From Spirodela intermedia (lineage: Eukaryota; Streptophyta; Magnoliopsida; Alismatales; Araceae), in NCBI GenBank assembly GCA_902729315.2, contig LR746264.1, forward strand, positions 2,031,378-2,095,377: DNA of 64,000 nucleotides. Direction: 5' to 3'. Positions within the stretch are counted from its first letter, which is position 1; every line of letters begins with the position of its first letter. A program made the position numbers and the translations under genes. The notes below the pieces were generated by a model that did not search any database, was not told the origin of the DNA, and was given only the letters and a program-made list of their open reading frames with translations. Below, one piece after another: positions 1 to 64,000 of this stretch.

Positions 1-1594
1 AGTGGGTGTCGACACTTCTTGCCTTGTGGATGCTACACTGTTGTTGGAGATACAGAGAATTTTGTCCCAAGCAGGTTGCAAGAAGACAACGAAGGTCTCC
101 CTGCACAAATCACCTAATCCAGGTCTAATGACAGAGTGAAGTGTGGAGCGAAGCTTGCCTTTTGATAGGATATCAGCTGACTCTCCCACCTGAACGATGA
201 AACTCTCTGGCGGAGCTTTCACCATGAGAATCCTATCCCTGACATTGTCAAATAACTGCAAGCATGTATGCCCATCTGGGGGGCTGCACTCATTGCTGCC
301 GGAGATGTGGTGGGGGCCGTTCACATCGTATGCCATCAAGAACATTGGAGCTGTTAGCACAGTAAAAATCCCATAGTCATAGTGCCACTGCTGCCACAAG
401 TCCGCCAAGGAAGTCCTGGATACATTCAAGATGTCTGAACTTTTCGTCTCCCGCTGTAGCTCTGTTCCTGGACTTAGAGTCGTCAGAATTCCGAATTCTT
501 GAGGAAAAGCAGTATGGGACGCAGTGGGTCTCCTACTCGAACCGTTTGATCTTCCCTTAGGTTCTCTGATGATCAGGTTATCCAATTTTGAGTGGTAGTG
601 TATGAGGCGTCCTTTAGCAGTGCCGGAATCCAATAAGCTGGATTCCAACTCTTGACCACCTGTTTTCCTGTCGCATAGTCGTGCAACCTGCAGCCCGACT
701 TCCATCATGCAGGAGCCCAGCAGGTTGAAAGTATTCCCAAGTTGTTCGAACCCAGGATCACGAAGCTCCTGTTCGTCCTCTATGGCATTTTCCTTCGATA
801 AATTACCATTGTCGTAGCCATGTTCAGGCAGATTTGAGGTCCATGGCAAGGTCGGATGCCCCATGTACTTCAACTGCTTAGCAAACGAGGAGACGGTTCT
901 ATCGGGATTCTTCAAAGGAACATCACTCCCCAAGCCATGGCTCTGCAAAGCTCATACAACAGATAGGATTAACGTTATCTTAGGTTTATGATCTGAAGGC
1001 AATCTACCACAAGGAAAAGGAACTTGAGACGTCGCACATTAGGGCCGGACAAGCCGCTCACATGACAGCTCTACGGAAATAATTGAAAGCAACCAGTGTT
1101 TCTCTCAAATTCCACTCAGAAAACCTCCATGAGATGACATGACAAGCATTTCAAATCATTGTACAGATCAAAATCCGTTGGCCTCAGTTCAATTTCTCAG
1201 GTTACAATCCCTAGAACAGAACAACGCCGTCACAAATGCTCCATCAACCAATTACACGAGCCCCGCAATGAGCTTCAGGAAGACCGCTCTCAACACGAAC
1301 CAGATAGAACATCCACGGACTCACCTTGAGGATCCGAGCACGCTCGGCCCCATCCAGGAGGGCGAGCTTCTGGGCGAGAGGGAGGAGTGCGCGGCGCAGG
1401 GCGGGCACCGCAGGTACGCCGGTGACGCAGAGAAGGCCGGGGCCGGAGGGCCCCAGTGCTGCCATCACCCCGCCGGAGACGGACTCCAGCCTCTCCGTCT
1501 CCGGCGGCGGCGAAACCGCGGGAGAGGAGCATGAGAGGAGGAGAAGGTCGGCAAAGTGGAGCTCGAAGGGCTCCAAGATTTCTACCGCCCCCAT
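1..1594 (-). CDS. 2OG-Fe(II) oxygenase-like protein (partial, C-terminus off the left edge)
   Basis: Two exons are visible: 1325-1594 (codons 1-90, starts MGAVEILEPFELHFADLLLL) and 1-942, joined by a GT-AG intron in phase 0; 404 residues are present and the reading frame is open at base 1. The second exon contains HYDYGIF, which supplies the HxD iron ligands, and further on TLHSVIRPG, which supplies the distal His typical of the isopenicillin-N-synthase/2OG-dioxygenase fold. The N-terminal exon matches a conserved but poorly characterised group of plant 2OG oxygenase-superfamily proteins; I recognise the group, not a substrate. The usual downstream Arg (RxS) for 2OG binding is not confirmed because the C-terminus is missing. 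The gene lies head-to-head with the AUG4-like gene, with 873 bp between start codons. A TATA-like run lies near 1764 in the minus-strand upstream region. The fold call is strong; the catalytic role is inference. Confidence 0.8.
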
Positions 1595-2250
1595 AAACCC
1601 GTCCCCTCCGGCGTGGCGTCTTCCTCCGGCGAAGTGTCTCCTTTCTTATTCTCACCACTTTATTATCAGCTCCTTATTCTCACCACAGGAAAAGTGACTG
1701 GTACTAAGTTTTCATGGGCCGGGCTTTACAAAAGCCCGCACTCGGCCCGCTATATTTTACAAACTATATAAAAAATAAAATAAAATAGGAAGTAACTTCC
1801 AAATCCCAGAATTATCTAGTTTGTCCTAAGTAACGAACCATTATTCAGCAGTAATTATATCGAAATAATTAATTTTGATATCTAATAAAATTAATTACTA
1901 TTTTTTAGTTAATTATTATATGGATAGAGATTAATTGACCAAACAAAGTAATAATCATTTTTACATAAAGATATTATAAAAAAGGATAATGCGTGGAAAT
2001 AGTAATGAGGGTGTGATAAAATAAAATATTTATGAATGGGTTTATTTATTTATTTATTATCATCTAAATTGATCAAAATGATCCCATTGGAACATTCTTT
2101 CCATCTTTATTTCATTTTTTTTAAACGTATTGCATTTTAAGTAATTTTTTTCCACGTCATATTTTAATTTTTTATAGATCTATACTCTTAAAAAATATAA
2201 AAGTGCACCGATTTCATAGACTTTTCTGTCCGGTTTTGAATGAGGAGGTG

Positions 2251-2290
<40 letters not shown>

Positions 2291-2467
2291 GTAGGTCGAC
2301 CCGGTCCAACGCAAAGTGTACAATTAAACCAGTATGAATCGACCGGACGCCGTCCGTCGCCGGTTCAAACCGTTTCGAAAATTTTCAAACCGCGAGAGGC
2401 TGAAGAGGAAGAAAAAGGAAGGGGAGGGGGACGGAAAGCGAGCTTGCTCTCTGTTCTTTCGCCGGTG
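1595..2467. promoter_or_regulatory. Shared intergenic/bidirectional promoter region with (GA)n
   Basis: This is the 873 bp between the divergent start codons of the 2OG-oxygenase-like gene (minus) and the AUG4-like gene (plus). GC-rich ends (5' UTRs) flank an AT-rich middle. GGGCC/GGCCC motifs of TCP site-II type occur at 1718-1750, on the side of the minus gene. A pure (GA)n tract lies at about 2254-2287, roughly 180 bp before the AUG4 start; GA tracts are frequent in plant 5' regions. No transcription start can be fixed from sequence alone. Confidence 0.5.
2254..2287. repeat. (GA)n microsatellite
   Basis: Uninterrupted GA dinucleotide tract of about 34 bp in the 5' region of the AUG4-like gene. 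Confidence 0.95.
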
Positions 2468-5400
2468 ATGGCGAAGGCCGGGCAGAGCCACCATCTGGGT
2501 GCAGACTTGATTCAGGTGGTAGAGCAGCTGGAACGCCACTGCCTTGCTCCTGATGGGTCTTACGTCTCTAAATCTGCCTACTCCGATCTTCAGCTCGTAA
2601 GTAATATTCCCCTCTTGGTTAATCCGCCGATCCCTTCTTCTCCTCTAAAATCACTGTTTTAAGGACATGGTTTTTTTTTTTACATATATTTTCTAGGCCA
2701 GAGAAGAGATGTCGAGAGAGAGGACGCGGTACTTGGAATCCTTGGTAGGTTTCGGTCGTGAATATTTTGTTGAGGCCTTTCCTAAATAACAGTACAATGT
2801 CATGGAAGATAATTGGTTTTGAGGGTATATTCTATAAAGCATAGCCTTTTTCAGTTATTAAACTTGATTTATGACTTCGTTGGTCGTTTAACTAGGCTCA
2901 GATCATTCATCCCCGCGCTCTTCCCTTTCCTCACTCTCATTTTTTCTCTTTATTTTGATGTTTTAACTTTGTTCAGACTCTATACATTGAGGCAATAGCG
3001 ATGGTGGAAGAATACCAGCAATCATTGGCAAGTGCAAACGTCGGAGGAACCAGAGAGGCTCAGGGTCACCACCCACGTCTTCTTGGGATGATGTGCACCC
3101 CCCAGGTCCGACATCTGATTTAAAACTCATTACGTGAAATGTTATCGCTAGCTATTCATTTTACCACTGCATTGATTTTATAATTTTGGGACTGTAGCTC
3201 GTGTCATCTTCAAGGAACCCATCTCTCTGATGTACAACTTTGTGGTTAAAATTCATCATCTAGTAGTTATTTGTTATACCTCTGCATTGATCCGCAATTT
3301 TCGGAGAGAGGCCTGTGTGTTCTCATGGGATCTGGCCTTCCTTGTTGTATTGGAAGGTTGTATGTATAGTTTGATATCACAGCATAATTAAAAAACTTGT
3401 AGAAAATTAATGAGTAATTGAAGAAGCCACATCTTTTCTGTTGAACTAGAAAATAAAGCAATTCTCCAATGTGGCACGGTTGACTATGTTCTCCACCTCA
3501 GGTAGTAGTCATGTCTTTTCGAACTTGTGCATGCTTGAAATTATTATGCGTGGGCAGCGGGTGTTCTGTAATCTTCAAGTCTACATTTCTTCCAAGGGTT
3601 ATACTTGCCGTTGAAGAAGAAAGGTGTAAGTAAAAATTGTAACTGTATTTAAATTATTCATGAGCTATGCACACGCGGTACTTTTTTTCTATTACAATGA
3701 GCATAGTTTCAAATGGGTTTGCTGCTAATGCAAGCATTTCTGAACCATGATAAATGTTGGTAACTCTATGGTATCGGGTTTCTGTCTGCCACAGTTTCAA
3801 AAGGTCTATTACATGATTTGATAATATAGTTTGCTCTCTTGAACTGATTGATTCTACCCATTGGAGTTGGATTCACTGTTGTGTGTTCTTGTTGCCTTTG
3901 GATTTAGGTATCCGTGAAAGTCATGCTTGCATCATGGTAGATGTGACCATAGACATGACTCAAATGAGAGTCTATTCGAGTTTGTTCAAGATCTTTTGTG
4001 TTCGCTTGAATTTCATGATACTAAATTTTTTCCACTACTCTAATCTAGCAAACACCCCCAGTTCTCATTTTCAAGAGCTTCTAATGTTCTAAAGATAAAT
4101 TAGGTGTTTGGAACAGATCACACTATATCAAAATTCATTTTATAAACCAATCTTAGAATTTTCGGAAAGGAAAAAAATCTAGTTACTTTTTGATGAATTT
4201 ATTTCTTAATTTGATTAACTGTCGGAAAGGAACAGAATTTCAAAATAATTTTTCTTGACTCAAGTGATTATAATCATGTTTGTACGGTTGTAAAAGAGTA
4301 TGAGAATTGTCCGAATATTAAAAAAATGAAATCTAATCAATAAGTCATAAGTTGAAGTGCGAGAAATCCTGAAGATGACTATATTTTTAATGTGATTTGC
4401 TTAGTTTTTTCGGAAAAGCAGTTCTAATTTCCCAGTAGAAGTCCACCAAAACCTTGGAGGAATAATTGGCATCTGGTGACAGTCATTGGTTCACATCCAA
4501 AGATATTTAATCTCGCAGGTAAACCCCAAGTTTTTCCAGAATGACATAAAGTTCAGACGGGCTGCAACGGGACAATACTGAAAAGATAAAAATGTATAAA
4601 GTAACTTTTTTTTACTCGAAGAGTTTTTACTTATAGAAGAGAGCATACAGAAAGTATAGATTAATAATTTATTATGAGGTATGATGAGTGATAGAATTAT
4701 TGACTTTTAGCATCAGTAATCCTTATCTGTATTTTCTATCACCAAGTAAGATAATATGAAGATGGTGATCTGGAGTGGGCTCTGTGGATTCTGAGGTTCA
4801 CCATTCACCCTTCTAGGATCCCATTTGCTCTCTCTCCCTCTCTCTATCTATCTATCTGTCTATCTCTCTCTCTCTCTCAGCTTGTTGATACAAAATATGG
4901 TCATTGATGAATTTATATTAAGCACACAAAACTAATGTCGCAGTCAATGAAGTTCTCTCGGACTTCTACAAGGCAATTGAAATATTATAAATTTGTGATG
5001 TAGGTCTATGAATCCCTTGATCACCGATTAGTTGTTGCTGAGGCAGCTCAACGATTGAGACTCCCTCTTGTTTCAAAAGACGGTGACATTCATGAAGAAG
5101 AGATTGAAAAGTTGATTACAATGTCAAGAGGCTCTTCTGATACCACTGGTGCTAAAGTTAACTCGGCCTCCAACTCAACAGGCTATGCTAATATCACAAA
5201 TATCAGCAGTGGTTTGCCTAACACTGTGATTCAATCCAATATTTCTAATCTTCCTGAGCCTGGAGTTGGTGGCGTGCCAAATCATTTCCTTGGGATTACG
5301 TCAGATTTCTTATGGAAGGTTCAACTGCAGAAGGCTCCTATCTCTTTGGTATGTCTCTTGTTTAATGTGGCCATTGTTTGAAAGACATTCTGAGGAGCTT

Positions 5401-8400
5401 ATCTTGGGATGCTGGAGACAAGAATCAAGTGGTTTTTTGTGGTTATATGCTTTATACTTGTTGATCATTTTTTTTTGTGATTCATGACAATTGAATAGCT
5501 TATAGAACTCTGCTATGACCTGCTGACTTTGGTTGTATTGCTGTAGGATGAGACACATTACCAGAGGTCCATTTCTAGTGAGATGGAGGGCCGGCTAGAG
5601 GCCAAATGTGATAAACTGGCTGACATATTTGCCACTGTCGAAATCGGTATGGTGAACACTTGAAATAAAATTAAATGTTTTCCATTTTCCTTTTTTGTAT
5701 CTGATGTTATTTGCCCATTCTGTAGATTCTTCTTCTCTTAGCCACATCCCTAATGCCCGGCTTCCAGAGAGGTACACTTCAGATTTTACCAGTGTATTTC
5801 TCTTTTCATAATTATATTCCTCTTTAGAACCGGTTACACGTATATCAGTCTTATGTAGCATATTTCGGTCTGACAGTCATATGTTTTTAATATTCTGGGA
5901 TCATCCAATGCTGCTTTCTGTTCTCTAGCGATTATTCTTAATCTCCTTTCATAGTTTCGGTTCATGAAGATAGCCAAAGAAATTTAAATTTATTTTATTT
6001 TATTTGTATCAGTCTTTTGAATCTCATTTCTTGAATAACTGTGTTTTTAGGGCCTTTCTATATGTCGTCGTTGAATAATTTGTGTATCATCTGATTAAAT
6101 AATATTAAATGAAGTTAAACTCAGGAATCATGTATGCATTTAACATTAGTGAATCTACGGGCATAAATGATGATTCTGCTGTCTCTGTTAAATCCATCAA
6201 TATCAGAAATTAATTACCCTGTGAGGCCTTTTACATCTGGATTTACTTCTTTATAGTAACGAGTAGGAGTTCACTTGGCTGTTGCACTGTTTTGCTTGCT
6301 GTTATTTCTTTCTGTTTCAGATTGGTTCAGTAAGTTGTTGGTATCTGTGTAGAAAATAAACCAGAGCTGAAAATTATCTGTTAATTTGAAATTTTCAGTT
6401 ATTTGAGAACCCTGAACAGCTGTTCTGATCAACTCCGATTAGGTTAATATTTTCTAAAGGTCCGTAGGATTAGTGATTGCCATCATATAATGTACCAGTT
6501 TCACATGTTTTACGCTCTCTATGAGTCAGTTCAGCTGCACCTAACGCAATTTTTGTTACAGTCTCATTGTCAAGTATTTCTTTTTGTGTGTTGATATGAT
6601 TATCTCTGGAGCATAAGAAAGGAATTCAGCTGAGGTGGAAGATCCTCCTTTTTTAGAATCTTTCTTTGCCGAAATGTGGCGTTCTATGTAGGTAATTTCT
6701 ATTTTTCAATAGAAATGTGCCTTTGAATCTACTAAACTAGCCAGAAAGGTGGAATGTAGATTGCCGGGTTTCTCAGAACTACCACGTTTATTGAACTTTT
6801 TCAATGAGTTTCAAGAGTTCTCTCAGGGAAAACAAAAGTATTTATTTGCTGTTGCTGGGAAGATCAATAATATATGCATAGTCTATACTGATGCTAAATA
6901 TAGATCCATGATACACTGTAATGAAGTTTCTATGGTTGAATATCCTTCTCAAACCGTTGGGAAGAAAGAACTTGTAGTAACTCTTTGATTACTAGGGTGG
7001 TATCAACAATGCAAGTGATCTGATTCATCATAATCACAGTAAACGTATCTGTTGAGAGACGTTGGTCATCATACCTTTTCTCTGGAAACCAAGTAGCCAA
7101 CTCTCTTACCAATGGTTTGATTCGAAGAGTTACTGGAGACCTGTTTCATTCTGCTTTAAGGAAGCCGTCATTGATAGATTTCTATGGTAGTTTGAGGGTG
7201 GGACTTAGCAATCGTGAGCTGGTTTTTTCTCCAGATCTTTCTCACAAGATCCAGAACTGGTTTCCTCTTTAGCGGTTCAACAAGGCAGTTTTTGATTTAC
7301 GTTTTTCTTCGAATTTGCCTGTTCTTATTTATGTAATTGTAACTTTGAGTATATTGCCTTAGCCTTTCCTTTACTCGAGTCTTTCACATAATCACCTATG
7401 CCATCGCTGTAGAAAGGTTCCCCACAGATGTGATAAATTTGATTGACATGCTTCGTTTTGACCCTGAAACATATCATTAGCACACTGTGTGGTACTTTTT
7501 CGAGTAATGCTGACGTCATGCATCTAGTGTATGCCATCATGGAAAGGTCATTCCTATTGTAGCTGAAGTGGTTGAAGATAAAGTGGTTAATTGATTGTTC
7601 CTGCTTCCTACACCACGAAAAGATTTCAAATATGGATACCTCTACCCAAATTGAAGAGTCAAGGAGATAGATACCTCTAGTGCTGGAATTTCTGACTCAC
7701 TTTTTTCAATGTAGATCAAAAAATTTATATGAGGCAGAAAAGCCATCAATATCCTTGGTATAGAAGATATCCTAGTTACATGGTTATACATGAGTTCACG
7801 CTTTGGTTCCGTGTAGGTTTCAGAACTTTGTTCCTTTACCATTACTTTCACTTTGTTAATTATGTTTTCAACACCACCTGTCTTATGATAGATTTTTATC
7901 CGACTTCATCAGGGTAAAGTTGATCACCGAGGAGATTGAAAGGGAAGAGACATTTTTGTTGCAAGATCTATATTCAATGGATAGGAAGTTTGCAGAACAT
8001 TACAGTGTATGTTTCTGAATAACCGATTACAAATTTCCAGCTCTCCCCGTGTTTTTGATACCCTAGCGAACTCACTTATTTGTTCAACAAGGTTCTGGAG
8101 CAAATACTGAGTGTGCTTGTAAAGTTCGTCAAGGATTTAAAGCTGCAACATCAACATAAGCTCGTAAGCTTATGAATTAAATGCTTTATTGGATTGTATA
8201 ATTTTTATATTCTTTGATACACAAATAAAGTTTCTTAACTAAGATGGTGGCCAAATTTTATTTCTGAGGATTTATTCTAGATATATATTTTAAGGCTCTT
8301 GCCTTTGCCTTAATTCTTTTAATTTATGTGATTAATTCTTCTTTCCTCTGGATGATGTAGGACGAACTGAGGAAAGACTGGTTATGCAAACGGTGCCAAA

Positions 8401-10075
8401 CACTAAATGCCAAATTGAGGTTTTCCTCAATCCTTTTTTTTTTGGTTGCCTACGATTTTTAGCTTCTTCTGTATTATTGTTAAGTTCGTCATGTGATCCG
8501 GAAGCTGTAAAAGGTTCGCAAAGGGCGGAATCTGCTGTTTTGTCCTTGTTTGCCATTTCATTCCCAATTTTTAGGGCTTTATACTGTTGCTAACTGCGAA
8601 AATGTTGACCATTTGAAAAACTGTGCCGGTTTTGTTAATCTTTTTATTTTATTTTATTTTCTCTGTTCGTTATTGGCTCCTGATGATTGTAGGCTGGCTC
8701 TGCTTCTAACAAGAGGTTATGAACAAAAAAGGAAAAAATCTCTGCTAAAGAGATGAGATGGATACCAAGAATAAGAGATAAGGCTGACGACCATTCAACA
8801 TAGCTTGTTAAAGAACATATAAGAGCTTGATAAACACATGCTATGATATTGGATAGAGTCCGGATGGGGGAAATGGAACAGTCATTTATGTTGAATAAGT
8901 ATGCCTACGTACATATGGATGCACCTTATGTGCATAAGCAAGACGGCTCTAGTAAGTTGGGATATGTTGGATGATGAGTGGCTCCTCTAGGATGCCGAAC
9001 TTTACCATTCTTATGTCTTTTTTCTAGTTTCTTACAAGTATAAGAATTATGTTCAATAATTCCCGCAAAAATTTATTCATCAAGAAATATATCTTTACCA
9101 CAATCTCGCCTTCTCCATTTATCTGCTCTGGAACTTCATCTCCAGAGCTGTTCGGCTGCACCAATCTTCCTAGAGAATGCCTGCCGTCCTTGTTCACCCC
9201 CCAGTCAGTCCCTACTGTTCACTATTAGCAAAAGTTTTAGCCTCCAGTTGCCAAAAATGGCATGCTGCAATCCTGAAACCGCTACTATCTCCCGGATAAT
9301 GTAATGTTGGACTATGCTAGTTGTAAATATTTTGTTGCTGTTCTTAAAGTTTCATGGAAAATTATGCAATGACTGCCTCTTGAGGAGGGAATTTGACCAA
9401 TGTTTCATGTCCTCAATGCCATTCATTTGGCTGGATTTCATGGCAGGTGTTTGGAATACCTTCTCTTGTGCAGCACCTACAATAAAGATTCTGTGCCGGC
9501 TCTTCACCGAGTACGGTAGGAAGGCATCCGCCACCCTCGGTCCATAAGCTGCTGCGTCTCGAATCCCCCAGAGTAACAAGCTTTGCTATTTCAGGGAACA
9601 TCTTGTGGAGGCCAAAGCAGAAGCATCCGTGGCTTACAACAAAGCTGTATGTCTCTTCTCTAAAAATTTCAGATTTTAATTTATTTAACTATGCTTTTCT
9701 ATATAAACGAATTGGGTGAATTTATATCTTCACGCAGAAAAATATATGTTCCTATGAATGGAATTGATGGCCCATCAGTGGAAATGAAGAGGGTTGGCCT
9801 TAGAAACTATTTATCTCCTGCAGGTGACACGCCTTCGCGAGTATCAGGGCGTTGACCCTCATTTTGATGCGATCGCCATGGAGTACCATGACATTGTGAA
9901 GGTTGCTCGTCGTGATGGTTTTTTTTTTTTTTTTTTTTTCTAATTAGGGTATCTGTTCTATGAGAGCTCTGATATTGTTTTGCAGAAACTGGAAGGCATG
10001 CAGTGGACCATCCACCAGGTTGAGATGGATTTCCGACGCTCATCGGATCATCAGAGCTCCTCCTATGCTTTGTGA
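2468..10075 (+). CDS. AUG4: HAUS augmin-like complex subunit 4 (AUG4 homologue)
   Basis: Thirteen coding exons, all GT-AG and frame-consistent: 2468-2596, 2697-2744, 2977-3105, 5004-5348, 5547-5646, 5726-5771, 7913-8006, 8092-8163, 8361-8419, 9447-9515, 9595-9646, 9824-9901, 9986-10075. They total 1311 nt, or 436 aa. Recognisable AUG4 blocks are QLERHCLAPDGS near residue 21, SAYSDLQLAREEMSRER, VYESLDHRLVVAEAAQRLRL, GGVPNHFLGIT, ARLPERVKLITEEIER, LKLQHQHK, DWLCKRCQTLNAKLR and a C-terminal TRLREYQGVDPHFD. The family is mostly coiled coil. AUG4 is a subunit of the eight-protein augmin complex, which brings gamma-tubulin complexes to pre-existing microtubules in spindles and phragmoplasts. Start: the ATG at 2468 opens a family-like N-terminus; the frame also extends upstream to an ATG at 2444. 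Introns 3 and 6 are about 1.9 and 2.1 kb. Length fits the family (a little over 420 aa in Arabidopsis, from memory). Confidence 0.93.
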
Positions 10076-10251
10076 CTCGTGGGTGAGATCAAATCTGCCT
10101 TGCGTCGTCTGTTCGTGAGATTCCTCAAGGCCTGGCCTGGTGGTAAATTTTCTTTGTGGTCTTGCAGATAGTATGATTAAATTTATATTATTTGCCTCGC
10201 CCTTGTTATGAATTAAATCCTTTGAAGAATCTTGCTGGAGCTGGAAATAAT

Positions 10252-10320
10252 TCGTTAGTTTTTTATGCATGTGCATTTTATAGATCATTGGCATCATATT
10301 CCTTGCCCTTTCCTTGCTGG

Positions 10321-10367
<47 letters not shown>

Positions 10368-10497
10368 GTCGATTAAAGCTTTGAGTTTGTTCTAATCTGT
10401 GGGGAGAGAGAGAGCTTGAATTTCCGATTCGTCAGTTTTTTATGTATGTGCATTTTATAGAGCACTGGCCTCATATTCCTTGCCCTTTTCTACCAGG

Positions 10498-10559
<62 letters not shown>

Positions 10560-10588
10560 AATTTCTGAGTTTGTTCTAATCTCTGGGG
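10252..10588. repeat. Tandem duplication carrying (CT)n in copy 1 and (GA)n in copy 2
   Basis: Copy 1 (10252-10404) and copy 2 (10428-10588) are direct repeats offset by 176 bp. Shared blocks are TTCGT(T/C)AGTTTTTTATG, GTGCATTTTATAGA, CATATTCCTTGCCC and, after the microsatellite, GAGTTTGTTCTAATCT. Between the last two blocks, copy 1 has (CT)n at 10322-10365, while copy 2 has (GA)n at about 10500-10557. Confidence 0.9.
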
Positions 10589-10857
10589 CTCTGTAACCCA
10601 GTTTTCGTCCATTTTCAGTGATCAACAGTTGTAATTTTTCACAGAATTTTGCATGCTTGGTGTGATAAATGATTACTTGATTATATAGATCTCATAAACC
10701 TGCCCAGTCTAGATAATCATCAACTTCATCAGCATCTTCATCATTTCTATCACCTGTTCATCACCCCACCCGCCAAATAATTTCGATGATTTTTTTTGAA
10801 TTTTTGAGGTACTCTATTTGATTGTGTTGTTCGAGTAAATAAGCTACAGGGGCGAAT

Positions 10858-10862
<5 letters not shown>

Positions 10863-10918
<56 letters not shown>
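10863..10918. repeat. (CT)n microsatellite
   Basis: Uninterrupted CT tract of about 56 bp, the third long GA/CT tract within 600 bp downstream of the AUG4-like gene. Confidence 0.95.
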
Positions 10919-10919
<1 letters not shown>

Positions 10920-11536
10920 GAATCGTCAAAAAGTTATTTAGCATCTTATTGAATCCTGTTATTTTGCAGGAATGGCTCCAAAGATTCCAGAGGTCAAAGA
11001 ATCAAGGTTTTTGACTACTTTATGACCGTTGCGGTGGTCAACCATCAAATCTCCGCCCTCGTCAACGGTGGATTCCTTGTTGACGCATCATCCCGTTGAC
11101 CGTGGCGACGGAGCTGACCACTCGCTGTTCTTTGGTATAAGATTATTTTCTTTACGACGGTTTATTCATGCCCCTACTGCACTTAGCCATCGCCCATCTT
11201 TGACCCAATAACCTTTCCCGCTGTCCGTCAACGGGATGGATGAACGCTGTCCGCGCCGCCATCTCCACATGGGAGAATGGCTTCCGAGGAGATTTTCTCG
11301 GGCTGCCTCGGAGGTGTTCGACGAGATGCCATTAATGGCCGCGGAGGAGCTCTGCCTTTCTAGAGACCGTTGCGGCGGCGTTCAGAAGGTCCCCAGCGGC
11401 GGCGCCGCCGGTCCTCGGTCCGCCGGGGTCCATCTAGTGTTGGGGTGAAGAACACGGGAGCTTATTTCTGGATTGTCATGGCGAATAACAGCATCTGGAA
11501 GAGGAAGGAGAAAGGAGGAGGCGGCGGCGGCGGAAG

Positions 11537-12447
11537 TCACTTGGTCTTGATGCTGACGCCGCCGGAGCCAGCGATGATGACCTCGGTGGCCATGTCGAGG
11601 AAGAGGCCGTGCTCGACGACGCCCTCGAAGGCGGAGATCTCCCGGCCGGCGGCGGAGGCGTCGCGGATGGGCGTGGAGAAGTAGAGGTCGACAATGAAGT
11701 TGGAATTGTCGGTGACGTAGGGTTTCCCGTCGGGGTCGAGCCTCAGCTTGGCCTCGCAGCCCTCCTCCTTGAAGAGTTCCTGCAACCTGGTCAGGTTGTA
11801 CTTCCAGCAGAACTGGACGACCTCTACGGGCATGGCTAGGCCGCTCCCGCCGAGCCCGTCGACCAGCTTCGTGTCGTCGACGACCACCACGAACTTGTCG
11901 GAGGCCGCCTCCACCATCTTCTCCCGCAGGAGCGCTCCCCCGCGGCCCTTTACCAGGTTGAGGAAGGGATCCACCTGCATGCGTCAACCGGAGAGGGAAG
12001 GAAGAAATCGGATCAGCGGATGCTCGAGAACTGGCAGATCGATCGATCGATCGAGGAGGGATCGGAGATGACCTCGTCGGCGCCGTCGATGGCGAGGTCG
12101 ATGTGGGGGTGGTCGTCGAGGGTGGAGAGGGGGATGCCGAGGGAGAGGGCCTGCTCGTAGGTGCGCTTGGAGGTGGGGACGCCGACGATGTCTCCGAGCT
12201 TGCCGGAGGCGAGGAGGTCGCCGATCTCGGCGACGACGAAGGCGGCGGTGGAGCCGGTGCCGAGGCCGAGCACCATCCCGCTGCTCACGAACTCCACGGC
12301 CTTGGAGGCCGCCTGCTTCTTCAACTCGTCCTGCGTCAGCACCGGCGCCGACTGCGCCCTCACCACCAGGCTTCGCCTCGCCGGAGGCGCCGACGAGGAC
12401 GACGATCTGAGCGAGGTGGACGGGGGGAGGAGGGACAAGGTGGCCAT
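11537..12447 (-). CDS. RPI: Ribose-5-phosphate isomerase, chloroplast type (RpiA family)
   Basis: Two exons, 12073-12447 (125 codons) and 11537-11974 (145 codons plus stop), give 270 aa. The enzyme interconverts ribose-5-phosphate and ribulose-5-phosphate in the Calvin cycle and oxidative pentose phosphate pathway. The first ~30 residues are Ser/Ala/Arg-rich with no acidic residue (MATLSLLPPSTSLRSSSSSA), as expected of a plastid transit peptide. Family motifs are LGLGTGSTAAF, GVPTSKRTYEQA, LAIDGADE/VDP split across the splice site, and KGRGGALLREK, which forms the active site. The length is normal. The 98-nt intron begins GTCATC, a weak donor, and ends GCATGCAG; if retained it leads to an in-frame stop about 19 codons on. 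The gene is very GC-rich compared with its neighbours. It is convergent with the AUG4-like gene. Confidence 0.95.
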
Positions 12448-14351
12448 GGCGGCGAGCTCGGCCCCCGACGGAGGGTCAGCGGCGGCGGTCGGGTCGGTGG
12501 GAGAGCAGAGCGAGGGACGGCGGCCGATCTCGTTTCCTTACCTACGCGAGCTTGGAAGGGGTGAGACCGGGTGCGGTTAGGTTGGGCGGAGGAGAGCGTT
12601 TTCAAAATGATCGCAATGGATGACGCTTCTGAGGTCCTCTCTCTCTCTCTCTCTCTCTCTCTAGAAACGTTCTATATATCTATCTACCCACCACTCTCTC
12701 CACAAATTTTACTTTAAAAGAATTGTGATTAGGCACGGATTTGGTTGACAACAAACCTTAAAATTCTTAAACATATTATTTTCTGCCATTTTGAAATGTT
12801 ATATGCATGCTAATCAGTGATTTTTTCCCAGCCAAGAGCATGTGAATAAGATGGTATGTTATTGAACATACTATATGTCATTTATTAATGATTATTAAAC
12901 CTCAGTATAGTATGATTATGTATTCATATTTTTCACAGGTTTTAAGTAGGAAATAATAAGTCATAAGACATCATATGTGGAGAATGGGCCCATCTATAAG
13001 TAATGGAAGAGAATAGATGATTGACCTTTCTTTTGAAACAAGAGTCAACACCCCCTCAAGTGACCTTTTGACATGGTTATCTCTCTTCCATGATTTCCTC
13101 CCTTGTCTTTCCTTTACCCTAATATCCTTCCCCCATTGAGTCTTCCTAGAGAGTTTACTTAATGGCCCAAGCACTAGTTGTCATGTGACTCACCAATCCT
13201 CTTTCCCTCTTATAGTAGATTAGACTTATAAGGTGTTCTTAAGTTGGAATTTCAAGAGATTAATGATATATTGTGATTGTGAATTCTTAAGTGACTTCAA
13301 AGGTTAGTAGTTAGTCCCAATGAATCAATACTTGCACTCTTTTTTTGTCTATCTATGCCATCATCTCATTGTTAGATTGATCTATTTAATGTTATTTTCA
13401 ATTATTCTAGAATTTTATCTCATTCTCAGAATTGTCACTTCACCAAGGCTACCTTTGTTATTTGATTACCAAAGCAAACTAAAGTTAGATAATCATGGCC
13501 ATAAATGGTCTTAAAAGAATTTAACATTGACCAAAGTATGGAAACTATTGTTGCAATATCGTTTTGTCCATTAAACCCAATTGTTTTATTTTTCCAATCT
13601 ATTAGAGAAGAAAAAATGTATGTAGGTTTCTAAACATTGATTTATTAATTAGGTCTGCTCATCTATCTATGGGTAATATGTATTGTCATGTTTAAGGCTC
13701 ATTCCTTATGTTTCAAAGAGTTCTTGTAAAACTGACTTGGGAATACTTTGTCTCAATTAGCCATTATCAATTTTGAAATCATAATCACTACAAATAGTCA
13801 TTAGTAAAGAATATCAAAAATACTATTTATAATCTCTAGAATGATTCTTAAGGATACTAAAAGAGTTCATTTATTTGAAATTATAAAGTCAATTACATCA
13901 AACTAATGCTCAAAGTTTCGATCACATTTCTAACATAATCTTTAGGAATGTTTCATTCTTACTTAAGATTTAGTAGTATTTTTCACCCCTAAATATATGA
14001 TAAAGGAAGTAATAAATTTGGTACTCATTAATTTGATTCACTCATTTGAAGAGATAAATTATGACAATGAGATTATTCTTTGACTCAAAGCACAATTAAA
14101 ACTGATCTACCTTTTAATCAAAATTTGGCATGTTTTAAACCCCCCACATTATAATCTTTAAGGCATTATGAGTCGGTTACAAGTGATAGACTCAACTTTA
14201 AGGTCAACTCCTCAAGATATCATAGACTTGAAGGGTCAACCTAATACTTTTAGAAGCTGACTCTTGCAGCTGTACAACATCTCTTTAAAGGCTGCAAACT
14301 GAACTCAAACACTTCCAAACATATCTATGACAAGGACAAGGGGGTTGTTAC

Positions 14352-14387
<36 letters not shown>

Positions 14388-14777
14388 CCTTGGACTCAAT
14401 TAGAGCCCTCTTCTGCCCATTTGTTGCTAAATGAGCTAACTATAGCCCCATCAATAAAGTTGACTGTCTGCTCTCCAATTCACATCTCATCAAATCAATA
14501 AAGTTGACTAAGTATGCACAACTGCTCTTCGATCCTACCTTGAAAGAAGTATCATCGAGACCAATATTTTCAGAGGTGTATGCAAAGATCTAGCAAAGTG
14601 GTGTCACTAGTAACAAGCCCTCTTATATCAACCTAATTTCTAGTAACAATTTTGTGGAGTTTTAATCCCAAAACTTTTACCACCATTTGTTCAAAGATCA
14701 AATGAGAATCTGAGGAGAGAATAAACGTGAAGCATGGCTAACTGGGAAGGGCCTGGACGCATGAATCCCCAATTTTC
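12448..14777. other. Intergenic: isomerase 5' region, AT-rich spacer, two microsatellites
   Basis: The first ~180 bp are GC-rich and are likely the 5' UTR and core promoter of the minus-strand isomerase gene, ending at a (CT)n tract (about 12638-12661). From 12720 the DNA is AT-rich with only short chance ORFs. A (GA)n tract lies at about 14355-14385. The last few hundred bases should hold the 3' UTR of the RPC9-like gene. I see no further gene. Confidence 0.6.
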
Positions 14778-16241
14778 TCAGCCATCCGCTTCATCTTCTT
14801 GTTCTGTGGGCTGTGGCTGTGGTGGTGGTAGGATTCCAACGACCACCTTCACCAGCTCCTCGATGCCCTCACCCATCCTCTCATCACACTGCTCAATGAT
14901 CTGACCAGAAAATGGCAACTGCTCGATCATTTCTATTAATGGAAAAATGGACAAATGATTCATTTCTCAAAGTTACCATGCTCTCAGTCTCAAAGAATGC
15001 TTCCTATCCCTCTTATAATTCATTAACTACGGAATTTTGGTTTTTAAAAAATAAATACAGAATTACGAAAGTAAGAGATAAATTCCCAATGAGAAAAACC
15101 CGCAGTTTACTAAATGCTGATATCTTGATGCCCCATGAAGAAATAAGATCCAGTTTCAGGATTCTTGAAGAACTAGAATAATGTACATCCACTATATCCT
15201 CGATGTCAAGGAAAATTAACTGCTTGTGTGTCGTCTATATCACAATTAGCATTCTAATCACTCAGTTAGCAAATGGTCATTAAGGTCTTCATCATAAGGG
15301 TAAAAATATCATGTTCAGCAAGGTATTATTACAGGTAGGACAAAGGTCAACTTCTAGAGGTCAAGACTCAACAAACCAGGATGCGGTAATAAATCAACAT
15401 CCAAACAGGTTCTGAAGATATTACTGAAATATTCCATTATTGCAGTAATCCTCGTAAGATTTTAGCCCTGAATGTTCAGCAAACAGGTTCTGTGGTAGGA
15501 AAATAAAGCAACAACATCCAAACATTTCAAAGGTTTAAGTTTAGTACGCCTTTCATTAGCCCAGATGCAGCTATCGCAAAACATAGTCAGTGGTGCATGA
15601 AAAAAAATAGAAATCTCCTATGAAATCATAATCCTGTCATTTAAAATTGCATTGAAAATGTTAAGAGAACGCACAAAAGAAGTGTACAAATCACGATGAT
15701 GAAGCAAAAAAATTGAATGATTGCATTGACAAAATAAAATAAATCCAAATGTCAAGCAAGATGAGATCAGAAAGGCAGTGAGCCAAAAAAAATACCGAGT
15801 AGGTTTCTGCCGAATTTGATGGTCTCATATTGATCAAATTAAGCTTCTCAGCCTTTGCAAGCTTGAACTTCTCAGATTGTTTCATAAATTCATTGATAGA
15901 TTCTCTGGTCTGAGTGCAGGCCGCGGTGTGAACAAGATAATCAAATACCTGCTTACAAGACTATAATAAGATTCAACAGAACAAAGATGAGGAGACAAGT
16001 TCGTTTTGTGAACAGATACCTTGCACTCAGACGGTGCGACAGCACCTAGGCACCCCATGGGATCAACTGTCACTCCTCTTGATCGTAAGAAGCTGAGGAC
16101 TTCAAAGTTTGTGAGTACGCCGCCATTAGCTTGTATTCTGTCAAGTACAGTCTTTTAATGGTTAAAGATATATTCATCAAAAAAAGATATATATATATAT
16201 ATATTCACAATTAAAGAAGCGGCAAGCACATACATTTTCAT
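14778..16241 (-). CDS. RPC9: RNA polymerase III subunit RPC9 / CRCP-like
   Basis: Four coding exons on the minus strand: 16234-16241 (only ATGAAAAT), 16020-16137, 15796-15948 and 14778-14900. They total 402 nt, or 133 aa. The protein reads MKIIQANGGVLTNFEVLSFL, then SECKVFDYLVHTAACTQTRE, KFKLAKAEKLNLINMRPS and IIEQCDERMGEGIEELVKVV, ending in a Pro/Gln and acidic tail. This is the RPB4/RPC9 (CGRP-receptor-component) family; in Pol III, RPC9 pairs with RPC8 (C17/C25) to form the stalk used in initiation. Length is normal for plants. The first coding exon is only 8 nt, but it restores the family N-terminus MKI. A 5' UTR splice acceptor appears near 16325 (TTGTCGCAG read on the minus strand), so the transcript probably has a further upstream non-coding exon. 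Confidence 0.9.
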
Positions 16242-17649
16242 TGCTCCAAGGATATTGGAGATTGAATGAAACCTCAAGATCTAGTGGCACCCAATGATCA
16301 GCAAGAGACACCACCCTGCGACAATAATCTATGAGATGATTTCAGGATAATATAAAAAGGAAAGAAAGAGGAACGAATTCTACAAAGGAAAACTGTTAGG
16401 CTAATCAGAAGAAGAAACATAAAGGCATTAACTCGACGAAACAATGACAATCCGGATACTAGATGTTTCTCTTAGGTTTAACAAAAAATAGAGAACCTTG
16501 AAAACAGAAGGAACACTACAAATCGGTATTGTGGTTTTTTATTAGGATGGTGGGTAATGCCAAGAGCCAACCAAAAAAAAACAAATATATACACGTATCT
16601 TTAATCAGCTCTCATAAAAAAGGATAAGGCCCCCTAAACACAAGATAAGAGAACACTAAAACAGTGCATGTCGCACTATCATCTTTGCATGGTTTTCCAA
16701 ACTTTAGAATCAACCCTCTCAGAATTACCAAAAAAGCGTTACCCTCTTTTGCCCAAGTGCGAAGATAAGATGGAAAACTCTACCCTGCAGACAGCACACA
16801 TGCCCAAAAATGTGATTATTCTGCTCCTTCAAATAGCCCAAGGGGTCACATTCCAAAGAACTCGGTATTTGTTCATAATTTGGTGGTCATTCTCTACAAC
16901 TATGTGAAGAATTATTCCTCAATAGTGAATGAAGGCATTATTTTTTACAAATTTTTTGGTCAAAATTTATGTGGAAACTAGACAGTGAGGTTCTAATTAT
17001 TAATACAAAATACAATACAACAAAAATAAAAATTGAGCCTAACGTACAGCTTTTTTATATGAGTTCACAATACAACACAAGAGATAAGAATTAAATGCTA
17101 AAATACAAGTAGGTTGTCAAATGGGCCACGCCTGTCACTGAGCAAGTCCAATTGTGGCCCACGCACATTTTACAATACTCAAACTCCACCCAAGTCTCGA
17201 GAAAACCCCTAAAAATGAACTTTTAAACAGACTTGGCATCAAATGGCCATTCATATTTGGGTGGAGAGGGAAAGGGGGCTGCTATAGGGAGGAGAGGGTC
17301 ATCAAAGGGAAGGGGACTAACTGGGTGGAGTTACTGAAGCATGGAACAAGCCCTTCAAAGCACTGGACTAGGCTTTTGGACAACCCAACTCATTGACACT
17401 CTAATCATGTGTAAACTAAAAATTGTAAATAAAAATTTAGAATGTTTTACAATTTGAACTCCCAATAAAATATTTCAAATTATTTCTAAACCCCTGTGTT
17501 TTCCAATAATAGAGTTTTAAAATTATCAATCCCATAAAATAAGTCAACTATCAATAAATCTATTTATGTTCAGATTATGTCGATAAATCCCCAAAATTTA
17601 AGTACCCCCTTATGATTAGTACCCTAGTTATTCAGTAAGGGATATGCTT
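16242..17649. other. Intergenic / RPC9 5' region
   Basis: AT-rich, with short chance ORFs only (for example 16668-16907 and 17154-17396). The side next to the RPC9-like gene probably contains its upstream non-coding exon and promoter. No RT, integrase or second LTR matching the neighbouring Copia remnant is visible here. Confidence 0.5.
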
Positions 17650-19403
17650 AGAATTTCCTAAGCTTTCTCATTACTCCCTTTAACCTTATGTAAACACCAA
17701 AAATATGCATGCTCCCCCTGGGTGCCATTCGTGGGGTTTTCTCCACTGCTTGTGCCACTCTTGGGTGCTCTCTTTATGTTCCGCCAATGCCTCGTATAGG
17801 CCTCCCTTCTCCTCAGCAAGTCCAATCCTCCATCCCGTTTCCTTATCATACGAAACACACCCATTAAAAATAATTAAAAGGTAATGACTGATGGATTGTC
17901 TAAATTTACTAAGGAAAATCAGGTTTACCGATAATAAAGACACATGAAGAACATGGTGAATTTTTCCTATCCTTGGAAGGTCTATAGAGCCTATGTCAAA
18001 TATGGATATAAGCTTCTCATATGTAGTTAGGACTTGTCTACCCTTGAAACATGTTTCATAGGTAAAATTTTTTTGAGTGGAATCATATGGTCTGTAGCCC
18101 CTGAGTCGAGGATCTATGTATCTCTATCTTTCAGATACATGGTTGTAGGATGTGGAGAATAAAAACTCAATGAGAGGGAAGTGTAGGAGATTGAAAAATT
18201 ACTCAAGGAGCCTGGTGATGATGCTATGGAACTTGAGGTGATGAGTTGCCACCGCTTCACAATCTCCTCATTGAGCCTTTTAATTTTCCCATCCTTCAAA
18301 TTTGTTGGTTGAGGTATAGGTGTCAAGCTCACCTCTCCCTTGGTGGAGCTGACATGGCCAGTTTCTTGCCAATGAGTAAGAGGGAGATACACTCATGTAC
18401 CCCTGTCCTACTCTCGAAGGCTTAATGTGTAATTTCCAATAATTGTCACTAGTATGTCTCCTTTTATGGCAGAATGTGCACCATAGATTTGCCTTTGGAT
18501 CTACTACATTTTATGGGCTGTGGTCTTCTTTCCTTTTGCTAAAATGTGAAGAGCTTGTCTCACTCTTCCATTCTGAACCACAGCTAGTGTTGACAGATGA
18601 TCCTGTCATGTTCTTTGCTGCCAATACTGAGTTATCAACTTGTTGATTTTTACTCAACATTGTCAGTATGTTCTCTTCCCTCCTAATGATTGCCACAACT
18701 TCCTCAAAATAAGAAACGCTTTCCCTATTCAACAATTGATCGGCCAATTGTCTAAGTGATCTTTCAATATGTAGGTTCGTTCAACATAATCTAAATGGGT
18801 GGCCGGTCTATAGTGATCGATCTCCATCCAAGTGGTTTCTAGTTCACCTGCGTACTCCATCACCATTCTATTCCCTTGAGTAAGGTTCATAGCTTTGGTG
18901 GTGAGGTGTGAGATCTCTCTCTCATCGTTCTGCTTCATGTGCATACAGTGAGCTTTCTCTCATATGTCCTTCACGATCTGAATCCTAAGTGGTCGCTGAT
19001 AGATGGTGACATATTTTCTAGCAACCACGCTTTAATGATGGCGTCTGCCTCTCGCCATACAACATGTCGTGGATCTGTCGGGCAATGCGGACTACCGCTC
19101 TTGAGGTGGTTTAATTCCCTCCGGCCAAGTAATTTCCACGTATTCCCCCCATTGTAATAGGTTCAATCCGTTGAACCTATGTTTGTCAGGGATTTTAGGG
19201 AGCTCGTACCACCTAGGATACTCCTCTGGTACACTCACTGGCACCGGAGATAGACTAGGGGCCTCGGCCATGAGTTAGGGTTCGCGGTCTCAACCAAAAG
19301 GCGAACCTTCCAATCCTAGCTACAGAAAAGCAGAGCGCTCGTTGTCTCAACGCGCAGGGAGCTCAGACGGCTCGAGAAGAGGGTTGTAAAGTATGCACCT
19401 GAG

Positions 19404-19415
19404 GCTCTGATACCA
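19404..19415 (-). other. Initiator tRNA-Met primer-binding site of the Copia element
   Basis: TGGTATCAGAGC on the minus strand, the classical primer-binding sequence of many plant Copia elements, abutting the LTR end and upstream of gag. Confidence 0.85.
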
Positions 19416-19676
19416 TGTCGGAGCTTCTCCCGTCTTGGGCTAGGCCACAACCGCCGGAACGATCAGGAGAGCCGCCGGAACGAGAGAGACAGAAAAAAAA
19501 ACTTTGTTAAGGTAAGGGTTCGTGACCCTCGAATACACCGTCCCTGGCTATCGGATCGTGTGACGGGTATAAATAGCTCGATCCGATAGCCTTAAGCTAA
19601 CTGGACTGACTGCTCACATTAATAGGCCCAATAATCGTATCCCGACCTATGGGGCCCAATATCAGTACTCTTAACA
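19416..19676 (-). repeat. Putative 5' LTR of the Copia remnant
   Basis: On the minus strand it starts TGTTAAGAG and ends CTCCGACA (TG...CA, 261 bp), immediately followed by the primer-binding site. It contains TATTTATACCC, a possible TATA element, about 100 bp from its middle. The left boundary assumes the TG at 19676; an earlier TGTTATGG could extend it by about 85 bp. No partner LTR is seen in the window. Confidence 0.6.
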
Positions 19677-19689
19677 GAAGGATATCCGC

Positions 19690-19790
19690 TGATCTTAACC
19701 ATCAAAGGATAGCCCGTTGACCTTAAGCATTCCTTCATTCCGTTGACCTGAACCATAACAGAAGTAGAGTCCGTTGACCTGAACCATGCG
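19690..19790. repeat. Short tandem units with W-box cores
   Basis: Four degenerate units of about 25-31 bp, each with (C/G)TTGACCT(G/T)AA or a GATCTTAACC variant. TTGACC (W-box core bound by WRKY factors) occurs at 19717-19722, 19743-19748 and 19774-19779. They sit between the Copia LTR and the BAHD gene, about 450-500 bp before the BAHD start codon. Confidence 0.6.
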
Positions 19791-20141
19791 GCACAAGCAA
19801 CGCACTTGTAAAGGCGGCGCGCAGAATGGAATATAGAGCAAGAAAATGGATCCTGGGGCGGGATAATTGCTCACAGCCAATAAGATCCACTTCGCCAGAT
19901 CCATCCTTCTTGGGTCAATGGGCGGGCTATTGGGTTACGTATTGATCCACTTATTGGCCCACTTAGCCCCGCCGCCGCTGATCTTCCAACCGCCAACCGT
20001 CCGATCCACACCCACGGGAGAGCGGAGCCAGCGGTGAGTACCCCTCGGCTTACTACGTACCCCGCGCTACATTTAACGCCGTCACCAATCTGCCACCGAC
20101 CACTGCCTCTTCTCTTTAAAGCCTGGGCCCCACGGGGTCTC

Positions 20142-20151
20142 TCTATATGTA
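20142..20151 (+). promoter_or_regulatory. Possible TATA box of the BAHD/CER2-like gene
   Basis: TCTATATGTA lies about 75-80 bp before the start codon at 20225, followed by a pyrimidine-rich leader and a short GA tract (about 20200-20219). Spacing is compatible with a short 5' UTR. Confidence 0.4.
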
Positions 20152-20224
20152 TCTCCTTCCCCTTCTTGTAACTCCCTCCGCCCACCCGGTCGCCGGAAGA
20201 GAGAGAGAGAGAGAGAGAGCCGCC

Positions 20225-22184
20225 ATGGCGAGGGAGGGGAAGAAGAACCGGGTGAACGTCCTGGTCAAGTCGACGCTGTCGGCGAGCCTTCCGGTGAAGC
20301 CGGGGAAGACATACCCGCTGGCGACGCTGGACCACGCGATGGCGCACCACTCCCTCCACCTCGTCTTCTACTACCCGGCAGCGGCCGTCGCCGCCGCCGG
20401 CATGGGGAGGGAACCGCTGAGGGTGTCCCTGTCGGAGGTGCTGGTGCACTACCCGGCGGTGGGGGGGCGGCTGACGCGGCCGGCGGAGGCCGGCGGGAAC
20501 TGGGTGGTGCGGTGCAACGACGCCGGCATGCGGGTGCTGGACGCGCAGGTGAGGGGAACGATGGAGGACTGGTGGCGCACCGCCACGCCGGAGGAGGAGA
20601 AGGAGCTCGCCCAGTGGGAAACCACGGGGGAGGACGTCTTCCTCTGGTCCCCCTTCACCGTCCAGGTGAGTGACAGAAGCAACAGCATCTCTTTTTTAAC
20701 GAGCACCGCCCTTCCTTCGTAGACCCTTACCCCCTTCGACGGGGCAGCACCTCTCTCTGACCAGTACCCCGCGGAAGAGGAGAGAGAGAGACGCGAGCTG
20801 GCCCGTCTCTACAACTCATTCATTCAATGGAGAGCGAGAGAGAGAGAGGGAGAGCGCCTGTTGGGCGGCGAGCTGACCCGTCTCTACAACTCATTCACTC
20901 AATGGAGACAGAGAGTGACAGAGAGAGGGAGCGCCGCTCTTGGGCGGCGAGCTGACTTGTCTCTACAGATTCATTCAATGGAGAGAGCGAGCGAGATAAA
21001 GGAAGAGAGGGGGGGCGGGCGCCGCTCTACGGGTGCATTCAATGGAGGGGGAGAGAGAGAGAGAGATGGGGGGGGAGGAGAGTCTTAAATGAGAAACATT
21101 AAGAGGGATGGGGTTTCCTTCTTCCTCTCTTTCTTCATTCCTGTTTTGTTTCATGGCTTTCGAGAGCTCCGATTGGGGGCTTGGACGGGTGTGATATGAC
21201 GATGAACTCGTTGCCGTACGATGGGGCGGTCAACGATCTGACTTGTTTCTGGTGATCCTGCAGATCAGCGAGTTCGAGTGCGGCGGGTTGGCGATCGGGC
21301 TGAGCTGCGCCCACATGTACGCGGACCCCATGTGCGTCACGTTACTAGTGAAGGCCTGGGGTGACGCACACCGTCGCGCCTGCATCGTCCACCCTCCATT
21401 CTTCCACTCCCCGGCCCTCCGCGCCCGCCCCACCCCCAACCTCGCCACCGCCTCCGTCGAACTCCTCCGCCGCAAGGCCAGCAGCGCCGCTGCCCCCGCC
21501 GCCATGTCCACCGCCACCTTCCGCTTCTCCGACCAGAGCGTCCGCCGCTGCCTGGCCCAGCTCCGCCCCTCCTGCCCCGACGCCGCCCCTTTCGTCGCAC
21601 TCGCCGCCCTCTTCTGGTGGCGCCTCAAGGGCAGCGCCACCGCCTCCGGCGGTCCGCAGTCGCTGACCCTCTGCCGGGACATTCGGAAGCTCTTGGACGC
21701 GCCGCTCCCCCACGGCTTCTTCGGCAACGCCCTCCACTTCTCCGCCGTCACCGCCGACCTCGCCGACGGCGGGTGGGGCGGCGCCGCGGAGGCAATCCGG
21801 GCCCACCTGGACGGCGTGGAGGAGGAGGAGGTCTGGTCAACGATCGACTGGGTGGAGTCCCGCAGGGATCCCGCCACTGAGACCCACGGGGAGGCCTTCC
21901 AAATGTATGGGCCGGAGTTGACCTGCGCCTGCTTGGACAACCTCTTCTCCTACAGCGCTGCGTTCGGGGCCGAGGCCACCGCCCCGTCCCACGTGGCCTA
22001 CCACGTAGGCGCCGCCGAGGGGGAGGGGCTGATCCTGGTCCTACCGGCGCCGCCCGAGCAGGAGGGTACGCTGGGACGGACGGTGACGGTCTCCTTGCCG
22101 CAGGATCAGATGGACAAGATTCGCCACGACCCGGTAATCCTTGACCTGGGCCCCACCGTATTGCTCAACTCCCCTTCGGCCTAG
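20225..22184 (+). CDS. BAHD-family protein, CER2/CER26-like (VLCFA elongation for cuticular wax)
   Basis: Two exons, 20225-20665 (147 codons) and 21264-22184 (306 codons plus stop), give 453 aa. The exon junction falls in the conserved phrase WSPFTVQ/ISEFECGGLAIGLSC. The BAHD HXXXD motif is present as HMYAD at residues 164-168. The usual structural DFGWG near the C-terminus is not seen; the corresponding region continues HVAYHVGAAEGEGLILVLP, a pattern typical of the CER2 clade. CER2-like proteins act with the condensing enzyme CER6 at the ER to extend very-long-chain fatty acids beyond C28 rather than acting as ordinary acyltransferases (established for Arabidopsis CER2 family). Here that role is inference from clade features. 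The gene is strongly GC-rich. The intron carries a minisatellite. The start ATG has a good context (GCCGCCATGGCG). Confidence 0.88.
20793..21050. repeat. Minisatellite in the BAHD gene intron
   Basis: At least three direct units with period about 75-79 bp (starts 20793, 20868, 20947) share GCGAGCTG(G/A)CCCGTCTC and CATTCAATGGAGA; a fourth, degenerate unit follows (CATTCAATGGAGG near 21036). GA-rich spacers of variable length lie between units. Confidence 0.85.
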
Positions 22185-23810
22185 ACAGAGCGATATGGCG
22201 CCGGGGAATCTAGCTTCGAGTGAATGGCTTCGCGTCGTCGTTTGGACGGGATGCCTATGGAATCCGAATGGTTGAATTTATTTATTTTAATCTTAATTAC
22301 GTCTTTGTCGTAATTGCTGCCCGTAGACGGCGCATTTAAGCGGGTTGTCGGCTGGTTCAGCCAAATTATTAATTTTTCATTAAATAAAGTGATAATTCGG
22401 TTAGATCTCTACAACATGTCATATTTAGGGATGAGTCCTCATAATTGGAGAACTAATGGAAGGACACGTAGAAGGGGGAGGAAGGGGTGATACTGCTTGA
22501 AGATTTAGGGACACATGAGAGAGCTAGTATAATAAACATTTGATTTTATCGAGATTTATCACTAAATTTCATTTCCCCAAATATAAATTTATTTTATTTA
22601 CTATATTCAATGCCTTCATGTTCTAACATGCTTTGATTAGATGTGCAATGCCTACTTTGTATCTTTAAATAGAATATTTGTAACGTTAAATACTAATTAC
22701 GCAAATATTAAAAGAAATAAATGTGAGGCTCCTGTACTAATCATCTCATATATTGTGGGAAGTTGGAACGTGAAAAGAGTACTTGGGCTATTAGGGTGCA
22801 TATAAATTAATTATTTTTAAATATTATAGTTTAATCATTTTGATGGTTCAAAAATACTTATTAATGCATGACATGTATAAATAAGTGCAATATTTGGGTT
22901 TGAAAATAAGTGCTAATGAATGAGCGTTGTGTGTTTTTCACAAAATAAAATATGCTCATTTGTTGACCTTGAAAGTGTTGATATATAAATAGAAATAAGG
23001 AGTGTTTTAGGTAAAAAGATAGATACAAGATGAGCTTACACTTGCACAAAGATACAAAAAGAAAATGTGAGGGTTGACGTTCATACTGGTTGATAAATTG
23101 AAGCATTGACATTTGAAAATTTTGAACTACTTTTTTTAAAATTATAACCAAGAAATAGTGCCTAATGAAAGATTCCAATTTTTATTTTATTTTATTTTAT
23201 TTAAAGTAAAAAAAAATAATTTAATGCTAAAAGTTTCACCTCATTATGAGGTTACATGAGTGAGATCTCATCCGCACAAAGGACGAGGATGAGATGGAGG
23301 ATTATAGACCTCTTTTGAAGAGAGAATGTGACAATAGTGGAGAGAGACTTCACTCCGCTCATAATGTTTGAAGAAGGTGGTTGATTTACATTAGGTTGGA
23401 AGAACCATTGAGTTCATGAAGTTGAAAGATTCACTCAACAGGAGTAGGGAGTATAACCCTTTATGTTGTGTGCCATGAGGTGTTCCTATATGACAAGAGT
23501 TTGTTGTAGTAAGTGGTTCTAAGAAATAAATAAAATGATATAAAATGGTGAGAAAAGAGTTGTTGGGGCACTGAGGAGGATAGAACTATACTGGAGCATA
23601 ACAATAAGCCCAAATATAAACTTGCCTTCCTAATATTGCATGTGTCTAGTCCTTCTTGCCAAGATCTTGCGAGTACCATTAGCTGTCATACTTCCTCTAA
23701 ATGGGTAGGGGACATTTCACCCCACGAGGAATGACTTGCTCTCTCTTTTTAACTCTTTTCTTTTCTCTTATTCTCTCTTTATTCTTTCTCTCTCTTTTTT
23801 TTTTTTTTTT

Positions 23811-24044
23811 TTTTGAGGGCCTCTTTCCTCACCCTCCACTAATGCCCATGATTTGGTGTACAGGGGTAATTCCCTTTGGAGCATTAGGCTAGTGATTATG
23901 AGAAGAGAAGTAGGTTGTCTCTTTTTTTCTTTTTTTTCTTTTTTTTGAGGCCCTCTTTCCTCACCCTCCACTAATTGCTTATGATTTTGTGTATAGTGGG
24001 CTAATGATTACGGGAAGAGAAGTAGGCTGCTTCTTTTTTTTTTT
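23811..24044. repeat. Direct tandem duplication (~110 bp units)
   Basis: Unit A (23811-23930) and unit B (23941-24044) share TTTTTTGAGG(G/C)CCTCTTTCC, TCACCCTCCACTAAT, a diverged ATGATTT block, and AGAAGAGAAGTAGG(T/C)TG. Each is bounded by T-rich runs. Unit B lacks about 15 bp in the middle. Confidence 0.85.
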
Positions 24045-24080
24045 GGAGAGAGAGAGATAGAGAGGGAGAAAGAAATAGAG

Positions 24081-24084
<4 letters not shown>

Positions 24085-24130
<46 letters not shown>
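24085..24130. repeat. (GA)n microsatellite
   Basis: Near-pure GA tract of about 46 bp directly after the duplicated block. Confidence 0.9.
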
Positions 24131-24137
<7 letters not shown>

Positions 24138-26075
24138 GCTCAATCCTATGAATATAGATCATTACCTTCTCATGGGTTCAAGTTGACTGATGGTACTAAT
24201 GAGATCTTGAGAGAGGTGCTAGGGTGATGATTCATAATTAGTTTGACAGGTCTGATGTGTTATAGACCTATAGTTCAAACGTGGGAAGATGCCAACATGT
24301 GGTGATTATGAGGAGAGTAATGATTGAAAGTGGTGTGTCAGGGTAGATTGCAATGTGCCTTGTCATTCATCTTGTGCTGACATCAATATTGAATTACTCT
24401 AAACGATACGTCATTACTTTAGATTCCAAGTTACATAAATAAATAAATGAGCTTTAGATTGTTTTGATGGATTCAAGCAAATTGGGTCTTGAAGCTCTAT
24501 TTTCTCCAATTCAAAAAAGTAATCAAAACTAAATTCTGTCATCTAAACTTTAAAGTTTTTTTTTATGATCTAAAGATATTTATTATTGGTCCCATATAAC
24601 ATAGATGGCATGCTAGAAGGGGTAGAGGGGGGATGAATTGGTTGCTTGTAATTAATGCACTTTACTTAGGATTTTAATAGCTATTATTTGAGACCATATT
24701 AAATGAGATATACTTGCTAGACTAATTGACTTGGGTCAACTCACTTGCCAACAACAAAAAATAAACACTCTTTTATAGTGCTTCTACCTTTCTCAACATA
24801 CATCCATTTGGCAAGGATTTATATCCTCTATTTTATCACAAAAAATACTAGTGAGAATTCATGAGATCAGCAAAAATTGTTAAATGATAGCTTTTATGTC
24901 TATCTTTCCCATACTAGATTCAAATGCATTGTATTACTTTTCATTTCATTATCAGCACTCACATTAAGTGATTGCAAACATGAAACTAGTTAACTTAAAG
25001 ATAATCAATGCAATTGTAACAAGTCATTCATTGATTGTGTGAGCATTTAGGGGTTAGTGGATGCTTAGACACGTTAGTACTTATTATAAGAACTAGCTTT
25101 AAAAGATACAATTTAGAATATAAATTGACCAAGTTGATGCATCACTTGATATCTTCTTTGAAAGCTTGTAAGATATGCTATTTGTAGAGACTAAAAACTC
25201 ATTAGTCAAAGATTTAATTAGTTGACCTTGAGTCGACTCACAATATTTAATTAATCCTTGATTTTTTGAAATATTTTTTTATGAAAAATATCTTATTTTC
25301 TAAATTTTTGATATTTTGATGTTGTCATATGACTTTATAGATTATCAATGATACTTTTGACACTTTTGCATAACATACTTAATTATTTTACATATACTAT
25401 TCTTAGGTTTGGTGTTTCAATTTTGTAACTTATTTCCGTGATCTTAATGATTAATATTGACATACTACATTGTTCCATGTCATAGCTCTTGGTAGTAGTA
25501 TGGCATATTGATGTGGAGGTATTATGTTGTTCTTTAGTGTGCAAGTCCTCACACATTAATATATTCATGTTTCAACTCCTCATACACTAACATAATATAT
25601 TTTTTATATGGTGAGTTTATTTCTATGCATAATGCTCTTCAGTTTGATATTATAATTTTATAAATTATTTCCATGCATAAAAATAGTATTATTCATGTGA
25701 TATGTTTCTATTTTGCAAGGTGAAATCATACACTAAAAACCTTTTTTGTAAAGCTTCCCAAAAATTAAAAAAAAAATGCTATTTGGAAACATTAACTCCT
25801 GAATGAAATATTTTTTTATGAATGATATTAACTCCTGAATGATATTAATTAATAAAGTGTTAAGTGACCTTTTTCCGTTGTAATAGCGAGGCAAGAAGAG
25901 GTTAGTGAGATATTGAAGGGAGGGTCAGAGCACTGTTGAATCCGCACCCGATATGTGCGGGTGTCGGTTGCGGCCGCCGTGAACCCCCGCGGCAGGACAA
26001 CCTGGAAGTTGCGGTAACGAAGGTAATAAGCAACGAATTATTTAAATAAAAATGCTGGCGGAATCCCGATTTGCG

Positions 26076-26109
<34 letters not shown>

Positions 26110-26422
26110 AGAGCCTTCGTTCCTCCTTCCTACTCCGTAGCACCTCTCCGGGGAAGCTTGTTCTCCACCGCGACCAGGCCGGCCGGCGGCGGCGTGTCCA
26201 GTACAAGGTGGAGGCGGGGTAAAGGAGGGCAGTAATTGAGGAGGAAGGGGTCCGGAGTGGGTAGACGCTGCCGCTGCGACTGATGTGAGCCGTTCGGCTC
26301 GGATCGGCCGGTGGCGGTGGGTTTCTGGTCACGGATGCGGTGGCGTGGAGGGTCAAGGAGAGGACCTGCTGACCGCTCCGTAGAGTTTTGGAGCAGCGCC
26401 GGTCTAGTCTCCGGCTGGGGTC

Positions 26423-29400
26423 ATGTGGTTCTCTTTCTGGAGATCCAGAGACCGTTTCTCCCTGGACGAGCTCCGGTAATTCGGGATATCTGTGGATGGG
26501 AATTTTTGAATTGGAGGTCCCTTTAATCTTCTGCTTTCAGTAGCGAGCAGTTCTGCTTGTTAGTTCGTTCTCTTGGTTTCCCTTACTCCGAGAATTTGGT
26601 TGCTAAAGGAAGTGGAATGTCCTGAAAATAAAAGAACGACACAATTGTGCTCCAAGTAGAACACTTGATTTTAAGTAATTCTTTGTGGCCGAGTCAGAAA
26701 TGTTGTCATAAACCAATTAAATTACCCGTTGATTTAGTAACTCTGCTATCAGTAATTGTCACTGGAAGTAACTAAAAAAAATGACAAACAACTCATGTAC
26801 GCTTCCTGAGAGCTAAAATATTTTTTTTTTTCATTTTTTATTGCTGGAAATTGAAGATCCCTCTGCATTCCTTGTTTGCTATTTCAGCAGCAAATATGTG
26901 CCGGAAAAATGGGGAAATAACCGAAAATTCTCGAATTTTGATCACCATATCTGTATTCAAACTAAACACAATCCCGGAAAAAGCTAAAGATAGCCGTCTT
27001 CAAAGGGTATGAGGGAAGAAACCATCGACCACGATTTTATAGAAGTATAGAAAAGCCAGTGTTCATAAGGAAATGCAAACTTCAAGATTTTCAGTTTGAA
27101 CTTATCTTCATTTGTTCCCAGTATTAAAGCATCTCGGATATTCAACATGCACTGGATATGTCAATATTCCGAAAATGCTTTCATGGGTCATGGTGTAGAA
27201 TCTCTACTCTGTTTTGGCATATTGACTCATTCTTCTGTGCCCTTTTTTTTCTGTTAAGTTCTAAGACCGTAAACCACTGTACACGTAATTGTACTATTAA
27301 ATATCACTTTCAGAGAAATTTTAAAAGTTGTCCACATACATTTGATATAAGGAAAAATTGAACAAAAATTATCAGCAATGCTTGTTAAAGTTTGGTCGAG
27401 TATTATTATTTAAACTTTTTGGAGCATCAGATTATCATTACAAAAGCTATCCGTCGTTATTGATATTGGATATTTATTAGTGTAAATGCATTAATAATTA
27501 TTTATATAAATGAAATCGTTGCTGGGGGCCTTGACAGGGAATATAATTGACAAGGTGAGCGACCATAGGAAAACTACGTTCGAGTTTGGAACTTGTCTGT
27601 ACTTAATTATTCTAAGGCTGGGGAAGAAGGGGAGCATCTCTTTGAAGCTCATATTGAATAACTCATTCCTTTAGTATCTCCTTCTCAGGAAGGTTAACAC
27701 ACTACTTGTGCCAGGTGATTTGTAATTCCTATTCATTAAGAAAACGACCATTGTTCACTTTTTTTGCAGAAAGCGTGCAGAACGCTTAATTGAATTTCAC
27801 TTCATCCAAGCGAATGTAATGTTGTGTGAAAGATAATGTTATCTCTGTTAGAGCCATGTTAGAGTAATTATTCTTTTTTTTCCCCCTCCCTTTACGTTGT
27901 TGATCCTTATGCTCTCTCTCTTGCTATTCCACTTGTCATGAGCGAACCATTTCCTTTGCCCTCTATAATTCGAATTCTATACTTTTCCCTAAACTTCATG
28001 ATTTTGTTACAGGTACATTTCTGATCAATTGCAAAGAATACAAATTGTGAATCAGATCAACAAGGTAAATGATTAGTTGAATTGAATTTTTTACAGGTGC
28101 GTGCTTGTGAAATTATGTTTTTACTTGATATTCTCTCGTGAAGGATTTCGTCATTGAAGCTCTTAGATCGCTTGCAGAGCTAGTTACATATGGTGACCAG
28201 CATGACCCTTCCTTTTTTGAGTGAGTTCGCTCATGACTGATATTTGTTGGTTTTGCATGAATTATTACCTTTTTTTAGTCTAAGCATTGCTGTTGTGCAG
28301 GTTTTTCATGGAGAGACAACTCATGGGTGAATTTGTTCGTATACTAAGAGTAAATAGAACTAAGGATGTCCCGCTTCAGTTGCTGCAGACAATTAGCATA
28401 ATGATCCAGAACTTAAAAAGTGAACATGCTATTTGTAAGTAAGCAAATGGAAGAGCTTAGATATGTTGTGCATCTGGTTGAGAGCATTGTAGTTTTGCCT
28501 CTTTTCTGAAACTTTTAATTGATTTACGATTCCAAGTGATGACATTTTGTTGCCTTTCTTCTGCAGATTATATTTTCAGCAATGAACATATTAACCATCT
28601 CATAATGCACACATTTGACTTCAAAAATGAGGAGCTTCTATCATATTACATATCCTTTTTAAGGTTTGCGTACTGTTGATCAACTTTTCATTTTTTTCCT
28701 GCCTTTCTTGGCCTTGTTTCCTTTTCTTTAGCTTATAGCATAGCATTCCTCTTTAAATTTCTGAACCACAGAACAACCTCTTTAGTCAACAGTTGTTTTT
28801 CTTGTCCTTTCAGGGCAATAAGTGGAAAGTTGAACCGGAGTACAATCCCATTGCTTGTGAAGACAGAAGATGTAAGTTTGACGTTGTAACATGATGCTGA
28901 ATTCCATATTCGTTTGCCACAATCTTATTTTCTCAACAGAGGCACATTTAAATTTTCGTTCAAGTTTAACATGTTGGCCTTCATGTGTTTCCCTATTAGA
29001 TTGACACAGAAATAGGTCTGACTCATAATAGAAGTCATCATAAAAGGGGCGGTCTTTAATTGGACTGGACAGGGAATAGGTCTGACTCACGGATGGCCAA
29101 ACAAGAGTACACCATCTGAAAGATGCATTGGTTCTCCGAAATACTAAATTATGTTGTCCACCATTAACTTGAAGTCATCCTGACGACATTTTCCTCAAAA
29201 GTTATCGTAAGTAGTATTTTTTATTCAATATCGCTGCAGGTCCATCCCTTCATCATATTTAGTCACCAAAAATGCATGTTTTTCCTTTTTCTTTCCATCA
29301 GAAGCCTGACTGATGAATTGTTTTCTAAGTGATGTTTTACAGAATTAGTATTAACTTTCAAAATTTTAAGGTATGGGAAAATAAGGTTTTAACCTAATAA

Positions 29401-32400
29401 ATGAATACCCTTTGATTGATTTTTATTTATGATGTAAGAATTTGAGTCCTTACAATTAGTAGAGAAATATGGTAAGACAATGGGACTATTTAAGCTAAAA
29501 AAAGGCCGCTAAGGAAATCTCTTGGTCTTATATTTTTTACTGTATGGATCTAGGATTTTACAGTGAAGATCCCCAGGACAGCCGGGTAACATAGAAATAT
29601 TGAGTGTATGCATATATTTCATTCCTAGGAATTTTATTTTGTAGGTCTAGAATTGTGATAGTGAGTCAATGAGATTGCAAGAAAACTCAAATAGATAAAC
29701 ACCTCAAAATAATTCTTGAGGAATATGAATGTGCTGTACTTTATGAACAGGTGGGGATTTTAACTCTTATTTGAAGACGTATGTAAACATAGAATACAAG
29801 GAAATTCTAATTTCATTTCTTTACGTATAAATTTAGAAAATTAATCACACATTGTTTTTCATCTATATCCTGTACGGATCATTCAAACTCCATGACCATC
29901 TGAGATGTCTCTGCTTATCTAGTCCCTTTTTTTGGGGTCCTATGCTTGACTAAGATCCCCAGGACAGCCAGGTAAAATCTGGGTTAAGCATAAGCCATTG
30001 ACATACAAAGTAGGTCTCATGCAGAACTATCTGAATGCTGGTATTCTTGATACTCCCCTCAGTATTCACAGCATTTCTCAGTTATTTTAACTGATTTGAG
30101 GAACAATAATATGGCTCTGTGGTGAGCCCCTTCTGGGTACTTAACGACTGATATGTGCCACACGTTGCTGACATATGAGATGTCTCACGTGCTTTAAATT
30201 CTCAGAGCTTGTACTACCGAGTTTAGGTAAATGTTTTGTTACGTTTGACATGGAAATGGCTGTAACTGTTGGCCTTCTCAGACGTAACGACTCATCAAAA
30301 AAACCGTTTTTCAAACTTTGTATGCATTATAAGATGAGTATCTAAATTATTGTTGAGAGGGTAAGATTTGCATGAGTAATTGTGAAGAGTTTGACATAAG
30401 TATTGAGCAAAACGTAGGAGAGGGCCCAGGCTCAAATCTGATGAACTGGACCTATCCATGTACTTATCTATGATGGATGATGGATGGTGAGATGATGCGA
30501 AGTATCTATGATGAGATTAATATGGGGGCTCTTTGACTACTGGATGGAGGTGGGGGAGTAGGGTTTGTAATGAGAAAAGTGTCACTGTGAGTGTGAACAC
30601 AGAGATCAGTAAAGTATCCATGGCAACTGTGATCCTCGTGTATGGAGTTGAAGATTTTCTTGTCATATTTGGGGAGGTCATGCACTCCAATTGCCATACA
30701 TTACAGTAACTAGAAGTACCAGTGAAAGGTTACAAGGGAAAACTCTCCTCCAATGGTTGCTGTTTCGTTCATATCTATATTATCTAAGCAACCTATTTAG
30801 TCTCTAATGTCTATTCAAGATTCTAAGGTCTGCTGTAAAGATGTTGGAAGTAATTCAAATAGATTTCTCTAGCATATTTGTGGGAAAAGTCAAGTTTCAG
30901 CAACATACCTGAAAAGAGAACCGATGAAGAAGTCGGCTGCCCAGATGAATTTCCTGCAAAAATGTGAAATCTGATGTTCTCCTGCGGAATGACATACTAT
31001 TCTTTATGTTTAGAACCCGATTCATATTCTTTATTTTGATTTTTATTATCTTCTTATGCATCTTTATGGACCTCCCCCCAACTGGCCCATTACATCTTTT
31101 GCGTGTCCACTGTCGGTTGCATCACCATGCTTGCTCCCACTTATGAGAGACAATACTCACTGACCTTTTGTATGCTGTTGGGTGGGGAAAAAGGATAAAA
31201 AATTCAATAAGTCTGGGCCCCTCCAACGCCACTTATCATTGATGAAGTTTAACTTTCCCATTGAGGATGAAGACCTTGATGCGGAATATTTTATGCAGTG
31301 GATATGTAAGGCTATTGGTTTGTGAACAAGCACAGCTTTAGTGATTCAGACGAGGTGTTGTAGTGCATTCTGGTTGGTAAGGATGCCACATAAGATCGTT
31401 GTCTTAGTTATTCTGTAGTGCCATGGAATAAGTTAAGTCTGCAGACGTTCATATTGGATGCTTGTATCAGAGAAAAAAATGCCAGGATCTGCTTTTGGTT
31501 TCATTTTATACACGCATTATTGTGCTCATTTTATCACCACCAGAACGTGCCAAAGCGGTAGCTTCTATTTCTTAATTTCGATACTGTGGTAAAATGCGGT
31601 TTGCATCTGAGGTTGTGTTAACTTCCTTTGCCTCTTTGCGAGTGCCGGTGGATAAGGGATTTTAGTAGTAGGCGGCACCCCCTCTTAGTTTTGAGTAGGC
31701 GGAACCATTCAGTTTAAGAATGATTAGAAAGAAGGTTCTGAATAAAGGAGAAATATACGACTTTGCAGTGCATTATTTTGCTGCAGACATTATTCTGCTC
31801 TGCTTGTCTCTTCTTTTCTATTTTATCCTGTTTCATTTTAAACAAACCAGTTCGTATTTTCATTTAGGACAAAGTAATTTCCTTTCCTTTGTACACAAAA
31901 GCAATTGATTTTGCTTCAGATGGGGAGAGCATGGTCCGTATTGCTGTACGTGCTTTGACACTTAATGTCTATCATGGTATGTTGCATAAGTCTCTTTAAT
32001 TAGTTTGGTCTGTTTTCATCTCCATACTTTTGGATGACAAACTGATGATATAATCTTGTGCTCTTTTCATCTATGTTCTTGCTTCAGTTGGAGATGAGCA
32101 TGTTAACAAATACATCTCCAGCCCTCCACTTTCAGATTATTTCTCAAATTTGGTTAATTTTTTTCTGAAGAAGTGCATTGAATTGGACAGTCTGGTAACC
32201 AGATCTTCCAAGTAAGATTCTTTGCTGATTGAAGAGTAGTTCAGAGAACACATAATAGCTATATGGGCATTCACTATTTGGTGTTGATACGAATGTGCCA
32301 ATTCTGCTTTTCTAACTTCCAATGTTTTCCTTCTTTGACAGGAACTCAGAACCTTCTGATTCAGCCTCCCGCATTCTTACTGCAGTGGATCGGATTGAAG

Positions 32401-35400
32401 ATGATTTGTACTACTTCAGTGATGTGATTTCTGCTGGAGTTCCTGACATGGGAAGATTAATAACTGACTCTATGTTACAGTTTTTAGTATTTCCAGTACT
32501 TCTGCCCTCCTTGAAGGAGCAAACCAATGTACGTTCCCATCTCCCTAATATTTTTGTTTTGCATTGCCTTTTGGATGATTGGTAGTTGCGTTTTTGTTTT
32601 TCATATTTTTATTTAAAATGTATACTTATAATCATTCTGTAATGACCTTCAGGTTGCTCAGATAGGCATCAATTCTTCATTGTATTTGCTATGTTGCATC
32701 TTACACATTGTTAAAACCAAGGAATTGGCCAGTGGTATTGCTGCTGCTCTTTTCTTTAGAGTGGAGGCCTTCATATCCAAGTTGAATGCCAAATCTAATG
32801 GCCATGCCTGTGATCCTTGCATCCCTAATGAACATTGCGAACAAGATCACGATTCTCTTTGCACAGTTGCAAACGAAGGAAGGTTAGGAGTTGGCACAGT
32901 GAAATCCAGCATTTTCTCTCCAGTAGCCTCAACAAATGATCCGTCCTCGGAACAGAATCATTGTGTTTCACAAGTCTCGTTAAGGTACTTTATCAACAGT
33001 TGAATATTTCTCCTAACTTGCGACTGTTTATACAAGAAATGCAGTTTCTACTAGATATTGAACGCCCTTTTTTTGCGAAGTTATGCCATACTTTACTATT
33101 AAATAATGGAACTGCAACTTGTTATTTTATTTGGTTTACTGTAATATAAAGTAGAGAAATCGTTGACAACTGAGTTACCGCATTATACTTTGGTCGCATT
33201 ATTGGTCGGATTTGATGGTTCTGTATGTTTTATTTGTATTCTTATTGACCATATTAAAGTATTACATCGGAAAGACATTGTTAGGATCCATTCGTATCCA
33301 AATTATAGACTGGGTCACAAATTTCCTCAATCAAATTAGAAGATAACATTTAAATATAGTTTAAATATCATTAAGCGCCAGCGCCCTTTTACCTTAAAAT
33401 CTCACGTATTTGTTTATGATGGCTGCTAATAAATTTCTCGCGTACATTTTCCCTAAAAAAGGGAAAAAATGTAAAATAGAATGGAGGAGATAAATATAAG
33501 CCTGGGTTTTCTGGATTCTGCAAAAGCTTGATTAGAAAAATATAAGACATCATTTTGAGTCAGCATAGGTTGGCCATTCGGCCAATCTTTTTACTGATGT
33601 GGACTTATAAAATTCAAAACTAAAGTCAACAAACGCTTATGAGTTGTCCCAAGTTGAACTCGGGTGGCAAACTCTGAAGAATAATCCATAATATGAAAAT
33701 GGTCACCCACAATGTGACTCTTGACCCAGGAAACTCATCTCCCCATGACAGCTTTAAATATTTGTGAGATATGATTAAATCTGCGAAAGATTATTCACAT
33801 ACATGCCATTCAATTTGGAAGTATCTACAAATTCGACATTCTGTAAGGGAATGCATGTAAAACGCTACCAAACGATAGGAAATCAGCGACTTATATTTCA
33901 CAGTTTCACTGCTTGGTTCATTTGATTACTTAATTTTCCTTTCCAAAAAAATAAAAAAAACCTTATATTATGTATTTATAAATTTTTACGTATTTTGATA
34001 AAACATTTTTGAGAAATAAAATTGAAAGTGGATATATTGATTTAGAGAAAATTTATAGAGTGACAGGGAATGTTGCTTGGTTGATATCAGGGAGTTTTGT
34101 GATTCCAAATTGTATGTGGTAGTCATCAGGAATATGCATAGTCTAATAATAAATATGAGGCCATTTGTCAGAAAAATAAACAAAAAATTGATTTTAGTCG
34201 ATTTACATCAGTAATCAGCATTGTTGGTTCAGACTCTTTTCCTACAATACATTGATTGACTGTGAAAGCCAAGAATGGCTTGGTGTACATTATTGCAAAC
34301 AATGTGGCCGAATAGTAAGAATTCACTAGGATATAATTTATGATGATGTAAGGACTACATGAGTAAATCAAAATAAAATATAAGTTGTACCTTGATGGGA
34401 AAATAAGGTGAAATAGGCCGTCTATGACCATTTTAGGTATTTAAATTTATTTATGAAAGAAAACGGTGTTTTTTTACAGGGATCTGATCCACAGGATACA
34501 CCTTCTTGATAAAAGATAGAGAGACTGCTTCAGTGCTCAATGAAGTAGGTCTTTTAAATTGAAGGGAATTTTTTAAAAGAATATTCATCATTCTTGAGGA
34601 TTGGGCAGTTAAAATGAGAGCAATTTGGTAGATGTGTAGAGAGGAGAAATTGCATAAATAGATGTGGTTATGATTAACAGGAGTACTTATTGATATTTGA
34701 CCATCATTGATGTGGGGGTTCTAAAAAGAAAGATGAAGAACATAATATATTTAATAGGTGTTGAATGCAAGATCAGTCTTGAGCATGGTATATGATGGAA
34801 TGCATTGTCATGATAGGATATATATTTTTGATCTTGATTGGTTAGGATTTTGGAAATGATGATTTTCTATCATGCAGAGCAATTGAATTCTGTGTAAAGT
34901 GTTTCATTGATTCTAATCGTTACAAAGCAGTTTCATATATTTTTAACTTTACGGTCCCAAAAGTTTTTTATTTCTTATAGTTTCACTCGGAATTTTTTAT
35001 TCCCGTCATAATTCTCTCCTTTTATCTGCATTTGCGTCCCATAATGAACATTTTTTTCTGTTCAATAGGGAGCTCTTGCTATCGTACATCATTACTGGCA
35101 ATGATATACAAGTTTTGGGTTCTTTGAGTTTGTTTGCTACCTTGCTGCAGACTAAAGGTGGAGATGGTTTTGTGATTTAGGATCGATTGACTCTTTATAT
35201 TTGAGTTAATATAATTATGATGCTGTTGTTTTTGTAGAACTAGATGAATCGATGCTTGATGGACTTGGGATTCTTCCCCAAAGGAAGCAACATAAGAAGC
35301 TCCTCCTAGTAAGTTCCAAGACTGCATTTTTATTGTTTGAAAGCTGCGAGTTTTGGTTGCTCCCTTTTGATGACTGAACTATTTTGAAATAGGATAACCA

Positions 35401-38400
35401 AAATTTCCTTGTGATTATCATTATTAACAGCTTTTTCATGATTGATATTAGCCTATTATGATCAGGGAGTTTTCAGTTGAGATGGAGACTTGATTTTTAA
35501 TGCTATTGATCTTGGTCTAAAGGGCCAAATGTTGCCAATAATCAATCATAGCTACCAACAATTCATTCTTGATCCAGCCAATCTTGGATTCTTGTGTCAA
35601 TGGCTGCTTTAGCAGGAGATAAAACTTAGTTTTGGATGTCATGTGCTGGCTATTGTGACTGAAGCTAGATTGTTATTCTGTTCTTTTGTGCAAGGATTGG
35701 ATAATATGATCGCTACAAAAAAGTAGGGACAATTCTATGCTAGCTTTGCGCTTGCCACATTATTTTTACACATTTGTTTATATGTTTCATTTTGTATTTT
35801 ATTGTGTTTTCCGTTTTCAGTGTAATTCCACTGCATAGATGTTTCAAGATTTCTTTTTCATCCTAATGTAGTAAGTTTAAGTAATATATTATCATCCATC
35901 TCAGCAAGCTTTAGTAGGTGAGGGCTCAGGTGAGGATCAGCTATTTTCTTCAGAGAGCAGCTTGGCGAAAGATAGCATCACTACTGAACTTGATGGATAC
36001 ATTCAAAAGCTTAAGGTATCCAGTTTTAACTTATTCATTTCTTTGTACCATTTAGTTGGCAGATCCTATGCAGCAAGCTGGTGTTACACTATGGCTGCTG
36101 ACTTGTTGATATACATAAATATACTGCTACTAATTTGATTTTCTATGAAGCACGTCATCTGAAGTTTTAAAGTGTTTATCAGAAAATAAGGTCTTCCATA
36201 TGTAGCATCTCCTTGGGAAAACATGAACTGTGTGTTTGAATCGACAGCTGAGAGGCAGGTTTGACGACATCAATTCCTCTTGTGGCACCCTCTTCTTGAA
36301 GAGTCGGAAATTTCGGAAATTGCAGGAGCTAAATGATTTCTGTTTAAGATTGGACAGAGGTGATACATCCTGGGCTCTGTCTGGTACCTTGTACAGAGAG
36401 ATTACACAAAACATGATAGAATGATGGGAAAACTAAGGAAATATTAATCATCTCTCAATGGTTTTGCTTACATTAGGGAGTCCTGAAAAGACAGAGTGCT
36501 GTGAAATAGTGTCAGTCGAATTATTGTAAGGAATATCCTTGTATGGACCCCCATTTTCTTCAATTTCCATTGGAAGCTCGTTTCTTCTAAATTCCTGCAG
36601 TGAAAATTCAATCTCTTTCAGTAAACAACTAAAGCCAATAATACACTTTCCAATTAGGAAGATAATGGCCTGTGCTAGACTGATATTGCCTCTACATCTT
36701 TTACATGATGGAAATCTTGTACCAATTTTTTTTATTTTTTTCTATTAGTGAAAAAAACTGTCACTAAGAAAACCAGAGAATTAGACTAGCTTCTTTTCAA
36801 GTACCTCTTTGATCCAGAGTGATCACTTATGCTACTAGAGACAAGATTCTTTGTTCTTAATCCATGGAGTTTTGCATGATCTTAGGTACTATGTCCATCC
36901 TCATTTATTGTTTAAAGTCATCATAAGAAATGGAAAACCTTTTCCAAATGTCTGATTTGTGGGAGCATATTTCGATGATGATTTTGTGCTATCCTGTCAT
37001 TGTGCATGTTTCTTTTCTTCAGGATCTTTACGGGCATTCTTATTCTGTGGAATCAGAAGCAAATTTTCAAAAGCATAGACTCCAGGTATCTTTGCAATCA
37101 TCAAAAGCAGTAAATTTTAAGGGATAATTATTTGATTAATTATTTTTTTTAAGGATGCTGATGCCTCGCGGTCTTGCTGTGCTTATAATAAGAAGAAAAT
37201 TTGCTTGTGGGGTTCTGATCTTGAAAACTGGATGTATGATTTTTCATTAATGTGTACACATGCTTTCCCTGTCATGGGCATATTGTTTCCATGCGTCTCA
37301 TGTTTTTTAAGCCATTCCCACATGATGGAATTATTACTTTATTACTTTCAGAATTATTCGTTTGATTTATTTTTAAATTTTACTTGTTATACAAATTTTC
37401 TGTCTAATCTATCTGACCCCTCTATGCAAAGCTTTTAATAGATGTGGCAGAACGAAACTATGAGCATCCATACTATTGTTTAGAGTAGTTCCTTTTTTGA
37501 GGCTTGACAAATCACTCCTGCTCTAAAAATAAAATTTCGAATTAGTTAGAAATTCTATGGCGATGTTATCACGTCTGTATTCTGGGATTTTGTTTGATTG
37601 TGATAATAGCAGATTAGTTTTATTAAATTTATTATTTGTTTAAGTTTAAACGTTGGGAACATATCCTACAAGGATTGTGGCTATCTTCTTCCTATGAATT
37701 AAACGACTTCAAAAACCGTCATTTGTGGACGTGGTTCTGTTTTAGTAACTAATTCAAGATGAACATTTATTCTTTGGAGATAGCACTTGGTCACTATGAC
37801 TGAATAATTTATGATCTTACCGAAATACTGCCTTTGTCTCTTAGGTGCTCGATGCACTGGTCAGTCTCTTCTGCAGATCTAATATTTCTTCAGAAGCGCT
37901 ATGGGTTGGTGGTTGGCTTTTAAGACAGCTCCTACCGCATAGTGAGAAAGAATTCAACAGCCATCATCTTGAACACTTAAAGGTAAGGAACATTTTTCTC
38001 GCTGCAAGCCCTAGATATGTCTACAGTCACGAGTTGTGCTTGTATATATACCTTGTGAACTTAATTTGTTTCTATGTGAACTGAGATTCGGATTGGGATC
38101 TGGACATTGCTAACTCTTATCAAGGATCCTATTCAATTCATGGACTTGGTTACTTCTAGGACCAGTCGGGGAACTTGAGGACAAAGAGAGGGAAAAAAGA
38201 GATAAACGTGAGATAGAAGGAAAAAATCAAACCAAACACGTAGAACCTCACCTATTTAACTTGGAAAATAATGGGAAATGTAAGGCAGCTTTGGTGTAGC
38301 TGGTGGGTTGAAAGTAGGGATTCTCAGCATTATGGGTTATTTTGATCTGGCTCTTGTGAGAATATATATTGGTAACTAGCTGGAGTTATTTACCATACTT

Positions 38401-41400
38401 TTCTTCATTTTCTCATTCACGTGGATAATAGAAACCCTCTGCTTCCTTGGAAAAATGAATAATACCACATGACACAGGAATAAATCAGAATACCTATTCC
38501 TAAATTTTATTTTTGAAGCGGATGTTGTACAATCGTATCTAGAATGAACTGTACAAGACCAATCGAATACGCCACGATGTTTTCTTCTAATTAATAAATC
38601 TGGGCTCTCAAACTGGAAAACACCTCTTAGCTCTTCGAACAATTCCCCCTTAGCTCTTCGAACAAGTGTAAAGCCTTGGCCTAATCATGGTTTCCCTTAC
38701 TACGGATATGATCACGTACACAATCGAATTCAGAATTCAACCACAGTAAAACCTGGAATACACTCTCCACCTTCAACAAATTCCTCAGCCTTGCTATTTC
38801 TGCGGCACTTTCCATCTCCACATTTGACTCTAATCTAACTCTGTTAAGGCCCGGCAGTTTGTTAATGTAATATCTATGACACTCTGGATCACTTGCTTTG
38901 TCTTTTGAACTTGTCTCTTGATCTGAAAATCTGAGATGCAACTTATTTTTCAATAAGTTTTATTGAGAACAACTATGCCTGGCCGAAGGAAGGAGCAGAT
39001 ATTCCTTGTTGATTTGTGGTGGCATATAATGGAGCAGACATGATATTACTCTTGTATTTTCGACCTCTCCATCGTCAAGTGAAGAGATTCTTGGAGTCTC
39101 ATAATGCATATTTAAACTACTAGAGAAACTCTCTCATTCAGTTTTAACTTTAGAGATCCAAAGGGTAGGATCTTCAAACTAAAGATAAATTTGAATGCTG
39201 AGAATATTCTTTTAGGGGTTTTTAGCATGGTTGAAATAGAAGGGGGAATGGAAAAGACAGGAAAAGATTGGAAGCCTAGGATGTTGCCAGATGTTGGAGA
39301 GAGAAAGAGGAAAAAATGATAAAGAGATCTCCCTGAAAGAATATAAGCAATGAAGGCCAATCCACGTTCTAGTAGTATCTAAATACTATGGATGTCTTGT
39401 CCTCGTGACTATGATGGACTTCTAGATCATGAAAAAATAGCTGGATATTAGAAACCATTCTTCAAGCCCTTTTTTTCCTGTAAACTTAGCAGTCAGGAGA
39501 GTTCCTGAAACATTTTACTTATTTTCCATATACAATAAACGTAGTTCTCTCAGTCTTTGAGTTTCCAAAATCTTCATCTGTACTTGCATAGATATCAGCT
39601 AGAAGACAATCGAGCCTTTTAGGTGCGCCAATCCAACTAACGAGCTTGAGCTCGATGATACCAAATGAGCTATTCCACCATAAGTTTGGGTTTGGTTTAC
39701 TATTTCCCAAGGGGCTTGTACCCGTTACCAAATGGATTTCAGCCACCCATCAAGTGAGCTTGACCGCGCTGGTAAATTGACCTCAATCTGCCACAATGTA
39801 GAGCATGGACTCGACCTCAAATGGACTTCGATCAACTACAATTTGGTTCCAGTCCTGACAATACTGACAAATGAAATCCAATCCTTACAATCGTTTCACT
39901 TCAACTGTATCATTGTGAAAATATTTAGTCACTTTTAATGCTTCTGAAAGCTATCCAGCGTTCAATCCACTAAAATTTTAACTCGCTTATTATTCAGAAA
40001 TGGTGAAATTAATACCAATGGTTGTTGTAGTCAGTGGGGTGAATCCATATGATGAAATTACAAGTTATTACCATGGGGCCAATTGAAGTAAATCGTCTGA
40101 AATATATCCCAATAAAGAAGACACCTAATTGAATCAGAATCAGCTTCAACGCTTCCAAGCAAAAAAGAACACATAAAAAACTTGTGTCATGACATATTCA
40201 TCCACTCTTCATCTATTGTAGATACTACTTTATAAAACAATCGCCAAACATAATGAATTCCTTTGAAAGAGTCAAACAACATTTAGAGCCATTGTGCAGT
40301 TAAGCTGCGAATATGTCTATGTGTGTTTATATTTAAGTGTAGTGTATAAAATGGATTTTGCTGTACTGACGAAATAGTTCGCTGAATTTGATTTATCTTA
40401 TAGTTTGAGTGCTCTGGTTCACATGTAAAGCCTGTCTCAACTACTCGTACCTTTTCAAACATTTTTTCCTTTGATGCATATGTTGACTAGTTGTGAAGAT
40501 ATACGGTTCTATATAGCTATCATAATTTTAGTCATAAATTTGAGTTATTTAATTTTTATAATTTAAAAGTTGCTATTTATTCTGCATCATGATTCAAGTA
40601 CAGAGTTCCCACAAAAAATCAGCCACAAGTCTTTCTGAGGAAATGAAAGGAAGCTGGTGTGATTTCATTGTATCAGTTATTACAGATGAATGGAACAAAT
40701 GCAAAAAAGGTATCTAGAAGTAGTAGAATGTCTTAATTACTCGCAAATCATGATTTGAGTTATGTGTAACATAATTTTTCAATTTGCAGCAATTGAAGCA
40801 TCAATACCTCAAAGAGATCTGAAATGCATACTGTTGCCTTCTAAAACATGCGTTTCTGAAGGTTCGACAAATATGCCTATCCCTGACTTGTTTTAATCTG
40901 TTTTTATTCATCATAGATATCTGTAGGCAACTAATGCCAGAGGATGGTTCTTAACACCAGCTGGATAGTTTTTCAGGTGACTCATCCTTTGTTGCTGGTG
41001 AAAGACTGTTTGAGACTGTAAAGGTTCGTTTATCCTAATTTAGCTGTTTGAGTCATCTACATCGAATAACAGTTTTTAATGCCAGAAGATCTTTGATGTC
41101 CTAGAGTTAGATTCAGTCCTCCCCTTGTTAGGTCAAACAGTTTTTAATGCTGTGAATGGGGAAAACAACTATACATCTTTGACAAGATTTTGCTCAAAAA
41201 GAATAATGTGTGAACGAGCATTTATCACTGATAACTCTGTTCTCTTTTTGCAGAATGAATGCGTTCGTGCCATTATGCCATTAAAATTTAGCTCTTATTC
41301 ACTACTGTTGGGGTCATAATAGCACTTTTCTTTGACGCTTTGCCTATTTCCTTGCAACAGGTGTTTGTTCTTCGACATCAGCTTCTAATCTTTTCTTCAG

Positions 41401-44292
41401 GTGGATCTTTACCAGATCAGCCTTCTGTAAATTCTCCTAGCAGTTGTCTTGTACATTCTCGAGCAAAAAGTGCTGGCTTGGATGTTTTAGTACCAAAGCC
41501 TGGCACAGAGGTTAATCTAGGTCAGATGTTTAACCGACTTCAATTACTTTCGATGCTCATCTGACATTCTTAGTCTGCTTTTACAAAAGAGAAACTGCTT
41601 TATTAACTTGTTGTTATTCTTCGTTTCGTAGTTGACGCAATATCTTGTAGAATAGCATTTGAGAGAGGAAAAGAACGCCATTTTTGCTTCCTAGCTGTTG
41701 CTAGAGGGACATCAGGGTGGATTCTTTTGGCCGAAGAGTTGCCCTTAAATCAGGAAAAAGGGATTATTCGTGTTGCCGCACCCTTGGCTGGGTCAAATGT
41801 AGGTGATCTTCAATTTTCTAGTTATTACCCTTCTTGAATAGTTTAATTTATGTGATTATTTATTCATATCGTTCCTTCTACTACCTGTCAATAAGAAAAG
41901 TGATTGACAAAAATTGACGCAACTCGCTGACAACTGTCACACTGATGCTTTGCATCCTAATGAACATGGGGCAAAGGCTTACCTTTATGAACATTCTGCA
42001 CCCATGTATCATTCAAATTCGCTGCTACTTGATCTAGTTTGACTTGTTGCAAAAGAAAAAAGAGAGAAAATGATAAAAAAATTGGACACTTTGTGACGAA
42101 ACTTGGTCAACTTGTTTTATTGGCGATCAGTTCCTGTTAGAATTGTGTTGACTTGATCTGATCGGAATGGCTAACAGATCAACAAATTTCATATCCGGCC
42201 AAATCTGACCTGATTTACCGAGAGTACTTCGGCCAGTCTCTGATCTTAAATCCATGGTTGATCTTAGGCGGACAGTTACACCTTGATCTGTTTCAGCTCC
42301 GAATTAGCCGGTTTTATGATCAGAACTAATTCAATATAAAAAAATGTTTCAGTATTTTTTTAGTTGTTTTTAAAGTTCTCATGATAAGGTTCCTTGATCA
42401 ATGAAGTAACTCATCCCTCGAAGTACCACAGACTGAGTGATTCTCATCTCTAAACACTATCTGTAGTATCAACTTGAATTTTTTGTTTCTTATTTTTTTT
42501 TACTGCCGTATATATTGCTGAAAACTCGACATCCTTTCGTGATAATTGATTTTGCTAAATTTAGCTCTCACAGATGGCTGCCTATCCATAGGCTTTTACC
42601 CCTTTCGTCTTCCTATTCTTTTCCTTCCTGCATGTGGCTGCTGTCATAAGTTTCCTGGCCACTGATGGACTTTAAAAGAGGTGTATTTCGTCTTCCTGCT
42701 TTGGTACGTGGTTGCTGTTGCAAAAATGCTCCAACTGCTGGTTCTTTTCCTCATCTGTCTTTTTTGTCATCTGCCTGACGGGGGCGTCTTTTCCGAAATG
42801 GGAACATGACCAATCTATTTCAGTTCAGTTCTGCAAATGAATTTTCATTCCTTATGCATACAAGTTATGGGAGCATTCAGCCGTCTGAATGATTATAATA
42901 TGATGGATAGCATAGGAAATATTGAATTGACCAATCTCCCTGGGTGTGATTAAACCTTAATCTTAATTTCGGATCATTCAACTTTCAATCTTGCTGAAAA
43001 TCTTTTATTTTTTTTATTTTTTTATTTTTCCCTCTGGAATGATCCCTTTGCTGGGTAGTGACCTAGAACTCAGGCTTGTGCCAGTTCATCGGCACAAAAT
43101 AAATGTAACTTATATAAAGTGGAAGAAACAGGCAAGACAACCAATGTAATAAGTTTTGTACATCATTGACTGGGTATTTGCTTCTCCCTGCGTATGGTAC
43201 AATTTTTTATCGTTAGGTAATGGCCGCCACCTGCCAAGTGTTCCAAGTCTGAATTCAGATTATCACTGTTTGTGGTCTTTTATAGACATTAGTTCTCCCA
43301 GATATGGTGCCCTATTGATGGAAAGCACCAGGCCCTATAATGATGACGAGAAATTCAAATATGAAAGTTAATTGCCCAACATCTAGTGCTGCACCTTACT
43401 ATCTTTAGACGAATTCTTCTATCTGGGTCAGATGGACGGATTCAGTCCATCAAAGCTTCAGAATCTGCGGCTTTCTGCCACGGTATCTTGTGGGAATTGT
43501 TTATTATTTTTTCCACTGATGTGAGGATTTCGGTTATTAGTGGAAATCCTCATTGATGAGCCACTCTGCGTCATATGCCCATTTAAGATCTCATCAATTC
43601 TCCTTCACTGGCAGTCTTTCGAAAATGATCTTAACGAGTCAACCCCTTCTGTTTGGTCTCATGGTGGCTTGGAACGGAGCAACAGGGGCATAGAACCTGC
43701 CAGGGTTGATTGTATGCAAGGTGTAGGCAGCTATTGATACAATATTCGGAATAGCTATGATTTAGCCAGATAATCCTATTTTTTTTTCAACAATATTTAT
43801 CACTTTTCCTTCATGGCTAGCCTTCACTGCATCTATCTACATAGGTACATATATATGTAAAGATTCATTCTGAAAGCATATATAACACTCGGATGCTATG
43901 TCTCTTTCCTTTTATATTCATACTTCCCCCCCTCTTTATATTCAATCTCCTCCTCCACTGATTCATCTTCGCATTAGCTCCATTATATTTGTTGATTGTT
44001 CCTTTCTTCTGTAGATTAGCCACACCCCGTTTATTGAATCTTCTCTCTCCATATCTTGTCACAGCCAAGAGCAGATGAGAGGCAACCCAAGTGGCTGCAC
44101 CTGCGCATCCGCCCCTCAACCCTGCCCACCAGGGACGCGGCGAGCAACAGGAAGGTCTTGGTTGACGGCCGGTGGACCCTCGCTTTTGGCGATGAGCAGA
44201 CATGCCAGTCGGCCATCGCCATGATTCAAGAAGAGATGCATCTGCAGCAATCTGAGGTGGAAAAGGCATTAAGCCCCTTGCTTGACGCCTGA
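26423..44292 (+). CDS. TT9: CLEC16A-like FPL-domain protein (GFS9/TT9 homologue)
   Basis: Twenty-one coding exons, all GT-AG and phase-consistent: 26423-26475, 28013-28064, 28144-28220, 28301-28434, 28567-28663, 28814-28871, 31868-31976, 32088-32211, 32342-32528, 32653-32984, 35069-35157, 35238-35308, 35905-36015, 37023-37085, 37845-37982, 40604-40709, 40790-40861, 40977-41023, 41361-41520, 41632-41798, 44065-44292. They total 2475 nt, or 824 aa. It starts MWFSFWRSRDRFSLDELR. The FPL domain covers roughly residues 40-190 (MERQLMGEFVRILRV, LLQTISIMIQNLKSE, YYISFLRAISGKLN). Later blocks are DGLGILPQRKQHKKLLL, LDALVSLFCRSNIS, GWLLRQLLPHSE, CRIAFERGKERHF and WLHLRIRPSTLP. In Arabidopsis GFS9/TT9 is a Golgi-associated peripheral membrane protein needed for vacuolar trafficking and flavonoid accumulation; animal CLEC16A acts in endosome/mitophagy control. 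Introns 6, 10, 15 and 20 are 2-3 kb; I see no gene in them except the antisense Copia gag remnant in intron 15. Confidence 0.93.
38376..38953 (-). mobile_element. Copia-type gag remnant, antisense in intron 15 of the CLEC16A-like gene
   Basis: Minus-strand frames read CHRYYINKLPGLNRVRLES, LRNLLKVESVFQVLLWLNSE and FDCVRDHIRSK. A second frame (38642-38376) reads EELRGVFQFES. This order resembles the UBN2/Copia gag core (YYxxLxxLW, RVFEFLxGLNxEFDxVRxQI, PSLxEVFxxVQxEE). Frames are broken, and no protease, integrase or RT is visible. Limits are those of the recognisable protein similarity only. Confidence 0.5.
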
Positions 44293-45403
44293 GGGCACCC
44301 TGAAGCCTCTCATCCCCGTCAACGTCTCGCTGGATCCGTGGAGACAAACCGAATTGGGAAGGAAGAGTTTCTGTATCAGTAGTAGCTCTCTTCTCGTCTT
44401 AGACGTATTAGGAAAAGCTGCTTCCCAACTCTTCACATCATTGCAGGTGTGATCAGGCTTCTTCTTCTTCTTCTTCTTCTTCAATTGTCATTCTTTAAGA
44501 TGAGCCAGGGGGAGCTGTGAGAAGCTCCCCCCCGCTCCCCCCCCCCTCCAGTGTAATGGTCTCCTGGGTTCCTCCCTTGGCTGTAGAAAAATGGAAACGG
44601 TAAGCTGTAACTATCCCTTTTTTTGTGTGCTGATCAAAGCAATGTGAATAGATGGAAAAAGGAGGCCTCCCTGTTTGGTTCTGCAAAGAAATATCTCCGT
44701 CGCTGTGATTCTTTGTGGGGGACGATATTTAAGTGATCACCTCCCCATGGAGAGTAGAATATTCGTACTGCTGCCAGGGGGATTTCAGAGCATAAGGGCA
44801 ATGATTTTTAATGTAATGTTGCTTCTTGGGCAGGAATATATATATATATATATATTATTTTATTTTCAAGAAATTGAGTGGTGAAATACATGGCATGAAT
44901 TGGGTGTGTGGGGAACAAATAAATTTAGCATCCACTTTAGTTTGATTAGAGCATCTCCTAAGTTAGGAGATGTGTGATTAGAACAAATGGGCCGGCCAAT
45001 CCAAGAAACCAGACCAGTGTTTCCATGTGTGATCTTTCTACTGGGTTATATATAGAGTGTGGTTAGGTTTAGAAGGCATTTTCTATATATGGGCATTGCG
45101 CATTGGGCACGCCTCATAAGATGGGCAACGGTGATGACGACTGTCATAGATAGAATCCATCTCTGGAAACCCAGAGAAGCGGGGGGCCTTGATATTTTTA
45201 TATCCAAATCCACAGTAGGGATATGGGCATCCTTCATAGGCTCTCTGTTCTTGGCGAACACGAGGGTTCTCTCTCTGATCCTGGTGGCAAATCATATTCT
45301 ACAAGGCGCAATCTTCCTCATACAAAACTCATTCGATCTTCAAGCATTTACACATGAATTAACCCAACTACAGGAAAAGATAATTATACTCTTGGGTATC
45401 TCT

Positions 45404-45463
<60 letters not shown>

Positions 45464-45627
45464 CGTCTTCCTTGATGTCAGATGCAAGGTAGCAAATTTC
45501 TCACACTCATAAGCACCACATTCTAATCACTGGGAGGCGCAGACATCTCCAATGCAAGACTTACTAAGAAGGCAGTGAATTCTTTCAGCTCGTCAGACAA
45601 CACAACCGACTGGAAAACATCAGAGCC
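44293..45627. other. Convergent intergenic region (3' UTRs) with (CT)n
   Basis: Lies between the stop codons of the CLEC16A-like (plus) and TXNDC9-like (minus) genes. Contains (TTC)n near 44460-44482, a poly-C run near 44540, (TA)n at about 44836-44853 and a (CT)n tract at about 45407-45460. A 138-codon plus frame at 45059-45475 runs into the CT tract and resembles nothing I know; I do not call it a gene. Confidence 0.55.
45407..45460. repeat. (CT)n microsatellite
   Basis: Pure CT tract of about 54 bp, 170 bp beyond the stop codon of the TXNDC9-like gene. Confidence 0.95.
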
Positions 45628-47817
45628 TTAGTCTGAATCTGATGAGTAATTTTCCGACTGTCGGACGCTCCTCTGTGGTTGCCTCACACCACCAGCCTTG
45701 AACGATGACTCACCCTCGAGAGCGATGACTTGGGACTTAGCCAGCCTCTCTTCCAGCTCCTCCATGCTGAACTCATCGCTCCCGCCAAGCTCATCGAAGC
45801 CGACCTGCAGCCCACATTCAAGGATTGCAGTCAGACTATTCATTCCCAGTACACAGAGCCAGATGAATATAAGAACGTTTAGTGTGGTGTTCTTCCCATC
45901 TCTCCTTACCACATAATCGTCGACCTTGGCGTTCTTGATCAGAGCAAGAGTTGGTAGCACAACGATTTTGAGTTTCTCAGTCAAGAAAGGACTCTTCTCA
46001 GCATGGATCTTCAGGAAGCGGGTCTCCATGTGTTGCTTAGCGAGAAGACTGAGGTGCTTGTCCATGACCTGGACATGACAGGTTATTATGTCAAATAAAG
46101 GTCGTCTACTTTCCAATTTCTCTTCAGTTTAGATAAGACATTTGTCTCTATCCTTCTTACTTTTTTCTATAGCACAACATGAATTAGAACAACAATTTTG
46201 TTCTTGTCTGTTCGAATTCCTGGCATATGAATGGTGGAATGCTTACAAGAGCTATGGATCTGCAAGACGTGGGTGGGCAGGATGGGCAACAGGTAACATG
46301 AGGGTGATTTCTTAAGACAGATAGGATTGCACTGGCTGAGACAGCGAGATATGAACCCATCTCAGAACTACAAGCATTTGATCAGATTAGGGATTCTTGA
46401 TTAGCATGGTTTATGATGATTTCATTTCTGTCCCACTGATGTAGACACTAACGCATCAGTTAAGTAATACTCCAAACATTCATTTAGCAGCTTCTGTTAA
46501 ACAAGAAACCCCCTGCCAGCAATCTTTCATTCGCTATAGACGTTCTGCCAGGGGATGAAAAAACTAAGAAATAATTGCACGTCAAAAGGAAACCTAGGCT
46601 TTAATAAAATAATTCGCAAAGAATTATCTTCCTTAACAACAAATATTCAGCTCTATCTGGAGCGGCAATATTTTCATCATAAATCGTTCCACTTCTCTCC
46701 GGAAAGAGAAGTGGAACGATTCGATGGCCCTTCAGAAAACATTACGACCTAATTTATCCAGAACAATAGAATGCATCTAGAAGGTATACCGCGCCCGTTT
46801 TTCAAGTGTAAAATGAGATGGTTTAATCTCATAAAGAATCCTGAAAATATTGCTTACTGAATAAGGATCGAATTTTCAACTAGACATCCATGAACACAGT
46901 TTGTTTCATTCACATGGTAAGATACAAGTTCGATGGAGACTTCATAATCAAGTCAAACAACATCTAACATTTATCTGGGGGAGCTTCAACAAATATTTCG
47001 CATGAATAAATTATTAATGTGCTGAGCACTGAGCATAAGTATGCTTATTATCATAATTGGTCGCTTGAATATGTCGCAAATTACTTCATTCACGATCAAC
47101 CAGGATGAGAGTCCCATGGTACTTAAGTATAGAAGAAGATAATTTTCATAGCATGGCACTTTTAGGCTGTACATGTAATAACGCTCTGTATCCATGCCAT
47201 CTGCTACATTGAATTCGGCCAATTCAATATTAACCAAACAAATCTGACACTAATCTCAACAGTATAACCTTACCACGCTGCACATTTCACGAATCCTCCC
47301 ACATTTTTCCGGCCAGATTTTTAGCTACATTTATAAATGCAACAATAGGGACATTTAATCTGATCGATGCACGACTGTTTTCCCCTTCTCCAATAGAGGA
47401 GCGTACCTTACAGGGCCAGTTTTCTCGGTAGAAGTGGCAGACAACGCGTTCGCTGGCTTTGACGGCAGCAAAGAAGTCCTTCTCCACAATCTCCGTATAT
47501 TCACCGTGCCCGAGGGCCGCCCAGCGGCTCTTCCTCTCTGCCGCCTTCTTGAGCTGCTGCAGACGCCGCTCCCGGAGCGCCTCGAGGTCGTCCAGGTCGA
47601 GCTTTTCCAGCGTCGCGATCTCCTCATCCAGCTTATCCTCCACCGCCTTCGCCACCGTCAGCACCGACTGCTCGATCACCTGCGGCAGCAAAAAATAAAT
47701 CAAAATCAAAATCATCAAATAAAAAGAGCAAACGATCGTAGGACGAAGAGAAAACACGATATCAAACAAGCAGGAAATGGAACGGTTCGCAACCTGTTGG
47801 ACGCGGGCGTCCCCCAT
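45628..47817 (-). CDS. Thioredoxin domain-containing protein 9 (TXNDC9/phosducin-like) homologue
   Basis: Four exons, 47794-47817 (24 nt), 47407-47679, 45910-46068 and 45628-45804, total 633 nt, or 210 aa. The order is: N-terminus MGDARVQQVIEQSVL, an acidic/coiled segment (KLDEEIATLEKLDLDDLEAL), GHGEYTEIVEKDFF, the thioredoxin-fold strand VVCHFYRENWPCK (about residues 87-99), KHLSLLAKQHMETRFLKIHA, the cis-Pro strand KIVVLPTLALIKN, GFDELGGSDEFSMEELEERL and a Ser/Asp tail. The redox CXXC is replaced by WPC with a single Cys, as in the phosducin-like branch, so disulfide reductase activity is unlikely. Family members bind the chaperonin CCT/TRiC and influence tubulin/actin folding. Length matches the Arabidopsis homologue (about 210 aa, from memory). 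It lies in tandem with the JMJ31-like gene. Confidence 0.93.
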
Positions 47818-48984
47818 GGCGGCAGATCTGAGCAGAGGAATCCTCCGAGGGTGTCAGGCCGGCCGGCGGTGGGAAGTGGTGGACGAAAAAACCCAACCCC
47901 AACCCCGTCGGCGGTTCTTTTCTGGCGTTTATTGGCATTGCAAAACTCATTCTAGGAATGGATTCTCTTACCTTACTCTTTATTTAATACCGCATTTTAA
48001 TTAAGCTACTTTAGACAAAATTTTATCGTCATTAAAATGTAAACTCTTATTTACCTTCACATCCAATAATATATATTTTTATATTTATGTCCAAAGAGTA
48101 TCAATCATCGATCTTAAAGGACTTGAAAGTAGTAAAAAGCCCACTTATTCACATTGAGGAGACATTGTAGATACGTCCACTAAATCCTAAGTGATTTGAG
48201 CTTCGTGGCCTAGAATCCCTTATTTTTTCATCCTTTTCTTGAGATGCTAACCGTCTCTCTCTCTCTCTCTCTCTCTCTAGCTCTATCTATCTCTCCATAA
48301 CTCCTCTACGCGTATCTATGTGACATAGGGGTTGACCTTGTAGCCAAATAAATTAAGATTGCGCTATTATAATCATCCTTCAAGTGAAAACACTTTTTTC
48401 TATAAATAGAGACTAAAGATTCAAGTTACTTTGACTTTCATCCACATGCGACTTAGTAGAAGAGCCGCCATGGCTATGTATGGGTACCATGATAAGGGTT
48501 TAATTGGTACATTAATAAAATAGCCCTTGCGAGAAAAAATATTCAACTTATTTTCACTTTTTTGTATATATCTGTCGCAATACCAAAGTTTGCTTAAAAG
48601 ATGAACAATTTATTATTTTCTTACTACAATTAGTCAAACCCAAAGAAATCAGCTGAAGCTATTTATGGGCATTTTGACTCCCTAGTTGCTTTGACTTTCA
48701 CCCGCATGCTACTTAGTAGAAGAGCCGCCATGGCTATTTATGGGAAACCATGGGAGAACTTATTTTCATTTTTTGTATATACCTGTCACAACACCAAAGT
48801 TTACTCAAAAGATGAAAAATTTATTATTTTCTTTCTACAATTAGTCAAACCCAAAAGAAAACAACCGAAGCTGGCTTCGTCCTCAGAATTTTATGGGTCT
48901 TTCTCTCACGACATCCAAGAAGTTGATTAAGCACTTACAGGAATATTGAGCAAGGTGAGCTGATCCCTGATCCCTTTGGGGTGG
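47818..48984. other. Intergenic between TXNDC9-like and JMJ31-like genes, with duplication
   Basis: First ~120 bp are GC-rich (5' UTR/promoter of the TXNDC9-like gene). A (CT)n tract lies at about 48254-48280, and a direct duplication occupies 48431-48872. The last ~100 bp are likely the 3' UTR of the JMJ31-like gene. No further gene is seen. Confidence 0.6.
48431..48872. repeat. Direct duplication (~230 bp and ~180 bp copies)
   Basis: Copy 1 (48431-48660) and copy 2 (48691-48872) both begin TTGACTTTCA(T/C)CC(A/G)CATGC, then ACTTAGTAGAAGAGCCGCCA, and continue AACTTATTTTCA, TTTTTTGTATATA, AAATTTATTATTTTC-like and CAATTAGTCAAACCCAAA. Copy 2 lacks about 50 bp present in copy 1 after the GCCGCCATGG block. 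Confidence 0.9.
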
Positions 48985-51900
48985 TCATTGCTTGGGCATG
49001 GAGACATCTACCCCCAAGTACTGGTTGAGAACGTTTCTGAAAACCTACATACAACACATAACGCTGAAGTCAATAGAAAGAGAAAGAAAATGTACAATTT
49101 AAGATCACACAAGATCTTCTGATTCCGGAAAGAAAAATCACGTTCAACATCTCAGCTGCAGGGCTGATATCCAATCAAACGGAACATAATCCCTTCAAGA
49201 ATTACATACATGCTCTTGCATCTCAGCAGGTATCGGTGCCCAGAAGGCAGATTGATATTTATGACATGATTTAGCATGGTTACTTGGAAAGCAAGAAAGA
49301 AGGAACTACCTGGAAGGAAAATGACTCCTTTCCGTTTAAAATCGAATCCATTGCGGCAAAATGGTCATCGAATACCCCATAGAACAGCTGAAAGAACTCA
49401 CCCCTGGAGCAGATGGTGGGGGACAGTCAGATTTCGGAAGCAGAGATGCTGGAAAGAAATCAATATGATAAAAAAAAATATCATCATACTGTTCTTCTTT
49501 TGATGTCTGCTGATCAAGCTCGTCGAATTTACGAGTGAGGATCTCCGCCGCTAGAGGTGAGAGAGATTGCAGGATAAGAGCCTCCAAGGTTCTTGGGAAG
49601 CTATGCTGAAACGCCAATCAGAAGTATGTCATTGTAGAAAGATGTAGGTCTTAAAGTAGATTGCGTGATCAATTAATTGCAGGCAGTATAGATAAACTTT
49701 CTAAAGATGAGTTCTAGATCAGATCAACCTAATCCACGCCATTCTCACTAGACCCACCACTTTCTTCTTGTTGTTCTTCCTTCACCTTTGCCCTGAGCGA
49801 ATGATATCCCAGCCAGTTGTTGCCAAATTTGGGAAATAGTAGCTCGGGCTAGCTCTAGAAACCAGATTTGATGGTATCTAGCAGTTCCCGAAAACATTTC
49901 GAGGCTTCTTGATTTCCAGTGTTGAACAACGCCATGTACAGTTTCATGGTACTCATCTTCATTCATGGTCATGGTGGGATGCATATGGTCGTCTGTATGA
50001 AACTCCATATGCAGAAAGACTTTGAGATGACTATGGTGGTGATGAATGAGGAGCGAGAGATGACAGAAGTGATTTACTCAAGGTCGAGTTGACATGAATT
50101 TCGTTGGTATTGATGTGCCAATCATTACTTTCTCACTCTAGCATCTTCTATCAATACTAACACATTCTATAGCAATATCTAACTTTCGTCCAATTTCATT
50201 TCTGAAATTAAAATTTAAAGCTATAAATGGCAAAGTTCTAGGAACATCAAAGCTACCCAGAGAATCAAGACTAAATTTTTTGAGAGAAATATGAGGACGA
50301 ACCTCATACTCATACTCAGATTTATTTTACACTGGGACTAGCTAGTTGCTGCTCGGATGGGAGCTGGGGCTTTCAGGCACCTATTTTTAGTTCATGCACC
50401 TCGTCTACCTTCATTTGGGTTCAAGAAAACATGCAGATATACCCCAAATGCTAGTCAGCAGGATTGGCTAAGACTCTGTCAACTATGCCGTTGGTTACAA
50501 CGTTTTCTCCCTTTTGCCTTTTTTTCTTTTCATTCAACAACAAGGGTTGCACTGCCACCATATCGAGAGGAACAACGTGGCGACAGGCACTCAGCTCCGA
50601 AGAACGTGTCGGGAGGCACCCCTGCCACCGTGTCGAGAGGAACAACGTGCCGACAGGCACTCAGCTCCAAAGAATGTGTCAGGAGGCACCTCTGCCACCA
50701 TGCCGAGAGGCACATGTGGCATCCATCTCCCGAACAACGTGCCGAGAGGCACCTAGCTCTGAAAAACAACCTGCCAAGAGGCAGCCTTACGCCACCATGC
50801 CGAGAGGCACTAGTGGCATCTATCTCTGAAGAATGTGCTGAAAGGCACCAAAGTGCTTGGGTGTGTGAAGTACTCGGACGGGTGACCTCACGAGAAGTTC
50901 GGCTCAAGACAGTTATCCCCCAAAAAAAAAAAAAAAAAAAAAAAAAGGGGTTGCACTGCCCTGTAGGAGAGAGACAAGAAGATGTGCCAAATGATGATAG
51001 CAACATTTGTATTTACTAAATCCATCACTACGTTAATAAAATATATATGCATGCCGTCACAAGTTTCATCATTATTTTCGAATCATTTTTTTCAGATAGG
51101 TCCCTTTCCTGAATTGCAAGTTTACCGAATCTGATCCAGATCAATATGCTCACCCCAATTTTTTGATCCTGAAATAATTTCATGTCCTATATTTAGATGG
51201 CAACCAAGACATTAGGTTATCTTCTTGCATTTTAATCATCTCGTCTACACTATATTAAAATTTTCTAGGTAAAAAATCAAAATCATTGAGGCTATAGTAG
51301 TTCTTCAAGTGAATCCAAAGGAAAATCATCATACCACCATGGCTAGCAAGACACTTTGGAGTACACGTGGCTTCATTTTCTGCAGAATACCAGCAACAGG
51401 ATCTTCGCTGATGATAAATGAGCTTCCACTATGGCGTTTATCTTCTTGATTGTCCTCTTTGTGAGCAAAAGAGTCCTGCACATAAGACTGATCTTGGCTT
51501 GCAACTTTCACACTTTCATGAACCAATGAAACGATTTCATTCAGAGCTTGGAGCTCCAGTGGTTCCAACTGTTCCAACGACAGCCCTTTCTTTTCACCAT
51601 TTCCTCTCTCCGTTTTTTCATTGACACTAGTGTCGATTGGACCTGGAAAATATAAATGAGGATGGAAATCAACTCACTAGAAATACAACATCAGATATGA
51701 ACACTGGCTTCAGATAACATGGGGGGGAACACCAGTAAGCCTAGCAACACAAGGAACCTTAAATTTGCAGATCGATTTGGCCTCCTCTATTTTTCCACTC
51801 ATTCACCAGTTTCTGTTACCATCAGCAGAGAATAATAGGTTTGGGACAGCCTTGTTAACTTAATATGAGGGTCCCCTTGTTTCAGTGACGTGACTTGAAC

Positions 51901-54900
51901 TAAAGACAGAATACACCACGAATCAGAGAAGCATGAATAATTCAATATGAAAAACAGGGCAGCACGCGGACTGAGATAACACGTTACAAACTTTTCCATT
52001 CCAAATAATGCCTTGAAATTTTAATTGAACAATGTAATGAACACTGTTTCTTCGTTAATAATCTGTTGACCCTCTCCATGGATCAAATAAGTTTCCACAT
52101 GTTTAAGTACAATTTACACGAATAATCAAGTTTTAGGCCTCAAACGCTTTCAATTGGCCCCTGTCTAGGAATTCCTTCAATGTCTTGATTTACCTTACAT
52201 TTCATCATGCCCACACAGATAATGGAGCCGTGTTGATGGGGAAGGGTGCTGCTCATGAGGGCATATACTCTGACATGCCGCTTTCTGCATTGTCCATTTG
52301 GCTAGCACTGTTGTCAAATTATCCTTTCATCAGAGAGCGTGTAACTTAATTTAAAATGAACATCACACTATTCCCCCTCTCCAAAGAAGTGTTAAGCAAG
52401 GAGAGTTTCCACCACTCCACCACCATTACCAGCAGCCCACAATCATCATTTCATAAGAATTACGAACACGCCTACCCACAGGAAAGTGCAATTATGACTC
52501 AACTAGCATGACTTTTTATCAAAAAATTCACTTAAGAAATTGAAAAATGTACATTGTATTTGAGATTTGAAAATCATAACACGAAACTTTGAAGTAATTG
52601 AAATTTTCTAATTTTTATTTAGTCTCAACTACTCCCTGTCACTGCATTTGAACACTTTAAATAATGATCAAAGATAGTTTTTAAGAATTTCAGTGATTAG
52701 CTACATCAACAGTGGAATGGTGAAAAAAAAACCAACCTTTAGAAGCTTCACTAGTCGATTTGGAAATATCGGTGGCTTTGTTCGGACCATTTTCCTTCCC
52801 AGAAAGCATTTCGTTCTGTTAGTTAGCAAACAAAGAAGCAAACTGTTCAGCGTTTCTTCACGGTTTCAATTACTAACATAGGATTTTGAGGTGCACACCA
52901 GGGTGCAAGAATTCTGCAAGAAGAATAAAATGACAGGGAAAACATCTGCAAGACATTTTTCTGGATATTTCCCAGTAAATTTTTTTATAAGAAAACGTGA
53001 AAAATAGAAAATTCCCAACCATTAGGACCTAGGAAGGGCCAAGATCCAAGACTAAAGTATTCTCAAGGAAATAATTAGGAGAAGAAAAGCCCACTGCAGG
53101 TTAGCATCTTTTCTCGGCAATAATGAGGATAGAACATATTCTATAACGTCAATTGATGTATTGGACAAACAAAAGGTGCACAATTAAATTTTTAGTTAGG
53201 AAAAAAATATGTCAGAAGTGTTGGAAAAATAATTAGCCACCGAATAACTTCAAGGTTTTCAGGTCATATACTCTCCCTTCCATCAATGCTGATGAATGAT
53301 CTAAAATGAAAATATATTTGGAACTGCAAAATTTTTTTACTGGAATTATTTATATCGCTTTCATTTTCTTGTATGTGATGAATTACTGGGTCAATTCCAT
53401 ACAAACAGATGTTTTAGACAATTCTTCTCATATTAGTCAAGTAGTGATCTTTTATAACATCAACTTTTTTAATGCATGGAAAAATATTCTAAAATCACAC
53501 ATCAAACGTGTCTTCTAATACATCGTCAACTCGTTCAGCATCACACACCAGGTGAAAAACAATCAGAATGAAACAGTGAAGAAAAGTAGCTTCCGTTCAA
53601 ATGAATATAAATCGAGTTGGAAAATCTTCTTAGAATTTTGATTTCCATGTAGGGAGGACGATGAAGAATTTTTCGCATATCTTCTTAGAACAATCATGAT
53701 TCTTCCATGGAAAGTATAAAACAACGTGCAAGTTCAAAAGGTCTACTAAATTTCTGATTTCCAAACCAGACAAAGTGATTAAGAATATTTGAACACCTTA
53801 CAGAAGGAACAATGATGAACTGGTTATCAAAAGTGAAGTTCTTCACATCCATGAAAGTGATTGAAACTGGAATGCACCTCACTAGGTGTTCATAAATTTT
53901 GACCCTAGCTATAATAAATACCCAATTTGAGTAGAGATTGCATACCATTTCCTTGTCAACCAGTCTTTTCTATGGAGAAATGATTTGATGGCAGGTTCAA
54001 ACAGAAGAGTAAAACAATGTGTCAGCGCTCCATACACAAAAAATCATAATTGGTCAAAGAACAGGCAGTTCTAATAAATTGAAAAAAAAAAAAAACCTGT
54101 TCAATATCCGCCGCAAGTAGTACGCATCCATGTGCTCCAACATACTGCCCATCACGGTTGAATGCCACCAGAAGTTCACTGCAATAGTCAAATCTTCACT
54201 GTCGACTTGGTGAAACCTGTGTGCAATAGGATCAGTTTCTTCCAGAATTCATCTTGAAACAGACTAATCTAGAAGCTAAAAGAAAATCGCATAACAAAGA
54301 AGAGAGTTCTGATGTGTCAGCCTCAGTCTCCTTGTCCATGACAAGATTTTTTTTCTGAAGAGCTATTGAGAACTCGAGGAAACCATATTGCTAAAGTTAC
54401 CACTAAAGGCCGAAGGAAATCTAAATAGAGTCACTTTGACATTGAAAGACTAAGACATTTTATAAGATAATTCAATTTAGATGAGATAGTGATCCTGGTT
54501 GCTACCTAGGTAGAACGACAAAGAGAGAAAATGAACAAGATCGATAAAAATTCACATCTGTATTAGGTGCAGTCAGGGCATTGTTCAATCCTTGAAATTT
54601 TGGTTTCCTTTTTTTATTAGTTCAGTGGAATTCTCAAAAGGCCAACTTTCTACATTTTTAAGCGCTTCCTAAAAGGGACAACCATTTACTTAGTTTAGGT
54701 GTCATCATTGCCCAACTCTCCTATGCATCAAGTAGGGGCTCCATGGTAGAAACTTTTTGATGAATGATAATTCGAGTTTATTATCCTCTTCTCCCCCACA
54801 TTGTGCTTTCATGAACCCTTTTCAGGACTTCTACTCAACATCAGAAATGTTTTATTCATTCTAAATTGAATCTATTTTATTTTTCTCTTCCTTCTCAAGC

Positions 54901-57900
54901 CCCCACTTTAGCACTATCAGGTTGGCACTGGACTTACCACGCAGCTTAGAAATGATCCCCATTCTCCACGATAAAAACACCAGCTAATAGTTTCCATGAT
55001 GAGAATCTTGGCCTCCTACTCTCCCATCCTCTTCATCTACCATTTGCATTACATAGCCAACATCATCCATACTGAGGAGGCTGATATTCCTCCAATCCAG
55101 CCATCCCTTCCAACCCTTTCTCCTTGTTTCATGCCCTAGGGCGTACACAGCTCTTGCAAGTGGTTGGGACCGTCCAATAAAAGGATCAGGATACAAGCCC
55201 TGCTTCCTCCACACCATTCTTTCTCAAGCCCAAGACTTATCTGCCACTGCCCTCTCTCTCTCCCTACCTCCCCTCCCCTCCCCCCCAAAGTTTTGTGTAA
55301 CATACATATCCACATAATATAATAGACAGACTTATATGTATATCCATGAATATATACATACATACATACATATATATATATCTCTATCCACCACCAACAC
55401 CAATGGTAGAAATAGGTGGATATTTTGAAGACGTGCATCTTTATAGTTTCTGTCTCTCTCTGATGCAACATTGATACAGATGATAGCAAGATCCGGACAT
55501 AAATCCACAGCACGAATTTTGAAGAAGAAATCAAGTTTTGAATCCACAGAACTGGAGACTTCAACACTTGAATTCACAGGAGGGAGACCTTAAATCTACA
55601 TGAAGCAGTTAAACCCATATGTAGAGAGAGGATAACTAATGCCCCCCTCAACCTGTAACCATCAAGAACCCGCAACCCATCTCATTTACTGTCGTCAAAA
55701 AAAGGCAAACCTGTAATTGTGGGCAAGCATAAGGAGGGGGGTATAAGATAGGAGATTAAGGAAAGGTTAGGGTTACCAAAACTCTAGGTGTCTGGTCGCA
55801 CGGGGAGAGTGGGAAAGATCCTCCACAACTGATCTCTTGTCGGTACCGGGGCATTTATGAGAAGGAGGATCCCCTTGTTACTTCTTACGTGGTTCTGTTT
55901 TGTTTTGTCGACGAGGTTTCCTTCCATATTTCTCTCCGTTCTGCACGGTTCCAGCCTTTTCTTCTATCAATAATCTCATGAGAGAAAAAACTTGTAATAT
56001 TTAAATTGATCCTTAGGTTAAAATGGAGGGCCTTTATATAGGCCAAAAAGGAGGTTGAAAAAAGCAAACAGACTTTGAAAAAAGTCAGGAAAAATTCTAA
56101 AACAATAGAAGGACATGCTTTGACAGACTCTGAACATAACCAAAACAAACTCTAACAGAATCTGAACATAACCAAAATAAACTGCCGTTGGACCAGTCTT
56201 TATGCTTTACTGGACCCAATTAATTTTTGGGCCAATCTTCTCATGCTTCTAAAGTGGTTGGGCCTTTTTCTCTTTTACATTCTGGACTACTTTTTATCAC
56301 CCCCCCCCCATCCCCAACCAAAACAAATCTCTTCTTAATGCTTTCTTGTCATCATCTAATATCTTAGTTATACTGACATTAAAAGGACGAAAATTTAAGT
56401 AGCCATATGGTTTATTGTATGCAACTTAATGCACAGACAAATAAGCCCTTGATCTATGGTCGTCTCTATTTAGCTGTACAGAACTTTTTTGTCCCTCCTA
56501 ATTTCATCTTCAGCATTGAAAATCAGCAAAGATGGAGAATGGAGGTTGACACTCTACACTACCCTCGAATGGGGTGTTACAATAGAAGACAGTAATGGTA
56601 GAATCCTTGATTCACATGAGTTATCGTCTGTTAGGTCCGGAACTGTTGGGCCCAATGTCCGAGTTAAGCCTGGAGAAGGAAGGTTAAGATGTAGGTGGGT
56701 CAAAGGAAGCCGGGCCAAGGGCCTATTAAGAAGTATGGGTATAACGACCCGTAAGGGTCCTCACTGTGGGGCCCTGTTGGAAGAATTCAGTGGGAGATGA
56801 GGCGCTCTCAAACCCGTCCCTAACTGTTCTAGGGTTTCCTCCGGAAACCACTCAGTTCTTTCCTATTTTCTTTCTCAATGGAGTTAATTTCCCCCGTTCC
56901 TTTCAGTTATGTTCCCTGGCTGCTGCTCTAGTTTCCACCCTTTTTTTGGTTCCTGTTTTGAGACCCTAAAATCATCAAGCTCAGGTAAAAAAGAGCTTGA
57001 CTAGAAAGACCCCATTGAATGGTAAATGCAATGAAGGAAATAAAATTGAGATGGTTTTGATGGATTTATTGGACAACATAAGAGTACAGAGGAAGCTATC
57101 TATGAATGACATTTGCAAGGATTGGAAACCAAAAACGTTTTCCGAAGCACTTCATTAGAATAATCGAGTCGTCCGACTCAAAGCGAATTGGCAATGAGTG
57201 GAGATGATCAGAAGTTTATTTCTATAATAATCAGCACGGAACTATATCAGCCCCTTCTGTGTACATCAAGTTTTACTCTTTGTCACGGAGACAACAAGAG
57301 CATGTACAGATAAACGCAACCATTTGTGATCCCATGTTAGAGTCATTGAGCCATCTAAAGAACGGGTAAAGTATCTTGATACTCATAATTTTATTATTGC
57401 TAACATATTATGTAGGATACTAATATTCCCTTGTTCACCATCTCAGTCATAATGGAAGCTATTTGAGATTTTTCAACTTTGCATATTCAAATAAAATATG
57501 CCCTCAGCACGCTTGTTGATTATGGTTTACAACAATTATGACGCCGATAATAAATCCTAATGAAGTTGAGAGCTTGGTTGACTAACAAGATACACATTTA
57601 GAATGGATGAGAATGAAGCTATGGATGAGGAATCATGCAGCAATTTATCAACCTTTCCGATAACCTCATTAAGAAATTCCTTATCAGTATAAGACCAGCA
57701 ACCCTGTCACATGCCTTCTAAGAAACACCCTTGAAGACCACAGATCTTCTCCCATTATTTGTTGATGGCGAATCACTCAACCCACTGTGAAGAATTATTA
57801 CACGTAATCTTCTGAGTCAAAAGATGTCAGGCTTTCAATGGTGTGAATAGTGTAATGATTTTCAATTATTTTTCGGCTTCTAGTACAAGTTGCATGCAGC

Positions 57901-60900
57901 AAACCAGTTTTTTCGCAATACCAATATAGCAGAGGATTACGATTATGACAGAGAGATTCAACCAGAAGAAACTTCAGAAGAACTTCAAAGGGATATCAGA
58001 TTGTTGGAACACTGAATGCTAAGCCACCATCAGCAAGGAAGGTGCATACCCAAGACCTAAAAAGGGCACAGTATGTACACTCACGACAGATGATGATAAT
58101 GTTTATACGCAGACAGCCTTTTGAAAAGAATGCAGACTGAAAGTTTTTCTTCTGTCTTATGTTTTTCTGTACGCGATCTTATATTGTTAGGCAGGCTGAG
58201 TGAACAGAAGAACCAGACATCTTCTAAATGACAAAAATGAGATATTGAAATAGAAATGTAGTATTGAATTAGTGAGAGTAACAAGTTAGGATGAGGAGTC
58301 CGATTAGCCTGTAGAATAAAATTCAGAATGTCACCAAAAAAAGAAGTGCCCATATGAGTTGATACACTAACAGACTGCCTAAAGTTCCGGTAGCTTTCTG
58401 TCTTACCAGCCTTCAGGTATGAAAAGGGCGTCACCACCATGAAGAATGACCTTTTGGGAATACTCCATATAGTGTTTCGCCCTTGAATGGCGAGAAAAAT
58501 CAGGGTTTTGTATATCCAAGGAACTGAGAGAGAAACACAGTGGCAAAGAAAAAAATTAAAAGATAAAGATGAAAGTAGATAAGATAACAGTTGATAACAA
58601 AAAAATAATGTAAATTCAAAGAAGAGTACAAAGTTATTCACGTTACCAGAGGAAAGAGAAACAAAGTGTTCTAGATTTACTACAAATTTCAATGTTAAAC
58701 ATGCAAATTAAAAGCAGAACTTTGCAAGTGTACAAGCCCAGCGTACCTATGATTGGAGGCTTCTCCATACACAGGCATTGGGTAGAGAAAGCAGCCTGCT
58801 GAAGGTGGCCATAGAAACACTGAAATACATTGTAGAGGTGTCAAGATAAAAAATTCCTTTTCCAAAATAGGAAATGTTAAATCCTCATACACAAAAGAAA
58901 ATGCTATGAAGTAAAATGCTCATTGAAAATTTAAATTCTTCAAAGAGAGAAACGTTGTCTCAAATCGTCATCCAAGAATAAAATCTTGGCCCCTGGATCC
59001 AACAGTAGGATTTTTGTTTACAAAAAAAGACAGTATTTGCTCACACAGAAAATGAGCCTTCAGTTTATAGATAGTCCAAATGGACTTCAAATTTGCAGTT
59101 AATATCTGAGGTTTCCCAAAATGGAACAATCTAAACGGATTGTAGAATTAATTAATTAGAGGAAGAAGTAGATTGTCCACGTTCTCCACAGCCAAGACTA
59201 TACTTCCATTCAAGCTCCTGACGTCACTAAACTAAAACGCGCATAGCAATTTTTAGATTATTAGTGAAGGAAATAGAAAGCTAGATTCAGTCTTTAAGCA
59301 ACGTGTTATATTGTATTTCAGTCAGTTGATTCCATGAACTACGAGAACATGTGGTGTAAGAAAAGGCAATGCAGAAGAACAATGTCTACAGTGAAAAATC
59401 ATGCTGCCGATATAAATATTTACTGTAGCGTAACAAGAAAATGAAAAGACAATTCCTAATTAACCTTGAAGTTGCACCTTGTTTACGACCAGCAATGACA
59501 CATAAGAGATTATGGTGTGGATCATAGTGAATACTAGATCTAGACTCCACATTGTTCATCCAGAAATTAATAGATGCCAGCGTGTTTGTTTCAAGAAATA
59601 TAGGCTGCACCAATAGACAACAAGGGACCATGGTAAGAAAAGGAGAGATGTGTTATCCTATTTCAAATCTCAGATACTGTCGTAAGAAAAACAGATTGTC
59701 GAGAATACATGACTATCATTGTACCTTCTCAATGTCATCAATCAGGCTTTGCAAGGGTGACTTTTCATTGTTTTCAACCGTCAAAATTGGAACCTACATA
59801 AACAAACATTTCTTGTCAACCGAACATGACCTTGTTTAACAGAACCACTTCAGTCATGAATAATTAACTGGCTCACTTCCCTTCAAAGTTAGCACAAGTG
59901 AAATATAAGAGCAAGCCTCGTGAGGAATGAAAAAGAGCATTACACGTTTGATGAACAGAAAATTCTAAGAGAGAACCAGAGTTGGACTGTAGATATTGTA
60001 TTACCTGAGCCAGATAAACTTGATCATTAGTCGAAATAAATGTTGGGTAAGTAAGCGTAGATGCTGTATCAATGTGTCCCTCTGCACCAGCTGGACCATT
60101 TTGATTGCTCAGCTGGGAATTTTGTTGACAAAACTTGATAAAATCAGAAAATGGCAGAGGAACCTGTCATCCAAAGAGACAACCTAAGATATCTTGTAAA
60201 GAGGGACTCTCTCGAAGCAGATTCTTCATGTAAGCTACTCCAAAAGTATTAAGTTAATATACAATCTTACTCGCTCATGGTTTCTAAGACCCCCGTAAAA
60301 GACAGGCCCAGATCTAGAAAGCATAGCCTCCACAGTAGTGGACCCTACTTTATCCTGCAATATTCAAAATGTATCATGATGCATGTAACCACCCAAATGA
60401 ATTATAATACATTGTATGACGCTCAGGGTCGTTTCGTCAATATGAGCAAAAATCAATGTAAAGTAGCTTTAAAAATACAAATATAAATAGCACATGACTG
60501 GAAATGGATCTCTCAGTTTTCAACTTTGCAGTTAAGCATAAGTGGATGAGCGTTACTACTGCAAGAAGGAAATTTACCTCTTACTTCAAACAGGGGTGAC
60601 ATAAAAATACCACCGAACAAGTACATTCTGATAGACGTGTAACAAATTTTTCCAAGAGTAGATGAAAATATCCACAGGAGAAACAAAATGACGAAAAAGA
60701 ATCATGCAATGACAACTATTCAACTCCTAAGAAGAGGAAAGAAGGCAAACAGTTTTCTACAACCCCTACTACCTAAACCAGATTTTTACCTGTCAATTTT
60801 ATGTTCGTAATTTTCTGAGAGGATGTCAAAATAAAAAAATCAGCCAGTGCTTTAGCCTGAGCAAGATTTTATGACAACAAATAAATCAGTATATCTCTAT

Positions 60901-63530
60901 TATCCACAATATTACAATCCATAACTTTTTATGTATTTGTTTCCTCAAACACATGCGCAACAAAGCATACACCAGCAAGGAGATAGTATAACTAGCATCG
61001 ATTCCTGACAAATTCCAGCATTTTAAGTAAATGTGGACACTACCCTTTCTTTCTCTTCATGTCATGCGGTGCATTTCAACGGTTTTGAAAATATTAATGC
61101 CGTTTACTGGAAGAGAATATGCACATATTCATACTAGATAAAAAGTAAACTTGGTGTATGGTATAGCTAGTGGGGATTTTCAATCCTTTCATCTGAATGT
61201 TGGGCATTACGTAATGCATTTATTACAGCCATTCATCGTTTAATTAGTGATCTGATCCTTCAATTTGAAGGTGTCCTTGTAAACTAGAATTTTTACTGGT
61301 TTCTCAACCTCCTTTATAGTGTAATTATTTATTTTTTGAAAAGTATTCAAACAATTTTTAAAGTAAACTCCCACCTAGGTGGTTATTTTTTATGGCACAG
61401 TTTGTTCTTTATGATGTTTTCCCTTAAGGAGCTTCTTATCTCACCTCTTAACTGAACTCACAAAATATTTGAGTGTACTTGTAACCAGTAATCATGCCAT
61501 TGAGAAGAATTTTCTGATCCATCAAAAGTAGACTGTTCTTGGTGGGTCACATGGTGGTTCTTTAACAACTCATTCCATTGGTTAATTAATTCGTTAATTT
61601 ATTTGAATCCTAATTATTATTGTGGCAAGACTAGTATGTGGGTCAACTGTTGTAGTATGGTTGGCATGAGGTTTGAAACTCCCTATGATAAGACATCTTG
61701 AAATAGTTAATAGTGGAATCCTGGTGCAGAAAGTGGACATTACTCTAACATTTCTTGTGCACACTTTATTCCCTCTTCTAATTCATCGTTTTTGACCAGT
61801 AGGATTTTGGTTTTCTTAATTCTCAACATGATTTATTTCCAAGATTCTTTTCTGACCACGTGCTTATCTTTATATGAAATTTATTTTAATGTCCAAGGGA
61901 ATATTAGCTGAGGACACTGGTCCTTCTCATAAATATGATTATATAGTTCACAAAAAATTGAATTCCTTATGATATTTCTTGTCGCACAGATTTCGATATA
62001 AAAAACAAGTTCCTAGAAAGGATATTTTAGAAATCCATGTGAGCTAACGTGCGCTTGGCATAACATGCTTTGATGTTTTTTTCCATAACTTTTATTTCTC
62101 AGTAGTGGGCATGCTACTCACTTGATAGACATTGATATTACATTGGTGCCTAGACATTCTTTTGAGAGCAAGATTTTTCTCCTTGCTTTAATTAACATCG
62201 AGTATTTTTAGCTGTATGTGGTGTCCACTGCGATTGTCTTTCGTGGTGTATTAATTTGTAAGCCCACTGATATAATCAAAGCTTGACTGTAAAGCTAAAA
62301 ATGCTCGACTTTGAATTAAAACAAGGAGTAAAATCTCTCTCAAAATAATTTCTAGGCACTAAAGTAATACCAGGCAACATCTTCCAAATTCGGATGGCAT
62401 AGAATTTGGAGTACAGGAGACTATAGCAACAACTAGTGTAGGATCATTTTCTCAAGAACGGCCGTCTGTCCTTGATAAGATATCAGAACACACGACCCAA
62501 CCAATGTCAGGAAAACGGCCACTTCCTCTAGGATTGAACAGTAGAAGTGGGCAGCTGGATATGACGGCAGAGTGAAACGGCAAGTGAGAGCGACACTGGT
62601 GGGGCGACAGTGAGTCCTGGCAGAGCATTTTTTTTCCTGTCATTTTCATTCTTTAATTGTTTGTATCTTCTTCCAGCTGACAAGGGTAACTGACAACTAA
62701 AAAAAATCAGCCACAGAGACAAGAACCATAAGCCTGAGCTCTCAGGAAGGCCTTCTCACAGTCATCTCACCAGTAATCCTCCCTGTTTAGTGTCAATGCA
62801 TCCATTTACATCAGACAGTGTTTGACCTCAAACTTAAAATGGCAACATCTTCTTGCGCGTACTAGCTGATTCCTTGTATAAAATATGACCATTTCAGTAA
62901 TGAGAAATCAAGAAATGAGCAAGATGAAAGGACCAACTGTCAAGCGGGGGGATCCTATTACAATAACGGCTACCAGGCATAACTCTACCCACGTAAATAA
63001 ACAGAAAAAACGGAGTCATGGGAGTCAGTAAAAAAAGAACAATATATGTCATAAATAAGCCTGGTTTCGTTTAATGGTGGCAATGCCTATTTTAGCATCA
63101 TCCTCAAGAATACTCCGGAAAAATAAAGCTAGAGCATGGCCTAGTGGAAGAGTAAAAATCAATAAATAAATAAATAGGAAGAGCTAGAGACACAGAGAAA
63201 GAGAAAGACAGACCAGCAAGTAGTCAAGCCCACCACTCCGGGGGTCCCACGAGGAGCAAGCATTCCAGTCCTTGACAGCGGCAACGAAAACCTTCAAGAG
63301 GCGGCAGCATGGTGTCACGGGAGCCTTTTCTAGATATCATTGGGAGAATTCGCAGAAACCAGACATGTCATGGAAAGCAGAATCGAGAGCGAAGCGGCAG
63401 CCGTTACCGCGGGGACGTTGGCAGACTCAATGACGCAGAAGTGCTCGGGAGAAGGCAACGCCTCGACGCGGCGAACGCGCAGTACTTCCGTCACCTCCGC
63501 CGCCGATCCTTCCCCTTCTCCAGCTTCCAT
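48985..63530 (-). CDS. JMJ31: JmjC domain-containing Fe(II)/2OG oxygenase, JMJ31-like
   Basis: Fifteen exons on the minus strand: 63408-63530, 63214-63291, 60271-60354, 60005-60163, 59725-59793, 59478-59604, 58747-58819, 58407-58523, 54097-54216, 53946-53964, 52737-52815, 51335-51642, 49490-49605, 49310-49403, 48985-49044. They total 1626 nt, or 541 aa. The chosen start (MEAGEGE) gives a family-like N-terminus; an in-frame ATG also exists at 63587. Fe(II) ligands are HYD at residues 197-199 (in SRSSIHYDPHHN) and His279 in GWFHQVDS, so the triad is intact. Other family blocks are VEAMLSRSGPVFYG, LWPPSAG, YPMPVYGEASNH, GGDALFIPEG, NFWWHS and the plant C-terminal FPRTLEALILQSLSP. JMJ31 belongs to the small cupin-8/FIH-like JmjC group, where substrates may be histone or non-histone; I cannot choose. 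Exon 10 is only 19 nt. Introns 2 (2.9 kb) and 8 (4.2 kb) are long; introns 8 and 12 hold transposon-derived DNA. Confidence 0.92.
50544..50960 (+). mobile_element. Poly(A)-tailed retroposon with 5S-rRNA-like 3' segment, flanked by 13-bp target-site duplication
   Basis: GGGTTGCACTGCC occurs perfectly at 50544-50556 and again at 50948-50960; the second copy directly follows an A-run of 25 (50922-50946) plus one G. The enclosed ~390 bp therefore has the hallmark of LINE-type (target-primed) insertion. Inside are units of about 70 bp starting at 50553, 50623 and 50693, and a fourth near 50790 (CCACCATGCCGAGAGGCAC-like). A stretch at 50851-50900 (AGTGCTTGGG, GTACTCGGACGGGTGACCTC, GAGAAGTTC) aligns without gaps to the 3' half of plant 5S rRNA at about three quarters identity by eye, covering the A-box to C-box promoter region. 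It lies antisense in intron 12 of the JMJ31-like gene. Confidence 0.75.
50553..50820. repeat. ~70-bp tandem units inside the retroposon
   Basis: Units start TGCCACC(A/G)T(A/G)TCGAGAGG at 50553 and 50623 (exact 70-bp spacing, few mismatches), with a third diverged unit at 50693 and a fourth at 50790. Each carries CTCCGAAGAACGTG-like or AACAACGTGCCGA-like blocks and GAGAGGCAC/GGAGGCACC. Confidence 0.85.
55640..56310 (-). mobile_element. LTR-like transposon-derived segment in intron 8 of the JMJ31-like gene
   Basis: On the minus strand this resembles a plant LTR: GGCCCA-rich start, a 32-bp internal tandem repeat (about 56128 and 56160, TCTGAACATAACCAAAA on plus), a TATA element CCTATATAAAGGCC (plus 56028-56042), then a leader-like stretch. 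No coding domain, primer-binding site or matching second LTR is identified, so class and limits are uncertain. Confidence 0.35.
56629..56977 (+). mobile_element. Possible solo LTR, plus orientation
   Basis: Starts TGTTAGGTCCGGAACTGTTG with GGGCCCAATGTCCGAG, rich in GGGCC motifs like the Copia LTR at 19416-19676 (which also opens TGTTA and soon has GGGCCC). It could end at a CA near 56977. I find no target-site duplication and no internal domain; it may be another kind of repeat. Confidence 0.3.
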
Positions 63531-64000
63531 GCCGTTGAACACAGCCCAAACCGCAATGAACCCAGCAAACCGCCTGTTGTCCGACATGAAAGAAAAAAGA
63601 CCGAGAGAGAGAGAGAGAGAGAGGAGTTATTCGTAATTTAAAATGTTTATAAGGGGTTAAATAGAAAATACTGTTACACTGTGATAACTATTGGTAATTT
63701 AAAATTATAAATAAAATCGTTTGCCCAATAAAATTCCCAAGAAAATGTAATGAGAAAAAGGCCCAATCGTCGACTCGAAACAGGCCCGAACGGGCCCATT
63801 AGCACTCCGAGAGATAATCATTATATATATATATATTATATAAGGTTGCTATTGAGAATTCTTATACGGGCGTCAATGGGATACATTGACCCTGATAAGT
63901 GGGCCCCTATTTTAGACAAAGGCCCATTAAGCTAACCCGAATATTTTACATATTTTCCAAAGTGCTAGATTATTTTAAGATAAGTTAATGGTCACTATAT
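63531..64000 (-). promoter_or_regulatory. Promoter region of the JMJ31-like gene with site-II (GGCCCA) cluster
   Basis: Upstream of the minus-strand start: a (GA)n tract at 63607-63622, a TATA-rich run at 63822-63842, and several TCP/site-II type motifs (AGGCCCAAT near 63759, GGCCCG and GGGCCCATT at 63782-63802, GTGGGCCCC near 63900, AAGGCCCATT near 63920). Such clusters are common upstream of plant housekeeping genes. No other gene is seen up to the window edge. Confidence 0.5.

Follow-up and report, generated by a model that had tools for sequence, protein, structure and literature searches.

The arrangement that we describe in Spirodela intermedia brings together two halves that each have a precedent, namely SINEs derived from 5S rRNA and non-LTR elements resident at telomeres, the latter being recorded from insects, fungi, algae, Giardia, and others in the available portions of two sources (PMC10088271, PMC12857005). 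The SINE3 elements of animals and fungi share with the plant SINE a 5S-derived head that includes the promoter region, the absence of any coding capacity that could be seen, duplications, and many copies; the plant SINE differs in possessing a second 5S-like piece at its 3' end, a tandemly repeated middle, and a poly(A) tail, in its concentration at telomeres, and in its flowering plant host. Cassandra is a further example of a 5S promoter sequence within a plant mobile element, but it is an LTR element that, unlike the plant SINE, does not involve poly(A)-tail retroposition, and we know of no link between Cassandra and telomeres.

HeT-A of Drosophila has no reverse transcriptase of its own and depends on that of another element. 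HeT-A, TART, and TAHRE resemble the elements reported here in having their poly(A) ends oriented centromere-ward and in stacking head to tail at chromosome ends, as described in the available part of a 2025 plant review (PMC12477314). In Spirodela, by contrast, telomere repeats lie between the elements, and a Pol III-type SINE is the principal cargo; telomerase-type repeats thus persist here, unlike in Drosophila. Morrish et al. in 2007 reportedly observed L1 retrotransposition at dysfunctional mammalian telomeres in mutant cultured cells, a situation that also involves poly(A) on telomere repeats and no visible specific target, whereas the record in Spirodela is natural and repeated across most arms. 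TRAS and SART (silkworm), Zepp (Chlorella), MoTeR1 (rice blast), FoTeR (Fusarium), and GilM and GilT (Giardia) are likewise non-LTR elements found among telomere repeats, and FoTeR and MoTeR1 have, as here, their 5' ends toward the chromosome end (PMC10088271 and PMC12857005, in the parts available); as portrayed there, these elements are autonomous and have their own frames, whereas a SINE and host mRNAs are involved here, and the partner LINE is also dispersed. The Penelope-like elements of Selaginella and the Terminons of bdelloids are retroelements on telomeric overhangs, and Terminons capture host genes, but both belong to another class of reverse transcriptase and attach through complementary repeats rather than poly(A) (PMC12477314, available part). 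In the same portion of that review, telomeric retrotransposons of the Drosophila sort are said to have so far not been found in plants, and only the Selaginella Penelope-like elements and the subtelomeric LTR element Retand are named (PMC12477314). Within a literature of partial coverage, neither the occurrence of SINEs at plant telomeres nor this particular 5S-derived family was found to have been reported, and the word SINE does not occur in the available part of the S. intermedia genome paper (PMC7645714).

The window insert and its SINE family

The window is the 64,000-nucleotide stretch of S. intermedia DNA that we analysed, and its initial annotation marked 50544-50960 within it as a retroposon that has a poly(A) tail of 25 A and identical 13-bp flanks. 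Both features proved exact and uphold that description: the plus-strand target site duplication GGGTTGCACTGCC is repeated without change at 50544-50556 and 50948-50960, its length was equalled in 0 of 500 flank shuffles, and the run of 25 A (50922-50946) is separated from the right copy by a single extra G (50947). The body of the element (50557-50921), delimited by genome matches and complete relatives, is 5' truncated and lacks a 5S-like head; it begins with 2.3 copies of a 70-bp tandem unit (50552-50714, the first five bases being shared with the left duplication) and contains a 5S-like piece at 50853-50898, all on the plus strand. The gapless likeness to 5S rRNA of some 50 bases that had been claimed is real, since the alignment check against nucleotides 58 to 103 of a 5S gene of the same genome gave 37 of 46 identities with no gaps, equalled in 0 of 2,000 dinucleotide shuffles. 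The Rfam model RF00001 scored the insert at 50865-50900 with 14.1 bits (E 8.5; cut-off 38), and no match at gathering level was present anywhere in the window.

The genome searched comprises 136.5 Mb in 32 contigs, 18 of them large (C1 to C18), and as the search scored only the best candidates, every count is a minimum and the positions given refer to scored copies. With the window insert as the query, there were at least 116 matches (40 of 106 candidates scored), and with a complete copy as the query, at least 152 (39 of 113 candidates scored), so the search for further genomic copies that had been proposed was productive, and the complete relatives share a 5S-headed structure. The complete element is about 550 bp long and consists, in order, of a 5S-like head, tandem units, a second 5S-like piece, and poly(A); in the complete copies read, these parts were not accompanied by a reverse transcriptase. 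The window insert is an interior, 5'-truncated member of a SINE family that derives from 5S rRNA, is non-autonomous, and has a complete length of about 550 bp. Its sole 5S piece adjoins the A-tail because the copy begins within the tandem units and the head is missing; 5S-like pieces at both ends of the family, together with 5' truncation, account for the 3' position that had seemed anomalous. The suggestion of an undescribed 5S-related plant SINE was essentially correct as to family structure and copies, and the word "undescribed" holds within the partial literature covered.

The head of a complete copy matched 5S nucleotides 26 to 105 in 69 of 81 columns (0 of 2,000 shuffles were as good), and the second piece was identical at 37 of 47 positions; the tandem units had no 5S resemblance (1,476 of 2,000 shuffles were as good). 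Genome-wide, 34 RF00001 matches were listed (47 of 4,366 candidates scored), comprising 11 in the array of 5S genes on C15 and 23 at other places; among the matches listed, 8 of these 23 exceed the Rfam cut-off. The available part of the genome paper gives 18 chromosomes, with a major 5S locus on ChrSi15 and a smaller one on ChrSi14 (PMC7645714); none of the RF00001 matches listed corresponded to a 5S locus on C14. Complete elements start with AACCCCCC(TAA or TTA)GTGGGAGAG, and in the loci read, CCCCCC is followed by TAA in 47 and by TTA in 33 of 89 heads; the TAA variant gives the start of the SINE a likeness to the telomere repeat. In 78 of 83 heads, 47 nucleotides separate GTTAA from the first C, compared with 50 nucleotides between GTTAA and +1 in 5S; by this spacing, the start equivalent to that of 5S falls about 3 nucleotides upstream of CCCCCC and within about 2 nucleotides of the element start. 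One complete 553-bp copy contains no TTTT. On the strength of the 5S-type promoter in the head, the SINE is most likely transcribed by Pol III.

All seven interior copies (the window, C1:2.9 Mb, C4:7.7 Mb, C8:4.9 Mb, C9:4.7 Mb, C11:0.55 Mb, and C18:1.19 Mb) are flanked by duplications of 9 to 17 bp, and the 9-bp and 11-bp duplications were equalled in 2 and 1 of 500 shuffles, respectively. Two of them, the one at C1:2.9 Mb and the one at C11:0.55 Mb, demonstrate that CCCCCC is part of the element and not of the telomere. The copy at C11:547700-548900 (L060) is a complete SINE with a target duplication and no A-tail, and an additional 35 and 20 nucleotides lie between the duplication and the start of the SINE at C8:4.908 Mb (L058) and C18:1.188 Mb (L067), respectively.

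Telomere junctions, the accompanying LINE, and captured mRNAs

Merging the matches listed for the complete copy with 19 match rows from the window insert gave 45 SINE clusters, and among the matches listed, 37 of the 45 are no more than 100 kb from the end of a contig; this terminal zone makes up 2.6% of the genome. These end-near clusters occupy 27 of 36 arms among the matches listed, and in the loci read, SINE heads were present on two further arms (C5 right and C6 left). The family is not exclusively telomeric: 8 of the 45 clusters among the matches listed, the window copy included, are farther than 100 kb from any end; the eighth, at C1:11.1 Mb and thus at a distance of 360 kb, is an array with telomere tracts. 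Terminal telomere arrays of about 2 kb, with the repeat TTTAGGG, are present at the right ends of C3, C16, and C18, and at L023 and L028 the outermost SINE abuts the terminal array. A sequence starting near CCGCATTTGCTCAACTTTTTTCTCTC recurs after SINE or LINE ends at L061 (as a close variant), L081, and L083 and constitutes an end-linked repeat.

The A-tails at contig ends run straight into CCCTAAA. In the genome, exact matches to A10-CCCTAAACCCTAAA number 54; there are no genomic occurrences of its backward reading or of the other telomere strand after A10, and A10 is followed by CC in place of the CCC register in 5 instances and by C or T before TAAACCC in 1. Loci for reading were chosen from hits to the junction string, and the junctions within them were then found by rule, yielding 84 that were filed as SINE (52), LINE (20), or other (12), a sorting that misfiles the U2B'' copy described below as SINE or LINE. 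The registers of these 84 junctions in the loci read were CCC (74), CCCC (3), and CC (7), with none at C or T; three of the seven registers start with A and merge with CCC, and an even spread would place two-sevenths of the junctions at C and T. The A-tails face the centromere in 76 of 81 junctions in the loci read (three on the unplaced contig C30 were left out), and the inward orientation is in the majority on 27 of 27 arms with junctions, counted within 400 kb of the end; the five of opposite polarity are at C6:5.65 Mb, C9:29 kb, C11:0.95 and 8.29 Mb, and C17:7.6 kb. With 76 of 81 tails inward and 37 of 45 clusters near an end among the matches listed, the fixed polarity of telomeric copies that is a trait of TRAS, SART, HeT-A, Zepp, and MoTeR is also a property of this system. 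At C11:952762 (L046), A17 is followed by CCCTAAACCCTAAAC in what is apparently a host gene, with no adjoining SINE or LINE.

An exact telomere 7-mer lies within 16 nucleotides upstream of 76 of 89 complete SINE heads and a 7-mer with one mismatch upstream of 4 more; 5 of the remaining 9 heads are interior. From an A-tail to the next complete head, the tract has a median length of 23 bp and is no longer than 50 bp in 36 of 50 cases, the two longest between-element tracts (278 and 298) including other sequence; telomere-joined A-tails reach 57 A. No age order by divergence was found among 76 tails on 14 arms (-0.004; 2,636 of 5,000 permutations were as high). Within arms, tract purity leaned nonsignificantly toward layering (170 of 3,000), and A-tail length was not significantly related to position (1,064 of 3,000); with all arms pooled, A-tail length falls with distance from the end (rho, -0.43), and tract purity is unchanged (rho, -0.09).

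An L1-type LINE accompanies the SINE. At the left end of C5, a copy with the Pfam domains RVT_1, zf-RVT, RVT_3, and RNase_H lies between telomere tracts, being cut off directly after one tract and ending on the other side in A49 beside telomere repeats. The 3' end of the LINE has at least 40 full-size matches (40 of 133 candidates scored); among the matches listed, the large contigs contain 38 copies, 21 of them no more than 100 kb from an end and 17 interior, and a telomere repeat directly followed the A-tail in none of the 13 3' flanks read among these 17 interior copies. The LINE is not telomere specific. No APE-type endonuclease was seen, the C5 copy being cut off before that region and an interior copy showing only a 428-amino-acid frame from the reverse transcriptase tail and the RNase H region. 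Because of its company at chromosome ends and the shared use of poly(A), the LINE is the putative source of the enzyme.

Four A-tailed host mRNAs, encoding alpha-tubulin, eL34, U2B'', and an RRM/glycine-rich protein, were also found at telomere junctions, as was one more A-tailed insert at C18:4495076. The alpha-tubulin copy (1,710 bp, C4:20165-21874) has telomere repeats on both sides and an intact frame of 450 amino acids and is 99 to 100% identical to a gene on C3 that lies in four pieces, so the copy is without three introns; judged by its sequence, it is a very young full-length retrogene on a chromosome end. The eL34 copy, at the right end of C12 where the contig stops, is 97% identical to a gene on C8 in which no A-run is present at the position where the tail of the copy starts. 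The U2B'' copy at C1:11.1 Mb is 93 to 96% identical to a four-piece gene on C1, and further copies at C1:11382102-11382756 and C18:4491738-4491907 are 97 and 96% identical to it, respectively. The RRM copy on C2 is 94 to 97% identical to a two-piece gene on C3; its only Pfam domain is RRM, and its protein reads as glycine rich. The capture of spliced mRNAs shows that the telomere junctions were made by reverse transcription.

Probable priming at chromosome ends and competing explanations

We think it probable, with considerable room for doubt, that LINE machinery reverse-transcribes poly(A) RNA from a primer provided by the 3' end of the telomeric G-strand, mostly at short telomeres, and that telomere repeats are added afterwards. 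The SINE RNA would be the Pol III product of the 5S-type promoter in the head, and the L1-type LINE would recognize its poly(A) tail and reverse-transcribe it in trans; the few interior copies would arise by ordinary target-primed reverse transcription, with duplications of 9 to 17 bp. At chromosome ends, the 3' end of the TTTAGGG strand would prime reverse transcription inside the poly(A) tail, and telomeric repeats would then be added to the 3' end of the new cDNA, with telomerase as the presumptive healer, a role suggested by the telomere repeats at the 5' ends. Repeated rounds would generate a series in which the telomere is followed by a SINE, LINE, or mRNA copy, then by A(n), a short stretch of CCCTAAA repeats, and the next element, with A-tails centromere-ward. 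The polarity implies that the T-tract of the first-strand cDNA continues the G-rich strand, as expected from priming by a TTTAGGG 3' end, and the register implies that the last bases of the primer were GGG, or GGG with as many as three T added, such T being indistinguishable from the tail. The simplest model of stacking predicts that older elements lie further in, and this order by divergence was not found; exchange between ends may have erased it, or insertion may not always be terminal. The five junctions of opposite polarity and the interior copies of the LINE also tell against this explanation.

The most serious competitor, to which we accord a substantial minority chance, is that, in the manner of TRAS and SART, the G-strand is nicked within telomere arrays by the endonuclease of the LINE, such that the elements were inserted into telomeres and not added to ends. 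The L1-type endonuclease site is TTTT/A, to which GGGTTT/A is close, and the distribution of registers (74 CCC, 3 CCCC, 7 CC, and no C or T among 84) is compatible with a cut at GGGTTT/A; the interior SINE copies display nick-type insertion with duplications, and the missing age order suits insertion into an array at any depth. Against this, the between-element tracts, with their median of 23 bp and 36 of 50 no longer than 50 bp, are too short for random hits in arrays of about 2 kb and favour ends that had worn short, and interior LINE copies are located outside telomere repeats (0 of 13 flanks). We thus lean toward priming at the chromosome end, in which a short, free end would act as the primer, while leaving priming at a nick a real share of the weight.

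A less probable alternative, which we rate as having an outside chance, is that a few ancient junctions were multiplied as a subtelomeric satellite by unequal exchange or copying, with little or no end retroposition now. The same matches to the SINE and the LINE recur at equal distances on the right ends of C1 and C6, 83.6 kb from the contig ends, reflecting either a recent exchange between ends or a duplicated piece of the assembly, and such shared blocks, the inverted copies on C9 at 29 and 37 kb, and the absent age order are all in keeping with this account. Exchange surely adds copies but does not create the junctions between A-tails and telomere repeats, and the same junction occurs on unrelated RNAs (the SINE, the LINE, and four mRNAs), with tract and tail lengths that vary and A-tails of up to 57 A, and a tubulin copy 99 to 100% identical to its gene.

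An artefact of assembly at chromosome ends is very improbable. In its favour, a single assembly was analysed, the C1 and C6 ends appear duplicated, and telomere repeats are missing at some contig ends (e.g., L009, L015, L018, and L022), but many divergent copies on 27 arms share one polarity and register, for which reason a pure artefact was rejected, and three intact terminal arrays adjoin copies. That the window insert is a one-off chimera produced by template switching, as the initial annotation had entertained, or descends from an LTR element that bears 5S sequence in the manner of Cassandra, to which it had also been compared, is a notion of negligible probability that draws on the presence of 5S-related sequence at the 3' end only and is refuted by the complete copies, given that more than 100 related matches have a common 5S-headed structure, that tandem units and the 13-bp duplication are the only repeats in 50300-51250, where the flanking long direct repeats of an LTR element are absent, and that an A-tail and duplications of 9 to 17 bp are present; a Cassandra-like origin was accordingly rejected.

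A possible route of end repair and its significance

More tentatively, and as a possibility that we hold to be doubtful at present, G-strand priming may form part of a working route of end repair by retroposons that alternates with telomerase and for which the SINE has become tuned through a telomere-like cDNA end. A telomere worn down to a few repeats would be extended by the LINE machinery with SINE cDNA or any other polyadenylated cDNA; SINE RNA beginning AACCCCCCTAA would yield a cDNA ending TTAGGGGGGTT, near to the telomere repeat, that telomerase could extend immediately, the candidate substrate being an end in CTTAGGGGGGTT.

Many arms of one small plant genome record the repeated joining of copies of poly(A) RNA to telomere repeats, in a single polarity and a single register, with the SINE as the main cargo. 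The rebuilding of ends at short telomeres becomes testable in a plant that has telomerase-type repeats, and the same applies to the question of whether selection can favour a 5' end that resembles the telomere repeat in a selfish RNA. The telomere junctions can also serve to mark the turnover of ends, and they are a source of new copies of genes; in the tubulin copy the frame is intact.
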